Shown piece by piece: positions 1 to 64,000 of a stretch of DNA of 64,000 nucleotides (the stretch's first letter is position 1; each line of letters begins with the position of its first letter). The stretch spans positions 1 to 64,000 of the forward strand of contig CAITTG010000097.1 in the NCBI GenBank assembly GCA_903895255.1, given 5' to 3'. A program made the translations under genes and the position numbers. The DNA is from an uncultured Verrucomicrobia subdivision 3 bacterium. GTDB lineage: Bacteria > Verrucomicrobiota > Verrucomicrobiia > Limisphaerales > UBA11358. The notes below the pieces were generated by a model, which was given only the letters and a program-made list of their open reading frames with translations, ran no database searches and was not told the DNA's origin.

Positions 1-20
1 ACAGGGTAAGCGGAGGTGCT

Positions 21-236
21 GCGGGTTACGGACCCGCGCGCCGGGAAATAGCGGGCGGGAGGCGAGGGGTGGGGGGTATTTCAAATGGGAGATTGCAGAT
101 TTCAAAATGTACGGACGGGGATTTATTTAGAAACTCGTTACGTCGTTTCCTACCAGATCAGAGCGGGCGGTTGGAACTGGATTCGGGGCCGAGGACTGGT
201 TGGGAATTATTGCGGCCGAGACGGCCGCACTCCGGC
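21..236. repeat. Composite intergenic repeat, copy 1
   Basis: Three conserved blocks occur in order: a GC hairpin at 21-37 (arms GCGGGT and ACCCGC), a conserved core at 119-163 containing TACGTCGTTTCCTACCAGATC, and a perfect hairpin at 212-228 (GCGGCCG, AGA loop, CGGCCGC) followed by ACTCCGG. The same blocks in the same order occur at 2149-2290. No credible gene covers this stretch. The function is unknown; it resembles a dispersed, non-coding repeat family. Confidence 0.7.
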
Positions 237-289
237 ATGGGGGGAAGAATCATCAAATTTCAAAGTTCACTATTCAGGAGTAGAGGACG

Positions 290-315
290 ATTAGGACACA
301 TAGGACGGAGGCGAC
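290..315. repeat. Short 'taggacacataggac' direct repeat
   Basis: The word TAGGACACATAGGACGGAG carries two tandem copies of ATAGGAC/TTAGGAC. It resembles the low-complexity intergenic repeats common in this kind of genome. Only one copy is in the window, so membership in a family is an inference. Confidence 0.3.
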
Positions 316-360
316 GGACGGATTTGCGGGCGGGGCGATGCAGGATATTCCAAAGTCACC

Positions 361-405
361 AGGTAAGCGAAGGTGCTGCGGGTCACGGACCCGCGCGCCG
401 GGAAA
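361..405. repeat. Second copy of the first repeat block
   Basis: This block closely matches 4-47 (GGTAAGCG-AGGTGCTGCGGGT..CGGACCCGCGCGCCGGGAAA). The hairpin at 378-394 has a full 7-bp stem (GCGGGTC/GACCCGC). Where copy 1 has a T:G pair, this copy has C:G, so the stem is preserved despite a base change. It lies about 90 bp upstream of the first glycosyltransferase start. A degenerate partial copy is at 1833-1852. Confidence 0.65.
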
Positions 406-495
406 GGGGGGCGGGGCATTCCCGGCTTGCCGCAGAGCGGGACGGGCGGCATGATGGGTTGTCCTCCGGCTGCGCGTCAGCCCTTGCACGCAAAC

Positions 496-1584
496 ATGAA
501 GACCGACTCTGATACTGTACGTTATGCTTTTTGCCTGGTGAATCGTGCCGGCTGGAAATCCATCCGGGCGCGGCTGGAAAAGTTTCTCCCGGAAGTGGTG
601 GGCGGTCAGTGGACGTTTGTTCATTTGGAAGATTACGGCCAAACCATTGGCGCGGTGACGCGCTGGCTGGGCAAGTTTCAGATGATTCATGACGTGCTGT
701 CGGGCCGGGACGCGGCCCGGGCGGCGATCCGCGCGGGGGCCACGCGCGTTGTCTTTGGCACGTACCACAATTGTCCATGGCTGCCGCAGAAGGCCGGGGT
801 GCGTTATTTCATTTACGCGGATGCCACGATCAAACAGCTCGCCAATCTCGGTTACAGCCGGCAAAACCGGGAAAGTTCGCGCATGGCGCGGATTATTTAT
901 GGCAACGGCGTGCGCCGCCAGGCCCGGGCGGGTCACCACTTTTTTTGCATGAGCCAGTGGTATGCGCGGGCGCTGCAGGCGGAACATGGCGTGCCGCCGG
1001 CGCAGATCACAATCATTCCGCCAGCCGTGGACACGGAATACTGGAGTCCGCGCACGGGGGAGCGGCGGCCGGGACCGTTCCGGGTGGTGTTTGTGGGGGC
1101 GGATTTCCTGCGCAAAGGCGGGGATGTGCTGATGGAAGTGGCGGCGAGGCCGGAGTTTGCGGGGGTGGAATGGCATTTGGTGACCAAAAGTCCGCCGGCG
1201 ACGACGGCGGCGAACATTCATATTTACACCGGCTTTAATTCGGACGCCCATGGCTTGCGGGATTTGGTGCAGCACAGCGATGTGCTGGTGCTGCCCACGC
1301 GGGCGGATTGCAGTTCGATTGTGACGATCGAGGCCGGGGCGAGCGGGATTCCTGCCATTGCCACGCGGATGGCGGGGATTGGCGAGCTGATTGACGACGG
1401 GAAAAGTGGTTTCCTGCTGGAGGAACCGACCGTCGCGCACCTGGCGGACGCTTTGCGGAAATACGTCAATGACCCGGCGCTGGCGACCGCGCACGGTGGG
1501 GCCGCGCGGAACAAAGTGGTGGCGGAGTTCGATACGCGGGTGGTGGTGGGGCGCATTCGGGAGGCGCTGCGGACGGTGAAATGA
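496..1584 (+). CDS. Glycosyltransferase, GT4-like (GT-B fold)
   Basis: This 362-residue protein probably transfers a sugar from a nucleotide-sugar donor during surface-polysaccharide assembly on the cytoplasmic side. The C-terminal half reads as a GT-B Glycos_transf_1 domain: FRVVFVGADFLRKGGDVLM opens the domain, and DVLVLPTRADCSSIVTIEA followed by GIPAIATRMAGIGELI is the usual donor-binding E-x7-E region. The N-terminal half is the less conserved acceptor domain. The frame stays open upstream to 373, but that part overlaps the hairpin repeat and looks non-coding, so I place the start at the ATG at 496. No clear Shine-Dalgarno sequence precedes it; ATGs at 451 and 454 are alternatives. It is the first of four GT-like genes on this strand. 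The acceptor and donor cannot be told from sequence alone. Confidence 0.85.
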   Translation: MKTDSDTVRYAFCLVNRAGWKSIRARLEKFLPEVVGGQWTFVHLEDYGQTIGAVTRWLGKFQMIHDVLSGRDAARAAIRAGATRVVFGTYHNCPWLPQKAGVRYFIYADATIKQLANLGYSRQNRESSRMARIIYGNGVRRQARAGHHFFCMSQWYARALQAEHGVPPAQITIIPPAVDTEYWSPRTGERRPGPFRVVFVGADFLRKGGDVLMEVAARPEFAGVEWHLVTKSPPATTAANIHIYTGFNSDAHGLRDLVQHSDVLVLPTRADCSSIVTIEAGASGIPAIATRMAGIGELIDDGKSGFLLEEPTVAHLADALRKYVNDPALATAHGGAARNKVVAEFDTRVVVGRIREALRTVK

Positions 1585-1613
1585 GGGTTGCCGGGCGGGG
1601 GACGATGCATTTT

Positions 1614-1652
1614 GACCGCGGATGGACGCCGATAAACGCAGGTAAACACGAA
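1614..1652. repeat. Intergenic 'accgcggatggacgccgataaacg' repeat
   Basis: A run of related 10-11-nt words (gcGGATGGACGCC, GATAAACGCA, GGTAAACACG) lies just after the glycosyltransferase. A related tract is at 4461-4493. Similar 'cacggatgaacacagataaacac' tracts are widespread between genes in Verrucomicrobia and Planctomycetes. No function is known to me. Confidence 0.45.
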
Positions 1653-1905
1653 AGGTTGGGTGGTGAAGGGTGAGAAGCTGCGCGGGCGGGGATTTTAACG
1701 TTGCGGCACCCGGGGACGGGCGCGCTCCGGTGTTTGGGGAATACCACCGCGAAACAATATTATCTGGCAAGCGGCAGAATTCCTTGCGCGATGAGGCGGC
1801 AGGTTCATTTTGACGCCGACTTGCAAGGCGACGTGCTGCGGGTTGCGGACCCATAAGCGTTAACCTTAAACCTGGAGCTTGTTTTAAGGTATTGCCAAGC
1901 ATCAG

Positions 1906-2079
1906 CTCTGCGTGCTCGGCGACTCTGCGCGTGCCATGTTAGGTGCCTTGGCCGGGGGTATCCGTCGCCGCCGGCCGCCCCTTAACGATCCGCGTGCCGC
2001 CAGCTTGCATGCGTTCCAAACCCAAGTTAAGCACCAGTCCCAACGGAAATTTTCGCGCAGAGTCGCAGAGGCCGCAGAG
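1906..2079. repeat. 174-bp element bounded by a 25-bp inverted repeat
   Basis: The left end (1906-1930, CTCTGCGTGCTCGGCGACTC..) and the right end (2055-2079, GCGCAGAGTCGCAGAGGCCG..) are inverted copies matching at 22 of 25 positions. Each arm contains the CGCAGAG word. No convincing coding sequence lies between them. It could be a MITE-like relic or two independent insertions of a common CGCAGAG repeat. No target-site duplication was recognised. Confidence 0.5.
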
Positions 2080-2107
2080 AAAACCCAACCTGATTTTAAA
2101 AAATAAG

Positions 2108-2141
2108 TTAACCTGACGATTCCTTTTAATGTTCAGGTTAA
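2108..2141. repeat. Perfect 9-bp inverted repeat (TTAACCTGA / TCAGGTTAA)
   Basis: The arms at 2108-2116 and 2133-2141 are exact inverted copies separated by 16 nt. There is no T-run after it, so it is not a convincing terminator. It sits between the 174-bp element and the second composite repeat, inside the 764-bp gene-free interval 1585-2348. Confidence 0.5.
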
Positions 2142-2148
2142 TGTTTAT

Positions 2149-2290
2149 GGGTCACGGACCCGCGCGCCGGGGATTGACAAGGTTGTTCGGGGCAGGGAAC
2201 GGGCCGGATTTATTCAGAAACTCCGCACGTCGTTTCCTGCAAGATCAGGGTTTGGGCAGGATTATTGCGGCCGAGACGGCCGCACTCCGG
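2149..2290. repeat. Composite intergenic repeat, copy 2
   Basis: It repeats the order seen at 21-236: the first hairpin at 2149-2161 (GGGTC ACG GACCC), the core at 2206-2250 with the block ACGTCGTTTCCTGCAAGATC, and the second hairpin at 2267-2283, identical to 212-228, followed by ACTCCGG. It is 74 bp shorter than copy 1 because the spacers differ. It ends about 60 bp before the next glycosyltransferase start, so it may lie in that gene's leader. Confidence 0.7.
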
Positions 2291-2348
2291 GGATTGGCGG
2301 GCTGCCTTTAGCCTTTCCGCTCCGGCGGGTGCCCGTTACACTTCCACC

Positions 2349-3386
2349 ATGCCGTTGTCGCCGGACAAACATATATGGCCGCGCCTGAGTTTCATCATGC
2401 CCACGCTGAATGCGGGGGCGTTGCTGGACAATATCCTCGCGTCCATCCACCGGCAGACTTATCCGCGCGACCGTTACGAAATCATCCTGGCAGACGCGCA
2501 TTCCACGGATGACACCCGGAAAATCGCGGCCCGGTACGGAGCCATCGTGCTGGATGACAACGGGAAGAACATGGAGGAGGGCAAGCGCCTGGCGCTGCGC
2601 CAGGCCACGGGCGACTACATTGTGTTCGTGGACGCGGACAATGAAATCACGCATCCGGATTACATCGAGCTGGCGGTGGGGGCGCTGGCGGACAATCCCC
2701 AGGCGCTGGGGGTGGAAGGCTATTATCTGCCCTCGCCGAAAATGAGTTCGCTGTGCGCCTACCTCACGCACCGGTTGCACATCAGCGACCCGATTTGCTG
2801 GTTGATGAGCACCAATCCCCGGTTGCTGGCCCGGCAGGGGGAAGTGGAGCACTGGGCGCTGCCGCCGGGCACCCAGTCATATCCGCTGGGGGCCAATGGT
2901 TTTGTCTACCGGCGGGCCGATTTGGAATCGGTGCAGGCGGATGAAAAATTTCAAGACACGCACGTGGCGATGTTTTTGATGAGGAACGGCAAGCGCGAAT
3001 GGCTGCGGATCGCGGGCCGCGGGGTGCATCATTATTATGTGCAGACGATGCCCGGCTTCATCCACAAACGGCGGCGGGCGATTGTGCATTTTCTGCGGGT
3101 GCAGGAGGAAATGCCGGTGAACTGGATGAAGGAAAAGCCGCCCATTCCCCTGTGGCTGGCGGGGGTTTATTGCGCCACGTTCGTGGGGCCCCTCTGGCAT
3201 ACCGTGCTCGGCTTGGTCCGGGACCGGGACGGGCGCTGGCTCTGGCATGTGCCGGCGAGCGTGGGCAGCCTGCTCGGCAGCGCGTGGGGGGTGCTCACCT
3301 ACCGCCGGCACCGCCGGGACGGCACGGGAAATCTGATCGCCAAATTGCAAACCAAACAAGCCTTGTTGAAAACCGATGGAAAGTAA
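2349..3386 (+). CDS. Glycosyltransferase family 2
   Basis: A 345-residue GT-A-fold glycosyltransferase. The nucleotide-binding N-terminus is LSFIMPTLNAGALLDNIL at residues 13-30, ADAHSTDDT is at about 48-56, and the metal-binding DXD appears as FVDADNE with Asp95 and Asp97. The C-terminal part (about 265-325) has two hydrophobic stretches that may anchor it to the inner membrane. The frame is open from 2265, but the extra N-terminal residues fall in repeat DNA, so the ATG at 2349 is preferred. The next GT gene overlaps its end by 11 bp, implying one transcript and coupled translation. It probably acts in polysaccharide or glycan assembly; the sugar is unknown. Confidence 0.88.
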   Translation: MPLSPDKHIWPRLSFIMPTLNAGALLDNILASIHRQTYPRDRYEIILADAHSTDDTRKIAARYGAIVLDDNGKNMEEGKRLALRQATGDYIVFVDADNEITHPDYIELAVGALADNPQALGVEGYYLPSPKMSSLCAYLTHRLHISDPICWLMSTNPRLLARQGEVEHWALPPGTQSYPLGANGFVYRRADLESVQADEKFQDTHVAMFLMRNGKREWLRIAGRGVHHYYVQTMPGFIHKRRRAIVHFLRVQEEMPVNWMKEKPPIPLWLAGVYCATFVGPLWHTVLGLVRDRDGRWLWHVPASVGSLLGSAWGVLTYRRHRRDGTGNLIAKLQTKQALLKTDGK

Positions 3387-4449
3387 TCTCGAACGCTTCG
3401 GCCGCCCGACCGGCCAGCCCCGCGTCAGTATTGTGGTGCTCAATTACAACGGGTCCGGCTGGCTGCCCAGATGCTTCGCCTCCATCAAAGCCCAAACGAT
3501 GGCGGATCACATTGAAACCATTCTGGTGGACAATTGCTCCACGGATGACTCCGTGCCGGTCGCCCGGAAATTGCTGGCGGATTTTCCGATGGCGGTGATC
3601 GTGAAGAATTCCCGGAACCTGGGGTTCTGCGAGGGCAACAACACGGGGGCCCGGGTGGCGCAGGGACGCTACCTGCTGTTTTTGAACAATGACACCTGGC
3701 TGGAGCCGGATTGCATGGCACTGCTGCTGGACGGCACGGAACAGGCCGGCGCGGTGGCATCCACGCCCTATGTGCTGAATTACCCGGACAACTCGTTTCA
3801 AGATTTTGGGTTTTACGGGTTTGATATTTTTGGCCTGCCGAGTTCCTCGATGCCCGCGACCGCGACCCGGGAAATTTTCATTCCCGGCGGCTGCTCGTAT
3901 TTGATTCGCACGGATGTGTTCCAGGCGGTGGGCGAGTTCGACGCGGAATTTTTCATTTATTCGGATGATTCAGATTTGTCCTGGCGGGTGTGGATTGCGG
4001 GTCACCGCATTGCCGGGGTGTTTCCGGCGAAGGTCCACCATCGCGGGGCGGCGGGCGTGAACCCGTCCGGGGGCATACAGACGGTGGAATTCCGGACGAA
4101 TGACCGCAAACGCTTTCTGACCAACCGCAACAGCCTGCTGACGCTGCTCTACAATTGCCAGCACATCCTGCTGCTGCTGCTCATTCCGCTGATCCCGCTG
4201 TTGTTTGCAGAGTCGCTGGCGGGCAGTGTGCTGCTCCGGCGCTGGTCGTTCGTGCGCGCGAGCTTTTGGGAGCCGCTGCGCGATTGCTGGCGGTTGCGCG
4301 GGCTGATCGCCGCGCGGCGCCGGCGGGTGGCGGCGTTCCGGAAGCGCTCGGATTTCTGGATGTTGCGGTTTTTCCGGCTGCGCTTGAACCGCTGGGGGGA
4401 AATCGTGCGGGTGTTTAAACTGGGGATGCCCCGGGTGGATGCGCGCTGA
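3376..4449 (+). CDS. Glycosyltransferase family 2, rhamnosyltransferase-like
   Basis: A 357-residue GT2 protein with RVSIVVLNYNGSGWL at residues 16-30, VDNCSTDDS at 51-59, and FLNNDTWLE, whose N-N-D (104-106) replaces a strict DXD, as in many rhamnosyl/GT2 WcaE-like enzymes. GGCSYLIRTDVFQAVGEFD and FIYSDDSDLSWRVW are the conserved acceptor-side motifs. A hydrophobic segment near 255-285 (HILLLLLIPLIPLLF) suggests membrane association. The start overlaps the preceding GT gene by 11 bp. The C-terminus is very Arg-rich. It is likely part of the same polysaccharide operon. Confidence 0.9.
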   Translation: MESNLERFGRPTGQPRVSIVVLNYNGSGWLPRCFASIKAQTMADHIETILVDNCSTDDSVPVARKLLADFPMAVIVKNSRNLGFCEGNNTGARVAQGRYLLFLNNDTWLEPDCMALLLDGTEQAGAVASTPYVLNYPDNSFQDFGFYGFDIFGLPSSSMPATATREIFIPGGCSYLIRTDVFQAVGEFDAEFFIYSDDSDLSWRVWIAGHRIAGVFPAKVHHRGAAGVNPSGGIQTVEFRTNDRKRFLTNRNSLLTLLYNCQHILLLLLIPLIPLLFAESLAGSVLLRRWSFVRASFWEPLRDCWRLRGLIAARRRRVAAFRKRSDFWMLRFFRLRLNRWGEIVRVFKLGMPRVDAR

Positions 4450-4460
4450 GCTGGTTTTTA

Positions 4461-4493
4461 GCCACGGATGAAACACCGATTAACACCGATGGG
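4461..4493. repeat. Intergenic 'cacggatgaaacaccgattaac' repeat
   Basis: Tandem-like words CACGGATGAA, ACACCGATTA and ACACCGATGG occur just after a glycosyltransferase stop. The tract is related to 1614-1652. It belongs to a commonly seen but unexplained type of intergenic repeat. Confidence 0.45.
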
Positions 4494-4564
4494 AAACAGG
4501 ACTTTAAACGCTGGCGGTTTGGGCGGGGCACCCATGGCGCCAATGTCACGCTGGTCTAATTAGG

Positions 4565-5413
4565 ATGAGCGCGCCCACCCATGACCTGGCGGTTTGCTAC
4601 CGGATTTATCCGGGGCTGTCCGGCCAGCCCGCGTTTGGCCTGAAGGACAAGCTGACGATGGTGCGGCTGAACTTGGAGACCTTCAAAGCGGCGCTCGGCG
4701 GGTTGAAGGTCAAACTGTGGGTGATTCTGGACAACTGTCCGCCGGCGTATCGCACCCTGGTGACGGGCCTCTTCGCGGACACCGACCTGGAGATCATCGC
4801 CACGGATACAAAGCTGGGGAATGAAGGGACTTTTTTAAAGCAGTTGGAGATATTGTGCGGGCAGACGGCGGCGGAGCTGGTTTATTTCGCCGAGGATGAT
4901 TATTTGTACCTGCCGGGCGGCCTGGAAACGACCGTGGGTTTCATGCGCCGCCACCCCGAGGCTGATTTTTCGACCTTGTACGACCACGCGGACTACCATG
5001 CGAAATACATCCACCGCCAGCGGGGGCGGGCATTTGAGGAGGGGGGACGCCGCTGGCGCACGGTGGCTTCCACCTGCCTGACCTTCATGGCGCGACGCCA
5101 GGCGCTCGCGGAAACCCGGGCGGTCTTCGCCACGTACGCCCGTAAAAATTCGGATTTGGGCCTTTGGCTGGCCCTGACCAAAACCCGCGCGGTGAATCCG
5201 TGGAGCATCCTGCGCAGCCTGGGTGATGGTTTGTTTTTCACCGCCTCACACCTGCTGGCCTGGCGCCACGCCGGGCGGCAGCTCCTGTTTGGCCGCCGGC
5301 AAACGCTGTGGGCCGCCACGCCGGCACTCGCGACGCATCTGGACGCCCGGGGACTGGCTCCGGGAGTGGATTGGCCGGCGCGGGTGGAACGCAATCTCCG
5401 CCCGGAGGCCTGA
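4565..5413 (+). CDS. Putative GT-A-like glycosyltransferase
   Basis: A 282-residue cytosolic protein that I do not match to a named family. It looks like a GT-A enzyme: LKVKLWVILDNCPPAY (about 47-62) resembles the first beta-strand region of nucleotide-sugar binding, and ELVYFAEDDYLYLPGG carries a candidate metal-binding acidic triad (Glu110-Asp111-Asp112) at the place of a DXD. There is no signal peptide or clear membrane span. It follows the two GT2 genes by about 115 bp, and TTAGG precedes the ATG. The most likely role is a transferase of the same polysaccharide locus; the family assignment is an inference. Confidence 0.65.
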   Translation: MSAPTHDLAVCYRIYPGLSGQPAFGLKDKLTMVRLNLETFKAALGGLKVKLWVILDNCPPAYRTLVTGLFADTDLEIIATDTKLGNEGTFLKQLEILCGQTAAELVYFAEDDYLYLPGGLETTVGFMRRHPEADFSTLYDHADYHAKYIHRQRGRAFEEGGRRWRTVASTCLTFMARRQALAETRAVFATYARKNSDLGLWLALTKTRAVNPWSILRSLGDGLFFTASHLLAWRHAGRQLLFGRRQTLWAATPALATHLDARGLAPGVDWPARVERNLRPEA

Positions 5414-5478
5414 GCATCCCACGGCAGGCTTGCATATTATGCTGGAGTGGGGAACTATCATATAAATTTGCCGGAAGT

Positions 5479-5513
5479 CTCCCTGCGAGAGCGGGGAGGC
5501 CAGGTTATTTTTT
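5479..5513 (+). terminator. Candidate rho-independent terminator
   Basis: An 8-bp stem (CTCCCTGC/GCGGGGAG, one T:G pair) closed by a GAGA tetraloop at 5479-5498 is followed nine bases later by a T-rich run (5507-5513). The distance to the T-run is longer than usual, so efficiency is doubtful. It would separate the glycosyltransferases from the methyltransferase. Confidence 0.4.
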
Positions 5514-5566
5514 GAAATTTTAAGCAAACTCACGAATCGAAACCCGGGAATAATTGCAACTGTCCA

Positions 5567-6313
5567 ATGTTTTACGAACTAACGATTGCCTTGCGGACGA
5601 TCCGCCAGGAGGGCTTCAAGCCATTGCTGGAAAAAATCAGCCTTTATTTTCGCCAGTTGGGCTGGGGGTTGCAGTTTCTGAACCTCCCCCTGCCCCACGG
5701 CAAGCCGCCGGAGGAGGTGCTGCATTTCTGTTTTGACACGGCCGGCGACTTGATTGGCCCTTCGCAAATCCATTCGGAAATCCTGGCCCTGGCGCGACTG
5801 GTCAAAGAGCGCAAACCCAAGGTGGTCGTTGAAATTGGCACGGCCAAGGGCGGCACCTTGTGCATTTTGTGCTGCGTGGCCGAACCAACGGCCACCGTGA
5901 TCAGCATTGATTTGCCCGGAGGCGTTCATGGCGGCGGTTATCCCCGCTGGCGGTCGATCATTTACCGCCGGTTTGCGCAGCCCAAACAGTCGCTGCATCT
6001 GTTGCGTTTGGATTCCCATCTAACCAGCACCCTGGACCAGCTCAAAGCGGTGCTCCCGGCCGGGGGCATTGATTTGCTATTTCTGGACGGCGATCACACG
6101 TATGCCGGCGTCAAACAGGATTTTGAAATGTATTCCCCCCTCGTGCGCCGCGGCGGCCTGGTGGTTTTTCATGATATCTGCGTGCATCCCCCGGAGTATA
6201 ACTGCCAGGTTGACGAATACTGGCAGGAGGTCCGAAAGCAATACAAGAGCTGGGAATACGTGGAGAATCCCAAGCAGGGGATGTATGGCATTGGAGTCGT
6301 GGAGCTGGCCTGA
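5567..6313 (+). CDS. Class I SAM-dependent methyltransferase (cephalosporin-hydroxylase/Methyltransf_24-like)
   Basis: A 248-residue cytosolic methyltransferase. The SAM-binding glycine-rich motif I is VVVEIGTAKGGTL (residues 87-99), an acidic residue after the next strand is ISIDLPGG, and LLFLDGDHTYAGVKQD (about 168-184) and VVFHDI are the motifs typical of the CmcI/Methyltransf_24 group. Such enzymes are frequent in O-antigen, capsule and rhamnose-methylation loci, which fits the four upstream GT genes. It ends 6 bp before a convergent gene. A hydroxylase role is less likely than O-methylation of a sugar or lipid; the substrate is unknown. Confidence 0.82.
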   Translation: MFYELTIALRTIRQEGFKPLLEKISLYFRQLGWGLQFLNLPLPHGKPPEEVLHFCFDTAGDLIGPSQIHSEILALARLVKERKPKVVVEIGTAKGGTLCILCCVAEPTATVISIDLPGGVHGGGYPRWRSIIYRRFAQPKQSLHLLRLDSHLTSTLDQLKAVLPAGGIDLLFLDGDHTYAGVKQDFEMYSPLVRRGGLVVFHDICVHPPEYNCQVDEYWQEVRKQYKSWEYVENPKQGMYGIGVVELA

Positions 6314-6319
6314 AAATTC

Positions 6320-7039
6320 CTACCACCAAGCAAAGCCAGGATCGGGGGTGGTTCCATCAAAACTCGCCACGTTGGCGGGAAATTTATAATACTCCGCGTG
6401 CAGGTCGCCAAATAGCATGTCAAAATTGTGCCGGCCTTTGTCACCATGCCAGTTGCTCATGGGATTATTAATATCCCGGTCGGCAAACCACGGCCAGTCG
6501 CCCGCAATGATTTTATTAACCGGGTGTTTGCCCACGACGGCGGCTTTAATGGAAGGTATCACCGTGCCGGTCAGCGCCCCGTTATCCCCCCCGACAACGG
6601 CCGTGGCATAGCGGTCGGGTGACCGCCAGACCATCAAATAACTATTGCCATAGGCGTCCCAACAGTTGGGGGCAATCGTTGGGTAAAGCGCATCGCCCTG
6701 GTCGCAGGGACAATGAAAGCAGGAATAGTTAACGGTGTATTTATTTAGCGGACGGTTGGTTGCCGCATAGGAACCACCGTGCGCGGTGGTGTTGCCAAGC
6801 TGCCCGCCAAAGGTGGCAAATTCGGAATAACAGGGGTAATTGCCATTGAAATCCTCAATATACAGGCTGAAGGCAATCCCCATTTGCTTTTCATTATTGA
6901 GGCACTGAATACGCAAGGCTCTTGACTTGGCCCGGGCGAGCGCCGGGAGCAGCATGGCCGCGAGGATGGCAATGATGGCAATCACCACCAGCAACTCAAT
7001 GAGCGTAAAACCGCCACGGCGTGGAGGCGTTGGCATCAT
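6320..7039 (-). CDS. Prepilin-type N-terminal cleavage/methylation protein (H-X9-DG type)
   Basis: A 239-residue type II secretion/type IV pilin-like protein. The class III signal is [20 protein letters not shown], with a predicted cut after Gly and N-methylation of Phe, and Glu at position 5 of the mature protein. The region [23 protein letters not shown] and the C-terminal [23 protein letters not shown] match the H-X9-DG family, but the usual FADGH is FGDLH here. Two ATGs (7039 and 7036) are adjacent; AAGGA lies 5 bp upstream and TATAAG (an extended -10-like box) about 25 bp further. Genomes of this phylum encode many such proteins; the role of the individual copy is unknown. Confidence 0.9.
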
Positions 7040-7145
7040 GGCATCCTTTATTAAAGACTAAAACTCTTATACCAGTCTTTGCCGGGAAACGCGAGGGCAA
7101 ACCAAACGGACTAACAGAGACACCGAAGGAGCGCGGCCGATGGCC

Positions 7146-7850
7146 TCAGCGCCGCGCGCCAAAGACACTGTCTAAAATGACTTCCTTGGTTTTCCAGAGC
7201 AGCGCCATGGTCATGGCCAGGGGCAGCAACGCGAAGAAAACCAGCAGCCAGAACCCGCCGTGCTCGATCCACACCAGGATGAGGGAGATGGTGGCGCCGG
7301 GCTGGGGCACCTGCAGCAGCCCCACATAGGCGCCCGCAAGCAACAAGAGGGTGACGAGCAGACTCCGGTTTAAGGCCGTGAACTGGCGGGTTTCGTGCCG
7401 CAGGGTTTCATCCGGCAGCATGGCGCCGAGCCGCTCGATCACCTGGTTGAGATGATAAAGGAAAATCAACGCCGTGAGTTGCAACACCACCACCATGGTG
7501 GTGAAGTAGAGCTGGCCCGGCATTTTGTTGTGCCAATAGACGAAAGGGCAGAGTCCGAAGTTGATGAGGCCCGTAAATTTGGCGCGGTCCAGGGCGCGGA
7601 GCCAGGGGCGCTCGGTTTTGTTGAAGCCGCCCAGCAGCCAGAGTCCGTAAAGCAACAGGGCATTGGCGGCGAGGACCGGCAGCAGGCCCAAGGGTTTCAG
7701 CCAGTCCGCCCGGGCGGTTTCCGCGGAAACCACGAGGGCGACGGGCAAACCCCAGAAGAGCGCGGACAAGCCCCGCGCCAGCCGGCCCAGTGAACGCAGC
7801 AGGGCGGCCTCGCCCCGCGGGTCCGGACCCGGATTGTGGTTGGCGGTCAA
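7146..7850 (-). CDS. Integral membrane protein of unknown function
   Basis: A 234-residue protein with about five or six predicted membrane spans (for example GLSALFWGLPVALVVS, LGLLPVLAANALLLYGLWLLGG, LYFTTMVVVLQLTALIFLY, LLVTLLLLAGAYVGLL, GGFWLLVFFALLPLAMTMALLW). I do not recognise a family or catalytic motif. The start is TTG at 7850, overlapping the TGA of speA by four bases (TTGA), so translation is probably coupled to speA. The coupling suggests a shared regulator rather than a known polyamine function; transport is possible but not shown. Confidence 0.7.
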   Translation of the reverse strand: MTANHNPGPDPRGEAALLRSLGRLARGLSALFWGLPVALVVSAETARADWLKPLGLLPVLAANALLLYGLWLLGGFNKTERPWLRALDRAKFTGLINFGLCPFVYWHNKMPGQLYFTTMVVVLQLTALIFLYHLNQVIERLGAMLPDETLRHETRQFTALNRSLLVTLLLLAGAYVGLLQVPQPGATISLILVWIEHGGFWLLVFFALLPLAMTMALLWKTKEVILDSVFGARR

Positions 7851-9787
7851 AACGACAGATACGTGTAAGCCTTCAAGCCGCGCTCGTATTCCTCCAGCCA
7901 GCGCATGCCCTCGGAGGGTTTCATGCGGTCGGCCTTGCTGGCCTCGTCAATCTGCGCCTTCATTTGGCGCTTCAATTCATTCTCGTCGTACTGCACCGAG
8001 GCGAGCGAGTGGATCACGGTGTTGCCTTCGATGATTTCCTCGATGTAATAGCCCGCGGGCTCGTCGGGTTCCAGGAACACGTGCACCTCATTCACCCGGC
8101 CGAAGAGATTGTGCAGGTCGCCCATGATGTCCTGATAGGCGCCCATGAGGAAGAAACCGATGTAGTAGGGCTCGATTTTGCCATTGCCGTTGGTGTTCAA
8201 CGGATGCAGCGAGAGAGTGTCGCGCACATCGCGCAGGTCGATGAACTTGTTCACCTGACCGTCGGAATCGCAGGTGATGTCCACGAGGGTGGCCTCGCGG
8301 GTGGGACGTTCCGTGAGGCGGCTGACGGGCATGATGGGGAACAACTGGCCGAGGGCCCAGTGATCCAGCAAGGATTGGAACACGGAGAAATTGCAGAGGT
8401 ACTGGTCGCTCAGGCTGTCCTCGAGCTTTTTGATTTCCTCGGGAATGTAAGCCTGGCCGCGAAAACTGAGCACGACCTCCTGGCCGATTTCCCAGTAGAG
8501 ATTTTCGATGCGCGCCTTGTCCGGCAAATCCAGCAGGCCGAGCGTGAACATTTGCTGCGCGTCCTCGCGGCGTTCCTGGGCGTCGTGGTAGGCCTCGAGT
8601 TTGTTGGCGCGGTTGAGGTTCTTTTTGATGTCGAGCAATTCCTTGACGAGGGCATGCTCGTTGTCGCCGTAGGTGAAGGCGTTGCCGGGACGGATTTTCT
8701 CGATGGAACCGAAGACTTCGACGATCAGCACACTGTGATGCGCGACGATGGCGCGGCCGCTCTCGCTGATGATGTTCGGATGCGGCACGCGCTCGGCGTT
8801 GCAGACATCGGCGATGTAATAAACGATGTCGTTGGTGTATTCCTGGAGCGTGTAATTGGTGGAACTGTCGAAAGCCGAGCGGCTGCCGTCGTAATCCACG
8901 CCCAAGCCGCCGCCGACATCCATGAATTCAATCGCGAACCCCATCTTGTGGAGTTTCGCGTAAAACCGCGCGGCCTCTTGCACGGCTTTTTTCACCGTCA
9001 AAATATCCGGGACCTGGGAGCCGATGTGGAAATGGAGCAGTTTCAGGCAATGGCCGAGGTTTTCGGAGTTGAGCATTTCGGTGGCGGTGAGCAGTTCCAC
9101 CGTGCTCAGGCCGAACTTGGCGTTTTCGCCGCCGCTCTCGGCCCATTTGCCCGCGCCCTTGCTGAGCAGCCGCGCGCGGATGCCGATTTGGGGTTCCACG
9201 CCGATTTGTTTGGAAATGGTGATGATGTGGCGCAGTTCCTCGAGCTTTTCCACGACCATGATGACTTTTTTGCCCAGCTTGTTGCCGAGCAGCGCCATCT
9301 TGATGAAATCCGCGTCCTTGTAACCGTTGCAAATCACAAGGCTGCCGGGGGCGTTTTGCAACGCGAGCCCGGCGAAGAGTTCCGGTTTGCTGCCGACTTC
9401 CAGGCCGAAGTCCCAGGCCTTGCCGGCGTCCAGAATTTCCTCCACCACCTCGCGGAGCTGGTTGACCTTGATGGGAAACACACCGCGATATTTGCCCTGG
9501 AAATTAAATTCCGCGATGGAATTGCGGAAGGCGGTGTTGATGGCCTCCACGCGGTGGCGCAAAATATCCTGGAAACGAATCAGCAGCGGAAATTTCAAGC
9601 CGCGGCCGCGCGCCTCCTCGATGACGTCGGTGATGTCCACCGCCGCGCCGGCCTCCTGCAAGGGGCGGGCCACGACGTGCCCGGCTTCGTTGATGTCAAA
9701 ATACTTCGCGCCCCAACGCTGAATGTTATAAAGCGTGCGGGCGGCCTCGATGTCCCATGCCGGGTCTGGCTGACTTGGATTATTCAT
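7847..9787 (-). CDS. speA: Biosynthetic arginine decarboxylase
   Basis: A 646-residue PLP enzyme that converts arginine to agmatine, the first step of the ADC route to putrescine and spermidine. The length is normal for SpeA. The PLP lysine lies in GVFPIKVNQ (Lys107). Further family motifs are DFGLEVGSKPEL, HFHIGSQ, FMDVGGGLGVDYDG, ESGRAIVAHHS and CDSDGQVNKFI, with the C-terminal GAYQDIMGDLHNLFG typical of the fold-III arginine decarboxylases. The ATG at 9787 is followed by a hydrophilic N-terminus. The stop codon is shared with the TTG start of the downstream membrane protein. A 143-bp divergent gap separates it from the M50 gene. Confidence 0.97.
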   Translation of the reverse strand: MNNPSQPDPAWDIEAARTLYNIQRWGAKYFDINEAGHVVARPLQEAGAAVDITDVIEEARGRGLKFPLLIRFQDILRHRVEAINTAFRNSIAEFNFQGKYRGVFPIKVNQLREVVEEILDAGKAWDFGLEVGSKPELFAGLALQNAPGSLVICNGYKDADFIKMALLGNKLGKKVIMVVEKLEELRHIITISKQIGVEPQIGIRARLLSKGAGKWAESGGENAKFGLSTVELLTATEMLNSENLGHCLKLLHFHIGSQVPDILTVKKAVQEAARFYAKLHKMGFAIEFMDVGGGLGVDYDGSRSAFDSSTNYTLQEYTNDIVYYIADVCNAERVPHPNIISESGRAIVAHHSVLIVEVFGSIEKIRPGNAFTYGDNEHALVKELLDIKKNLNRANKLEAYHDAQERREDAQQMFTLGLLDLPDKARIENLYWEIGQEVVLSFRGQAYIPEEIKKLEDSLSDQYLCNFSVFQSLLDHWALGQLFPIMPVSRLTERPTREATLVDITCDSDGQVNKFIDLRDVRDTLSLHPLNTNGNGKIEPYYIGFFLMGAYQDIMGDLHNLFGRVNEVHVFLEPDEPAGYYIEEIIEGNTVIHSLASVQYDENELKRQMKAQIDEASKADRMKPSEGMRWLEEYERGLKAYTYLSF

Positions 9788-9863
9788 TCCGGTTTGTTAC
9801 AAGTGAAGCAAACTATAAAATCCCCGGCGAGGAAAGCAACAAAGGAAAGCGGTTAATTGCGGA

Positions 9864-9924
9864 GCCGTTGAAAACGGCAGGGTCGGAAACGGGAATTGAC
9901 AAAGCCGCGCCGCCCACCTAACAA
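9864..9924 (+). promoter_or_regulatory. Intergenic hairpin and candidate promoter before the M50 gene
   Basis: In the speA/M50 divergent gap there is a perfect hairpin at 9864-9878 (GCCGTT, GAA, AACGGC). A TTGACA at 9896-9901 lies 17 bp from TAACAA at 9919-9924. If used, transcription would begin at about the ATG at 9931, giving a nearly leaderless mRNA. The -10 match is poor, so this is tentative. Confidence 0.3.
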
Positions 9925-9930
9925 AGCGGG

Positions 9931-10632
9931 ATGACGCACGATGTGGCCACCGGGCTGAAATGGTACCTGGCGTTTTTATTTTCCACCACGGTGCATGAGG
10001 CGGCGCACGCGTGGACGGCGTTGCGTTTGGGGGACGACACGGCGCACCGGGGCGGGCAGGTGACGCTGGATCCCACGCCGCACATCCGCCGCGCGCCGAT
10101 GGGCATGGTGGTGGTGCCGCTGCTGTCTTATTTTCTGGGCGGCTGGATGATCGGCTGGGCGAGCGCGCCGTACGATGCGCAGTGGGCGGCGCGGTATCCA
10201 CGGCGCGCGGGGTGGATGGCGCTGGCCGGTCCGGCGTCCAATTTATGCCTCGTGCTCGTGGCCGCGCTCCTCATCCGGTTGGGCCTGACCGCGGCGGTTT
10301 TTGCCGCGCCGGAGTTGGTCAATTTTTCCCACATCGTGGACCCGGCCGCGCCGGGGTTGTATTTGTTTTTCGCCGGGATGCTGAGCATTTTCTTTTCCCT
10401 GAACCTGCTTTTGTGCGTGTTTAATTTGCTGCCCCTGCCGCCGCTGGATGGCAGTGCGATTTTCATGCTGCTCACCCCGGCGGTGTGGTCGGAGAAAATC
10501 CTGGAGCTCCGGCGGCATCCCGGCCTGAATTTTCTGGGTTTGTACCTGGCGTGGCAATTGATCGCCGTCATTTTCCGGCCCGTGCAATTATGGGCGGTAA
10601 ACCTGCTTTATTCCGGCAGTCACTATTATTAA
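9931..10632 (+). CDS. Site-2 protease family (M50) membrane metallopeptidase
   Basis: A 233-residue membrane protein. The zinc site HEAAH (His22, Glu23, His26) lies in the first membrane helix, and the second site NLLPLPPLDGS places the third ligand at Asp173; both match the HExxH...NxxPxxxLDG pattern of intramembrane proteases. Additional hydrophobic segments include APMGMVVVPLLSYFLGGWMIGW and MLSIFFSLNLLLCVF. There are no PDZ or CBS domains, so it is a minimal S2P rather than RseP. The start ATG is preceded by AAAGCGGG. It is followed after 22 bp by the DUF2167 gene. The substrate is unknown. Confidence 0.9.
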   Translation: MTHDVATGLKWYLAFLFSTTVHEAAHAWTALRLGDDTAHRGGQVTLDPTPHIRRAPMGMVVVPLLSYFLGGWMIGWASAPYDAQWAARYPRRAGWMALAGPASNLCLVLVAALLIRLGLTAAVFAAPELVNFSHIVDPAAPGLYLFFAGMLSIFFSLNLLLCVFNLLPLPPLDGSAIFMLLTPAVWSEKILELRRHPGLNFLGLYLAWQLIAVIFRPVQLWAVNLLYSGSHYY

Positions 10633-10654
10633 CCCCCTGCAACAAAGCATCCTT

Positions 10655-11545
10655 ATGAAAATTAAAGCCTGGTGGGCCATGTGTTTCGGACTGATGTTCC
10701 TGACCTCGCTGGGGCAGGCGCAGAACCAGCCCAAAACCCGGGAGGAGGCGCACAAAATCGTGCAGAACCTCAAATACCAGCATGGCCAGATCGTCCTCGC
10801 CGGGGTCGCCACGCTCAAGCTGCCGCCCAACATCAGCTACCTCTCGCCAGACGACACGGCGATTGTATTGGAGCAACTCTGGGGCAACCCGCCCGCGCCC
10901 AAAAAACTGGGCATGCTGATCCCCACGGACAAAACTCCGCTGGACCGCGACTGCTGGGCGGTGACGATTGCCGACACCGAGGACGGTTACGTGAAGGATG
11001 ATGACGCCAGCAAGATCAATTACACCGATTTACTCAAGCAAATGCAGACGGCGGTGCACGACCACAACAAGGAGCGGACGGAAAAAGGGTATCCCGCGAT
11101 TGAGCTGGTCGGCTGGGCCGAGCCACCGCATTACGATGCCACCACGCACAAGCTGTACTGGGCGAAAGAATTGAAATTTGCGGGCGAATCCGAGGACACC
11201 TTGAATTATGACATCCGCATTTTGGGCCGGAACGGGGTGCTGGTGCTCAGTGCGATTGCGAGCATGGAGCAACTTCCGGAAATTCGGCAGCAAACGCCGG
11301 GGTTGCTCAGCATGGTGGATTATAATGAGGGCAATCGTTACAGCGATTTTGATCCGAAGGTGGACAAGGTGGCCACTTACGGGATTGCGGCGCTCGTGGC
11401 GGGCGGCATTGCCGCCAAGCTGGGATTTTTCAAGATGCTGCTGGTCGCTTTGGTGGCCGCCAAGAAATTTATCGTCCTCGCGGTGATCGCCGTGGTGGCG
11501 TGGGTTAAAAAAATTCTCCGCAAACGCCAGAATCCGAGCGCATGA
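10655..11545 (+). CDS. DUF2167 family membrane protein
   Basis: A 296-residue protein of the DUF2167 family, judged from GVATLKLPPNISYLSPDD, LEQLWGNPP, GMLIPTD, CWAVTIADTEDGYVKDDD and the LVGWAEPPHYDATTHKLYWAKEL block. It starts with a signal peptide (MKIKAWWAMCFGLMFLTSLGQAQ) and ends with one or two membrane helices (GIAALVAGGIAAKLGFF, FIVLAVIAVVAWVKKIL) and a basic tail, so the body should be periplasmic and held in the inner membrane. The biochemical role of the family is not known to me. The stop overlaps the next start (ATGA, 11542-11545). Confidence 0.9.
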   Translation: MKIKAWWAMCFGLMFLTSLGQAQNQPKTREEAHKIVQNLKYQHGQIVLAGVATLKLPPNISYLSPDDTAIVLEQLWGNPPAPKKLGMLIPTDKTPLDRDCWAVTIADTEDGYVKDDDASKINYTDLLKQMQTAVHDHNKERTEKGYPAIELVGWAEPPHYDATTHKLYWAKELKFAGESEDTLNYDIRILGRNGVLVLSAIASMEQLPEIRQQTPGLLSMVDYNEGNRYSDFDPKVDKVATYGIAALVAGGIAAKLGFFKMLLVALVAAKKFIVLAVIAVVAWVKKILRKRQNPSA

Positions 11546-12327
11546 ACGTCTCCCGAAAAAATCCCGCATCCACCGTTGACCTCGCCACGCTGGTCAAACA
11601 GTGCGACACGCTGCTGCGCACGGCTGAAATCGGCGATTATGAGGGCGCGGCCAATGGGTTGCAGGTGCAGAATGCCGGCACCGTCACGCGGATCGCGGCG
11701 GCGGTGGACGGCAGCCTGGCCACGGTGCAACTCGCGGTGGCGGCCGGCGCCGACCTGCTAATCGTGCATCACGGTTTGTTTTGGGGTTCGCGGCAGCCGT
11801 GGACGGGCAAGAACTACGAACTGCTGCAGTTGCTGACCGCGAACAATCTGGCGGTGTATAGTTCCCATCTGCCGCTGGACGCGCATCCGCAGCTCGGCAA
11901 CAACGCCCAACTATGCGCGGCGCTGGGCTTGCGGCATTTAAAACCGTTTTTTACCAGCCACGGCCAGCCGATTGGTTTTTCCGCGCGGGCCAAGGTGACG
12001 CGCGCGGAATTGGCGCGGCGATTGGAAATGGCCACGGGCGCGCCGCCGAAGATTTTGCCGGGCGGCGCGGAGTTGTGCCAGCGCATCGGTGTGGTCACGG
12101 GGGGCGCGGGCGGCGATTTGAAACTCGCGGCGGCCGAGGGAGTGGACACGTTTATCACCGGCGAGGGACCGCACTGGACCTACGCGCTGGCGGAGGAACT
12201 GGGCTTGAACGTGTTTTATGGCGGGCATTACGCCACGGAAACATTCGGAGTGAAGGCGCTGGCCGCGTGGCTGTCGCAGAAATACCAAGTTCCCTGGAGC
12301 TTTTTGGATCATCCCAGCGGGCTGTGA
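11542..12327 (+). CDS. Nif3-like dinuclear metal center protein
   Basis: A 261-residue member of the Nif3/YbgI family (hexameric toroid, two metals per subunit). The metal ligands can be seen in LLIVHHGLFWG (His76, His77), SSHLPLDAHPQ (Asp113 region) and near the C-terminus in GGHYATETFG (about 226-235). The protein opens with LATLVKQCDTLLRT, typical for the family. Its molecular role is debated; it is sometimes labelled GTP cyclohydrolase I type 2, which is not established. It is translationally coupled to the DUF2167 gene by an ATGA overlap, a link not explained by known function. Confidence 0.95.
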   Translation: MNVSRKNPASTVDLATLVKQCDTLLRTAEIGDYEGAANGLQVQNAGTVTRIAAAVDGSLATVQLAVAAGADLLIVHHGLFWGSRQPWTGKNYELLQLLTANNLAVYSSHLPLDAHPQLGNNAQLCAALGLRHLKPFFTSHGQPIGFSARAKVTRAELARRLEMATGAPPKILPGGAELCQRIGVVTGGAGGDLKLAAAEGVDTFITGEGPHWTYALAEELGLNVFYGGHYATETFGVKALAAWLSQKYQVPWSFLDHPSGL

Positions 12328-12366
12328 GATAATTTCGGTTATTCTCCCCGTCTTGCCGTTGCGCAG

Positions 12367-13362
12367 GTGTCTGATAATCTGTCGCGGTTGAAATCCAAGA
12401 TTATAACGGCGGTGCCGGTGCGCAATGGCGAGGAGTTTATCCAGCAAACGCTGGAGTCGCTCGCCCGCCAGACGCGGCGTCCGGATCGCGTGGTGATTTT
12501 TGACAACCGGTCCACGGACCGCACGCTCGAAATTGCCCGGGCCTTCACCGGGTTCACCTGTGAGGTCAGCGTGGCGGAGGCAGAAGGGCAGAGCATGTTC
12601 GCCAATTTTAACCGCGCCCTCGACCTGGCCGACCAGACGGAGTACCTCCACATTCTGCACGCGGACGACACCATCAGCCCGAATTTTTACGCGACCATGA
12701 CCGCCGTGCTGGCGGAGGGCGACGGTCCCGGCCTGGCCTGGTGCCTGGACGAGCGCATTGATGAAAAGAACGCGCACCTGAGCTATTCCGGCAAGCCCGA
12801 TGGCACCGTTACGGAATTGGATCGGGACACCTTCCTCCAGCGCAAGGCGGAGATTGGCAACCAGGCGTTCTGCGCCACACTGATGAAGACCGCCGGGCGG
12901 CCGGTGCCGGTGCGCTTCCCGCTGGATTACCCGGTGCTGGGCGACCAGATTTTCTGGGCCGCCTACGGCGCGCAATGCCAGAAACGCGTTTACGTCAACC
13001 AGGCGCTGGCCCAATACCGCTGGCACGGGGCCAACAACACCACCTTCCTTGGCCCGAGCTTGCAATCGCTGGTGCTGGATGAATGGCGGACGATGGAAAC
13101 CAATGAGGCCCTGCGCGGCCGGGGGATGAGCGGGTTCCGCGCGTTGAAATTAAAAGGCCTGTTCGCCGTGCGTTCCGGCATCAAGGCCAAGCGCATCCGG
13201 CAGCAGGGCAATGCCGACTACGCGCAACAGATTGTCCGAGTGACGAAGGAAATCACCGGGCCCGGGCTCTGGCTGGCCGGGCAGGGGCTGATTGAGCTGC
13301 GGGATTTGTATATTTACGGAATATTGCGACACCCGCGGCATCCGAAGAATATTTATCACTGA
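12367..13362 (+). CDS. Glycosyltransferase family 2
   Basis: A 331-residue GT2 protein with a GTG start at 12367. KIITAVPVRNGEEFIQQTLESL (about 10-32) and VVIFDNRSTDRTLEI (about 42-56) bind the nucleotide, and ILHADDTISPNF supplies the acidic DXD-like pair. QNRNQ-type motifs are absent; DYPVLGDQIFW and YRWHGANNT are probable acceptor-side residues. There is no membrane span. It lies 40 bp after the Nif3 gene on the same strand, and its last 7 bp overlap the convergent ApbE gene. It is distant from the first GT cluster, so the pathway cannot be assigned. Confidence 0.88.
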   Translation: MSDNLSRLKSKIITAVPVRNGEEFIQQTLESLARQTRRPDRVVIFDNRSTDRTLEIARAFTGFTCEVSVAEAEGQSMFANFNRALDLADQTEYLHILHADDTISPNFYATMTAVLAEGDGPGLAWCLDERIDEKNAHLSYSGKPDGTVTELDRDTFLQRKAEIGNQAFCATLMKTAGRPVPVRFPLDYPVLGDQIFWAAYGAQCQKRVYVNQALAQYRWHGANNTTFLGPSLQSLVLDEWRTMETNEALRGRGMSGFRALKLKGLFAVRSGIKAKRIRQQGNADYAQQIVRVTKEITGPGLWLAGQGLIELRDLYIYGILRHPRHPKNIYH

Positions 13363-14177
13363 ATCGCCGCGGGGGCCGGACCGATGACCCGCCACTGGCC
13401 GGCGTCCTGCAGGCAGGCCTGCCATTCGGCGCGGCCGGTCATCAGCCGGACAATATCGGGTTCGGGCAACACCATGAATGCCGTCGAGAGCGCGTCCGAC
13501 ACCGCCGCGCTGGGCGCGCCCGCCCACGCGCGGTCACGAAGTTTGGCCGGGGCGCCGGTGCGTGGATCCAGGATGTGGCGGCCTTTCACCGCAATCCCCG
13601 AACCGCTCAGGGAGCCCTGTTTCAACCAGTGCCGGGGTTCGCTGCCCTCATCCCCCAAACCGACCGACCAGCCCGGGAGGTCCGGCGGGGGGTCACCGGC
13701 CAGAATGCTGCTGCCGCCGGCAATCAATAAAAACGCGGGGCATTCCCACTCGGCGAGTTCCACGGCCATGCGGTCCAGCGCGAACCCCTTGCCGATGGCG
13801 CCCAAATCAAATTCCAGCGCACCAGTTTCGCAGTGAATGGTGCGGCGGGCGGCATCCAGGGTCCAGCGCGGCGGTTCGGGCTGGGTCTGGCGGGCGGCGG
13901 CGGTGATGGAAAAGGCGCCTTCGGTGGCGGTTTCCATTTCCCGGGCGATGGCCAGGCAGGCGCAGGTGTCCTCGCCGATCCGCAGCGTTTCGCCGGGGGC
14001 CAGGCGGGCGATGGCGCTGATGTCGCTGCTGGCGCGGAACCGGCTCAGGAGATTTTCCAGGCGGTCAACCTCATCAAAGAGGGCGCGAGCGGCCTGGGCG
14101 GCGTAGGTGGCCTCCTCCCCGGCAATGCGCACCTGAAAGGTGGTGGCCATCGCATAATGATTGTGCACGTGGATCAT
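13356..14177 (-). CDS. FAD:protein FMN transferase (ApbE family)
   Basis: A 273-residue ApbE-family enzyme, which attaches FMN to Thr/Ser of flavoproteins, normally in the periplasm. The motifs are MATTFQVRIAG near the N-terminus, DLGAIGKGFALDR, the conserved AVKGRHILDPRTGAP, and APSAAVSDALSTAFMVL with the metal-binding aspartate. The open frame extends to 14378, but the ATG at 14177 forms an ATGA overlap with the preceding Agl23-type gene and gives the normal family length, so I use it. No signal peptide is visible from this start, and a lipoprotein cysteine is absent. Nearby ApbE substrates (Rnf/Nqr) are not in the window. Confidence 0.88.
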   Translation of the reverse strand: MIHVHNHYAMATTFQVRIAGEEATYAAQAARALFDEVDRLENLLSRFRASSDISAIARLAPGETLRIGEDTCACLAIAREMETATEGAFSITAAARQTQPEPPRWTLDAARRTIHCETGALEFDLGAIGKGFALDRMAVELAEWECPAFLLIAGGSSILAGDPPPDLPGWSVGLGDEGSEPRHWLKQGSLSGSGIAVKGRHILDPRTGAPAKLRDRAWAGAPSAAVSDALSTAFMVLPEPDIVRLMTGRAEWQACLQDAGQWRVIGPAPAAIQ

Positions 14178-15748
14178 GGGCGGGCGTTCGTTGGGGCGGG
14201 CGGGGTCCATAAAATGAGCAGCACGCCGGGGCGCACGCCAAAATATTCGGGCCGCCAGCGGGCGAGGAAATTTTTCAAGGGCGGCAGCGCCTCGGGCGCG
14301 GTCAGATAAAAATCGGCGCGGCCGGGATTCTGGCCGGGCTGCCAGTAACCGACACGCGGAAAACTCCGCAAATACCACGGGAGCGGCCAGGGATCGGCGG
14401 CGATGACGGCGAGCGTGCTTTGCGGGCCGGCCATTTTATGGAGGCGTTCCGGCAGCCGGGGCAGATCCTCGCCGGTATGCGCATAGGCGTAGGGATTGTT
14501 TTCGTCGGCCGGGTGGAGAAACACGCGCTGGCGGGTGTCGTGCCCCAGGAGCACCAGCAGCAGGGTCGCCGCGGCGAGCAGGGCGGGCCGCGCGCCGTGG
14601 GTCTGGGTGAGTTCCGAGGCGAGCTCCCACAAGGTGACCGCGCCCGCCCCGACCAGCACGATCATGGGCAGAAACAAGTTTAGCGCGAGCCAGGGGGTTT
14701 TATAAGGAATGGCGCTGTAGATGACGGTGATGGCCAGGCCATAGAGAAGCCAGACGGACAAAGCCCCGGAGGACGCCCCGGCATCGCCGCCCTTGAGCGC
14801 GGTCAGGGCGCCCACGGTGGCCAGCAGCAGAAGCGCCCAGCCTGACCAGCCGCCGGTGAGCAATTGCAGATAATACCACCAGGGCTTCGCATGGCCCTCG
14901 CCGCCCGCGCGGTGCACGAAGCGCGGGAGGGAGTTGAAAAGGTCGGCGAGGCCATGGCGGTTGTTGCCGCCCCAGGTGTAAAACAAGGTGACCACGACCA
15001 GGAGCACCACCAGGCCCACGGCCGCGCCGAGCCAGCGCACCAGGGGTGAGGACTCGGAAATCTCCAACCGGGGCCGCCGCGCGGGCTGGCCGATAAAACC
15101 GCCCGAGACCGCAAACAAACGCGGCCGGAGAATGACGCGGCCAAAACGTTCGCGCAGGAACCAGGCTCCCACGGCCAGGCCGGCCGCCGCGAGGTTGAGC
15201 ACCGCCGTTTCCTTGCCGGCAATCAAAAAGGCGGCCCAGAAACCGGTCAGGACGCCGGCGGGAAAGGACCCGGTTTTGAGCCAGCGCCAGCCAGCGGTGA
15301 GCAGGCCCAGGGTGGCGGCGACGAAGAGGGTTTCATGAATGAAATAGCGGCTGTAATACACCGGCAGCGGCGCCACCGCCCAGATCAGCGCGGCGAGCAA
15401 GGCGGCGGCGGCGCCGGTTTCCGGGACCAGGGCGGCAAACAGCAGGATCGTGAGCGAACCGGTGAGGATGGGTCCGAGCCTTAAAGTGGTTTCGGTGAGG
15501 CCGGCGAGGTTTTTCGCGCCCGCGAGCCGGGCGATGGGCACGGCGACGGCGTAGAGCACGGGCCCGTGGCGGTCCCGGGGGTCGTAATGGTAAGTGTCGC
15601 CCGCGAGCAAGCGGCCCGTGATGTAGGCGTTGATCGCCTCATCCGTGTGCATGGGGCGTGCGGCCGGCTGGGGCAGCCGCACCGCCAGGGCCAGCAGGGT
15701 GAGGCTGACGAACAGCGGCCAGACTAATTTATGCCGCAGGTTTGCCAA
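14174..15748 (-). CDS. GT39-type membrane protein, TIGR03663/Agl23 family
   Basis: A 524-residue polytopic protein. The N-terminal signature MHTDEAINAYITGRLLAGD followed by YHYDPRDRHGPVLY matches the flippase activity-associated Agl23 (TIGR03663) family of GT39 relatives, with the Asp-Glu pair in the first extracytoplasmic loop as the probable catalytic acid site. About ten hydrophobic helices follow, and the C-terminal third is soluble. It likely moves or uses a lipid-linked sugar, as in protein N-glycosylation or lipid modification. It starts 20 bp inside the preceding discoidin-like gene and ends in an ATGA overlap with apbE, so the three are almost certainly co-transcribed. Confidence 0.85.
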   Translation of the reverse strand: MANLRHKLVWPLFVSLTLLALAVRLPQPAARPMHTDEAINAYITGRLLAGDTYHYDPRDRHGPVLYAVAVPIARLAGAKNLAGLTETTLRLGPILTGSLTILLFAALVPETGAAAALLAALIWAVAPLPVYYSRYFIHETLFVAATLGLLTAGWRWLKTGSFPAGVLTGFWAAFLIAGKETAVLNLAAAGLAVGAWFLRERFGRVILRPRLFAVSGGFIGQPARRPRLEISESSPLVRWLGAAVGLVVLLVVVTLFYTWGGNNRHGLADLFNSLPRFVHRAGGEGHAKPWWYYLQLLTGGWSGWALLLLATVGALTALKGGDAGASSGALSVWLLYGLAITVIYSAIPYKTPWLALNLFLPMIVLVGAGAVTLWELASELTQTHGARPALLAAATLLLVLLGHDTRQRVFLHPADENNPYAYAHTGEDLPRLPERLHKMAGPQSTLAVIAADPWPLPWYLRSFPRVGYWQPGQNPGRADFYLTAPEALPPLKNFLARWRPEYFGVRPGVLLILWTPPAPTNARP

Positions 15749-16397
15749 ATACTTCGACTTCGATGTAATGATTCAGTTTGTTGGTGGTGTTGCCATTGCT
15801 GTACAGGCGCACGTAGCGGCCTTTGACACCCTTGGCATCCATCAACTTGCCTTCATAGGTTTCAATGTAGGCATAATCCTTGCCCGCGCCGAAACCCAGA
15901 TCATTGCCGGCATCGTTGTTAAAAATGGTGGTGACGCCGGTTTTGAAGGCCGGGTCATCGGAAACTTGCACGACCACGTCGAGGTACACCCGGGCCTGCT
16001 GGTGGAAATGCCAGACGATGACGGCGGAGATGGTGGCCTCGGTGGCGAGATCAATCTGCACCCATTGCTTGCCGGGCCCGAGTTCCACCCAGGACCCCTC
16101 GTCGCCGGCTTTGTCGCCGTCGGTCACCAAATCCAGGGTGCCGGTGGCGGGATCGCTGTCGCTGGCGGTGACTTTTTTACCCTTGGCGAGATTGACCGTG
16201 CCAGCGGGCACCAGGAAGTCCGGCCGTTTGCCTTCATGAGCGGGTTCCAGATTGGGCAGGCTCACCGGGACCGGGGTGCCCACAAACAAGGGCGGCGGCA
16301 GCTCGGTTTTCAAGGGGACCAAGGCATCGGCAAACGCGCTGTTCAGGCTGAGGGCGAGAGTTAATCCCAGGGCGGGAATAATGGAGGTGGCTTTCAT
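15729..16397 (-). CDS. Secreted galactose-binding/discoidin-like protein
   Basis: A 222-residue secreted protein. The signal peptide is MKATSIIPALGLTLALSLNSAFA. The mature part after residue 65 looks like an F5/8 type C (discoidin, galactose-binding-like) beta-sandwich: NLAKGKKVTASDSD, LVTDGDKAGDEGSWVELGPG, QWVQIDLATEATISAVIVWH and a closing KGRYVRLYSNGNTTNKLNHYIEVEVFG. It probably binds carbohydrate or tethers to a surface in the periplasm or outside. It lies 27 bp after the oxidoreductase gene and overlaps the Agl23-type gene by 20 bp. Fold assignment is by eye. Confidence 0.75.
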   Translation of the reverse strand: MKATSIIPALGLTLALSLNSAFADALVPLKTELPPPLFVGTPVPVSLPNLEPAHEGKRPDFLVPAGTVNLAKGKKVTASDSDPATGTLDLVTDGDKAGDEGSWVELGPGKQWVQIDLATEATISAVIVWHFHQQARVYLDVVVQVSDDPAFKTGVTTIFNNDAGNDLGFGAGKDYAYIETYEGKLMDAKGVKGRYVRLYSNGNTTNKLNHYIEVEVFGKPAA

Positions 16398-16424
16398 GGC
16401 AGTTAGATAATTAATAAATCAAGT

Positions 16425-17756
16425 TCAGGCTTCAACTTCGCTGGCGCTGATGTCAATGCGCCGGCCGGCGGCGATGGCCTCGTTGGCCTTGTGAATGACG
16501 TATTCGCTGCGGAAAGCCTCGTCGGCCGGACAGTTTAGTTTGGCTTTGCCGCGAATGGCGTTGAAAAAGTTTTCCAAGTGCGGTTGATGGGGCTTTTTGT
16601 TGAATGACACCGGGATGTCAAAGGCCGCGAGTTGCGCGGTTTCGCGGACATCCACCTTGGTGTCGGCGGCGGGGGCGTAAGGGGCGGCTTGCGCCCGGAT
16701 GTAATTTTTGGAGATCAAGGCGTCCCAGGAGGGGGCGCGCGCCTCGCGGTAAATGGCGCTGAGCTTGGGATCCTCGGACATTTTGAGCGAGCCCTCGTCA
16801 CCCATGAACATTTCGAAGTAGCCGCCGCCGGCGCTGGTCGTGGTTTGCACCTGGTAAAAGGCGCGGGCGACACCATCCGGGAACGGATATTCGTAAATCA
16901 CCATGGCATTATCGTACCACTCGTGGGTCTTGTAATAATCCACGCCACCGCTGGCCATCACCGACCGGGGCGAGATGCCAAACCACCAGTTGAAAATATC
17001 AATTTGATGCGCGCCGAGGTCGGAGAGCGGACCACCGCCGAGGCCTTTGAACCAGCGCCAGTTGCGGAACTGGTGCATGTCCTTGTAACCGTATTTGGCA
17101 AGGGTCCCGGGCGGGATGACGGCTTTTTTGGGCCAGCCGAAATCCTCGGCCACGGCGCGGTTCCATTGCGCCTGGGCGGCGGTGAGGCGGCCGCAAATTT
17201 TGGCCTCGTGCAACAAGCGGCTGAGGGCGAAGAGATAGCGGGGATTGCTCCGGCGCTGGTGCCCGATCTGCAGTAATTTGCCCGTGGACCGCATGGTCTG
17301 GACCATGGAGCGCGCGCCCTCGATGGTGTTGGACATCATCTTTTCGCAGTACACGTTCACGCCGGCATTGAGGCAGGCGTTGGTGACCGGTGCGTGCCAG
17401 AAATCAGGGCAGGCCACGACCACGGCCTGCAAATCCTTTTCGCCGGCGAGCAGGTCCTCGTAATTCTCGTAAGTCCGGACCTCCACCCCCATTTTTTTGA
17501 GATATTTCTCCGCGTAGGTGCGGGCGTAATCCCAGATATCCACGACCGCCACGAGCTGGATGCCCTCGATGATGAGCAGGGATTCGAGGAGCACGCGGCC
17601 TTGGGCGCCGAAGCCAACGAGCGCGACGTTCAGTTTTTTGCCCGGGGCCGGGTCGATTTGGGCCAGCGCGCGGGTGCCACCGGCCAGCAACAAACCCGCG
17701 CCAGCCGCCGCGGTGGTGCGCATGAAATCCCGGCGGGTGATGGAGTTGGTTACCAT
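16425..17756 (-). CDS. Gfo/Idh/MocA family oxidoreductase, Tat-exported
   Basis: A 443-residue NAD(P)-dependent oxidoreductase. The twin-arginine signal ITRRDFMRTTAAAGAGLLLAG precedes a Rossmann fold with VALVGFGAQGRVLL. The usual EKP motif is changed to YCEKMMSN, and GHQRRSNPRY plus the ending LENFFNAIRGKAKLNCPADEA are typical of the C-terminal domain. Such proteins are exported folded with cofactor and oxidise sugars or polyols. The frame opens at 17771, but the ATG at 17756, which leaves MVTNSITRRDF, overlaps the DoxX-like stop by only 7 bp and is preferred. It shares the operon with a second Gfo/Idh protein, a transporter and a sugar isomerase. Confidence 0.9.
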   Translation of the reverse strand: MVTNSITRRDFMRTTAAAGAGLLLAGGTRALAQIDPAPGKKLNVALVGFGAQGRVLLESLLIIEGIQLVAVVDIWDYARTYAEKYLKKMGVEVRTYENYEDLLAGEKDLQAVVVACPDFWHAPVTNACLNAGVNVYCEKMMSNTIEGARSMVQTMRSTGKLLQIGHQRRSNPRYLFALSRLLHEAKICGRLTAAQAQWNRAVAEDFGWPKKAVIPPGTLAKYGYKDMHQFRNWRWFKGLGGGPLSDLGAHQIDIFNWWFGISPRSVMASGGVDYYKTHEWYDNAMVIYEYPFPDGVARAFYQVQTTTSAGGGYFEMFMGDEGSLKMSEDPKLSAIYREARAPSWDALISKNYIRAQAAPYAPAADTKVDVRETAQLAAFDIPVSFNKKPHQPHLENFFNAIRGKAKLNCPADEAFRSEYVIHKANEAIAAGRRIDISASEVEA

Positions 17757-18289
17757 TTTTTCAAAAGGCAAAGGCGGTTGTTCTTCGCGAGGACCAGGGC
17801 CAGGGCCACCAAGCCCACGTGGATGCCCAGCCAGGAAATGCCGTCATCCTGGCGGATTAACAGCAGCCCGACCATGAGCGCGGAGTAAATGATGCCCTGG
17901 AGAAACAGCGAGAGCCGCGTGCCAATCCCGAGCAGCAGCATCGCACCGGTGATGACCAAAGCCGGCCCCAGCAGGACGTCAAACTGATGCAGCGCAAAGT
18001 GCGGCAGCAGCGGTTCGCTGGCGAATTTATCTTTTAGCGGCGCGGGGATGCCGGAATAATTGGTGAGGGCATAATATTTGACCTTCACATCCACCATCGC
18101 GCCACTGGGATCCTCCAGACCGGTGACCGGGTCAATCAAGGGTTTTTGAATAGTGTTGTAAGCGGAGTATTTCTCCACGCCGGCCAGCAGCGCGCGCAAT
18201 CCGAGCCACAGCCGCAACACCAGAAACGCGAGGGTGTATTCGCAATTATCACCGCCGCCCGATTCTTCCCTGCCATTCGATGCTTGCAT
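17750..18289 (-). CDS. DoxX-like membrane protein
   Basis: A 179-residue protein with four predicted membrane helices: AFLVLRLWLGLRALLAGVEKY, HQFDVLLGPALVITGAMLLLG, LFLQGIIYSALMVGLLLI and WLGIHVGLVALALVLA. The GVEKY after helix 1 is the usual DoxX-type motif, followed by a roughly 60-residue hydrophilic loop. Members of the family are placed in respiratory quinol and thiosulfate oxidation or redox-linked membrane complexes. Its place between a sugar transporter and a Tat oxidoreductase suggests that it could feed electrons from the exported oxidoreductase to the quinone pool; this is inference. Confidence 0.75.
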   Translation of the reverse strand: MQASNGREESGGGDNCEYTLAFLVLRLWLGLRALLAGVEKYSAYNTIQKPLIDPVTGLEDPSGAMVDVKVKYYALTNYSGIPAPLKDKFASEPLLPHFALHQFDVLLGPALVITGAMLLLGIGTRLSLFLQGIIYSALMVGLLLIRQDDGISWLGIHVGLVALALVLAKNNRLCLLKKW

Positions 18290-18336
18290 AAAATTTTGAC
18301 GATAAATCTAAAGAATAATTCAGTGGTTTGGCACGA

Positions 18337-19905
18337 TTATTTTACGCTATTTTTTGCCGGTCTGCCCAGGGAAACCGCCTGATAGCCCCCCCGCGCTTTG
18401 AAAAACAACAGCAACGCCAGATAGCACGCGAAGGTGAAGGCCGGGAAAACGGCCATTTTCCCCAGCGCGCTGAATTGTCCCGCCGTGGCGGCATCATGCA
18501 GGGCGGTTTGCCCGGCGGCATCGGTGATGGCCGCGCTCTTCACCGGATCAATCGCCCGGTACGCCCCGAGCAAGTAGTGCTTTTCCGAGGTGACAGACTG
18601 GTAAAGCGCGGGGCTGGTTACGGCTAATTGCTGGGTGGAGGAAGTTTCCTGCATGTAACCGAGGAAGGGTGTGCCGAGAATACCCACGGCCAGCATGCCA
18701 ATTCCGCCAATGGCATTCAACGTGAGCGTGCCCCCGCGCGGACATTGTTCAGAGGTCAGGCCCAGAATGGTCGGCCAGAAAAAGGTGATGCCCACGCCGA
18801 ACAGGGTGGCGGCGGCAAAAATCGTGCCGGTGCCCGCATGGGCCGTTTGGGAAAGGGCCAAAATCCCCAACGCCGCGAGCCCCGAACACGCCGCCAGCAA
18901 ACCGACGGGTGAAAATTTGTGGATGAGGGGTCCGGCGCAAAAGCGCAAGACCAGCATGATGGCCGAGGTGTACACCAGCACCCAGGCGGGGTTGTAGCCG
19001 GCGGCTTTCATGGGGTCCTCCATGAGCGAGGTGATCCAGCCATTGGTGCCCAATTCGGTCGTGGCCTGCGGCATCATGATGATAATCAGAAAGGCGAGAA
19101 TGAACCGGCCAAAGGATTTGGTGACGATGGCGAAGGCGGCGACAACCAGGAAGGTGAGCCCGTAAACCGCAGCGTCGCTCCAGCCAAACACCTGGCCGAG
19201 TTGGGCAAACACCAGACCAAAGCCCACCAGCGCGCCAAACGCGCCCAATTCCTTGAGCATGGCGAGATAACTAATCCCCGCCTGCTCCCGCTCGCTCCTC
19301 GGGATTTTTGCCCCGAACAGAATGGCGGCGAAGGCCAGGGCCGGAATTAAAATCAAGCCCAGCGTGATGCGCCAGTCGGGATTGCTCGCCAGGGCAATGG
19401 AACAGAGCCCGCCCAACACCAGTCCACCCGGCCAGCCGGCATGGAGGCGGTTGAGCCACTTGGTCTTGTCCGTGTGGAACATCGTGGTGACAATCGGATT
19501 GGCGTAGGATTCCACGCTGCCGTTACCGAGGCCGAGAATGATGCTGCCCCAGTATAATAACGTGTAGCCATGCTTTTGCCCGGCCACCAGCGCCTCGCCC
19601 GTCAAGCCATGGACCGCGCTGTAAGCCGCAAACGCGAGCAGGGTGTATAAGATATAACTCGCAAACGAGAAGGCCATCGCCACCTTGTAGCCGATCCGGT
19701 CAATAAAGAGGCTGAACAGGATGATGCTCACCCCGAAAGGCCAGATGCCCGCGCCCACCAGTTCGCCCACTTGCACCTTGTCCAGGCCGAAGTCGGTGAC
19801 AAACTGCCCGCCGCACAGGATGATGCGGCTGATAAAGGCATAGGACGTGGTGATGAGCGCGATGAAGCAGCCCCAAAACAGGATTTTATTCGGATGTTTA
19901 CTCAT
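18337..19905 (-). CDS. Major facilitator superfamily transporter
   Basis: A 522-residue MFS permease with about 12 membrane helices. The cytoplasmic loop between helices 2 and 3 reads FIDRIGYK, a variant of the G-x3-D-R-x-G-x-R motif A, and LGLGNGSVESYANP belongs to the fourth or fifth helix. It is longer than usual because of a soluble insert near 430-475 (SSTQQLAVTSPALYQSVTS..). The neighbours (two Gfo/Idh/MocA proteins, a DoxX-like protein and a sugar isomerase) point to uptake of a sugar or sugar derivative. No substrate motif can be read. Confidence 0.85.
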   Translation of the reverse strand: MSKHPNKILFWGCFIALITTSYAFISRIILCGGQFVTDFGLDKVQVGELVGAGIWPFGVSIILFSLFIDRIGYKVAMAFSFASYILYTLLAFAAYSAVHGLTGEALVAGQKHGYTLLYWGSIILGLGNGSVESYANPIVTTMFHTDKTKWLNRLHAGWPGGLVLGGLCSIALASNPDWRITLGLILIPALAFAAILFGAKIPRSEREQAGISYLAMLKELGAFGALVGFGLVFAQLGQVFGWSDAAVYGLTFLVVAAFAIVTKSFGRFILAFLIIIMMPQATTELGTNGWITSLMEDPMKAAGYNPAWVLVYTSAIMLVLRFCAGPLIHKFSPVGLLAACSGLAALGILALSQTAHAGTGTIFAAATLFGVGITFFWPTILGLTSEQCPRGGTLTLNAIGGIGMLAVGILGTPFLGYMQETSSTQQLAVTSPALYQSVTSEKHYLLGAYRAIDPVKSAAITDAAGQTALHDAATAGQFSALGKMAVFPAFTFACYLALLLFFKARGGYQAVSLGRPAKNSVK

Positions 19906-19937
19906 AATTTATTGCTGATTCTATTTGCGTAACGACA

Positions 19938-19985
19938 GCTCCCGAACGATGCCAGGCTGCCCGGGAGCGCCAGCGAGGAGCTGGC
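19938..19985. promoter_or_regulatory. Paired hairpins between the oxidoreductase and the transporter
   Basis: In the 111-bp gap between the two genes there are two hairpins head to tail: 19938-19968 (GCTCCCG/CGGGAGC, 17-nt loop) and 19969-19985 (GCCAGC, GAGGA, GCTGGC). No T-run follows on either strand. On the transcript they might limit read-through or protect an mRNA end, setting the relative amounts of the two products. Confidence 0.4.
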
Positions 19986-20016
19986 CCAGGCTGACCGTTG
20001 GGTGCCAGCACCTGAC

Positions 20017-21507
20017 TCAAACCCACCCGGTGCGGTTCGTGCGGCGGATGAATTGGGCCGCCTCGGGCACGTTGGTGACTTGCATGTTCGGTCCGTCCCA
20101 CTGCAACGTTTTTCCGGTGCGCAAGGCCACGCAGCCCAGCAGCATGATTTCCGCCAGCCGCCCGCCAATGTCGAAGCGGGAATAGCAATCCTGCGGCCGG
20201 CCCGACTTGATGGCCGCGAGCCATTCCTGATGGTGGCGGAAGTCCGCCGCGCCTTTAAAAGGATTCAAGGGGGTGCTTTGGGGAATCAACGCCACCGCCG
20301 GATGCTTTTTATAATGTGTATATTTGGTCTCGCCCTTCAACTTGATAAAAAACTCGGTGCCGTAGTCGTCCGGGGAAAAGAGCGTGCCTTCGTCGCCGAT
20401 CAACAGGCAACCACTGCCGGGGACCTCGCCGCGAAAGGCCACGAGATCGGCGGTGAGTTCCACGGGCGGCTTGTTCGAGCCATCGTGCCCGCCGCGGGTG
20501 CCCGCCTGAGGCTGGCCGCCGTCGTACCACCACAGGGTGCAGGGGTCAAAGGTCCGGGTGTCATGATGATGAAAGAGCGAGGGATGCGCCGCCGGCTGGG
20601 AAAACTTGCGCTTGGGAAATTCAAAGCGAATTTTCGAACTCAGGGGATAGGTTTCCACCGCCAGACCGGAGGTGGTCGCCGCAATTTCCGTGGGATAGCC
20701 CAGATGCAACCCGCGGAAGGAGAGATTGACGGTGTGGCAGGCCATGTCGCCCAGCGCGCCGGTGCCAAAGTCCACCCAACCGCGCCAGTTAAAGGGATCA
20801 TAAACCCCCTTTTTGTAGGGACGCACCGGGGCCGGTCCCAGCCACAAATCCCAGTCCAAACCATCCGGGATGGGGTCGGCACCGGCCGGCCGTTCAATCC
20901 CCTGGGTCGGCCAGATGGGCCGGTTGGTCCAGATATGCACTTCCTTGACCTGGCCGATGATACCCGCCTGGATGACATCCACGCCCCGGCGCAGACCGTC
21001 CTCGGCGCTGCCTTGATTGCCCATCTGGGTGACGAGGCCGCGGTCCACTGCCAGGGTGCGCAACTGCCGGGCCTCCCAAATGGTCTGGCACAGGGGTTTT
21101 TGGCAATACACCGGTTTGCCGAGGTTCATCGCGGCGGAGGCGGCGATGGCGTGAAAATGGTCGGGAGTGGCCACATCCACGGCGTCGATGCTCTTGCCCA
21201 CCTCGTCGAGCATGTGCTGGTAATTCTGATAGAATTTGGCGTCCGGATATTTTTCGAGCTGCTTGGCGGCGTTATTGCGGTCGGCATCGCAGAGGGCGAA
21301 AATATTATCGGTCTCCGCGCAGCAGTCGGTGTCGCTCGCGCCCTTGCCGCCGGCGCCGATGACGGCGATGTTCAATTTGCTGTTCAGGTTCTGGCCGCGC
21401 ACCAGGGCGGGAAAGCCCAGGGTGATGGCCCCGGCGGCCAGGGCGGTGGTCTGGAGAAATTGGCGGCGGGACTGGCCGATGCGGGCGGATTGAATGGTCG
21501 GTTTCAT
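20017..21507 (-). CDS. Gfo/Idh/MocA family oxidoreductase, Tat-exported
   Basis: A 496-residue dehydrogenase with the Tat signal IGQSRRQFLQTTALAAGA at residues 11-28. The dinucleotide-binding motif is IAVIGAGGKGAS; VATPDHFHAIAA and VYCQKPLCQTIWEA follow, the last in place of the usual CEKP. The C-terminal domain carries GTGALGDMACHTVNLSF, the family's conserved substrate-site region, and LIGDEGTLF. It is longer than the second Gfo/Idh protein by about 50 residues and diverges enough to be a paralogue rather than a recent duplicate. It is the first gene of the minus-strand series and faces the sugar isomerase gene across a 192-bp divergent region. Confidence 0.92.
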   Translation of the reverse strand: MKPTIQSARIGQSRRQFLQTTALAAGAITLGFPALVRGQNLNSKLNIAVIGAGGKGASDTDCCAETDNIFALCDADRNNAAKQLEKYPDAKFYQNYQHMLDEVGKSIDAVDVATPDHFHAIAASAAMNLGKPVYCQKPLCQTIWEARQLRTLAVDRGLVTQMGNQGSAEDGLRRGVDVIQAGIIGQVKEVHIWTNRPIWPTQGIERPAGADPIPDGLDWDLWLGPAPVRPYKKGVYDPFNWRGWVDFGTGALGDMACHTVNLSFRGLHLGYPTEIAATTSGLAVETYPLSSKIRFEFPKRKFSQPAAHPSLFHHHDTRTFDPCTLWWYDGGQPQAGTRGGHDGSNKPPVELTADLVAFRGEVPGSGCLLIGDEGTLFSPDDYGTEFFIKLKGETKYTHYKKHPAVALIPQSTPLNPFKGAADFRHHQEWLAAIKSGRPQDCYSRFDIGGRLAEIMLLGCVALRTGKTLQWDGPNMQVTNVPEAAQFIRRTNRTGWV

Positions 21508-21596
21508 CGCTGGTTGTGGCTGTTAAGTCGCTTTATATGATAGGAACAATTTAATGCATGCCCGAAAACGGGCCGCTTGTCACGTCAACTTTTTCA

Positions 21597-21627
21597 AAGT
21601 GACTGACATTAATTTCAAATGTCACTT
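21597..21627. promoter_or_regulatory. Candidate operator in the divergent region
   Basis: A perfect 7-bp inverted repeat, TGACATT (21604-21610) and AATGTCA (21618-21624), has a 7-bp spacer. It is flanked by AAGTGAC on the left and ..CACTT on the right, giving a second, offset dyad. The symmetry and its place between two divergent sugar-metabolism genes fit a dimeric repressor site. No regulator gene is nearby. Confidence 0.45.
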
Positions 21628-21632
21628 GTCCA

Positions 21633-21686
21633 TTGACAACCGGCGGCAAAAAGCCAAGGATTTTGCCGCTCAATATTCATTGTCAA
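21633..21686 (+). promoter_or_regulatory. Strong structured leader upstream of the sugar isomerase gene
   Basis: A perfect 9-bp stem (GCGGCAAAA 21643-21651, TTTTGCCGC 21661-21669; loop AGCCAAGGA) sits inside an outer inverted repeat TTGACAA (21633-21639) and TTGTCAA (21680-21686). The outer right arm ends 13 bp before the ATG. The structure could control translation or act as an RNA-level switch. The left arm also contains a TTGACA -35-like word, but no matching -10 is visible. Confidence 0.45.
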
Positions 21687-21699
21687 CCAACCATTGTTT

Positions 21700-22740
21700 A
21701 TGCCCAGAAATGTCACCCTGTTCACCGGCCAGTGGGCCGATCTCTCCCTCGCTGAACTCGCCCCCCGGGTCAAGGCCATGGGCTATGATGGCGTGGAACT
21801 CGCCTGCTGGGGCGATCATTTCGAAGTGGATCGCGCACTCGCCGAGCCTGGTTACATCGCCGGGAAATGGGCGCTGCTCGCCCAGCACGGACTCACCTGC
21901 CACGCCATTTCGACGCATCTCGTCGGGCAGGCGGTGTGTGATTTGATTGATGAACGCCACCAGGCCATTTTGCCAGCCGATGTCTGGGGGGACGGCCAGG
22001 CCGAGGGGGTGCGCCAGCGCGCCGCCGAAAAGGTGAAGGCCACGGCCCGCGCGGCGCGGAAATTTTTCAATGCCCGGCCGGGACGCGCCCCGGGTGACAC
22101 GACCCCGGCGGTGGTGAACGGTTTCACCGGCTCCTCCATCTGGCACGCCCTCTATGCCTTTCCGCCAACGAGCCAGGCATTTTTGGAACGCGGGTATGCG
22201 GACTTTGCCCAACGCTGGCTGCCCATCCTGGAGGTGTTTGCGGCCGAGAATGTGAATTTCGCCCTGGAAGTTCATCCGACGGAAATTGCCTTCGACATCG
22301 CCTCCGCCCGGCGGGCGCTGGCAGCGGTGGGGAATCATCCGCGCTTCGGTTTTAACTATGATCCTTCTCACCTGGGTTATCAAGGTGTGGACTATGTGAA
22401 GTTTATCCGTGAATTTCCGGACCGCATTTTCCACGCGCACATGAAGGATGTGTGGTGGGGTCATGGCGACGGCTCGGTGGGGGTCTTCGGTGGTCACACC
22501 GATTTTACCGATGCGCGCCGGTACTGGGACTTCCGTTCCCTGGGCCATGGGGATATCAATTTCGAAGAAATCATCGTGGCGCTGAATGACATCGGGTATC
22601 GCGGTCCGCTCTCGGTGGAGTGGGAGGACGGCCGCATGGACCGGGTGCATGGGGCCACGGAGTCCTGCGCGTTTGTGCGGCAACTGGATTTCACGCCCAA
22701 TGCCGCCGCCTTCGACGCGGCATTCGCGAAAAAGAAGTGA
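21700..22740 (+). CDS. Sugar phosphate isomerase/epimerase (xylose isomerase-like TIM barrel)
   Basis: A 346-residue TIM-barrel protein of the AP_endonuc_2 family. Metal-site residues can be placed in [27 protein letters not shown] (Glu), [13 protein letters not shown] (Asp, His), [11 protein letters not shown] (His) and LSVEWEDG (Glu). It would interconvert a keto or aldo sugar derivative in the cytosol, probably the product handled by the divergent Tat oxidoreductases and transporter. A TTG at 21694 is in frame, but the ATG at 21700 gives the cleaner start ([10 protein letters not shown]). The length is about 50 residues above the typical 280-300 because of an insert around 95-150. Confidence 0.88.
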
Positions 22741-22758
22741 CGCGAAAAGGCCGCCGGC

Positions 22759-24558
22759 TCAATGATATTCCTGCACCGTCTTGACCGCGTAGCCGCGTTC
22801 CTTCAGGGCGGCGATGCCCAAGGCGGCGGCCTTGGCCCCGCTTAGCGTCGTCATGATCGCCGTGCCCGTATAAACCGCGGTGGTGCGAATCTTGATTTCG
22901 TCCGCGCGCGGGCTCTGGCCGGCGGGGGTGTTGATGACGAGCTGGATTTCCTTGTTCTTCAAGAGGTCCACCACGTTGGGACGGCCCTCGGATAACTTCA
23001 GGACGCGCTGCACTTTCAAGCCCGCTTTTTCCAGCACCGTGGCGGTGCCCCCGGTGGCCACGAGTTCAAAGCCCAGGTCCGTAAATTGTCTGGCCACGGC
23101 GGCGACCTCGCCCTTGTGGTGATCGCTGACGCTAATGAACACCTTGCCACTCACCGGCAGGGGCGAATTGGCCGCCATTTGCGACTTGGCATACGCCACG
23201 CCGAGATCGGCATCCAGCCCCATGACCTCGCCGGTGGATCGCATTTCGGGTGAGAGCAGAATGTCCTGGCCGTGGAAGCGGTTGAAGGGGAAGACCGATT
23301 CCTTCACCGCCCAGTAATCCGGCCAGATTTCCTCGGTGAAACCAAGTTCCTTCAAGGTTTTGCCGGCCATGACCTTGGCTGCGAGCTTGGCCAACGGCAC
23401 ACCGATGGCCTTGCTGGAGAAGGGCACCGTGCGCGAGGCCCGGGGATTCACTTCCAGCACATAAACGGTTTCGCCTTTGACGGCGTATTGCAGGTTCATC
23501 AGACCGATGACCTTCAGTTCCCGCGCCATGGCGTGGGTGTATTTACGGATCGTCTCGATGACACTGTGCGTGAGCGTGTGCGGCGGCAGCACCATGGCGG
23601 CATCGCCGGAATGCACCCCGGCGAATTCGATGTGCTCAAGCATCCCGCCGATGACAATGGTGCCTTCTTGCGGATTCTTGAAGTGACCCACATCGGTGAT
23701 GCAGTCCACATCCACCTCGGTGGCATCTTCGAGGAATTTATCCACCAGCACCGGCCGCTCCGGTGAAGCTTCCACCGCAAAACGCATGTAGTGTGAAAGT
23801 TCCGCATCCGAATAAACAATCTGCATGGCCCGGCCGCCCAGCACGAAGCTCGGCCGCACCAGCACGGGATAGCCCAGCCGCTTGGAGGCGACCAGCGCCT
23901 CGGCCTCGTTGGTGGCCAGGCCGTTGGGGGGCTGCGGTATGTTCAGCTTGTTGAGCATGGCCGCGAACAGCTTGCGGTCCTCGGCGATCTCAATGCTTTG
24001 CGGCGAGGTGCCGATGATGTTGACCCCGTTTTTTTGCAGGGCCAGGGCGAGGTTCAGCGGTGTCTGCCCGCCGAACTGGGCGATGGCCCCCCAGCATTGC
24101 TCGCGCTCGTAAATGTGCAGCACATCCTCCAAGGTCAATGGCTCAAAAAACAGCTTGTCGCTGGTGTCGTAATCCGTGGAAACCGTCTCCGGATTGGAAT
24201 TCACCATGATGGTCTCGAAGCCATCCTCCTTGAGCGCAAAGGCGGCGTGGACGCAGCAATAATCAAATTCAATCCCCTGACCGATCCGGTTGGGTCCGCC
24301 GCCCAGAATCATGACCTTTTTGGCGGTATTGCCCTTCACCTCGTCATCGCCCCGGTCGTAGGTGGAATAATAATAGGGGGTGTACGCTTCGAACTCGGCG
24401 GCGCAGGTGTCCACCAGGCGGTAACTGGGAATGAGGCCGAGGCGCTTGCGCTCGGCGCGGACGGCATCCTCGGTTTGACCGGTTAAATGGGCGATTTGCC
24501 GGTCGGAGAATCCGAGCGACTTGGCCTTGGCCAGTTTTTCAGCAGTGAGTGGTGGCAT
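22759..24558 (-). CDS. carB2: Carbamoyl-phosphate synthase large subunit, C-terminal half (split type)
   Basis: A 599-residue protein equal to the second half of CarB (E. coli CarB is about 1,070). Residues 1-65 match the end of the oligomerisation domain (AKSLGFSDRQIAHLTGQTEDAVR). The second ATP-grasp unit follows, with MILGGGPNRIGQGIEFDYCCVHA, MVNSNPETVSTDYDTSD, GGQTPLNLAL, VLVRPSFVLGGRAMQIVY and LEVNPRASRTVPFSSKA. The MGS allosteric domain (VFISVSDHHKGE, LGFELVATGGTATVLEKAG) ends it. The N-half is not adjacent, so this is a split carB as in some archaea and Aquifex. The frame runs to a TTG at 24624; the ATG at 24558 (MPPLTAEKL) is preferred. It serves pyrimidine and arginine synthesis. Confidence 0.92.
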   Translation of the reverse strand: MPPLTAEKLAKAKSLGFSDRQIAHLTGQTEDAVRAERKRLGLIPSYRLVDTCAAEFEAYTPYYYSTYDRGDDEVKGNTAKKVMILGGGPNRIGQGIEFDYCCVHAAFALKEDGFETIMVNSNPETVSTDYDTSDKLFFEPLTLEDVLHIYEREQCWGAIAQFGGQTPLNLALALQKNGVNIIGTSPQSIEIAEDRKLFAAMLNKLNIPQPPNGLATNEAEALVASKRLGYPVLVRPSFVLGGRAMQIVYSDAELSHYMRFAVEASPERPVLVDKFLEDATEVDVDCITDVGHFKNPQEGTIVIGGMLEHIEFAGVHSGDAAMVLPPHTLTHSVIETIRKYTHAMARELKVIGLMNLQYAVKGETVYVLEVNPRASRTVPFSSKAIGVPLAKLAAKVMAGKTLKELGFTEEIWPDYWAVKESVFPFNRFHGQDILLSPEMRSTGEVMGLDADLGVAYAKSQMAANSPLPVSGKVFISVSDHHKGEVAAVARQFTDLGFELVATGGTATVLEKAGLKVQRVLKLSEGRPNVVDLLKNKEIQLVINTPAGQSPRADEIKIRTTAVYTGTAIMTTLSGAKAAALGIAALKERGYAVKTVQEYH

Positions 24559-24661
24559 CAGAGCAATCAGGTTGAAGATAGTAAGCCGAAAATCCGCCGC
24601 CCTGTCCAGCCGTTCTTGAATCAACTTGCCCCCTGGCCCGGCATGGTTTAGATAACCTTTA

Positions 24662-25879
24662 ATGAAATTGGGGTTTCGCTGGCTCCTGGGGGTGCTGCTG
24701 TGTCTCGCGCTCCGCGCGGGTGCCCAGGTGGACCCCTATCCGCGCGACCTGATTCAATTCGGCTATGATCAGCCCTTTGAAGGCCAGTCTCCACTGGGCG
24801 CGTATGCGTTTTATTACCACAACCAGCCGAATTTCATCGAGACCAACATGACCCTGCGGCTGGCGGTGGCACCGGTTTATCTGGACTCGGAGGTCGGTTT
24901 TACCAGTTTGTTGGGTCCCAACACGGATTTGGGCGTTGGCCTGGCGGGCGGCGGCTTTGCGGACGGTTATTCAGAAGTGCATCAGGGCTCTTACATTAAG
25001 CAGGAGTCGTTTAATGGCAACGGTTTGGAGCTATCATCCAGTCTGTATCATTTATTCAATCCGGGTGATTTGATCCCCTTGAATTTTGTGTTGCGTGGCA
25101 GCGCCCATTACTCCGAATACGAGCGGGACAACACCGCGTCCGACTTTGAACTGCCCAGCGACCGGACCACGTTTAACGTGCGCACCGGTTTGCGCTGGGG
25201 TGGCGTGGAGCCCACCCTGTACCCCGCCCTGGCCATGGAGGTATCCGTATGGTACCTGGGTTCCTTCCGGACGGAATACGGTCCCTACGGGTACTACAAC
25301 AACGGCGGCTACGACCGCGCGGTGAATGAGGCTTCACACCTGTTTTGGACCCGGGCCACGCTGGCTTATACCCTGCCCGAGAGCCAGCAATGCTTCGTCG
25401 TCAACCTGCAGGCGGGCACCAGTATTGATGCCGACCGCTTCAGCGCCTATCGCATCGGGGGAACGCTGCCGTTGGTGGCCGAATTTCCCCTGTCCCTGCC
25501 CGGCTATTATTACCAGGAAATCAGCGCCGAGCAATTTGTGCTGTTGAATGCGAATTACCTGCTGCCCCTGGACCCCGCCAAACGCTGGAACCTGAATGTG
25601 GATGCCGCGACCGCCTGGGTGAATTATTTACCCGGACTGGCCCAGCCCGGCGACTCGCTCAGCGGTGTGGGCGGGGGGATCTTGTACAAGGCCAAGTCGG
25701 ACCGCTGGAAATTGGTGCTGGACTACGGCTACGGCATCAACGCCATCCGCTCGGGCAGCAAAGGGGCCAACAGCCTGACGGTGCTGCTGCAGATTGACTT
25801 GGGCAAAATGTCCGGATCACCCTACCACCCCCTGCAACCCGGCCTGTGGCGCGGCTGGCGGGGGTTGTTTGGCGGTTGA
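24662..25879 (+). CDS. Secreted beta-rich, probably outer-membrane protein
   Basis: A 405-residue protein with signal peptide MKLGFRWLLGVLLCLALRAGA. The mature part has many short amphipathic strands rich in Tyr, Gly and Asn (YGPYGYYNNGGYDRAV, FWTRATLAYTLP, QFVLLNANYLLPL, WKLVLDYGYGINAIRSG, SLTVLLQIDLG), as in outer-membrane beta-barrels. The C-terminus ends in GLFGG, not in a terminal Phe, so a typical BamA signal is not obvious. I do not recognise the family. It is divergent from carB2 with starts about 100 bp apart and stands alone on its strand. Confidence 0.65.
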   Translation: MKLGFRWLLGVLLCLALRAGAQVDPYPRDLIQFGYDQPFEGQSPLGAYAFYYHNQPNFIETNMTLRLAVAPVYLDSEVGFTSLLGPNTDLGVGLAGGGFADGYSEVHQGSYIKQESFNGNGLELSSSLYHLFNPGDLIPLNFVLRGSAHYSEYERDNTASDFELPSDRTTFNVRTGLRWGGVEPTLYPALAMEVSVWYLGSFRTEYGPYGYYNNGGYDRAVNEASHLFWTRATLAYTLPESQQCFVVNLQAGTSIDADRFSAYRIGGTLPLVAEFPLSLPGYYYQEISAEQFVLLNANYLLPLDPAKRWNLNVDAATAWVNYLPGLAQPGDSLSGVGGGILYKAKSDRWKLVLDYGYGINAIRSGSKGANSLTVLLQIDLGKMSGSPYHPLQPGLWRGWRGLFGG

Positions 25880-25938
25880 ACTGGCCGTTGAAAACTCTTG
25901 ATTCCCGGGCCGCGACCTGCTTAAGTAAGCGACCGGTT

Positions 25939-26023
25939 GCGCATATGGTGGAATTGGCAGACACGCTACTTTGAGGTGGTAGTGCCGAAAGGTGTGCAGG
26001 TTCAAGTCCTGCTATGCGCACCA
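25939..26023 (+). tRNA. tRNA-Leu (anticodon GAG)
   Basis: An 85-nt class II tRNA. The acceptor stem pairs GCGCATA (25939-25945) with TATGCGC (26013-26019). The D-loop region is GGTGGAATTGGCAGACACGC, the anticodon stem-loop is CTACT-TTGAGGT-GGTAG with GAG, a variable arm follows, and the T-loop is TTCAAGT. The discriminator A and the CCA end are encoded. It decodes CUC and CUU. Confidence 0.95.
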
Positions 26024-26098
26024 TTTTTCCAAAAAACTTGAGTCCAAGCGGAAATCGTCTCCATGGTTTGCAAGAGGAAGATCCCACACAAGCACCGT

Positions 26099-27556
26099 AT
26101 GAAACCAGCTTCCTTTATGCCGGCTGCAGCCATCTCCCTCCTGGCCGGAGCGTTGGCGGCCAATGCCCAAGCCATCGTCCAGATTACCTCAAGTGATGAG
26201 GTTAGTTTTTTTGTGAAGAGCGATGGCAGTCTGTGGCGTGGCGACCGGACGCATCAGATTGCCGGGTGGCGTGAGCAAATGGCTGGCGCCACCCGGGAAT
26301 TCCAGCAACATCCGCAGTCGAGCCAGACGATGGCCAAAATGCGCGCATTAGGAGAGCATTTGACCGCCTCCAACTTCGAACCCATTGACCTGATTGTTTC
26401 AAATGGTGTCATGGCGGCGGCCATGAATCTGCAGGGCGACACCTTTTTCATCAAGGACGACGGCAGTCTGTGGGCCATGGGAAAGAATGAAGGCGGCTAT
26501 TTGGGGGACGGCACCTTTATCAGACCCGCCCACCCGATTCAAATTGTGGCCAGCGGCGTGAAAGCGGTGGCTTGCGGAGAAGACTTCACGATATTTTTAA
26601 AGAACGACAGCAGCGTCTGGGGTTTCGGCTGGAGTGGCGATGGTGAATTGGGCCTGGAAAACGAGATGCTGGCGCGACCGCAGCCGATCATCACCGGCGG
26701 AGTGGCCGCGATTGCCGCTGGCTACCTGCACTGGCTGTTCATCAAAACGGACGGCAGTTTATGGGGCCTGGGCAATAATGGCTATGGCCAGTTGGGGCAG
26801 GGCAAGCAGCTTAATCACACGCATGTGCCGGTTGAAATAGCCGGATCGAATGTGGTGACCATCGCCGCCGCGCATGGTCACAGTTTATTCATCAAAGGCG
26901 ACGGCAGCCTGTGGGCCATGGGCTTGAATGACTGGGGACAAATCGGGGATTGCACGATTGACTGGCCTTATCATCCCGAGCAAATCGTGCCCGACAAGGT
27001 TGTCGCCATTGCGGCCGGGTACTCGGGGAGTCTGTTTTTGAAACAGGACGGCAGCTTGTGGGGCATGGGGATTAATTGGAACAGTGACTATGGCGAGGGC
27101 GTGGAATTCAACTCAAAATGTCCGACCCAGATTTTTGCGGGCGACCATTCGGCGTTATTGGCCGGTTATTATTACAATGCGCAGCTCAAAACCTGCGCCA
27201 GCCTGTGGGCGGGCAAATTTAACCAGGGACTGGCTGGAGCCGGCTCCGTCAGTGACCAATCCGGGCAGAAATCCCAGGTCGCCAACCTGCCGGGAGTCAA
27301 TTTGATCACGATCGAACTGCTCAAGGATGGTGACGTTCGGTTGACTTACCCGGGCGAGGCGGGCGTGAATTACGCTGTGGAGCGTTCCACTAGTTTGGTC
27401 AATCCGAACTGGATATCCGAGGTCACCAACACAGCGCCGAGTGACGGGATGCTGGTCGTCACGAACACTCCCAACATAAGGGTGAATAACTTTTGGCGCA
27501 TACGCTCCGTACCCCAGGCATCCCGGCCAAGTCATTCAGTTCATCAGCCAGAGTAA
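26099..27556 (+). CDS. Secreted RCC1-repeat protein
   Basis: A 485-residue secreted protein with signal peptide MKPASFMPAAAISLLAGALAANAQ. It has about seven RCC1-like units; clear ones contain FFIKDDGSLWAMGKNEGG, LFIKTDGSLWGLGNNGYGQLG, LFIKGDGSLWAMGLNDWGQIG and LFLKQDGSLWGMGINW, forming a beta-propeller of roughly 50-residue blades. The last 80 residues (LTYPGEAGVNYAVERSTSL..NFWRIRSV) resemble the C-terminal module found on many secreted proteins of Verrucomicrobiota. The open frame begins at 26063, but the ATG at 26099 gives the clean signal peptide. Its target is unknown. It begins 75 bp after the tRNA. Confidence 0.85.
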   Translation: MKPASFMPAAAISLLAGALAANAQAIVQITSSDEVSFFVKSDGSLWRGDRTHQIAGWREQMAGATREFQQHPQSSQTMAKMRALGEHLTASNFEPIDLIVSNGVMAAAMNLQGDTFFIKDDGSLWAMGKNEGGYLGDGTFIRPAHPIQIVASGVKAVACGEDFTIFLKNDSSVWGFGWSGDGELGLENEMLARPQPIITGGVAAIAAGYLHWLFIKTDGSLWGLGNNGYGQLGQGKQLNHTHVPVEIAGSNVVTIAAAHGHSLFIKGDGSLWAMGLNDWGQIGDCTIDWPYHPEQIVPDKVVAIAAGYSGSLFLKQDGSLWGMGINWNSDYGEGVEFNSKCPTQIFAGDHSALLAGYYYNAQLKTCASLWAGKFNQGLAGAGSVSDQSGQKSQVANLPGVNLITIELLKDGDVRLTYPGEAGVNYAVERSTSLVNPNWISEVTNTAPSDGMLVVTNTPNIRVNNFWRIRSVPQASRPSHSVHQPE

Positions 27557-27718
27557 TTTTTATGGCATTATAAATTGCTTTAGCACGGATTTTTCAAAGA
27601 AACCTTCCGACTCCCTTGCAGCAGGGCAAAATGGCAAACCCCAGCAGGTAAAATCAATTTTTTCGGCTTGACCGGGCGTGTGGCGTAGCATTCAAGGCCG
27701 GGCAAACCCAGCCGCCGC

Positions 27719-28381
27719 TCAGAAGTGCCAGGTCAGGGAGGCCTCGATGGCGTGGGTATAAATGGCAGCGGTGTCGAAAACCACACCGTGATCCGACCAG
27801 TTTTGATCCGTGGTGCCCAGGAAGGCATATTTCAGACCGACATCCCAGCTCCGGGCGATCTGATAGCGAAAACCGATTTCCGCCTGGTAAGCCACCGACC
27901 AGGAGGTCGCGTTGAAGTTGGGCGCAAAGATGCCAATGCTACTGCCGTTGGAGACGTTGGACAGGTCAAAGATGCTCGCGACTCCGCCGACACCGGCGCT
28001 GACGAAGGGCTGGAACTTGCCGTGCAACGGGGTGTAGATCACTTTGGCCAGAATCGGCACCTGGTACAGGTTGGCGCTGGCACCCTCATTTGGATTGTTG
28101 CCGGCGATCGAGTTGATGCCGTTCCAGACGACGCCGGATTCAAAGGCCACGGCCCAAGCGGGCTGGAGCTGGTAGCCGAGGTCAAAACCGCCGCGGAAAC
28201 CGGTGTCTAATTGCAGATTGCCGCTGTTGCCAAAGGGACTGGAGCGGATGTTGGCGTTTTGGACGATGGCCGCGCCGGCGTCGCCCGTGAGAAACCAGTT
28301 GTTGGTGGACTGGGCCAGACCGGTGGCCGCCGTGAGGAGCAGTGTGCCACCCGCCAGCAGAGCAAATTTTGCAGTGTTCAT
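27719..28381 (-). CDS. Small outer-membrane beta-barrel protein (OmpW/OmpX-like)
   Basis: A 220-residue protein with signal peptide MNTAKFALLAGGTLLLTAATGLAQ. The mature part alternates short strands and turns (LQLDTGFRGGFDLGYQLQPAWAVAFESGVVW, FQPFVSAGVGGVASIFDL, WSVAYQAEIGFRYQIARSWDVGLKYAFLG) and ends SLTWHF, a terminal Phe suited for recognition by BamA. It fits an 8-stranded barrel of the OmpW/OmpX type. It lies 67 bp downstream of the giant gene on the same strand, so it may be its co-transcribed partner, but a small barrel cannot by itself pass a folded giant protein. Confidence 0.8.
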   Translation of the reverse strand: MNTAKFALLAGGTLLLTAATGLAQSTNNWFLTGDAGAAIVQNANIRSSPFGNSGNLQLDTGFRGGFDLGYQLQPAWAVAFESGVVWNGINSIAGNNPNEGASANLYQVPILAKVIYTPLHGKFQPFVSAGVGGVASIFDLSNVSNGSSIGIFAPNFNATSWSVAYQAEIGFRYQIARSWDVGLKYAFLGTTDQNWSDHGVVFDTAAIYTHAIEASLTWHF

Positions 28382-28448
28382 AGATTTTGTTAAGACAGTT
28401 GTTTGTCGGTCGACCGGGATGCTGGCGCGGCTAACGGCCAGGCGGAAA

Positions 28449-31400
28449 TCAAGATAGGGCAGCGTCGCTCAGGATACCATTCTTATCTTGCAGACCGGCC
28501 AGGTTGGCCTCCAACTGGGCCAGACCAGCCAGGGTGCCGCCGGTGTCAAACAAGAGCGCGACGTGGTTGTGCGCGTAGAGCATGCCGAGCCGGGTGAGGT
28601 TGGCCCCGGAGACGTTTTGGAGGAGGTTGCTCACCACCGGGTTGCTGGTGCTCAGGGCAATGGCGCCCACGGCGGCCACAAAGCCGCCGGAGTTGACGAG
28701 CTGCAGCCGGGTGGCGCTGCCGCTGTCACCGATCTGGGCCCCGGAGACCACGGCGCCACCGGTGAGGAGCTTGGCGATGCTCACGCTGGCCAGGATGCCA
28801 TCGCGGCCAGCCGCCAGACCATTGATGGCCTGGCCCTGCACGGCGAGCCGGCCGCTCATCGTGCCACTGACTTTGAAGCTGCCCAGGAGGTTGCCCAGGA
28901 CAATGACCGTGCCGCTGTTCGCGCCGCCGATATTGATGCCGCCGAATTGCGTCAGGGCGTTGCTGGCCAGATACGCGCTGCCGTTCGCGTTGGTCTTGAG
29001 GACGCCCACGCTGCCCTGCACCGCGATCGTACCGCTGAAGGCCCCGGCGGTGACCACCTGGCTGAGAAGGTTGCCGCGCACGATGATCTGGCCGGTGATG
29101 GCCCCGGCGGCGCTGATGGCGGTCACGCCCGTGATCGCGCCCTTGGCGTTATAGAGGACGGAACCCAAGTCGCCAGCCGTGGTCTGGATGACGCCGTAGA
29201 TGCCAGCGGCGGTGACCTGAATGTTCCCGAAGATGGAAGGCGCGGTGACATTGCCGAGGCCGGGGGCACCACCGGCAGTGGCGCTGCTCAAGCCGCCCAC
29301 GACCACATCGCCCAAAGCGCCGGTGCTGGTGAGGTTGGCGATCGAAAGCGTGCTGTTCACGGAACCGCCACTGCCTTGGAAGGCCAGGCTCTGAACGAGT
29401 GCGTTGGGGGCTTTGGCCGTGGACACGGCGAACTGCACGGCGGCAACGACCGGCGCGTTGACTGGTTGCTCATCGGTGAAGGTGATGACCTGGGAGAGAT
29501 TCAACGCAGCGGTGTCATGAACGTAGAACCGCACGGTATGGAGGGCGTTGAACGGCACCACGAAGGCATCCACGGCCGGATGGACGGCCGCTTTGCTGCC
29601 GAAGAGGTTGATCAAGGCGCTACCCTGGGCCAGCGGCGTGCTCACACTCACCGGCTGGCCGGTGGTGGAGGTCAGCAACCCAAAGGCGATGCCTTCAATA
29701 CTGGCCACATTGATCTGGCCGGTGGGCAGGGTGTCCGCCACTTCCACGCCCGTGATATTGTCAACCGGCAGCACAATGCCGGTCGCGCTCTTGTTCGTGA
29801 GGTTGGTGAAGTATTGCAGCTCGGGCGCGGTCAGGAGGTTGATGATGCTGCCATCCACGCTGATGTTGCTCAGGCCGGTGGCCTGGTTGTTCGAGGAATC
29901 CAGCCGGTTGAGGTTGAACTCGGCGGTGGAGCTGTTCTCGACCATGAGGGCGAGGTTGTAGGACCGGGCGACGGGGTTGGAATCGGTGATCCGGATGGAC
30001 GCCTGCGGGGTGGCGGCGGTCTGCGCATCGTAGACGATGGCGAAATGCGCGGTATTCGGCATGGTGCCGCCGCCGACCGGCGTGGCCAGAATCTCGCGCT
30101 GGATGCCGGCGACCGTGACGTTCAGGAGGGTGTTGCCATAGCCGGATTCCACAATGATGACACCCACCGAGCCAGCAATGATCTGGCCGGGAGCCGCGCC
30201 ATCGATGGTGAGCGTGCCGATTTTGCCGGTGACGTCCAGGGTGCCGTTGAAGTTGCCGCCCACGGTCATGTGATTGACGGAACCGAGGTCGATCTGGGCA
30301 TCGGGACCGACGTTGCCGCCAATGTTCAGGGTGTCGATCGGCCCCTGATAATGGAGGTTGCCGTTGAAATTACCCGTCACGTTAATCGAGGCGGAGGCGA
30401 AGTTGATGAGGTACAGGTTTTGGGCGCTGAAATCGCCGGGCACGTTGATAACGGCGGTATTGGTGCCGCCGGAGCCGTTGACAGTGGTGACCGTGGGCAC
30501 GGCCACGCCGACCACGTTGAAGGTGTCGTTACCCGAGCCCAGGGTGATGTTCAGCACGGCCAGACCAGAGTAGGTGATGCCGCCGGCACCCATGCCCAGA
30601 CCGGTGATAGTATTGCCGGAGAGAGTGCCCGTCTGGCCGGTGGCATTGGCGGTGTCGTCCACATTTAGCGTATCCGCGCCGGCACCGACCACGATCAGCG
30701 CGCCCTGAATGCCGGTGAGGAGGCCATTCACGCCCGGGGCGTTGCTGCCCACGTTGACGGTGTCGGCGCCGTTACCGGTATTGAGTTTCGTGGTGGTGGC
30801 GCTGGCAGTGCTTTGGAGGTTAAAGGTGTCGTTGGGCGCGCCGAGATTAATATTCAGCGCGGACAGGCCGGAGTAATTGATGCCGCCGGTCCCCAGGCCG
30901 AGGCCGGTCAGGCGGGTGGCAGTGAGCAAGCCGGTTTGCACCGCATTGCTGCCGGTGTCATCCACATTCAGGGTGGTGCTGCCGCCGCCGAGGATGGTCA
31001 GCGCGCCCTGAATCAGATTCGTGACGCCGCTGCCCGCCGGCGCGTTGCTGCCCACATTCACCACATCCTTGCCCGCACCAGTGTTGATACTGGTGGCGGT
31101 GGCACTGTTGGTACTGGTGAGGTTGAAGGTGTTGTTGCCGGAACCCAGGTTCACATTCAGCGCGGCGAAGCCGCCGTAAGTAATTCCCTGGGTGCCCATA
31201 TTCAGGCCAGTCAGGGTGGTCGACGTCAGCAAGCCCGTCTGGCCGGTGGTGTTGCCGGTGTCGTCCACGTTCAAGGTATCGGAGCCAGCGCCGACCAGGA
31301 TCAATTGACCGAGGATCCCGTTCGTGTTGCCGCCAGTGGCCGGCTCATTGCTGCCCACATTCACCGTATCAGTGCCGGTGCCGGTATTGACGGTGGTCAC

Positions 31401-34400
31401 GGCACCGCTGTAAGTGCTCTGAAGATTGAGCGTGTCGTTGCCCGAACCCAAAGTGAGGTTCAAGGTGGCAACCCCGGTGTAATGGATGCCGTTGCCGCCC
31501 ATGCCCAGGCCGGTGAGGCGGTTATTGGTCAGCGTGCCGGTCTGGACGCTGCTGCTGCCGGTGTCATCCACGTTCAGAGTGTCGGTGCCACTGCCAGTGA
31601 GATTCAAGGTGCCGGCGAGATTATTCGTGGTCCCGCTGCCCGCCGGGGCGTTGCTGCCCACGTTGACGGTATTGGCACCCTCGCCGGTGTTCAAATTGGT
31701 GACGGCTAGATTCGCGGTGCCCTGGACATTGAATGTATCGTTGCCGGAGCCGAGGTTGAGGTTCAGCACGGACAGACCGGAGTAAGTGATGCCGAGCGCG
31801 CCCATGCCCAGGCCGGTGAGCGTGGTGGCGGTCAAGGTGCCCGTCTGGCCGGCGGTGTTGCCGGTGTCATCCACGTTCACGGTGGTATTGCCACCACCGG
31901 TGATGGTCAACGGGCCCTGAATGAGCGTCGTGTTCCCGCCCGTGCCCGGGGCGTTGCTGCCGACATTGACGACATCCTGGCCCATGCCGGTGTTGAGGCT
32001 GGTGGCGGTGGCACTGTTGGTGCTCGGCACGTTGAAGGTGTTGTTGCCGGAGCCGAGGTTGAGGTTCAGCGCAGCCAGGCCGGAGTAAGTGATGCCTTGC
32101 GGGCCCATGCCCAGGCCGGTCAATTGGGTCGGCGTGAGGTGACCGCTCTGGCCGGCCGTGTCGCCGGTATCATCGACGTTCAGAACATCCTGGCCGCCAC
32201 CGACAATGATCAGCGCACCCAGAATGCCGTTGGTTTTGCCGCCTGTGGCCGGTTCATTGCTGCCCACATTCACGGTATCCGTGCCGCTGCCGGTGTTGAC
32301 GGTGGTCACGGCCCCGCTGTAGGTGCTCTGAATATTGAGCGTGTCGTTGCCCGAACCCAAAGTGAGGTTCACGGTGGAGACGCCGGTGTAATGGATGCCA
32401 TTGCCGCCCATGCCCAGGCCGGTGAGGCGGTTATTGGTCAGCGTGCCGGTCTGGGCGCCGGTGCTGCCGGAGTCATCCACATTCAGCGTGTCCTTGCCGC
32501 TGCCGGTGAGATTCAAGGTGCCGGCGATGCCGTTGGTGTTGCCGCCCGTCGCCGGGGCGTTGCTGCCGACATTCACGGTGTTCACGCCCGCGCCGGTATT
32601 CAGATTGGTGACGGTCGGGCTGGCGGTGCCTTGGACGTTGAAGGTGTCATTGCCCGAACCGAGATTGATGTTCAAGGTGGCCAGGCCGGAGTAGGTAATA
32701 CCCTTGGAGCCCATGTTGAGGCCGGTCAAGGTGGTGCCAGTGAGCAGGCCGGTCTGGCCGGTGGTATTGCCGGTGTCATCCACGTTTAACGTCGTATTGC
32801 CGCCACCCACGATGATCAGCGGGCCCTGGATCAGATTGGTGATGCCGCCGGTGGCCGGGGCCAGGCTGCCCACGTTCACCACATCCTGGCCCCCGCCCGT
32901 ATTCAAGGTCGTGGTGGTGGCGCTATAATTGCTGAGAATGTTAAAGGTGTTGTTGCCGGAACCCAGATTGATATTCAAGGCGGCGAGGCCGGTGTAGTTG
33001 ATGCCGCCCACGCCCATGTTCAGGCCGGTGAGGGTGCTGGCGGTCAGCATGCCGGTCTGACCGGTGGTGTTCCCCGTGTCATCCACGTTCATCACATCGC
33101 TGCCGGAGCCGGTGAGGTTCAAAGTGCCCGCGATGCCGTTGGTGTTGCCGCCGATGGCCGGGGCGTTGCTGCCGACATTCACCGTGTTGACACCCGCCCC
33201 GGTGTTCAGGTTGGTCACCGTGGAAGTGAAGGTGCTCTGGACATTGAAGCTGTCGTTGCCGGAACCGAGGTTGATATTCAACGTGGCGAGGCCGGTGTAG
33301 GTGATGCCGCCCGGGCCCATGTTCAGGCCGGTGAGGGTCGAATTCGTCAGCGTGCCGGCCTGGCCGGTCGTGTTGCCGGTGTCGTCGACGTTCAGCACAT
33401 CCTTGCCGGAGCCGGTCACATTCAACGTGCCCGCGATGCCGTTGGTGTTACCGCCGGTGGCCGGGGCGTTGCTGCCGACATTCACCGTGTTCACGCCCGC
33501 GCCGGTGTTGAGGTTGGTCACCGTGGCGGTGTAGGTGCTCTGGACGTTGAAGGTGTCGTTGCCCGAGCCCAAATTAATATTCAGCGTGGCCAGACCGGAA
33601 TAGGTGATGCCCTGGGCACCCATGTTCAGGCCGGTCAGGGTGGTGGCGGTGAGTAGGCCCGTCTGGCCGGTCGTATTGCCGGTGTCATCCACGTTCAGCA
33701 CATCGCTGCCGCTGCCGCTGCCCTGGACGATGAGCTGGCCGGCGATGCCATTGGTGTTCCCAGCAGTGGCGGGCGCGTTGCTGCCGACATTCACCGTATT
33801 AGTGCCGCCTCCGGTGTTCAGCGTGGTGACCGCCCCGCTGTAGGTGCTCTGAATGTTGAAGGTGTCGTTGCCGCTGCCCAAGTTGACATTCACAGCCGCG
33901 AAGCCCGTGTAATTGACCCCGCCAGGGCCCATGTTCAAACCGTTCAGGGTGTTAGCCGTGAGCAAACCAGTCTGGCCGGTCGTGTTGCCCGTATCATCCA
34001 CGTTCAGGGTGTCTTTGCCGGCGCCAGTGAGGTTGAGCGTGCCCTGAATGTTGTCGGTAAAACCGTTGGCGGCGGGCTCATTACTGCCGAGATTGACCGT
34101 ATCGGTGCCGGTGCCGGTGTTGACATTAGTAAGGGTCGAACTGTTGGTGCCCTGAATGTTGAGGGTGTCATTGCCGGAACCCAGGTTGACATTCAGCTTG
34201 TTCACGCCGCTGAACGTGATACCAGCGCCCATGCCCAAACCGGTGAGCGTGGTAGCCGTGAGCGTGCCGTTACGGGCCACGCCATCGCCGGTGTCATCGA
34301 TATTGACGATGGTCGTGCCCGGCGGGCGGGCGGGGATAAAGAGGCCGGTGTTGACCGCGCCAGTGAGGGTGATGGGACCGACCAAGCCGGCGAGCCAGCC

Positions 34401-37400
34401 GCCGGCGAGCGGGGCAAGGCTGCCGAAGTTGAAGAGGTTGTTGCCTTCGGCGCTGGCATTCAGGATCAGCGGTCCGGTGTTGGCCTGAACGTTGAAGATG
34501 TCGGAACCATAAGCGCCACCATTCAAGGTGGTGGTGCCGGCGGCCGTGCCCAGCACCAGGAAGCCGTCGGTGCCGGCCGCGCCATTGACCACGAGATTGG
34601 TCTTGCTGTAATCGATGATGGAACCAGCCCCCGTGAGCGTGACCGACGTGGAGGTGATGGTGAATTGATCACCGCCAGCCGCGCCGTTAATGGTCAGCGT
34701 GTTGGTCTTGAAACCACCCCCGGCGATGGTGAGCAGGGCGGCGAGCGGCATGTTCACCGTGAAATTATCGGTGCCGCTGCTGCCGTTGATTGTGGCGGGC
34801 GAGCTCAGCGAGTTGACCGTGAAGTTTTCGGTGCCGCTGCCGGCATTCAAAGTGAGCGCACCGCTGTTGCCATTGACCGTGAAGGTGTCGGCGGCGGCGG
34901 AGCCATTGATGGTCAGCGTGCCGCTGTTACCATTGACGGTGAACATATTGCCGGCGCTGCCACCGTTGATGGTAATGATGCCACTGTTGCCGTTGACAAC
35001 ATACACACCACCATCCTTGAGGCCGTTGATGGTGAGCGAACCACTGCTGCCGTTGATGGTGTAAGTATCCATATACGGCCCGCCGTTAATAACGGTGGGC
35101 ACCCCATTGCCGTCCACGATGAAGGCACTGTCACCGCCGGTGCAGTTGTAAGTGACGGACTTCATGCCATCGAACAGCACCGTGTCCCCGCCGTTGCCGA
35201 GGCCATCGATGGAGTTGGCCGTCAGCGTCAGGTTCTGACCGATGGTGGCCAGATTGACGACGAGCTGGTTGCCATTGAAGGTATTGCCGTTGCCGTGGAG
35301 GTCGAGCGGGGCGAGGAAGCCGAGGCCGAGCGAGGTGTCCTGGGCGTTGAGGGTGTAGAATTCGTTGCCAGCACCGCCATTGACCGTGACTTCATTCCCG
35401 GCGGTGACACCGTTGATCGTAACGTTGAGATTGCCAGAGCCGAGGTTGACCACCACGTCGATGGCAGTAGCATCCCAATAAATGGCACCCGCGGTCCCCA
35501 TGGCCGAACTGAGAATCTGGCCGGACACCTGGCCAGCCAAATTAACCAAACCGTTGGCATCCACAATCGTGGAGATGGTGAAGTTCTGGTTGGCGGCATC
35601 GCCCGTGTCATCCACGAAGATGGTCTTGGTCGCATTGGCGTCAAAGCCTGCGAAAATACTCAGACTGGCCTGGATGCCGCTCAGCAGACCGGGGAGTTGC
35701 GGGTTGGCGCTGGTGAACGGAATCTGCACGTTGGACCAGCCCACATAGAAGGTGTCATTCTGCGTGGGCGAACCCGCCAGGACGATCATGATGCTGCCGG
35801 TGATGGGATCCTGATAAACGGTGAACTCGTTGGCGAACGCGGTCTTGTTGATGGCAGCAGTAATCTCAGCGACCAACTGACTGACCGAGGAATTCCCGGC
35901 CGCAGCACTCTGCGGCACGGTGATGGTGAGGGTCTGGCCCAGGAGGTTGATCTGGAAGTTAAAGGCCGCGCTCAAGGTCCCGGCGATCGACGGGGTGGCG
36001 ATCATCATCCCGGGCTGGCCGATAAAGTAGTTCGGCGGGACACTGACCCAGGACGGGAGGACCGGCAGCGCGCCATCGCCCAACACCCGGGTGGAGGTGA
36101 CGATGGAATCCAAGTAGAAGCTGTCGGACCCGTTCAAACCGGCGACATTCAATTGCGTGAGATTCTGGAAGAGGACATCCAGGCCGGCACCGGTGACTGA
36201 GTAGCCAGAGACCAGGAAGGAGTCATTCAACACCGTGCCCAGGACGGTCAGTGCCGTGGTGCCGGTGCCGCCATTGATGTAAACCGGAGCGTTGATGCGA
36301 TAGCTGTCCACGAAGCCGGGGTAGGAGCCGCCGCCCAGCGAGGCGTTCACTTGCAGCGAGAGCAGGGACGCCATCACGTAGAACTGGGTATTCCCGGAAT
36401 CCCCGTTCAGGTAGAGCGGGAAGGTGTTGCCAAAAATGTAGAACGTGTCATTGCCGGTGCCGCCGTTAATCGTCAGGGAGGTGTGGGTGTTGAAGATCGC
36501 GAAGGCATCATTACCGCTGTTCCCGTTGATGGTAATGAACGACTTCGAGATGGGGGTGACGATCAGCCCGGGATAGGCGTCGTCGAGGAGGAACCGGTTA
36601 AGCTCGACGGTCTGGGCGGCCGTGCGATTGCTGTTGGCAAGCAGCGTCTTCGTGGCGGCGGACAATTGGACGCCGGCGAAGTAGCCCGCGTCATAAATCG
36701 AGTTGCCACTATTGATAATTGTGTTGAGCGCGGCCAGCAGCGTGGCTTCCTTCTGGACTAGGGTCTCGCTGCCGGAGGTGAGCTCGGTCTGGGTGGCCGG
36801 GCTAAACAGGCTCCACAAGTAACCGGAAACCCCAGTGTAGAAGTACTGGTTGGCCTGCGCGGTGAGATCGCCAAGCAACTGGGCGAAATTGGGATACAGG
36901 TCCGTGATCACCAGGTTGTAATTGATGCTGTTCGCCTCGCCGAAGGTGTCGGTGATCTGGAGATTGTCGGCGGCTGAACCCAGCGAGATTTCCAACGTGG
37001 GGAAGCCAGTGAAGCGCAGGATGCCCAAAGTGTTGAAGGCCAGGGTGGTGGCGTCCATGGTGCCGGTGCGGGCGGTGGTGGCTCCGGTGTCATCGATATT
37101 CAGGGTGTCCACCCCGCTGCCATAGAGGTTGACATCGCCGTGGAGGTTGTCGAGCACGCTGCCGGTATTGGCGGTGGTGCCGGCACCGGTCACCGGATTG
37201 CCATAGGGATCAATAACGGGCGTGACCGGATTATAAGTGGTGGCAGCCAGCGTGCCGACGGCCACGGCATTGCTGCCCGAGCCGAGATTCACATTGGTCA
37301 CCCAAGCCAGCGAACCCTGAAGGTAGAAGCTGTTACCCAAGTTGGGCAGGTAGAAATTCAGGGTCCAAACCCGGGCGGTCGGGGCCGGCAGGCTGGCACC

Positions 37401-40400
37401 GATCAGGTCGTCGAGCAGGAGGCGGTTCAGGCGGTCAATGACCGAGGCCTGCGTTGGATTCTGCGCCAGCAGCGTGCTGGTCGCGGACAGCAATTTGACA
37501 CCGCCGAACGCCGAGCTGTCGTAAATGGAGGTGCCGTTGGTGACCACCGCATTAAGAGCGGAGATGAAGGCATCCTGGAGCTGGCGCGGGGTGGCGTAGA
37601 TGTTGAGCATCGTCGCCAACTGGCTGGGGGCGTATTTTTGGAACAGGGTGAGCAGGTATTGCTCGCCGCTGGTGAGGGTGATGCCCTTGCTGCCCGGCGA
37701 ATAACCCGGCTGATACGGCGCGAATTCCTGCGTGGGATCGGCCAGGTAAGCCGCCGCCAAGGCCGGCAGACCATTGAAGTCGGCGGCGGCGAACAGGCTG
37801 GTGCCTTCGCTGTAGCCGATGCCGGCATAATTAATCACTGCGCCCATCCCGAAGCCGCCGATCTGGATGGGGGTGAGGTAGCCGGATTGAGCGGTGCCGG
37901 CGTTCTCGTCGCCGATGTTAACGACGTCGCTGCCGGCGGCGCCCAAGTTCAGCACGCCTTGGAAGTTGGTGAGATTGCCGGCATAGCCCGTGGCCGTGGC
38001 GGTGGAAGTGCTGCCGAAGTTAATGATGTTATTGCCGGAGCCGGTGTCAAAGTTGGTGACCTTGCTGCCCGCGCCACCCACGTAGGTGCCTTGAACCGCA
38101 ACGATGTAGTTGCCTTTGCCCAGGGTGAAGTTCGTGGTGGCAATGCCGGTGTAGGTGATGTCATGGGAGCCACCGTTGTCACCCATGTTGAAACCATCGA
38201 TGGTCGAGTTGCTGGCGTTGGACGCCATGACGCCGGTTTCATTGGCCGAGGGCAGGCTGCCAGTGTCATCCACGTTCAGCGTGTCCAAAGTGGTGCCGGT
38301 AATAATGAGCGCGCCCTGGATGCCGGAGAGCAGGCCACCGGTGTTCGGGCTGAGCGTGCCCACATTAATCGTGTTGGTGCCAGTCAGCGTGGTGACGTAG
38401 GTGGTGTCGGCCGTGGTCTGGACATTGACAATGTCGTTGTTGTCGGTGGTGACATGCACCACCGTGCTTTGATAGGTGCTGAAAATGTTGAAGACATTGG
38501 CCTTGTAGCCAAGGTTGACAAACAACTGAGACAGGCCCGAGTAGGTGACCCCATGGCCGAAACCCATGCCCGTCAGAGTGGTGCTGGTCAGATTGCCGGA
38601 CAACACGCCACTCTTGGACCGCGTGGCCCCGGTGTCATCGACCCGCACAGTATCGTTGCCCCCGCCTTGGATGGTCAGCGCGCCAGCGATGTTATCCACA
38701 AAGCCGCCCGTGCCAGGAGCATTGCTGCCAAGGTAGAAGGTGGCGGGGCTCGAACCGTATTTGCGGTTGAGCGTGTAGTTGGTGGCACTGACCGTGGAAA
38801 CGACATTAAAACTGCCACTGCCCGTGCCGAGATACAACAGCATGGTGCCCATGGCGGAATATTGGATGCCCGTGCCAGCCATGCCCAACCCGGTGAGCAG
38901 CGTGGTGCTCAAGGTGCCACTGAATGAATTAGAGTCGCTGCCATCGTCCAGCGTAATGGCGTCGCCACCGAGACCTTGGAAGACCAGCGGAGCCTGAATG
39001 CCACTAAGCAGGCTGTTGTAGCCGACATGGATGTTCATCGTGCCGCCATTGACACCGATCACCGTGGTGCTGCCATGCACCTGCTGGATGTTAACATTGC
39101 CACCGCTCGAATTGATATTGGTGACACTCTGGTCATCCATCAGATTGAACGTGTCGTTTTTGCTGCCGCCGTTCAGGGTGTTGATGGCCGTGCTGAACGT
39201 ACTGTCAATTTCCAGAGTGGAGCCGGCGGGATCGAGATTGATCGTGACAGTGCTGACCCCCTTGTAGGTAAGGTCACCGCCCATGCCGAAACCGGTCACT
39301 TGGGTGGAGCTGAGCTTGCCGCTCTGACCCGCTGTGGTGGTGGTGTCGGTGATGGTCAGAGTGGCGCTGCCACTGCCGTTGAAATTGATCGCGCCCTGAA
39401 TATTCGCCAGTGCGGTGCTGACGATCAGGCTGTCCGCCCCGCCCTTGGAATTGATGTTCACGGTGCCAGCCGGCACGCCACCGCTCATGGTGCCAACATC
39501 CTTCACATAGATCGTGTTGCTCTGGTTGTTGAGATCAATGTTCAGGGCCGAATGGGCGTTGGTCAGGCCGGTGTAATCAACCGCCCCGGACTTGGCCATC
39601 CCGAGTCCGGTCAACTGGCCAAACGTCGTGGAATTATCAGTGTACTGATAGAGGTATCCCGTCTCGGCTTTCTTATCCGTGGTGTCGTTGAAATTCACGA
39701 CCGTCTTCCCGGTGGCGGCTCCATAGATCTTGACGGTATCCGTGATTTGACTCAACCCCACCAGCGTCACCCCGTCCGCGGCGGTGCCGATGTTGATGGT
39801 CGTTGGACCATTGGCCCCGCTCTGGCTGGCGCTGGGATCGCTGCTGTCGGACGGATCATTAATCGTGTAATCCACGCCGTTGGTCGCGGGCAGATTCACC
39901 GTCAAGGTTCCCGGGCCGTCATTATGCAGCTCGGACACCGGAGTGGAGCCAGTGCCATGGTACCGGATATTGCCAGTAACACTGCCGGATGTCGAACCAC
40001 CGGATGTGACCGTGACCGTGCCACTGGTGGTGCTATAAACATTCGTCTCGCCAGTGCCGCCCTGAATGGTGGCGTTGCCAAACCCAATGGTGGCGGTCGT
40101 ATTACCACTGCCATAATTGATGATGGTGAGATTTTGGCCCAGCGGGTCATTGACTTTGACACTTGTTCCCAAGCCCCGACCGATCGTGATGTTGGGCGTG
40201 CCCAAGGGCAGCACGGTGTAATAGACAGTGTCAACGCCCTGGTAAATCTGCGTGATCCCGTTGTCAGTAATCGTGATCGTATCGCCGCCGACATCGCCGT
40301 TGCTGGAAACCACCGGATTCGAACTGTTTGCCGGATCGGCGTAGGCACTTTGCTCAATGTCGATATATTCGTTACTCTTCTGCGGGTTGATGGTGAGCGC

Positions 40401-43400
40401 ACCCTTACCGGTGTATTTCGCCAAGGGCGGCTGGGTCTGGAACGTCAGATCGCCCAGATCAAACGTATGCGTGTACGTGATGGCCACCGTGACGGACAAC
40501 GTCAACTTCACATCCAGCGTCGTGGTACCGTTGCCACTGGTCGTTTCCACCGACAGCGTGGCGGAGAAGCCCAACGAAATTCCAAAAATATAGGCATAAC
40601 CGTAAGCCGTGCCGTTAAAGCCCGCCAGGTGGTTGCCGGAATCATCGTAGTAAGAATACAGTTCCACGGAGATACCGGAGGACAAACCGAAGGTCGTGTC
40701 ACCCACGCTAAAGCTGGCCGAGGCCTTGAGGTCAAAATCACCGTTCGAATCGATGAAACCGGAAGCCGACAAGGTCGCGATCCCCAGGAAATTAAAGCTC
40801 AGCGGATTGCTGTCAGGGATCTCAATTTTGAAATAACTTCCTTGGAGCGTGATATAGAGACTGCCCGTGAAGCTCATGCCCAGGAGGCTCAGGTCAACAT
40901 TGGTCACTGCAATCTGGGTGAAATGTCCCGGAACCGATATGGAGGAGCCATCCTGGAAATTTTCAGTACGCGTCTCCCCGGTGGTGTTGAGCGATAACTG
41001 GAAGTCGCCACTCAGCTTGAACAGGTCGGTATTTAACCCCAGATTGACGCTCAGGGTAAGCTGCAGGGCGATGCCCGGGTCATTGTCATAATAAATGGCG
41101 GCAAACCCTTGCAGCCCCACACCAATGCCAAAGAGCGAAAGCTGACCGTCGATGTAAACCAGGATTTTCGTGTTGGACAGGGTGAGCTGGAAGGAACCTT
41201 CTATGGTAACCACCCCTGCAATGTCCAACTGACCGCCGATGAATAACTGGAAGGTGGAGCCGGGCAGCGATACGGTCTGCGCACCAGTGACATCACCCTT
41301 GGTATCCACCACAAATTCCTGAATATTGACGGCTTTGGCGCCCGTGTTGATCTCGGCCTCCATTTTGCCGCTGAAGGCCAGCGCGGCGTTGCTGGAGTCG
41401 ACACTCATGGAGATGACGCCGGAGAGGCCATCGGCACTAATCGTCAGTGACCCATTATATGTAATCGTGCCGATCGGACCCAGTGTTTCGGTGGATACCA
41501 GCTCGAGCTGGAAACCGGTGCCATCGATGGCAATCCGGAAAGCCCCTTCCAGCTTGTAAAAGCCCAGCAGTTCCAAGGTGCCTTTACCTTCGATCACAAC
41601 ATAAGGCCCGGCCGGATCATTGGTGCCGTCCACCAGACCCGGAGCGCCAGCGGGAATGGACACGCTGGTGTCGATGTATTTCGCCAGCAAAGGCGGCGGG
41701 TTGTAATTAATGCTCTCTCCGAAAGTATTGATGTAGAGCACCAGGTTCGCGTCGAATCCCGTGCCTGGCACCCCGGCCAAATCGCCTGAGGCGGTCAAAT
41801 TTAGGTAGGCGGCAAAGCCCGCTTTGCCGGTGGCGGAACCACCGTTGGGCGTGGCCTGGCCATCATACGCAATATAAATCAGACCGGTGGCCTGGAAGTC
41901 CATGAGTGGACTATCAATCGGCCCCAGTTCGAGCTGGGCGTCGACGAACAGGGTTAAATCGTGGGAGGTGAAGCGGAGGTCAATGCCACCATCAATGCGG
42001 AAAATATGGACCCCGGCAACCGTCAGGTCGGCCTTGCCGCCCACCGCGATTTCGAAGGTGTTGGCCGGCAGCGCCATGGTCAGATTGGACGGTTGCTGGG
42101 TGGTGGTGATGCCGCCCGTGGACGACGGGTTGCTCACGGCCGGAGCGGTCGCCGTGGAGGTGGACGGCACGGCTGTCTTGAACAGGGTGACATTCTGCAC
42201 CGTATCCGTGGTGTTGATATTCAACTGGGCCGAGCCGTGGGCGGACAATTCCATGCCGCCGGCAATCTGGAAATCAAAATCGAACTGGCCGTAGATGGCA
42301 CCCCAAATCTGAATGTTTCCATTGTCGTTGTTAACGATGATATCGCCACCAATTTCCGCAAGCTGGCCGATGTTGGGATCCGTGATGCTCAGATAGCCGT
42401 CGAATTCCATTTCGAAACTGGTGGAGGAAAATGACAGCGAAAAGTCGCCGGTGATCGTCAGCGTGGCGACCCCGGGTTCGCCGATAATGGCCCCCCCACC
42501 GGTGAGTGAGATGTTAAAATATTTGGCCTGGCCAGAACCCGGGTTGGTGATGGGTTGGTGATTGGCATCCAGAAATTGGAACGTCAGGGTGCCGTAAACC
42601 TGGACCAGCGGGTTGTCCGCCGGAGCGTCGATCAGGAAGATGAAGGCTGTCTTGCCGTTGCTCGTCTGGGTAAAGTCGGCGAACAAGTAACCTTTGACGG
42701 TGAACGCACCGTCAAAGGTGAAATTGCCGTCGATCAGCAGTTTAACCCCGACGGAACCATCTGATTTGGTAACGAGACCGATGGTCAGGTCAATATCAGC
42801 CTTGAAGAGGTATTGACTCACATAAGCGTCGTACAACGTGGCCCCGCAATGAATTTCCAGCGGCGGGGTGAAGATGTTCGCGATGCTCGGCGTGCCTTTC
42901 TGGAGAATGGTGCTCATCTGCTGGAGCAACTGGGAGTTCCAAGCGGAGGCTGTGAGCGCACTCGGGGGCTGATATTGGGCGTTGGCCAGGTCGAGCGGGC
43001 TGGAAGGGGTTTGCAACACAGCCCCGAGATCGAAACCACCGCGCAAGTTGGTGATGGCCAAACCAGTCTCATCGCTCAGGATGATCTGCGTGGGGAACGA
43101 GATGTAGAAGGACAGCGGCCCGTATTCCCAGAGGGCGAGGCGCATATTGACCTGGCCCAATCCCGTGATGGTCACGGTGCCGGATAATGCGCAATATAAT
43201 TGCTGGTGGGCAACCGGTGTGGTGGTGTCAGTCGGATCAATCAGGTTGTAGTTGGAGTCAAACTTGGCGATACCGAGGATGACGGAGGCATTGATCGGTC
43301 CGCCAAAGAGGGTGCCACCCACCGAGATACCGGCACTCTGGATGCCAATGATGGGGAACTCGCCGTTGACCAGCTTTTGGACGTCGATCTCGAGGCCGGT

Positions 43401-46400
43401 CACCTCGCCGCTAAAGGTCACATTTCCAGGCAGGAAGCTGGGCTTCTGCACCCCGGCCGACAGAATGATGATAAAGTTGTTCGGGTCGGTGTTAAAGTTG
43501 GTCCACTGCAAGGCCACCGTCAGGTTGGTGATGGGCAGCCAGGTCGGCCACTGGACGGCGGAGGCCGTGTTCTGGCCGGCGGAGAGGACGACCGAGAAAT
43601 TATTTTTCGCCACCAGCGAGCCGTCGCCCTCGATCGCGAAATTACTCGCACCACCGGTGAGGGTGAGCGGGCCGGCGTTCAAGGTGGCGGTGAGACCGTA
43701 AGTGGAAGGGGTGCTGCCCCCGCCGAAGGCGATGAGGTCCTGGTTGGCCGTCGCCTCCGGGTTGATAGTGACGTCATTGGCCGACAGGGTCAGGTACTTC
43801 CCGAAACTGATGGAGATCTGACCTGCAGTGACGATGAAATTGTTAAACGTGATGTTCGTGGGCAGGGCCAGCGGATTGGCAAAATTCACGTGGAACCCGA
43901 TGGTGAATTGGAGCGCCAGGTTGGTGAAGGTGGCCCCCGAGGTGCCGAACGCGAGCGAACCGCTGGTGCTGATGGTGAGGTTCACCGCCATGTCCCCGCT
44001 GAACGAGAACTTGAAGTCCGAGAAGGCGAACGACGGCGTGTCGATGGTGATTGGTCCCAGCTTGTGCGAGGACGAATCATTCGCTTTCCCGTTGGCCACG
44101 GTCAAACCGGACAGGGAACCGCCCAAACTGGTGTAGCTCGGCAAAATTTGGTAGGAGGTCGGACTGGCGATCTGTTCCGCACTGCTGTCCAGCGCAAACC
44201 CGTCGGACCCGCCAAAATGGAAGCTAAAGCTGGTGGTGATGCTGACATAGAGCACGGAATTGTAATAGAGCGAAAGCGTGCCACTACCCACCGTGATGTG
44301 GACCAGCCCATGGGTAATGGGGTCAGGAGTGATGGTCAGGGAATCGGCGGAAAGGGTTACCAGCCCGCCAAGTGACAATTTTGCGCCGGCAACCGTCAGG
44401 CTCCAATTGTTACCCTGAACATACGTAATTTGGGACGCGCTAATGGTGAACAACGTCTGCGATGCATTCTGCGGATTGTTGAAGTCCAGCGTCGCGTTGG
44501 TCGCGGTGATGGTGTTCCCGTTGGTGGCGGTGCTGTCCGCCATCAGAACAATGAAATTGTCGATGGTTAGATTGCCACCGCTTACCGCGACATACACATA
44601 GGCCGTGGATCCGGTGGCCACTTGGGTGCTGGTGAACGTCACGTTGACCACCTGGCCAAGCACGGGAATTACCACCGAGATGGCGTTGGGCGTGGTGTTC
44701 TCCAAAAGGGTCAAGACCCCGCTGGCGCTCACCCCGCCGGTCGAGGCGGCCGCCGTGCCCGAAGCATAGATTGCGTAGCCAGAAGTGTAGAGGACCAAGC
44801 CAAGCTGGCCGTTGGTGACGGAGACACTCACGCCACCACCCACCACACTGCCGGAAACATTGGTGGCACCGATGTAAGTGGTCGTCACCCCGCCGCTGAC
44901 CGTGCGACTGATCGCGAAGTTACCGGACAGGCTCAGGCTGGGTGAAGTGTCACCGCTGGTGGCGGTGCTGGTGTTGCCGATCGAGAACACCAGGGAACCA
45001 CCGAGGCTCTTGATATTGGTTTCGTCGGCGGTGCCGTTGCTGCCGTCGGTAAAGGTAATGGCCACCTGGTTGCCATTGAGCAAGGTCACGGTCTCATTGA
45101 CGGCCTTGCCGGTGGTATTAATCATCAGCGAGGCGCTGCCGGAAAGGGTGAGTCCGGCGGGCAGCCCGTTAATCTTTACACTGCCCACACTCGCGGACAG
45201 GGCGTAAGTGGAGCCACTGACGGTCGAATCCCGGTAGATGACCAAGCCCAAGTTGAAATTATCGAACTCCAGGCCGTAATTGCTGCTGCCGAGGATCGCG
45301 CTGGAGACCTGCACCCCAACCAAAATCTTGGTGACCGTGCCACTGGTGGATTCCTGAATGGCAAAACTGCCATTGTTAATGGTGAAGAAACCGGCGATGT
45401 CCAGATTGGCCGTCCCGGCCACTTCCAGAGTCTGCCCGGCCCCGGTGAGGGCTTGGAGGTCGAGGTTCACCGTGCCGTTTTGGGTCTGCAACAGCGTATG
45501 AGAACTCAGGGGCGCGGTGTTCACGCCATTGTTGTAAATCACGCTGAGGCTGCCGGTGAAGGTTAGGTCAGCCACCCCGTTGAGTGTGTCAGTGCCACCA
45601 TTAGTGACGATGGCGTAATTCGTTCCGCCACCCTGAACATGTTGGATAATCAGCCCCAGGCTCGCACCGGCGATACTGAAGTTCGTATCCGCCGTCCCGA
45701 GGACGAGGTTGATATTGCTAATGCCAGCCGCCAGATAAGTGCTGGTCCCGGCGGTGACCAGTTCCAACCCGAAACTGCCGGACACGGAACCCAGTCCGGT
45801 GATGCCCAGCGTCACGGTGCCCTCAGCCTCGAAGAAGCCCGGCCCTTGAGTAAAGTTGAGAACCACCGGCGCAGCGCCACCAGGCACGGCAATGCTCAAG
45901 TTGCTGACGGCTTGCGAGGTCGTTATGCCCCGCACCGTCAGCCCCGTCGCCGTGAGGGTGAGGCCGGGCACACCCACAAAGGAGTCGGTACCACCATTCA
46001 CCTCAAATGCATAACCATCGTTATAAACCACCATCCCCAGGCTGGCACCGGTGATGGACAGGCCGATGAGGCTGCCATTTTCCTGCGCCCCGATGCTGAC
46101 GTTCACATTGTCAGCTCCAATGATGAGCGTGCCGCTGTTGTCGCTGAAGATGAAATTGCCAGAAATCGTGGCAAACGAGCCGAATTGCAACGTCAGGTTA
46201 GTGGCTGAGAATTCCGTAATATTCGTGTCGCCCAGCACATACGTTACCTGCACCAGCGAGCCGCCGGGCAACGGATTATTAAATTCAATGGCCGGGGCGC
46301 CTTTGGTATTCGAGTAAGTGAATCCATTCGTGCCGCTGCCCTGGGTGAAAGTAATCCCGGCGGTGTATGCAACGGTCACCGCAGCACCGGAGGGTGGCCG

Positions 46401-49400
46401 GTTGACAAACGTGATCACAGTCTGGCCGGCCGTGTTCAACGAGGTGGTGAAGTCCGTTCCATAGGTCAAGGTGCCAGTCGCATTGCCGGCTTTGTAACTG
46501 ATCTGGGGCGTTGAGCCGGAGGCCAGGGCTTGTTGCAGGGTGTAGGTGGTCGTGCCGCCGGCAATCGTGAAGGCCGGATCAGAAACCGACTCGTTAACGG
46601 TCACCGCGATTGAGCTGGGATCGCTCGGCACCTGGCTGAGCTGCACACTGCTGCCCGCCGCCGACAGGTTGAAAGTGTCCACCTGGGTGGAGCCGCTGAA
46701 ACTGAGCGGGACGCTGGTGCCGTCCACATTTATTGTTTCATTAACGAGGTGGCCGGTCGTGTTGATCAGCAGCGCGAGCTGGCCGCTGTTACCGGTGGCG
46801 ATGCTCACCGCACCATTACCAATGTTGAGGTAGGCGCTGCCAGAGAGGGACAGCGCATAGGTGCTGTTGCCGGAGTTATCGTAAATCGCCAGCGCCAGTG
46901 TGCCGTTGTTGATGCCCAAGGCCACGCCGTCCACCGTGGCAGTAAGGCTGAGGTTGGCCGCGCCGACAAGAATCGTAATGGCGCCCGTCGAGGGGTCGGT
47001 TTTCTCGCTGAAGGCAAACTGACCCTGAAGGGTGATGTTGCTACCGAGGGCGCTCAATCCGAGGGACAGATCGCCCTCCACATCGAGGACATTACGTTGG
47101 TCGGCGCTGTTGTTCGACCCGTCAGTGAATTTCACTTCCACGCCCGACGCCACCGTGACATCAACCGCCTGGCCGGTGGTGTTGACCATAATGCTCAGGC
47201 CGGGATTGGTGCCCGCGGAAGCGAGCGTAAATCCGGGGATGCCATTGAAGGCAAAACTTTGCGCGGTCGCCGTTAACGCATACGTGGCCGTGCCGCTGGA
47301 GGGCCGGATAAGCACCAAGCCAAAGCTGAGGTACTGATTCTTCGCCGCGTTGCCCAGTGCCAAGCCAAAGGTGCTGCTGCCAACGGTCGCGACAATGCTC
47401 GACCCGCCGACCTCGATCTCGGTGGTCTTGGAACCATTCACCCCGGCTTCACTTACCTGGGTGAAGGAGAAATTGCCCTGCAGGCTGGCGAGCCCGGCGA
47501 TGCTCAGCGTTGCGCCAGTGAGGTTGATGGCCAGCGGCGTGTTTGCCGGCAGCGGGGTTGCGTCGTTCGGCACCGTGACCGCCGAACCGCTGGTGTTAAC
47601 CTGCAGGCTGGCATTGGTGGCGGAGAATTGCAGAGAGTTGCCAAACCCGAAAAGGGATACGCCGCCGGATACATTCAGCGCATAAGACTTGTCCGCATTG
47701 ATTTGCAGGCCCATGGTGCCATTGGTAATGCTAACCCCCATGGTGCTGTCACCGATGCTCGCCGTCACATTGGTGCCGGAGATCACAAACGCACCGTTGT
47801 TCTGGCTGAAAGAGTAGTTGCCCGAAAGGGTGACAAACGAACCGATGGACAGGGTAAATCCGGAAACGCTAACCGTCAGGACATTGGCGGCGCTGCTGAA
47901 CGCGAGCGCCAGGTTCTGACCGTTGACCGTGATGGTCTGGCTGACGGTCTGACCGGTGTTGTTCACGAGCACGTTTACCGTGCCCGCCCCGACAGAAATG
48001 CTGGAGGGCAATCCGGAGAGTTGCACGGTGCCGCTGACATCCATTGCGTAGGAGCCATTGCTGTAAACCGCGATCGCCAGTGACGCCTGGCTTACCGACA
48101 GCGCCGGGCCACTTCCCTGGGTGCCCAGACTCACCGCCACCCCGGTAGCACCAATCAGCATCTTGGGATCGCTGTTCGTTCCAAAATATTGAATGGTCAA
48201 CGCTGCGACGGTCAGGGAAGCGAGGTTATTTCCGGAACCATCCTGGAGGCCAAGCGTGAAGTTGGACAGGTTGAAGGTGCCAATGGCCGTGCCAAGGTTA
48301 TAAGTGCCGCTCAGACTGCCGATAGTCGTGCTAACGTTCGCGCCGAGGTTGAGGGACACCGTGCTGGTGGCAAAGGTGAGGGATCCGCTCAGCGTGCCGC
48401 CCGCATTGTAATTAATGTTGGTCAGCGTCAGCGTGGGGCTGGTTAACGTCAGCACACTCCCGAGGGTGTAGGTCTGGCTGCCGGTCGCAAGCACTGCACT
48501 GGGAATGCTGAAACCATTCCTGGTGAGGTTGAGCACCGGGATCGTGCCCGTAAGATTCAGCGGGGTGATGGTCAGCGTCGCCTGGCTGATGGCGGCGACG
48601 ATCGTCTGACTCGGGTCAATGGTGACGCTGCTGGCGGTGATCTCGAGCAGGCTGCCGATCAACAGGTCAAAATTCGTGATGGTGATGACAAAGTCCGGGC
48701 TGGTCACCGCGCCAAAATTAATGGTGCTGCTCACGGTGCCCTTCAGCGTGACGATGGAGCCGGAAGTGCCCGGGAACAGCGTCGCGGTACCGGTGAGTTG
48801 CAGGGTGCCACTGACCGGTGACGAACTGTTGGTGGTGTCGACCACAAAGTTGCTCAACACCAGACTGGCATTACTGACGCTCAGCAGGTTGCCGACAGTG
48901 ATCGGACTGTTTGAATTGGTGGGACTGATCGTAAGACTGCTGATGCTAAAGCCGGTTTGGGTGATGACGAAATTGGTGATGGTGGCGCTGCCCAATCCGC
49001 TAAAGAGGCTGGAGCTGACCGCAGCGGAGGCCACCGTGGCGATGGTGGCCTGCCCGGGGGTGATGGTCACATTGCCCAGCGAAATGCTCAGCGCGCTGGT
49101 CAGGCTGATCACCGCATTGCTGACGGTGAAGGAAACCGCGGCGGTGCCGTGCGTGGTATCGAAGGTATATTGACCACCAACGTTGCCAAACTGGGCGGTG
49201 ATCGCGCTGACGCCCGGGAAGAGCCGGACATTGGTGGCACTGAGCGTCACACTCCCGCTGATCGTGGGCACCATCGTGTAACTGGCCGCCACATGGAAGG
49301 TGGCCCCGGTATTGGCAGTAAAGAAGGCAGTGACTTTGGCATCACTGTTGAAACTGCCGTTAAACACCACCTGGCCGTTGATCAACGAATAGTCGCTGCT

Positions 49401-52400
49401 CGCAACGGTCAGCGTGGTGGTTGCGGAGGTTGAAGCGGAGGTCGCCTGCAATTGCACGGTAACGGCGGTGCCGGTCGCGACCGTTTTGCTAAGCGTAATT
49501 GAAGCGGGGGTGATGCCGCTGGTCACCGTTTCCGGGGTTTCCGTGTAGGTGCCCTGGTTGTAGGCGAAATTGTTAATACTGACGGTGAGACTGCCAAAGC
49601 TGAGGAAGCTCCCCATGCCCGGCAATGCGGTGCCGGAACTCTGGAGGGAGGCGTTGCCCAGCGTAAAGCCGGTCTGCAGCAATTGGAAATTATTGATGAC
49701 GATGCTGCCGAGGTTGCTGATGTCCGGGAAGGTAATGGTGGCCGTGTCCACCCGGGCGATCGTGGCATTGCCCGGGGTGATGGTGATGGCCCCGGTGGTG
49801 AGTGCGAATGAATGACCCAGGGTAAGCGTCAACCCCGTCGGGATGCTGATGCTGAAAGTGCCGGGGGCCGAGGTGCCGCCGGAGGTGGCGTAGTTGCTGA
49901 AATCGTATTGCGTGGTGACCGTTCCAGGGTTGCTGCCGTTGTTATTGACGGTCGTGGTAACGATGCCACCCGGGAAAAGCTGGAGGCCGCTGATGGTCAG
50001 GGTCAGGCTGCCCGTAATGGCGGGTGTGGCCCCACCGTTGCCCAGTGCAACCACAAAGGACTGATTGCCGCCCAGACTCATACTCACACTGCTGGCACTT
50101 AACACGCTGCCGAAAGAAACGTTGCTCTTGCTAATGCTGACCGACCCGATGGTCAGGGTGGTATCAGTGAGTAATAATCCGGAAACGGTGCCGGTGATGT
50201 TAAACCCGGGCACCGTGGCGATCACATTATTGGGGAAGGCCACGGACAGGCGCAAACCAGCAGCTTTGGTGGAATCGTAACTGACCGTGATACCGGTGGC
50301 GGAAAGGGTGAAGGCCTGGCCGATGGCCATGCTGAAATCGGCAGTCAAGTTGGAGAACTTGTAGCTTTGAATGGCCCCGGTGCTGCTGACCACAAAGCTG
50401 ACCGAGGCGACCGCGTCCGTCGTCAGCGTGCCGGTGAAACCTTCGCCCGGGAACAGACTGATGGTGGTTCCCTTGGCCAGGTTCATGGTCCCGGAGTAAC
50501 CACCGGCCTGCGCCGTGAGCGCCCCACCCAGGTTGAGCCCGCTAAAGAACAGGACGTTGTCAACATTCAGCGTCGTTCCGGCCAGACTCCAGGTTCCCGC
50601 GCCGACATCGATTGTCAACATGCCGACCCCGGGGATGTTAACGCTGCCGTTGGTCAGACTAACTTTCTTGAAAGGCGTGCTGCTGGAAGTCGCCGCGGCA
50701 ACGTCAATGGCATAAGGAGCGGTGGTGCCGGTGCTGTCGAGCGGAACATTGGCAATAACCTCGGAAGTACCCGTGTTGTAGAAGATCGTGCCGGTGGCGC
50801 TGATGTTGTTCCCGGCAACACTGGCCGTCCCTTTGGCTTGGAGGGCGAAGGTGGTTCCGCTTCCGGTTGTGGTGAAGACAATTCCGACCGTGCCGCCGGT
50901 GATGCTCGCCAAATTGGTGCCATCATTGGCGGAAGCGGTCACATTTGAACCGCCGATGATGACCTGCGAGCTGCCCACGGCCACCGGCGGCGGGATGGTC
51001 AGGGTAAAGTCGCCAGCCAGGGTCAGGAAACCGCCGATGCCCACCTGGAGGGAGGCCGAGAACGACTTGAGATACCGTTGGTCACTGGTGCTGCTGCTGC
51101 CATCGGTGAAACTGATTTGGGTGGTACTGCCGCCCGTCCCGGTGGGCACGGCTTCGTTAACCGAGGCGCCCGTGGTGTTGATGAGCGCCGTGACCGTGGC
51201 GGTGAACGTGATGCCGGATAGATTAATACCCACCAGGCCAAATGAACCGCTGGCCGCCAGGGCATAACTGCTGGTGTTTTTGACGGTGTTGTCATAAACG
51301 ACCACCCCAAAGGTTCCATTGGTCAGGGCGATCCCTGTCGTGCCGCCGTTCCCGGCTTCAGCGGTAATCCCTGTGCCGCCGAGATAAATCTTGGTAAGCC
51401 CGTTGATGCTGGATTCGCTGATGGCAAAACTGCCCGCGATCGTCAGCAATCCGCCAACCTCCAACCCGCCGGTCACCGCATTGATCGCACCGCTGGTGCT
51501 GGTGACCGTTCCCGCCGTAAAGACCACCGCCGCGGCGTTGGCAGCGGTCAGTCCCGAAAAGTCCACCGTCCCGACCGTCGTGGAACTGCCCAGCAATTGC
51601 GCACCGCTCAGACCAGTGTTGTTAAATTGAATGCCCACGTTGGTGACATTGGTGACCGTGAAATCTGGCAGGCCGTTGATGGCGAGTGTGCCACCCGAGG
51701 CGATGATGGCGTAGGTCGCGGAACCAGTGGCCGGCAGAACCACCACCACGCCGAGGTTGTTCAGCGTGGCGGTAAGATTGATGGCACTGGAACCCACCTG
51801 GGCGGCGATGTTGCTGCCGGCAATTTCCAACAAGGTGCCGCTGGCGCTGCCGGTGTTGGCGGGTTCAGTGATGCTGAAGTTGCCCGTTAGGTTGCCCACA
51901 CTGCTAACCGTGATGGTGACATTGCCGGTGACATCCGTCTCATTATTCGCGAGCGTGCCCACGGTCGGATCATTTATCAGGGCCGCGCCCGTCTTATTGA
52001 TATTGATGGCCAGACCCGAGGCGCTGACCGTCAGACCCGGGATGCCTGCCAAACTTGCGTTTCCATGGTTAACCGTGAAGGCATAACCCGTGTCCCGGAC
52101 AATCAACCCGATGTTGGCACCACTCAATTCAACTCCCGCGAACTTGGCTCCCGTGCCGGTGCCGACCGTTCCCGCCACGTTTGTGCCCGTGAGATCAAAG
52201 CCGTTCCCGCTGCTGTCTTTGGCAATAACAAAGTTGCCGGTGGCGGTCGCAAAATTGGCCACATTTACCGACACGTTCGTTCCGGTGATAACCGCGTTCT
52301 GACCGCCGGCTGCGAACACGAGCGGGAGTGCGGTGCTGCCCACGGTGATGGTTTCACTCACCGCCGCAGTCTGGGTGCTGGCCCGGTAATCGAAGGTTCC

Positions 52401-55400
52401 CGAAAACGCGAGGCCAATGATGCCCGTGGCGCTCAAGGTCCCGGAAGCGTCAATCGCATAAACGGCCGATGTGTTGCTAATGGCTGTGTCGTGATACAAC
52501 GCCAGGGCGAGCGTACCGTTCGTGAGCGAAAGGCCAGAACCATCGCTGGTCGTCCAACTGGCGCTGACATTGGTGGCACCAACGAGAATCTTGGTCAGGG
52601 TCGGATCGCTGGCAACCGTCTGGCTGGTAAACGAAAACTGGCCGGTGATACTGGCTTGGTTGAGCACCGTGAGGGTGGCGGATCCCGCGATGTCAGCAAC
52701 CGTGGCCGTACTGGTAAAGTTAATACTGGCCGTGCTGCTATTCGGCAGGGTGAACGTACGGGTAATGCCGGCGCCGGTAGTGTTGGCCAGCACATCCAGG
52801 GTGGCGCTGAGCTGCAAATCACTGAACCCGTCGATACTGGCCGTGCCGCTGGCATCCAGCGCATAGCTGGCGGCCGCTTGGATCTTCAAGGCAGTGTTGT
52901 TGGTCTTGAGCAGAACCAGCGCCAGCTTGCCACCAGTCAACTTCACCCCACGATCATTAGCCTGGTCGCCCATGAATGCCGTGACCCCGGTGGCATAAAT
53001 ATCCAATTCAGAGGTAGTCACCGTGCCACTGGTGACCGGCGCCACTTCGCTAAAGCCAAAGGTGCCATTCAAGCTGACAAAGCCGAGAATCGACAACGTT
53101 AAATTGGTGGCCGTGATGTTGAGCGGCGTATTCGCCGCCACTTGGTTCAACGAGCTATTCAGAGTGGTGAGATTGACCGCCGACCCCGAGGTGTTGACCT
53201 GAACTTCAACCGAGCCGGCAAGTGAGAAATTGCTGTAGCCTTGGAGTACCACATTGCTGCCGATGGCATCCAGGCCGTATGAGCCATCCGCGTTTAACTG
53301 AATGCCGATATTTGCTCCACTAACCTGCAGTCCCATGGTGCCGTCGGTCGCCCCCATGAACAGACTGGCATTGGTAACGACGATCGTGACGGTGCCACTG
53401 CCACTGGACACCGCAAATGTCCCGGTCGCCGTGAGAAAACCACCAATCGTCAGTGTCAGATTGCCGTTAATGAAAGCCGTGCTGCTCGCGAGGTTGAGGA
53501 CTACCGTATTACTCGCCGCACTGCCAACCTGGATGGTCACGCTGGTCGCGCCACCATTGGCGTTGGCACTGAGTTGGTTGACGAAGACCTCAAGCTGCCC
53601 GCTCAAAGCCAGGGTTCCCGCAGACAGACCAGTGATGGCCACACTGCCCTTGGCATCCAGCGCGTAACTATAAGCTCCCCCATTGGCGGTGCTGTTACGG
53701 TATGCCTCCAAGGCGAGCGTGCCGTTGGAGATTTCCAACGCGGGGCCGCCGGTGCCGGAACCAATCGTCAGATCAAGCCCGGAAGACCCGAGCAGAATGG
53801 TCGCGGAATCATCGGTGGTGGACGGCGTGTAGCTCAGGATGACGCTCGTGGCACTGAAGCTGAACATCGGCAGGGTCAGTGCGGCATCTTCCAAATTTAA
53901 GAGGAGCGTCTTGGTAGAGAAATTATAGGTTCCGGTCAAGGCCAGGTTGGACGGGCTATCCCCGGTATTCAGCGGGTTGTGGCTGATGGCCAGGGTTGCG
54001 GTCCCCACCTGCAATGTGCCGCCCGTGCTGGTGAAGGTCGCGCTGCCGGTCAGGCTGTCAGCTGCACCACCCGAGCCGAGGGTGTAGACGATATTACTGA
54101 AAGTCAGCGTTGGCGCATTGATGCTAAGTAATCCACCGGCGAGGCTGAGATTCGGGAGGCTGACCACCGAGGATGTCAGGGACACGCCCGTCTGGGTGAT
54201 CATCAACCCGGTTACCGTTCCCGTAATGTTCAGCGGGATGATCTGCGCCGTGGCGCTGCTGATGATGGCAATCACCGGTGGGTAGGTCACTGACAAGGTG
54301 CCAGCCAGCGTCTGAGCCTGATTGAAGGTGAGCGTATTGCCACTAATCGTGTATTGCGATGAGCTGACGGTGGTGGTAACGGCCGCCGAACCGGAACCGG
54401 TTGTCAGCGTCACCACAATGCCCGAGGGATTGGGTAAATTCTGCCCCAGCGTTTCGGATGTGTCGCCCACATTCACGGCGATCGTATCGCTGGGCAGGCC
54501 ATAAGGCGTAATGGTAACCGTGGCGCCAGCGGGCTCGCTGATGTTAAGGACGCCGCCGAGGGTAAGATTGAAATTGGTCACCACGATCGTCAGCCAACCA
54601 GTGGAAGCGGCGCTGGAGAGATCAAAACTAGCGGTGGCGGAGCCAGAGAAGCTAATAAGCGAACTGCCGGGGAAGAGTTGCAGTCCGGTCAGAGCGGCGG
54701 TCAGGGTGCCGTTGACCGGATGGGCTTGAGTGCGGTCAACGCTGAATTGGCTGTTACTGCCGGTGCCGGCGAGTGAAATGCTGCCGCCAGTGAACGTGAT
54801 AAAATTACCCGGCACACTGCCGGTCGGCGTGAAGTTTAAAGTCGCATTGTTGAAGGCAAAACCGGTTTGGGACAGACTGAGATTATTGATACTGCCCGCA
54901 AACTGCATCCCCAACACACTGGCCGTGGCTGTGGCCGTCGTAATGGTGGCGACCACTGACTGACCAGGGGTGATGGTGGCCGAGACGACATTGATGTTCA
55001 CCACGCCGCCAATGGTCAGGGTCAGATTGTTCACGTTGATATCCAGCACTTCGCCGGTGCCGGTCGCAAACTGGTAACTGATGGTGAAAGAACCGACGGA
55101 GGTCTGAAGGAAGGCCAGGCTCGGGAACAAGGCCAGATTCGTTCCGGTGACGGTGAGGGTGCCACTGACGCTGGAGTTGGCCGCACTGCCGCCCGCATAA
55201 TTAAAGGCAAAATTGGTGAGGTTCACTTGGGCGCTGCCAAGGGTGAGCACCCCATCCATGTTGATGGTATCACCCGCCGGCGTGCCGAGCGTGAGGCTGC
55301 CGAGGGTAAACCCGGTTTGCAGCAACTGGAAGTTGGTAATCACCCCGCTGCCGAGGCCACCAAACAGCGGGAAGCTCACATTGGCCGCGGCAATCACTGC

Positions 55401-58400
55401 CATGACACCCTGACCCGGGGTGATGGTAACCGTCGGAACGGAAATACTGATCGCATCACCCAGGGTGAGTGAAAGATTCTTCACCACCAACCGCAATTGC
55501 CCAGTGGGGTCCACCCCGTCGAAGCTGCTGAAGTCATAATAGGCATTGAGGCTGCCGACGGTGGTGGTGATAAACCCGCCGGTGGGGAAAAGTTGGAGGT
55601 TGGTCAGGATGATGGCGAGCTGCGGGGCACCCATACCGGACGTGTTTGTAATACTGGCAGGTGCGCTACCACTGGCGAAGGTGACGACGAACGGACCGTT
55701 GTTCAGGGTCATGGTGACACTGCTCGCCGAGATCAGATTCGCAAAATTGACGTTGGTGGCGGTGAGGGTGACCCCGGTGAAGCTAAATCCACCCGTCTGG
55801 AAAACCAGACCCGTGATCGTACCCGCGACACCGAACTGCGGTGAGGCGACGGTGACCGTGGCCTGGCTGAGGTCCACGAACGGCAAGGGGCTGCCGGTCG
55901 TCGTGGTTGAATTAGTATAATTGACCGTTGCCCCGGTAACGGAGATTTGGAGCGCCTGGCCAAGCTGGAGGTTAAAATTGGTGTGCAGCGCCAGTGTGTA
56001 AGAACCATCGGCATTGAGCGTGATGGTTCCGCTGGTGATGGTTACCGAGCCGGAGAAGCTGGTATTGGGATACAGGACTGCGGTTGAAGCCGCCGACACC
56101 GTGACGGTCCCCGTCCAGTACTGGCCACTCTTGGTGAGCGTGCCGGTGAGGGTGCCGCCCGAGAGTTCGAAGAACGAGCCAAACATTAGCGGGTTGCTGC
56201 TCGAAATGGTGGTATTCAGTTGAACACTGCTACCCGTCAGGGTGACACCCAGATTTACCGCTCCGCCAAACAGAGTAATGGTGCTGGTGGCGCTTACCAA
56301 GGTGAGCTTCTGGTACGGCTGACCGCTCGCGGCGCTATCCACCTGCGACGAGTTGAAATTAATGGTTATACTGGTGCCACCAACCGGAATCGTTTCGTTA
56401 ATGGCTTCCGGGGTGGTGTTCTGGGCGATGGTGACGGTTCCCGTCCCACTGACGGAACCGACCGCGCCGGCGGAGGCGGTCACGCTAGCCGTAACGGTGC
56501 CAAACAAAGCATCGCCAGGGCTGAAGGCGGTGACGTTGTTCCAATAGATCACCAGCCCAAGGCTGCCGCTGGTAATGCTGGCGGAGTTGGAACCATCGTT
56601 GGCGGAACCGGTCAAATTACTGATCCCAATGTAAATCTTGGTTTGCGGGCCAGTGTTGACTGCGCTGAAACTGAAATTCCCGGACAGGGTGGCGAAGGTG
56701 CCGAGCGTGATGCTGCCCGAACCAGCGAAAGAACGGGTGGTGGTGCCGTTGGCAAAGGCCAGGTTGATCGTGCCACCGGGAGTATATATGGTGTTGTTAT
56801 CGGACGCGCCGGTGGTGTTGATCAGTACCGTCCCCGTGATGGCGACGGTCAGATTGCCTGGGAACCCAACCGTGCCCAAAGAACCGGACGCCAGCAACGC
56901 ATAGGTGCTGGTATTGTTTGTGGTATTGGTGACCACATCCAGCCCCAATACACCGCCGGTAATCTGCAAGCCGAAAGTCGTGCCGTCCGGGGTGCCAATG
57001 AAACAGGCAACGTCGCTCAGACCAATATATAGATGGGTGAGATTGGCACTGGTCGCGTCGGGTTGCTCCGCAATCGCAAAACTCCCGGTGAAGGTCAAAC
57101 CAGCCGGGGCAATGCCAGAATTGGCCACTGTCAGCGTGGCCATACCTTGAATCGCCTGAACCGTCCCTGCGCCCAAGCCGCCAAAAATCAGAGTTACATT
57201 GCCGCTGGAGGTCTCGGCGATCGTGGTGCTGCTTACCAAAGAGGAGACGTCCAACCCAGTGTTATTAATCTGCAGGGCGAAATTGGTGACTTTGAATGCG
57301 AGGTCGGCAGGCAGACCGTTAAGGGTGAGGGTGCCACCGCTGCTCTGCAACGCATAAGTGGCGCTGCCGGAAGTCGGAACGAGGACGAGGAGGCTCAAGC
57401 TGGCCCCGCCAAGGGTCACATTGGTTGAGCCACCGCCCAGGACAACCTGCACGTTGCTTGCCCCAGCCAGAATCTCGGTGTCGCCGTTGGCCGTGTCGGT
57501 GGAAATCTCCAAAGCGATGTTACCCGACAGGCTGGCGAAAACGGCGGTGCTCGAACCCGGAACATTGATGGTCCCGCTGACCGCTCCGGCAACTTCCAGT
57601 ATATTGGTGCCGTCCGCAAAATTCAGAGTGACCGGACCGACAGTCTGGTGGGAGATAGCCGCCCCGGTCGTGTTGCCAGCGAGCGTCATCCCAGTAGCGG
57701 TAAGGGTCAAGCCGGGAAGGGTAACGGCGGCTGTGCCGCCGGAGGAGGCGAACGCGTAGGTGGCGGAAGCGTTGTTGGCGAGGTCCTTCTCCAAGACCAA
57801 GCCGAAGTTAACACCCGTCAGTTGGACTCCCAAGAAAGTGCCGTTGTTGGAAAGGCCCACCGTGGCCGCCAGATTGGTCCCGGTAATGGTGAGGTTATCC
57901 TGGATGATGCTCTGGCCGGCCGAGTCGTACACCGGGGTGAGGGTGAAAGTGAAATTACCCGTGACACTGGCGAAGTTACCAATCTGGAGGTTCAACCCCG
58001 TGGCGGTGAAGCTGCCTGTTTGGGTCGCCGTGAAGCTAAGGGTCTGGCTGGCGCCGCCCACCACAATGGTCTGGTTAACAGTGCCGATGGTGTTAATTTG
58101 AGCCACCAAAGTACCGGTCGCCGTAATCGCGCCAAACCCGTTGAAGGCAGCCGCGGCACTAAGTTGCAGAGCGTACGCCGAACTCGAGTTGGGGGCGTTG
58201 GGCAAATACGCTGCCAGAAGCAACTGGCCGTTCTGGATATTCAACCCAAAGGACTGGTCAGAAGTGCCGACGAACGCTGTCACTCCGGTCGCCCCAATAA
58301 GGAGGTCGGTCCGCGCGTTGACCGTATCGTTCACTGCGGAAAGTGAGAAGGTGCCGCTGACGGTGATAAATTTGCTAACGGCCAGGGAGGCCGTGCCAGC

Positions 58401-61400
58401 CAGGGCGGTGACACTTGTGGTGCTGGTGCCGCTCCCCAACCCGGCCAGGTTCAAAGTCACCGTACCGGCGTCGGTGTGAACGCTGCCGGAAACAGCCGCG
58501 GCGGTGGCCGGAGCCAAACCGCGGATAACTTCCAGGCTCAGACCAGACCCGGTAAGCGTGACGGTGTTCAGGCCGTTCAAGGCATCCGTCCCGCCATTCA
58601 CCCAAAGCGCATAGGTCGAGGTAGGATTCCCCGAAGCATTGTAATTAAGGACCAGACCCAGACTGGCCCCGGTCACCGTGGCGTTCAGATTAGCCGTGCC
58701 GACGGTGACATTGATGTTCTTGCCGCCGACGGTGAACTGGGTGGTAGTGGAACCCGTGGGAGTGCTCAGGCTGAATCCGAAGTCACCCGCGACCGTGGCA
58801 AACGGCGCGCCGTTCTGACCCACGCTCAAAGTAACATTACCTTCGACGTCCAACAGGTTGGTCTGGTTATCGGTACCTTTGGTACCGTCCGTAAAGCTCA
58901 GGTTAACCGAGTTGCTGCCGGTGCTGATCGTCTGAGTTACCGCCGCGCCGGTGGTGTTTACCATCACGGTCAGATTGCCAGCGGACAGAGAAAGGTCGGG
59001 GAAATTCAGGAGGCTGGCGGTGCCACCGGCACTCTGGATCGCGTAACTGAAAGCGGAGAGGCCCCCCAAACTGGGGCCGGTCCGGAACTGGAGCAGCATG
59101 CCGATGCTGGTTCCGGCGATGCTCACGCCGGTCTGGCCGGCACCGGTGCCAACACCAACAAAAGCGGAAGCCGACTGGGCCGCCATATATATATCCGTTG
59201 TGGTGACCGTGGTGGTCACCACCGGTGCGGCTTCCTGCAGGGCAAAATTGGTGACTTGGAATGATCCGAAATTGGCAACCGAGAGGGTCATGCTGCCAGT
59301 GAGTGCCAGCGGGGTGCCAGCGGCAATCTTGTCGGTATTGTAATCAAACTCCGCCGCCGAGGTGTTGGCTTGGAGGGTGACGTTGCTGCCGGACAGATTG
59401 AGCACCGAACCCAGCCCGACCAGATTGATCGCCGAGGCGGTGGTGTCCACCGCATAAGTGGCGCTGCTGCCCGAACCCTGAAGCTGGAGGGCGAGGTTAA
59501 CCCCGGACAACTGCAGCCCCATGGTTTGATCCGGGGTGCCAATGAATGCATTGATTCCGGTTGCGGTTACATTGAGGTTACCCCCCGATTTCCCTACCGT
59601 GAAATTTCCGGTTAGCTGCACCACCCCGCCCAAGGTCAGGCTGGCTCCGGTGGCCGTCGCCACGGACTCGGGTCCGGCAAATGCAAGGTTCACCGAAATG
59701 CCGCCCGCAGAGATGGTGGTATTGACGGCGGTCGTGACGGTGCTGTCCAGGACGTTCAGGTTGCCGCTGAGGGCAAGACCGCCGCCGGTGATCCCGGTGA
59801 AGGCCACCGCCCCGGAGGCGTCCAAAGCATAGGTGATCGCATTGCCACCGCCGGTGGTATCGTCGAGAATCTCCAACCCAAGGTTCGCCCCGGTGACTTG
59901 CAGACCGGCGGCGTTGCTCCCCGGTCCGACGGTAAGACTGGCTCCCGCCACCCCGAGGGTGAAGGTCTCCAAAGCACCCGCCCCGGTTTGGTCGGTGAGG
60001 CTGGCCCCGGAGGCGGAGAAATTCGTAAAGGGTAGGTTGGCCGCCAAGGTCCCCAAGGAGACGGTCAGCAGCCCGGCGTTGGTCCCGCCTAAAGTGTAAG
60101 TCCCGCTCGCGTTGGTCACCGCCCCGGAAAGGCTATTGCCGAAATTCAAACCGGCCGCTGCCGCCGCAAGACCAACCGTTCCTTGGAAGGAACCGCTGCT
60201 GCCACCGTAAGTATAGGCAACCCCGGTGAAGGTGAGGGACGGAGTCGTCAAGGAAAGCACTCCGCCGATTGAGCCGGTTGCTGCCGTCAGGGTGCCGTTG
60301 GCCAGGGTAAAGCCGGAGGCGGTAAACGCCAGATTAGCCACCGAGACGGACAGGCCCAACGGAACGATCGTGACCGTGGCGGAAGGGATGGCCAGCAGGC
60401 TGGGGGTGTAAACCACCGTAACGGTGCCTTGCGTAATACCGGTGCCGGCCTCGCTGAGATAGCTCGAGAGCGAGGCGACCTGCAAAGTCTCCCCGGAAAC
60501 CGAATATTGCGAGATCGACTGGGTGCCCGCCGTGGTGGTCAGGGTAACCGTCAGGTTGGTCGGGTTGGCCGGAACACTCGAAAGGGCAATGGTGCTGACC
60601 TGACCGTTCCCGGTCCCGACCGTGCCGGAATCGACGATCTGACCATTTCCGGGAGTAATCGTAATCGTTCCCGGCGCGGAGATCTGCAACTGGCTGCCGA
60701 CGTTCAGCAAGAAGTTGGTGACGCTTAACTTTAGGACGGCGCCTGGGCCGGTGCCATCGGAACCATTGAACCCACTAAAATCGTAAGTCCCGGCGACCGT
60801 GCCGGAAACCGCCCCGCCATAGAGGCTCAGCCCGGTGACCGCGAGGCTCATCGAACCGGTGACGCTGGCCGTGCCCGCGCCCGTCGGATAGGTCACCGCA
60901 AACGTGCTGCTACCACTGCCGGCGGCATTACCGGCATCAAACGTGATGGCGGAAGCCAAGAGGTAATTGCCGATCGAGGCATTGGTCAGGGTAAGATTGA
61001 AGCCGGAAAAACTAAACCCGGTGCTGGTCAACTGGAAATTCGTAAGAGCAGCCGAGGCGGTGCCGGTGCCCGCGAACAGATTCAATGTCGCCGTCGGATT
61101 GGTGACGGTGGCCGCAAAGGAGCCGGAAGAATTACTGAACCCAACGCTATCCGCCTTGATAGTGAGAGCGTCGCCAACCCCCAAAGTCATCCCCGTGCCG
61201 GTCAGGGCATAGACCTTGGTGATCTGGTTATAGGTCCCGGTGAGACCAGTGAAACTGGCGGAGAAAGTCTGACCGGGAAACAAGATGGCGCTGGTGGCCG
61301 AAATCGTGACGACACTGGTCGTGCTGTTAACCTGGAACGTAATGCCATTGAGTTGGAGGGCGCCTCCCACGGTGGCTTGGGTCGGGTAGCTGCCGTTACC

Positions 61401-61880
61401 CAAGGCGGTGAACAGGTCGGGCAAGAGGGAATTAATCTGCCCCTTGGCGGCAACCGAGGCACCCGAACCAGTGCTGGCTGCCGGGGTCGCCGGGGTCGAA
61501 CTCGCCGGAGCAACCACTGCTTGAGCGATGGCTTGAGCCTTTGGCGGAGCGGAAGTGGCCGACTGCGTTTGCGGCGGGGCAGCCACCAGCTTGGCAGCCG
61601 GGGTCTCCACCGGGGCAAATCCGGCGAAGTGGTCATGAGCGGACTGATGCGCCTCACCCGGAGTCAGGCCGGAAAACAAATCCGCCACGCCGGTGCCATA
61701 TGAAATCTCCTCCGAAAGAATATCCTGACTGGTCTGCTGGGTGGCGGATTCGGCATGCCAATGCGAAGCACCGTTCGCGACCGCAGCCAAAACTGGAGCT
61801 CCGGTATGGGAAGACAGATAAACCCTCGGCTCAAGCGCCTCGAGTTCAAATCGACTACGTTGTTTCCCTACAGAATTCAA
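28449..61880 (-). CDS. Giant LEPR-type repeat protein, 11,143 residues
   Basis: One uninterrupted 33.4-kb frame, very rich in Thr, Gly, Ser, Ala, Asn and Val and poor in Cys, Trp, Lys and Arg. The TTG start at 61880 is preceded at once by an in-frame stop. Residues 11-24 contain FELEALEPRVYLSS, a variant of the LEPR-XLL motif; no Sec signal peptide is seen. In order: low-complexity stretch (about 60-145); three super-repeats (about 150-5,750); less repetitive core (about 5,850-7,150); irregular DDTG repeats (7,400-8,300) with two helical inserts; RTX-like GGTGND sequences (about 8,460); five 20-residue units (8,940-9,039); thirteen 101-residue units (9,194-10,507); beta-rich C-terminus with NIGGNV/GNLLG rungs. 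It is probably a cell-surface fibre or adhesin of about 1.1 MDa. There is no autotransporter barrel, LPXTG or PEP-CTERM signal. Export by the upstream SecA-like protein is an inference. Confidence 0.9.
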   Translation of the reverse strand: MNSVGKQRSRFELEALEPRVYLSSHTGAPVLAAVANGASHWHAESATQQTSQDILSEEISYGTGVADLFSGLTPGEAHQSAHDHFAGFAPVETPAAKLVAAPPQTQSATSAPPKAQAIAQAVVAPASSTPATPAASTGSGASVAAKGQINSLLPDLFTALGNGSYPTQATVGGALQLNGITFQVNSTTSVVTISATSAILFPGQTFSASFTGLTGTYNQITKVYALTGTGMTLGVGDALTIKADSVGFSNSSGSFAATVTNPTATLNLFAGTGTASAALTNFQLTSTGFSFSGFNLTLTNASIGNYLLASAITFDAGNAAGSGSSTFAVTYPTGAGTASVTGSMSLAVTGLSLYGGAVSGTVAGTYDFSGFNGSDGTGPGAVLKLSVTNFLLNVGSQLQISAPGTITITPGNGQIVDSGTVGTGNGQVSTIALSSVPANPTNLTVTLTTTAGTQSISQYSVSGETLQVASLSSYLSEAGTGITQGTVTVVYTPSLLAIPSATVTIVPLGLSVSVANLAFTASGFTLANGTLTAATGSIGGVLSLTTPSLTFTGVAYTYGGSSGSFQGTVGLAAAAAGLNFGNSLSGAVTNASGTYTLGGTNAGLLTVSLGTLAANLPFTNFSASGASLTDQTGAGALETFTLGVAGASLTVGPGSNAAGLQVTGANLGLEILDDTTGGGNAITYALDASGAVAFTGITGGGLALSGNLNVLDSTVTTAVNTTISAGGISVNLAFAGPESVATATGASLTLGGVVQLTGNFTVGKSGGNLNVTATGINAFIGTPDQTMGLQLSGVNLALQLQGSGSSATYAVDTTASAINLVGLGSVLNLSGSNVTLQANTSAAEFDYNTDKIAAGTPLALTGSMTLSVANFGSFQVTNFALQEAAPVVTTTVTTTDIYMAAQSASAFVGVGTGAGQTGVSIAGTSIGMLLQFRTGPSLGGLSAFSYAIQSAGGTASLLNFPDLSLSAGNLTVMVNTTGAAVTQTISTGSNSVNLSFTDGTKGTDNQTNLLDVEGNVTLSVGQNGAPFATVAGDFGFSLSTPTGSTTTQFTVGGKNINVTVGTANLNATVTGASLGLVLNYNASGNPTSTYALWVNGGTDALNGLNTVTLTGSGLSLEVIRGLAPATAAAVSGSVHTDAGTVTLNLAGLGSGTSTTSVTALAGTASLAVSKFITVSGTFSLSAVNDTVNARTDLLIGATGVTAFVGTSDQSFGLNIQNGQLLLAAYLPNAPNSSSAYALQLSAAAAFNGFGAITATGTLVAQINTIGTVNQTIVVGGASQTLSFTATQTGSFTATGLNLQIGNFASVTGNFTFTLTPVYDSAGQSIIQDNLTITGTNLAATVGLSNNGTFLGVQLTGVNFGLVLEKDLANNASATYAFASSGGTAAVTLPGLTLTATGMTLAGNTTGAAISHQTVGPVTLNFADGTNILEVAGAVSGTINVPGSSTAVFASLSGNIALEISTDTANGDTEILAGASNVQVVLGGGSTNVTLGGASLSLLVLVPTSGSATYALQSSGGTLTLNGLPADLAFKVTNFALQINNTGLDVSSLVSSTTIAETSSGNVTLIFGGLGAGTVQAIQGMATLTVANSGIAPAGLTFTGSFAIAEQPDATSANLTHLYIGLSDVACFIGTPDGTTFGLQITGGVLGLDVVTNTTNNTSTYALLASGSLGTVGFPGNLTVAITGTVLINTTGASDNNTIYTPGGTINLAFANGTTTRSFAGSGSITLGTFATLSGNFSFSAVNTGPQTKIYIGISNLTGSANDGSNSASITSGSLGLVIYWNNVTAFSPGDALFGTVTASVTASAGAVGSVSGTGTVTIAQNTTPEAINETIPVGGTSITINFNSSQVDSAASGQPYQKLTLVSATSTITLFGGAVNLGVTLTGSSVQLNTTISSSNPLMFGSFFELSGGTLTGTLTKSGQYWTGTVTVSAASTAVLYPNTSFSGSVTITSGTITLNADGSYTLALHTNFNLQLGQALQISVTGATVNYTNSTTTTGSPLPFVDLSQATVTVASPQFGVAGTITGLVFQTGGFSFTGVTLTATNVNFANLISASSVTMTLNNGPFVVTFASGSAPASITNTSGMGAPQLAIILTNLQLFPTGGFITTTVGSLNAYYDFSSFDGVDPTGQLRLVVKNLSLTLGDAISISVPTVTITPGQGVMAVIAAANVSFPLFGGLGSGVITNFQLLQTGFTLGSLTLGTPAGDTINMDGVLTLGSAQVNLTNFAFNYAGGSAANSSVSGTLTVTGTNLALFPSLAFLQTSVGSFTISYQFATGTGEVLDINVNNLTLTIGGVVNINVVSATITPGQSVVATITTATATASVLGMQFAGSINNLSLSQTGFAFNNATLNFTPTGSVPGNFITFTGGSISLAGTGSNSQFSVDRTQAHPVNGTLTAALTGLQLFPGSSLISFSGSATASFDLSSAASTGWLTIVVTNFNLTLGGVLNISEPAGATVTITPYGLPSDTIAVNVGDTSETLGQNLPNPSGIVVTLTTGSGSAAVTTTVSSSQYTISGNTLTFNQAQTLAGTLSVTYPPVIAIISSATAQIIPLNITGTVTGLMITQTGVSLTSSVVSLPNLSLAGGLLSINAPTLTFSNIVYTLGSGGAADSLTGSATFTSTGGTLQVGTATLAISHNPLNTGDSPSNLALTGTYNFSTKTLLLNLEDAALTLPMFSFSATSVILSYTPSTTDDSATILLGSSGLDLTIGSGTGGPALEISNGTLALEAYRNSTANGGAYSYALDAKGSVAITGLSAGTLALSGQLEVFVNQLSANANGGATSVTIQVGSAASNTVVLNLASSTAFINGNLTLTIGGFLTATGTFAVSSGSGTVTIVVTNASLFMGATDGTMGLQVSGANIGIQLNADGSYGLDAIGSNVVLQGYSNFSLAGSVEVQVNTSGSAVNLTTLNSSLNQVAANTPLNITATNLTLSILGFVSLNGTFGFSEVAPVTSGTVTTSELDIYATGVTAFMGDQANDRGVKLTGGKLALVLLKTNNTALKIQAAASYALDASGTASIDGFSDLQLSATLDVLANTTGAGITRTFTLPNSSTASINFTSTATVADIAGSATLTVLNQASITGQFSFTSQTVASDPTLTKILVGATNVSASWTTSDGSGLSLTNGTLALALYHDTAISNTSAVYAIDASGTLSATGIIGLAFSGTFDYRASTQTAAVSETITVGSTALPLVFAAGGQNAVITGTNVSVNVANFATATGNFVIAKDSSGNGFDLTGTNVAGTVGTGTGAKFAGVELSGANIGLIVRDTGYAFTVNHGNASLAGIPGLTVSASGLAININKTGAALINDPTVGTLANNETDVTGNVTITVSSVGNLTGNFSITEPANTGSASGTLLEIAGSNIAAQVGSSAINLTATLNNLGVVVVLPATGSATYAIIASGGTLAINGLPDFTVTNVTNVGIQFNNTGLSGAQLLGSSTTVGTVDFSGLTAANAAAVVFTAGTVTSTSGAINAVTGGLEVGGLLTIAGSFAISESSINGLTKIYLGGTGITAEAGNGGTTGIALTNGTFGVVVYDNTVKNTSSYALAASGSFGLVGINLSGITFTATVTALINTTGASVNEAVPTGTGGSTTQISFTDGSSSTSDQRYLKSFSASLQVGIGGFLTLAGDFTLTIPPPVAVGSSQVIIGGSNVTASANDGTNLASITGGTVGIVFTTTGSGTTFALQAKGTASVAGNNISATGTIFYNTGTSEVIANVPLDSTGTTAPYAIDVAAATSSSTPFKKVSLTNGSVNIPGVGMLTIDVGAGTWSLAGTTLNVDNVLFFSGLNLGGALTAQAGGYSGTMNLAKGTTISLFPGEGFTGTLTTDAVASVSFVVSSTGAIQSYKFSNLTADFSMAIGQAFTLSATGITVSYDSTKAAGLRLSVAFPNNVIATVPGFNITGTVSGLLLTDTTLTIGSVSISKSNVSFGSVLSASSVSMSLGGNQSFVVALGNGGATPAITGSLTLTISGLQLFPGGIVTTTVNNNGSNPGTVTTQYDFSNYATSGGTSAPGTFSISIPTGLTLTLGHSFALTTGAITITPGNATIARVDTATITFPDISNLGSIVINNFQLLQTGFTLGNASLQSSGTALPGMGSFLSFGSLTVSINNFAYNQGTYTETPETVTSGITPASITLSKTVATGTAVTVQLQATSASTSATTTLTVASSDYSLINGQVVFNGSFNSDAKVTAFFTANTGATFHVAASYTMVPTISGSVTLSATNVRLFPGVSAITAQFGNVGGQYTFDTTHGTAAVSFTVSNAVISLTSALSISLGNVTITPGQATIATVASAAVSSSLFSGLGSATITNFVITQTGFSISSLTISPTNSNSPITVGNLLSVSNASLVLSNFVVDTTNSSSPVSGTLQLTGTATLFPGTSGSIVTLKGTVSSTINFGAVTSPDFVITITNFDLLIGSLLEITASSVTIDPSQTIVAAISQATLTITPLNLTGTIPVLNLTRNGFSIPSAVLATGSQTYTLGSVLTLTSPTLTLTNINYNAGGTLSGSLTFATSTVSLNLGANVSTTIGSLSGTYNLGTAIGTFNLSNFTLGLQDGSGNNLASLTVAALTIQYFGTNSDPKMLIGATGVAVSLGTQGSGPALSVSQASLAIAVYSNGSYAMDVSGTVQLSGLPSSISVGAGTVNVLVNNTGQTVSQTITVNGQNLALAFSSAANVLTVSVSGFTLSIGSFVTLSGNYSFSQNNGAFVISGTNVTASIGDSTMGVSITNGTMGLQINADKSYALNVSGGVSLFGFGNSLQFSATNASLQVNTSGSAVTVPNDATPLPANTPLAINLTGATLSIAGLASLQGNFSFTQVSEAGVNGSKTTEIEVGGSSIVATVGSSTFGLALGNAAKNQYLSFGLVLIRPSSGTATYALTATAQSFAFNGIPGFTLASAGTNPGLSIMVNTTGQAVDVTVASGVEVKFTDGSNNSADQRNVLDVEGDLSLGLSALGSNITLQGQFAFSEKTDPSTGAITILVGAANLSLTATVDGVALGINNGTLALAIYDNSGNSTYALSLSGSAYLNIGNGAVSIATGNSGQLALLINTTGHLVNETINVDGTSVPLSFSGSTQVDTFNLSAAGSSVQLSQVPSDPSSIAVTVNESVSDPAFTIAGGTTTYTLQQALASGSTPQISYKAGNATGTLTYGTDFTTSLNTAGQTVITFVNRPPSGAAVTVAYTAGITFTQGSGTNGFTYSNTKGAPAIEFNNPLPGGSLVQVTYVLGDTNITEFSATNLTLQFGSFATISGNFIFSDNSGTLIIGADNVNVSIGAQENGSLIGLSITGASLGMVVYNDGYAFEVNGGTDSFVGVPGLTLTATGLTVRGITTSQAVSNLSIAVPGGAAPVVLNFTQGPGFFEAEGTVTLGITGLGSVSGSFGLELVTAGTSTYLAAGISNINLVLGTADTNFSIAGASLGLIIQHVQGGGTNYAIVTNGGTDTLNGVADLTFTGSLSVIYNNGVNTAPLSSHTLLQTQNGTVNLDLQALTGAGQTLEVAGTANLDIAGFFTINNGSFAIQESTSGTVTKILVGVQVSSAILGSSNYGLEFDNFNLGLVIYRDSTVSGSTYALSASVGSVKINGLPAGLTLSGSASLMINTTGKAVNETVTLLNGNQVAITFTDGSNGTADETNIKSLGGSLVFSIGNTSTATSGDTSPSLSLSGNFAISRTVSGGVTTTYIGATNVSGSVVGGGVSVSVTNGQLGLVLYTSGYAIYASGTAAASTGGVSASGVLTLLENTTPNAISVVIPVLGQVVNVTFTSTQVATGSTAYVYVAVSGGNLTIDNFIVLMADSTATNGNTITATNATLDFNNPQNASQTLFTISASQITYVQGNNWSLTVAGAKLSLGGLVTLSADSLTITPDPITHGLVHITVGSGTLSLYYNSVLYVSITTSFSFHFGGSDGFALDSSAEQIASPTSYQILPSYTSLGGSLSGLTVANGKANDSSSHKLGPITIDTPSFAFSDFKFSFSGDMAVNLTISTSGSLAFGTSGATFTNLALQFTIGFHVNFANPLALPTNITFNNFIVTAGQISISFGKYLTLSANDVTINPEATANQDLIAFGGGSTPSTYGLTATLNAGPLTLTGGASNFAIEGDGSLVAKNNFSVVLSAGQNTASAVQWPTWLPITNLTVALQWTNFNTDPNNFIIILSAGVQKPSFLPGNVTFSGEVTGLEIDVQKLVNGEFPIIGIQSAGISVGGTLFGGPINASVILGIAKFDSNYNLIDPTDTTTPVAHQQLYCALSGTVTITGLGQVNMRLALWEYGPLSFYISFPTQIILSDETGLAITNLRGGFDLGAVLQTPSSPLDLANAQYQPPSALTASAWNSQLLQQMSTILQKGTPSIANIFTPPLEIHCGATLYDAYVSQYLFKADIDLTIGLVTKSDGSVGVKLLIDGNFTFDGAFTVKGYLFADFTQTSNGKTAFIFLIDAPADNPLVQVYGTLTFQFLDANHQPITNPGSGQAKYFNISLTGGGAIIGEPGVATLTITGDFSLSFSSTSFEMEFDGYLSITDPNIGQLAEIGGDIIVNNDNGNIQIWGAIYGQFDFDFQIAGGMELSAHGSAQLNINTTDTVQNVTLFKTAVPSTSTATAPAVSNPSSTGGITTTQQPSNLTMALPANTFEIAVGGKADLTVAGVHIFRIDGGIDLRFTSHDLTLFVDAQLELGPIDSPLMDFQATGLIYIAYDGQATPNGGSATGKAGFAAYLNLTASGDLAGVPGTGFDANLVLYINTFGESINYNPPPLLAKYIDTSVSIPAGAPGLVDGTNDPAGPYVVIEGKGTLELLGFYKLEGAFRIAIDGTGFQLELVSTETLGPIGTITYNGSLTISADGLSGVISMSVDSSNAALAFSGKMEAEINTGAKAVNIQEFVVDTKGDVTGAQTVSLPGSTFQLFIGGQLDIAGVVTIEGSFQLTLSNTKILVYIDGQLSLFGIGVGLQGFAAIYYDNDPGIALQLTLSVNLGLNTDLFKLSGDFQLSLNTTGETRTENFQDGSSISVPGHFTQIAVTNVDLSLLGMSFTGSLYITLQGSYFKIEIPDSNPLSFNFLGIATLSASGFIDSNGDFDLKASASFSVGDTTFGLSSGISVELYSYYDDSGNHLAGFNGTAYGYAYIFGISLGFSATLSVETTSGNGTTTLDVKLTLSVTVAITYTHTFDLGDLTFQTQPPLAKYTGKGALTINPQKSNEYIDIEQSAYADPANSSNPVVSSNGDVGGDTITITDNGITQIYQGVDTVYYTVLPLGTPNITIGRGLGTSVKVNDPLGQNLTIINYGSGNTTATIGFGNATIQGGTGETNVYSTTSGTVTVTSGGSTSGSVTGNIRYHGTGSTPVSELHNDGPGTLTVNLPATNGVDYTINDPSDSSDPSASQSGANGPTTINIGTAADGVTLVGLSQITDTVKIYGAATGKTVVNFNDTTDKKAETGYLYQYTDNSTTFGQLTGLGMAKSGAVDYTGLTNAHSALNIDLNNQSNTIYVKDVGTMSGGVPAGTVNINSKGGADSLIVSTALANIQGAINFNGSGSATLTITDTTTTAGQSGKLSSTQVTGFGMGGDLTYKGVSTVTINLDPAGSTLEIDSTFSTAINTLNGGSKNDTFNLMDDQSVTNINSSGGNVNIQQVHGSTTVIGVNGGTMNIHVGYNSLLSGIQAPLVFQGLGGDAITLDDGSDSNSFSGTLSTTLLTGLGMAGTGIQYSAMGTMLLYLGTGSGSFNVVSTVSATNYTLNRKYGSSPATFYLGSNAPGTGGFVDNIAGALTIQGGGNDTVRVDDTGATRSKSGVLSGNLTSTTLTGMGFGHGVTYSGLSQLFVNLGYKANVFNIFSTYQSTVVHVTTDNNDIVNVQTTADTTYVTTLTGTNTINVGTLSPNTGGLLSGIQGALIITGTTLDTLNVDDTGSLPSANETGVMASNASNSTIDGFNMGDNGGSHDITYTGIATTNFTLGKGNYIVAVQGTYVGGAGSKVTNFDTGSGNNIINFGSTSTATATGYAGNLTNFQGVLNLGAAGSDVVNIGDENAGTAQSGYLTPIQIGGFGMGAVINYAGIGYSEGTSLFAAADFNGLPALAAAYLADPTQEFAPYQPGYSPGSKGITLTSGEQYLLTLFQKYAPSQLATMLNIYATPRQLQDAFISALNAVVTNGTSIYDSSAFGGVKLLSATSTLLAQNPTQASVIDRLNRLLLDDLIGASLPAPTARVWTLNFYLPNLGNSFYLQGSLAWVTNVNLGSGSNAVAVGTLAATTYNPVTPVIDPYGNPVTGAGTTANTGSVLDNLHGDVNLYGSGVDTLNIDDTGATTARTGTMDATTLAFNTLGILRFTGFPTLEISLGSAADNLQITDTFGEANSINYNLVITDLYPNFAQLLGDLTAQANQYFYTGVSGYLWSLFSPATQTELTSGSETLVQKEATLLAALNTIINSGNSIYDAGYFAGVQLSAATKTLLANSNRTAAQTVELNRFLLDDAYPGLIVTPISKSFITINGNSGNDAFAIFNTHTSLTINGGTGNDTFYIFGNTFPLYLNGDSGNTQFYVMASLLSLQVNASLGGGSYPGFVDSYRINAPVYINGGTGTTALTVLGTVLNDSFLVSGYSVTGAGLDVLFQNLTQLNVAGLNGSDSFYLDSIVTSTRVLGDGALPVLPSWVSVPPNYFIGQPGMMIATPSIAGTLSAAFNFQINLLGQTLTITVPQSAAAGNSSVSQLVAEITAAINKTAFANEFTVYQDPITGSIMIVLAGSPTQNDTFYVGWSNVQIPFTSANPQLPGLLSGIQASLSIFAGFDANATKTIFVDDTGDAANQNFTISTIVDANGLVNLAGQVSGQILSSAMGTAGAIYWDATAIDVVVNLGSGNLNVTINGVTAGNEVTVNGGAGNEFYTLNAQDTSLGLGFLAPLDLHGNGNTFNGNQLVVNLATIGQNLTLTANSIDGLGNGGDTVLFDGMKSVTYNCTGGDSAFIVDGNGVPTVINGGPYMDTYTINGSSGSLTINGLKDGGVYVVNGNSGIITINGGSAGNMFTVNGNSGTLTINGSAAADTFTVNGNSGALTLNAGSGTENFTVNSLSSPATINGSSGTDNFTVNMPLAALLTIAGGGFKTNTLTINGAAGGDQFTITSTSVTLTGAGSIIDYSKTNLVVNGAAGTDGFLVLGTAAGTTTLNGGAYGSDIFNVQANTGPLILNASAEGNNLFNFGSLAPLAGGWLAGLVGPITLTGAVNTGLFIPARPPGTTIVNIDDTGDGVARNGTLTATTLTGLGMGAGITFSGVNKLNVNLGSGNDTLNIQGTNSSTLTNVNTGTGTDTVNLGSNEPAANGFTDNIQGTLNLTGAGKDTLNVDDTGNTTGQTGLLTANTLNGLNMGPGGVNYTGFAAVNVNLGSGNDTFNIQSTYSGAVTTLNTGGGTNTVNVGSNAPATAGNTNGIAGQLIVQGSGSGSDVLNVDDTGNTTGQTGLLTATTLTGLNMGAQGITYSGLATLNINLGSGNDTFNVQSTYTATVTNLNTGAGVNTVNVGSNAPATGGNTNGIAGTLNVTGSGKDVLNVDDTGNTTGQAGTLTNSTLTGLNMGPGGITYTGLATLNINLGSGNDSFNVQSTFTSTVTNLNTGAGVNTVNVGSNAPAIGGNTNGIAGTLNLTGSGSDVMNVDDTGNTTGQTGMLTASTLTGLNMGVGGINYTGLAALNINLGSGNNTFNILSNYSATTTTLNTGGGQDVVNVGSLAPATGGITNLIQGPLIIVGGGNTTLNVDDTGNTTGQTGLLTGTTLTGLNMGSKGITYSGLATLNINLGSGNDTFNVQGTASPTVTNLNTGAGVNTVNVGSNAPATGGNTNGIAGTLNLTGSGKDTLNVDDSGSTGAQTGTLTNNRLTGLGMGGNGIHYTGVSTVNLTLGSGNDTLNIQSTYSGAVTTVNTGSGTDTVNVGSNEPATGGKTNGILGALIIVGGGQDVLNVDDTGDTAGQSGHLTPTQLTGLGMGPQGITYSGLAALNLNLGSGNNTFNVPSTNSATATSLNTGMGQDVVNVGSNAPGTGGNTTLIQGPLTITGGGNTTVNVDDTGNTAGQTGTLTATTLTGLGMGALGITYSGLSVLNLNLGSGNDTFNVQGTANLAVTNLNTGEGANTVNVGSNAPAGSGTTNNLAGTLNLTGSGTDTLNVDDTGSSSVQTGTLTNNRLTGLGMGGNGIHYTGVATLNLTLGSGNDTLNLQSTYSGAVTTVNTGTGTDTVNVGSNEPATGGNTNGILGQLILVGAGSDTLNVDDTGNTTGQTGLLTSTTLTGLNMGTQGITYGGFAALNVNLGSGNNTFNLTSTNSATATSINTGAGKDVVNVGSNAPAGSGVTNLIQGALTILGGGSTTLNVDDTGSNAVQTGLLTATRLTGLGLGTGGINYSGLSALNINLGAPNDTFNLQSTASATTTKLNTGNGADTVNVGSNAPGVNGLLTGIQGALIVVGAGADTLNVDDTANATGQTGTLSGNTITGLGMGAGGITYSGLAVLNITLGSGNDTFNVVGVAVPTVTTVNGSGGTNTAVINVPGDFSAQNLYLINFASASINVTGNFNGNLHYQGPIDTLNIGGNVGPDAQIDLGSVNHMTVGGNFNGTLDVTGKIGTLTIDGAAPGQIIAGSVGVIIVESGYGNTLLNVTVAGIQREILATPVGGGTMPNTAHFAIVYDAQTAATPQASIRITDSNPVARSYNLALMVENSSTAEFNLNRLDSSNNQATGLSNISVDGSIINLLTAPELQYFTNLTNKSATGIVLPVDNITGVEVADTLPTGQINVASIEGIAFGLLTSTTGQPVSVSTPLAQGSALINLFGSKAAVHPAVDAFVVPFNALHTVRFYVHDTAALNLSQVITFTDEQPVNAPVVAAVQFAVSTAKAPNALVQSLAFQGSGGSVNSTLSIANLTSTGALGDVVVGGLSSATAGGAPGLGNVTAPSIFGNIQVTAAGIYGVIQTTAGDLGSVLYNAKGAITGVTAISAAGAITGQIIVRGNLLSQVVTAGAFSGTIAVQGSVGVLKTNANGSAYLASNALTQFGGINIGGANSGTVIVLGNLLGSFKVSGTMSGRLAVQGQAINGLAAGRDGILASVSIAKLLTGGAVVSGAQIGDSGSATRLQLVNSGGFVAAVGAIALSTSNPVVSNLLQNVSGANLTRLGMLYAHNHVALLFDTGGTLAGLAQLEANLAGLQDKNGILSDAALS
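30360..34301 (-). repeat. Thirteen 101-residue (303-bp) tandem repeats in the giant gene
   Basis: The codons for (V/I)DD occur at 30654, 30957, 31260, 31563, 31866, 32169, 32472, 32775, 33078, 33381, 33684, 33993 and 34293. Ten consecutive gaps are exactly 303 bp; the last two are 309 and 300. Each unit reads VDDTGNTTGQTGxLT, LTGLxMGxxGITYSGLAxLNxNLGSGNDTFNV, then NTVNVGSNAPATGG. A three-unit, 909-bp order is also visible: 31391 onward and 32300 onward are near-identical. The register and similarity indicate recent duplication or gene conversion. Confidence 0.9.
34764..35063 (-). repeat. Five 20-residue (60-bp) units in the giant gene
   Basis: Consecutive units read YTINGSSGSLTINGLKDGGV, YVVNGNSGIITINGGSAGNM, FTVNGNSGTLTINGSAAADT, FTVNGNSGALTLNAGSGTEN and FTVNSLSSPATINGSSGTDN, with no insertion. 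A sixth, divergent unit follows. The alternating hydrophobic pattern and constant length fit rungs of a right-handed beta-helix or beta-solenoid. Confidence 0.85.
36553..36905 (-). other. Alpha-helical insert 2 within the giant protein
   Basis: A stretch of about 115 residues unlike its beta-rich surroundings: FAQLLGDLTAQANQYFY, EATLLAALNTIINSGNS, then IYDAGYFAGVQLSAATKTLL and VELNRFLLDD. It is clearly related to insert 1 (37380-37812). It has Leu/Ala helices and little Thr or Gly. I do not recognise the domain. Confidence 0.7.
37380..37812 (-). other. Alpha-helical insert 1 within the giant protein
   Basis: About 145 residues with predicted helices (FAAADFNGLPALAAAYLA, EQYLLTLFQKYAPSQLATML, LQDAFISALNAVVTNGTS) ending in IYDSSAFGGVKLLSATSTLL and VIDRLNRLLLDDL. 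The last 45 residues match insert 2 closely. Both inserts follow a DDTG-type unit, so the pair looks like an ancestral duplication that carried the flanking repeat. Confidence 0.7.
44300..61430 (-). repeat. Three super-repeats of 1.7-2.0 thousand residues in the giant gene
   Basis: Each super-repeat opens with an (I/V)(L/S)(F/Y)P(G/N)xxF(S/T)(A/G)(S/T) strand (about 61285, 56080 and 50460; spacings about 5.2 and 5.6 kb), passes through ITPGQ-type units, then a run of units of about 138 residues marked by N(T/N)(T/S)G (9, 8 and 8 copies). The unit order agrees between runs: the second unit always contains A-x-x-TPL and a GxFxFxE strand, and the unit two or three from the end has LQINNTG-like text. 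The whole block was therefore multiplied, not only the small units. Confidence 0.7.
61809..61880 (-). other. LEPR-type N-terminal sorting motif of the giant protein
   Basis: The first 24 codons encode MNSVGKQRSRF followed by ELEALEPRVYLSS. The basic start followed by F-E-x-LEPR-x-x-LS is the pattern of the LEPR-XLL domain, known from very large surface proteins of Planctomycetes and Verrucomicrobia and proposed as an export or sorting signal. Here Tyr replaces the first Leu of LL. The start codon is TTG. Confidence 0.75.
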
Positions 61881-61938
61881 TCAGTTGTTACGGATTTGCG
61901 ACGAAAATCGCACACCTAAACGTATTTTGCCAACATTA

Positions 61939-61959
61939 TTATTACAAAATGTAAAATAA
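61939..61959. promoter_or_regulatory. AT-rich inverted repeat between secA-like gene and giant gene
   Basis: The 109-bp gap is AT-rich near the giant gene. TTATTACA and TGTAAAATAA form an imperfect dyad with a short AAA centre. It may be a promoter-proximal operator for a separate transcript of the giant gene, since a strong terminator is absent and read-through from the secA-like gene is also possible. Confidence 0.3.
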
Positions 61960-61989
61960 TTTTTAGTGATGCGCCTGGCCTTGGGTGAT

Positions 61990-63981
61990 TCAAATTGTAT
62001 CGGCACCCGCGAACGAAAGGGCTTGGTCCATCCATAAATCTGAGCGCAACACGGTGTTGCGCTGTTTACGGGCGGAGTTCTGGGCCTTTTTTTGCGCATA
62101 ATCGCAACCCCAGGCTAGGAATCGTTCCTTCCAGGCAGAATCGCGCTGCCAGGCTCCCGCCAAGGTTCGGCGGACCGGTCCGGGCAGGTAACGCTGGATG
62201 AGCTCATCCTCCACACTCACGAATGCCTGGGCACTGCCCGGATCGCCCTGCCGGCCACTGCGACCAAATAATTGGCGGTCGATCCGGCCGGATTCATGAC
62301 GTTCCGAGGCCATCACGTGCAAACCGCCCGCCGCCGCCACGCCGTCACCCAGCTTAATATCCGTGCCGCGCCCGGCCATGTTGGTGGCGATGGTAATGCG
62401 GCCGGGATCGCCGGCCAAAGCGATCGTGCTGGCTTCATCCTTCAGGCGGGCGGCATTCAGCACGCGTGGTTCCAAACCATCCGCCGCGAGCAAGGCGCCC
62501 AGCCGTTCGCTGGCCGCGATGCTGCGGGTGCCGATGAGAATGGGGCGGCCGAGGGCGTGAATGCGCCGGGCTTCCGCCGCAATTGCCTCCCATTTAGCCG
62601 GTTCCGTGGCAAAATAGCGGTCGGGCCAGTGCTGGCGCGCACAGGGACGGTTGGGGGGGATCGTAATGACCGCCAGGCCATAGGATTGCCAGAGTTCCCC
62701 CGCCGCCTCCCGCGCGGTGCCGCTCATGCCGGACAGCTTGTGAAAGCAGCGAAAAAAACGCTGAAAGCTCAGGCGCGCAATGGTTTCCGACGGATCGGAA
62801 ATTTCAATGCCTTCCTTGGCCTCGATGGCTTGGTGCATGCCTGCCTGCCAGGTCCGCTGCGGCATCGGGCGGCCGGTGAATTCATCCACGATGACGACCT
62901 TGCCATTATCTAATATATATTGCTTGTCCCGGTGGAAGAATTCCCGGGCGACCAGCGCTTGAATGACGAGTTCCAGCCGGCGTTCCGGTCCCTGCCACAA
63001 GCCGGGCAATTTCTGGACTTGTTCCACAAGCGTGCCCTGACCCGCTTCCGTCAGCTCCACTTCCTTGTAACGGTGGTTGATCTGGTAATGGACGCCGGGT
63101 TCCAGTGCGCGGACCATCTCACAGGCGAAGCCGGCGGCATTACGGAGGGTCTCGTTCTTGTGGCTGGCGGAAATGATGAGGGGAGTGACCGCTTCGTCGA
63201 TCAGCACGCTGTCGGCTTCGTCCACGATGGCCGTGTGCAGACCCCGAAGCACCAGCGGGCTGCGGGCGGCCGTCTGGGGCTGGAGCAAATGCCGGATGAG
63301 CCGGCGGGTGGGATCCTGAAGCCGACCCAGATGCAGGCGGTCGCGCAGGAAATCCGCCAGCAACTCCTTGCTCGTCACGTAGGTGACATCGCATTCATAG
63401 CCTTTGACCCGTTCCGGCGGCGGCGCGGAGCCAACCACCCGCCCAACCCGGACGCCACAGAAGTGGAAGAAGGTCTCCAGCCAGGTGGCATCGCGTTCCA
63501 CCAGATAATCGTTGACCGTGATCACGTGGCAGGGCCGGCGGGACCAGCCGGCCAGCACGGCGGCGAGTCCGGCGGTCAGTGTTTTCCCCTCGCCGGTGGC
63601 CATCTCGGCGAGCAACCCCCGGTGCAAGGCCAAAGCCCCCATGATTTGGACGGGAAAAGCCCGGAGACCGAGCTGCCGGTCCGCCGCCTCCCGGATGGCC
63701 GCCAGGGCGGGTCCTACGTATGCCGGCACCTGACGCCCACCCCGGCGGAAGTGCTCGCGAAATTCAATCAGCCGCCGCTGGAGCTCGGCATTGGTGAGGT
63801 CCCGGTATTCCCGTTCCAGTTGAATGATGCTTTCCGATTCTTTTAACAGACCAGCAGCGACCGCAGCGCGCGACCGGTAAGCCCCGATGTAACGGTTGAC
63901 CACCGCGTCCAGCCCGGTGAATGGTCGCGTGGGCACCCGGTAATCACTCCGGCGATAGTCCTGCGTGGGGAGGGACCGCAT
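61990..63981 (-). CDS. Short accessory SecA-like preprotein translocase ATPase
   Basis: A 663-residue SecA homologue. Motor domain 1 has Walker A ATGEGKT (Gly130-Thr134) and DEAD at 254-257; VNDYLVERDA, VTYVTSKELLADFLRDR, VDEFTGRPMPQRTWQAGMHQAIEAKEG, KLSGMSGTA, ATNMAGRGTDIKLG and GRIDRQLFGRSGRQGDPG follow in the normal order. Housekeeping SecA has about 250-300 more residues after the VSVEDEL block (here VSVEDELIQRYLPG); this protein stops about 70 residues later, so most of the helical scaffold, the helical wing and the zinc-binding C-tail are missing. It sits 109 bp upstream of the giant gene on the same strand and probably energises its export. The ATG at 63981 is 19 bp from the window end, so an upstream operon member could lie outside. 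Confidence 0.9.
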   Translation of the reverse strand: MRSLPTQDYRRSDYRVPTRPFTGLDAVVNRYIGAYRSRAAVAAGLLKESESIIQLEREYRDLTNAELQRRLIEFREHFRRGGRQVPAYVGPALAAIREAADRQLGLRAFPVQIMGALALHRGLLAEMATGEGKTLTAGLAAVLAGWSRRPCHVITVNDYLVERDATWLETFFHFCGVRVGRVVGSAPPPERVKGYECDVTYVTSKELLADFLRDRLHLGRLQDPTRRLIRHLLQPQTAARSPLVLRGLHTAIVDEADSVLIDEAVTPLIISASHKNETLRNAAGFACEMVRALEPGVHYQINHRYKEVELTEAGQGTLVEQVQKLPGLWQGPERRLELVIQALVAREFFHRDKQYILDNGKVVIVDEFTGRPMPQRTWQAGMHQAIEAKEGIEISDPSETIARLSFQRFFRCFHKLSGMSGTAREAAGELWQSYGLAVITIPPNRPCARQHWPDRYFATEPAKWEAIAAEARRIHALGRPILIGTRSIAASERLGALLAADGLEPRVLNAARLKDEASTIALAGDPGRITIATNMAGRGTDIKLGDGVAAAGGLHVMASERHESGRIDRQLFGRSGRQGDPGSAQAFVSVEDELIQRYLPGPVRRTLAGAWQRDSAWKERFLAWGCDYAQKKAQNSARKQRNTVLRSDLWMDQALSFAGADTI

Positions 63982-64000
63982 AGGCCGTCAAATTTCGTAA

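Follow-up and report, generated by a model that had tools for sequence, protein, structure and literature searches.

The first 2,290 nt of the window, i.e., the whole 64,000-nt stretch of DNA analyzed here, contain hairpin repeats that recur on both sides of a glycosyltransferase gene. The first-pass annotation described them as one composite hairpin repeat family, which raises the question of what kind of element such a composite is. Very probably, three REP-type elements, here called modules A, B, and C, are combined in it as a mosaic, and each module is the companion and probable substrate of a separate RAYT-type HUH/Y1 transposase. The strand given below is the REP strand, on which the foot lies 5' of the hairpin; for the first A copy, this is the minus strand.

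4-45, minus strand: module A, first copy (repeat recovered at 5-59), with a hairpin at 21-37 and the foot GGCG at 39-42
119-161, minus strand: module B, first copy, with a hairpin at 130-149 and the foot GTAG at 150-153; closing pair 9-14 is G and G, unpaired
206-235, minus strand: module C, first copy, with a hairpin at 212-228 and the foot GGAG at 230-233
362-405, minus strand: module A, second copy (repeat recovered at 362-416), the end of an A-B-C-A block at 4-405
496-1584, plus strand: group 1 glycosyltransferase gene, a neighbor and not part of the repeat system
1701-1730, minus strand: diverged C-type copy, spotted by eye in the sequence
1825-1852, minus strand: left part of an A copy, ending abruptly after GGACCC
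1853-2148, no strand assigned: interrupting segment of 296 nt with imperfect terminal inverted repeats, not a REP module
2149-2175, minus strand: right part of an A copy (GGGTCACGGACCCGCGCGCCGGGG...), the left end of the second composite
2206-2248, minus strand: module B, second copy, with the foot GCAG in place of GTAG
2261-2290, minus strand: module C, second copy, beginning 12 nt past B
2349-3386, plus strand: family 2 glycosyltransferase gene, a neighbor, with an orthologue of 81% DNA identity in the nearest relative (G215)

The A, B, and C repeats were recovered at the places previously annotated, including the partial A repeats at 1825-1852 and from 2149. All copies listed earlier are real, but the diverged C copy at 1701-1730 had been missed, and the two partial A copies, although present, had not been recognized as what looks like a single A copy split by the 296-nt segment. 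The two module B copies are 86% identical to each other, and the two module C copies have identical sequences.

When up to three mismatches were allowed, 90 copies of A, 68 of B, and 88 of C were found in a 5.06 Mb verrucomicrobial draft genome whose assembly breaks fall at these repeats; the diverged C copy is left out of these counts and of the cluster and direction counts below. Reversed control patterns of A, B, and C gave no matches in the same search. The repeats are thus confirmed as real and far above chance, copies are not few genome-wide, and each module is a short palindrome of high copy number, as REPs are.

The three modules differ in their feet. GTAG-type REPs are defined by a GT(A/G)G tetranucleotide located 0-2 nt 5' of the hairpin. 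Module B carries it, with GTAG in 59 and GTGG in three of its 68 copies, and among 55 distinct copies from other genomes, GTAG hardly varies. In the A and C copies, such a foot is not the rule: the feet of A are GGCG in 82, GGAG in five, and other sequences in three of 90 copies, and those of C are GGAG in 82, GGCG in three, and other sequences in three of 88. A and C are therefore classed as REP-like variants and not as GTAG REPs. Placing the foot of A on the left, as GGAG, was considered and ruled out, as a scan around related genes located it on the right, as GGCG. Consequently, A, B, and C all face the same way.

It had been argued earlier that a T:G to C:G change in one stem pair of A, with pairing kept, reflects selection on structure. 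The pair is real, but it is weak evidence for selection, being C:G in 86, T:G in two, G:G in one, and C:A in one of the 90 A copies; it hardly varies and is never altered on both sides. The good covariation resides in the stems of B and C. Pair 4-19 of B is A:T in 59, G:C in eight, and G:T in one of 68 copies, and its pair 9-14 is C:G in 36, G:C in 29, and unpaired in three, one of which is the first copy in the window. Pair 4-14 of C is G:C in 46, C:G in 36, G:T in one, and unpaired in five of 88 copies. Thus, pairing is conserved in the stems, and the tallies for A, B, and C give no sign that it is destroyed as often as it is kept.

A search for a REP-associated transposase, which the first-pass annotation had proposed, was successful for every module. 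RAYT/Y1-type (HUH) genes are present on contigs C4, C51, and C120; A is found around the C4 gene, C around the C51 gene, which is flanked by C-type inverted pairs, and B around the divergent C120 gene, which is surrounded by six B copies. For all three modules, the cognate gene is flanked by copies, inverted ones included. The C4 and C51 proteins are 56% identical and match Pfam Y1_Tnp above the cut-off, and no Pfam match was obtained for the C120 protein. All three match NCBIfam REP_Tyr_transpos with E-values of 1.8e-11 or better, albeit below the curated score (44 vs. 80 for the C120 protein). Repeat and transposase gene also assort together among species: G215, for example, carries the B gene, and its repeat matches the B part only.

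The divergent protein represents a B-type subfamily. B-like hairpins were found around the B-type gene at all of the 30 best-scoring loci among 64 genomes with a match. The exact structural motif of B is present at 26 of these 30 loci and absent from 59 kb of the window, and one copy of a B-like hairpin was found in 30 A/C-type loci. In the hairpins at B-type loci, the GA/GA element is invariant and the G..A tetraloop nearly so, while the stems covary. Alignment of the proteins from 29 of the 30 loci (L272 of G288, where the frame is interrupted, was excluded) revealed invariant H80, H82, and Y139, and all 29 match REP_Tyr_transpos. The top match of the B-type profile in the PDB was the E. coli REP transposase 4er8 (E = 0.00023), whereas a phmmer search with a single B-type protein gave no match up to E = 1. 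The AlphaFold model of the C120 protein is weak (mean pLDDT 60), so the Foldseek search, in which 4er8 ranked first and no match had an E-value of 0.001 or below, serves as supporting evidence only. The C120 protein thus possesses the HUH motif, the catalytic tyrosine, and the similarity to TnpAREP that characterize RAYTs. At A/C-type genes, 126 footed hairpins were counted in 102,785 bases vs. seven in 59,000 bases of the window, the single source of the background rate; at least two were present at 25 of 30 loci, and the scan found none at three. Together, the copy numbers, the flanked RAYT/Y1-type gene of each module, and the B-like hairpins at 30 of 30 B-type loci identify the modules as REP-type elements.

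The composites could, on the other hand, represent a single non-autonomous, MITE-like element that moves as a whole and is bounded by the A and C hairpins. Indeed, the A-B-C-A block aligns over ~400 nt between two loci, on contigs C97 and C98, its B-C-A part also aligns with C62, and B and C are separated by 25-26 or 58 nt in most close pairs. However, single modules constitute 130 of the 171 clusters genome-wide (the A copy split by the 296-nt segment being left out of the cluster, direction, and order counts), every module comes with a transposase gene of its own and is distributed differently among species, and the block appears to lack terminal inverted repeats, its end hairpins A and C pointing in the same direction. 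A MITE-like element is therefore unlikely. Rather than forming a single composite family, the hairpin repeats belong to three REP-type families, each linked to a separate transposase gene and each also occurring by itself.

Neighboring modules of different families are co-directional in all 47 adjacent pairs, from 24 clusters, and mixed clusters follow a cyclic order, mostly A-B-C-A, in 40 cases vs. seven. These counts, like those of homotypic pairs, include clusters that are copies of one another and, hence, do not represent independent events. A common direction could also reflect the replication strand, if insertion always occurs into one template strand per replichore. Uniform contigs suggested such a bias: 11 of 11 modules point one way on C49 and on C135, and after collapsing events within 5 kb, 66 of 103 pairs agreed vs. 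51.9 expected, with a shuffle maximum of 73. Yet, after collapsing events within 20 kb, agreement equaled that upon shuffling (23 of 44 pairs vs. 22.1), and C97 holds both module directions while GC skew is positive across the whole window. A bias by replichore is thus unsupported and this explanation very improbable.

Since the modules are intergenic hairpins, and an action at the RNA level is proposed for REPs elsewhere in the cited part of PMC3733652, they might instead be retained as RNA or transcription signals, e.g., terminators or mRNA stabilizers, for the adjoining genes. However, at gathering score, Rfam matched no family at the modules, the sole match in the window being a tRNA at 25939-26020. 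Within positions 1-2400, four terminator-like sites were found, which is within expectation (2.6 after shuffling); none lies on a module, which speaks against a terminator function. Moreover, the neighboring genes vary between clusters, as judged by eye, and the linkage to transposase genes would remain unexplained. Hence, a role as such signals is highly unlikely. The glycosyltransferase neighborhood emphasized in the first-pass annotation looks incidental as well, with no indication of a role for these genes: by eye, the clusters on C98, C71, and C4 adjoin other open reading frames, including kinase-like, lipoprotein-like, and histidine-kinase-like ones. In G215, similarity resumes at window position 2306, just past the second composite, and the upstream gene differs; no composite was present in the stretch read upstream of the orthologue of the 2349-3386 gene. 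The C101 locus matched G215 on a single flank, and neither this locus nor the window yielded a clean two-sided empty site or a target duplication in comparison with G215.

If this mosaic reading is right, A would pair with the C4 transposase, B with that of C120, and C with that of C51, all encoded elsewhere in the genome. Each enzyme would recognize its own hairpin as single-stranded DNA and nick nearby, and such nicking could spread hairpins, singly or in pairs, across intergenic DNA; cleavage and mobility are deduced here from sequence. Hairpins of different families may then have come to adjoin one another, after which A-B-C-A units may have been copied as a block through tandem duplication, through recombination of the outer A copies with each other, or through transposition in which the outer hairpins serve as ends. 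A bolder reading, offered tentatively, is that three single-strand transposase systems gave rise to a common A-B-C-A array, which points in one direction and is now block-copied, while a B-type subfamily, perhaps widespread in verrucomicrobia, reads an undescribed hairpin design. Hairpins of separate systems might thereby have turned into parts of one higher-order element, and the design would possibly comprise a GTAG foot, a covarying stem, tandem G-A pairs, one closing pair that also covaries, and a tetraloop of the GNRA-like type.

Three model systems have been used to dissect REP recognition, according to the cited part of PMC8266576. The B-type subfamily adds 30 or more naturally occurring gene-hairpin pairs with variable stems but a fixed GA/GA loop and fixed tetraloop ends, and so offers a set of natural mutants from which to learn how these enzymes read DNA hairpins. 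With three families mixed in one direction, it may also be asked how separate REP systems interact within one genome. The general view that REPs are tied to RAYT genes stays as it was.

REPs with their RAYT/TnpAREP genes (REPtrons) are described, in the portions of PMC2817692, PMC3733652, and PMC8266576 cited here, from E. coli, Pseudomonas, Stenotrophomonas, and, among the Verrucomicrobia, Opitutus terrae. The modules resemble these in being short palindromes with a one-sided foot, mostly intergenic as far as examined and present in tens to hundreds of copies, and in having a cognate HUH/Y1 gene flanked by inverted copies. They differ in that B combines its GTAG foot with two further fixed parts, a GA/GA loop inside the stem and a tetraloop of the form G..A, and in that the feet of A (mostly GGCG) and C (GGAG) fall outside the GT(A/G)G published in these portions. 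Like BIMEs of E. coli and Stenotrophomonas, the composites arrange REPs and spacers in repeated higher-order units, but the basic BIME module, as published in the cited parts of PMC2817692 and PMC3686654, consists of two inverted REPs, whereas here three families with three genes are involved and the hairpins do not alternate in orientation (47 of 47 pairs of different families being co-directional). As in the hybrid REP dimers of Stenotrophomonas maltophilia, REPs of different families adjoin in one genome; those hybrids, however, are described as making up only about 10% of the dimers of the inverted kinds, and head-tail dimers are reported as rare in the passages cited from PMC3733652, whereas the different-family neighbors found here always share one direction. 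Finally, homotypic inverted pairs, as in REPINs (PMC3116915, PMC3686654), account for 11 of 28 adjacent homotypic pairs and occur chiefly at transposase genes, outside the window composites, which are not units of two inverted REPs of one family. Elements of this kind are known, but the combination of three families and the design of one hairpin look out of the ordinary.

The repeats at the start of the window, which the first-pass annotation had described as one composite hairpin family around glycosyltransferase genes, lie where it had placed them but resolve into three REP-type families, modules A, B and C. They are arranged as A-B-C(-A) arrays with the REP strand on the minus strand. The draft genome comprises 135 contigs and 5,058,757 bases (completeness 94.9%, contamination 2.54%), and the window, the first 64 kb of the 141,744 bases of contig C97, opens shortly ahead of the first A copy.

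Copies of modules A, B and C in the window
4-45, minus strand, module A
119-161, minus strand, module B
206-235, minus strand, module C
362-405, minus strand, module A
1701-1730, module C, diverged copy (by eye)
1825-1852/2149-2175, module A, interrupted copy
2206-2248, minus strand, module B
2261-2290, minus strand, module C

A genome-wide pattern search (≤3 mismatches) found none of the three modules at 2291-64000 of the window, and 90 A, 68 B and 88 C copies in the genome as a whole, vs. none for each of the reversed control patterns. When gaps ≤250 nt are chained, the copies fall into 171 clusters; single modules make up 130 of these (A 48, C 43, B 39). Clusters are located at the start or end of contigs C97, C71, C98, C9, C132, C54, C89, C84, C95, C21, and C130; the repeats are therefore probable break points of the assembly. 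Since many clusters sit at contig ends, the counts are probably lower bounds.

A change from T:G to C:G in an A stem had earlier been put forward as evidence for selection. This pair is C:G in 86 copies, T:G in two, G:G in one and C:A in one (n = 90), and it argues little either way because no two-sided change occurs among the 90 copies. Two-sided changes were found in the other modules, i.e., at pairs 4-19 (A:T 59, G:C 8, G:T 1) and 9-14 (C:G 36, G:C 29, unpaired 3) of the 68 B copies and at pair 4-14 of C (G:C 46, C:G 36, G:T 1, unpaired 5; n = 88). The tetranucleotide foot 5' of the hairpin is GGCG in 82/90 A copies and GGAG in 82/88 C copies, on the same side as the GTAG of B.

REP-associated transposases, envisaged in the first-pass annotation, are encoded on three contigs, each gene being flanked by its own module. 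On C4, A copies lie to the left and right of the gene; the C51 gene has C-type hairpins as inverted pairs on either side; and the divergent gene on C120 came to light through the six B copies around it. A Pfam Y1_Tnp search of the genome gave nine matches. The C4 and C51 proteins, which are 56% identical, score above the cut-off of this family; no Pfam family is matched by the C120 protein, which is barely alignable with either. REP_Tyr_transpos of NCBIfam is matched by all three, at 76 (C4), 76 (C51), and 44 bits (C120), each below the curated 80. A second B-type gene is present at C122:24519-25061 (51% identity to the C120 protein), and seven more Y1-type genes, on C58, C78, C45, C122, C128, C94, and C47 (loci L070-L075 and L077), have inverted or repeated hairpins of their own nearby, as judged by eye. 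The genome seems to harbor many separate repeat-transposase pairs.

The pairing of B with its gene extends to other genomes. Among 293 genomes of the order, the B core (≤1 mismatch) is present in 48 copies in the own genome, 27 in G215, the nearest relative encountered (same genus by label), and one each in 16 others. A scan for the exact core in contigs of 84,980 species, from which the own genome may be excluded, gave 15 stretches in the genomes of four records, all verrucomicrobial by name. B-type genes occur in 64/293 genomes (E ≤1e-20). At the loci of the best 30 of these 64, one per genome and 61-100% identical, B-like hairpins (≤5 mismatches) were found in 30/30 cases and the exact structural motif in 26/30, vs. 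none of either in 59 kb of the window as background; the surroundings of 30 A/C-type genes contain one B-like copy. Matches to the C4 protein (E ≤1e-20) occur in 22/40 same-genus genomes. Across 102,785 bases, the 30 A/C-type loci contain 126 hairpins footed by G(G/T)(A/C)G, vs. ~12 expected at the 7 per 59,000 bases of the window; 25 loci have at least two and three have none. Their stem sequences vary by locus, with pairing kept.

On the GTAG-foot strand, the order of parts in the B hairpin is stem, GA, one pair, G-T-R-A loop, pair, GA, stem. The paired fraction is 0.924 among 55 distinct B-like copies from genomes other than the own one and G215, picked by consensus similarity without use of pairing, vs. 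a mean of 0.775 and a maximum of 0.818 in 1000 shuffles, and it falls to 0.32-0.49 when the pairing partner is slid by 1-2 positions. GA/GA is invariant (55/55), the closing pair, never broken, is C:G 38 times and G:C 17 times, and the loop starts with G in 54 and ends with A in 55. By analogy with known motifs, GA/GA would pair in sheared fashion and the loop would adopt a GNRA fold.

In an alignment of 29 B-type proteins, H80, H82, Y139, N143, and P144 are invariant. REP_Tyr_transpos is matched by 29/29 and Y1_Tnp weakly by 12/29 (best E 0.0043). A profile of these proteins matches 4er8, the E. coli REP transposase (E = 0.00023), whereas a single sequence gave no match to structures. The same structure is the top Foldseek hit (E = 0.0027; none ≤0.001) of an AlphaFold model with a mean pLDDT of 60.

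Since clusters are partly copies of one another, direction, order and pair counts are not independent events: among neighbors within 250 nt, those of different families are co-directional in 47/47 cases in 24 clusters and those of the same family in 17, with 11 inverted; 40 transitions follow the cyclic order A-B-C-A and seven do not; and B-C pairs within 120 nt number 16 vs. ~0.28 expected under random placement. Over longer distances, a strand effect is weak at 5 kb, where 66/103 pairs are concordant vs. 51.9 expected and up to 73 in 2000 shuffles, and there is none at 20 kb (23/44 vs. 22.1). As A-B-C-A, the first block of the window can be aligned over ~400 nt with one on C98. Contig C62 carries B-C-A up to its end, and there the alignment also takes in the stretch separating C from the second A. 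A short B-C form, with 12 nt between the modules, is found at 2206-2290 and on C62.

The 296-nt segment at 1853-2148, which interrupts an A hairpin, has imperfect terminal inverted repeats (ATAAGCGTTAACCT / ATAAACATTAACCT), with GGGT..CGGACCC (13 nt, two differences) on either side. A copy of its first 72 nt (97% identity) lies at the end of C62 (L086 1-72), where it abuts an A copy at the identical point with a different left flank. The segment may be a small element targeting the A hairpin.

When the first composite was scanned against 40 same-genus genomes, matches were found in 10, and the A, B, and C parts were matched together only in the own genome. G215 has 25 matches, all within query positions 48-203, i.e., B plus flanks. 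The B part is matched once each in G269, G288, and G297, the A part once each in G198, G275, and G298, and the C part three times in G267 and six times in G292, plus one spacer match. The B-type gene of G215 is 96% identical to that on C120 and surrounded by B copies; the A/C-type match in G215 reaches only 43% identity, contains a stop and has a different hairpin. Independent gene-repeat pairs would give such a part-by-part distribution, in which copies below the BLAST threshold would escape. The glycosyltransferase gene at 2349-3386 has an orthologue in G215, with 81% DNA identity across 2306-4442. Similarity begins directly past the second composite, and in the 2.5 kb upstream of the orthologue no composite was seen and the upstream gene also differs; at a second locus, the comparison covers one flank only. 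The composite was likely gained in the lineage of the window genome.

Abundant, linked to transposase genes, covarying and set in one direction, the modules constitute a real REP-type system, and the main idea of the first-pass annotation was correct in kind. E. coli TnpAREP is reported to recognize and cut hairpins as single strands (PMC8266576). By analogy, each transposase would recognize and cut its own hairpin as single-stranded DNA, and adjacent hairpins of different families may later have been copied as a block. In the accessible text of PMC3733652, PMC6006769, PMC8266576, PMC3686654, and PMC2817692 and a literature search short on subscription papers, no report of GGAG- or GGCG-footed REPs was found; the same search gave none of a REP design with GA/GA plus tetraloop or of one-directional three-family arrays. 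REPs with a GTAG foot have been published from Verrucomicrobia (Opitutus terrae), as have hybrid dimers from S. maltophilia; as far as the accessible literature tells, what is new here is the mosaic of three systems, the single direction in which it runs, the non-canonical feet of A and C, and the design of the B hairpin.
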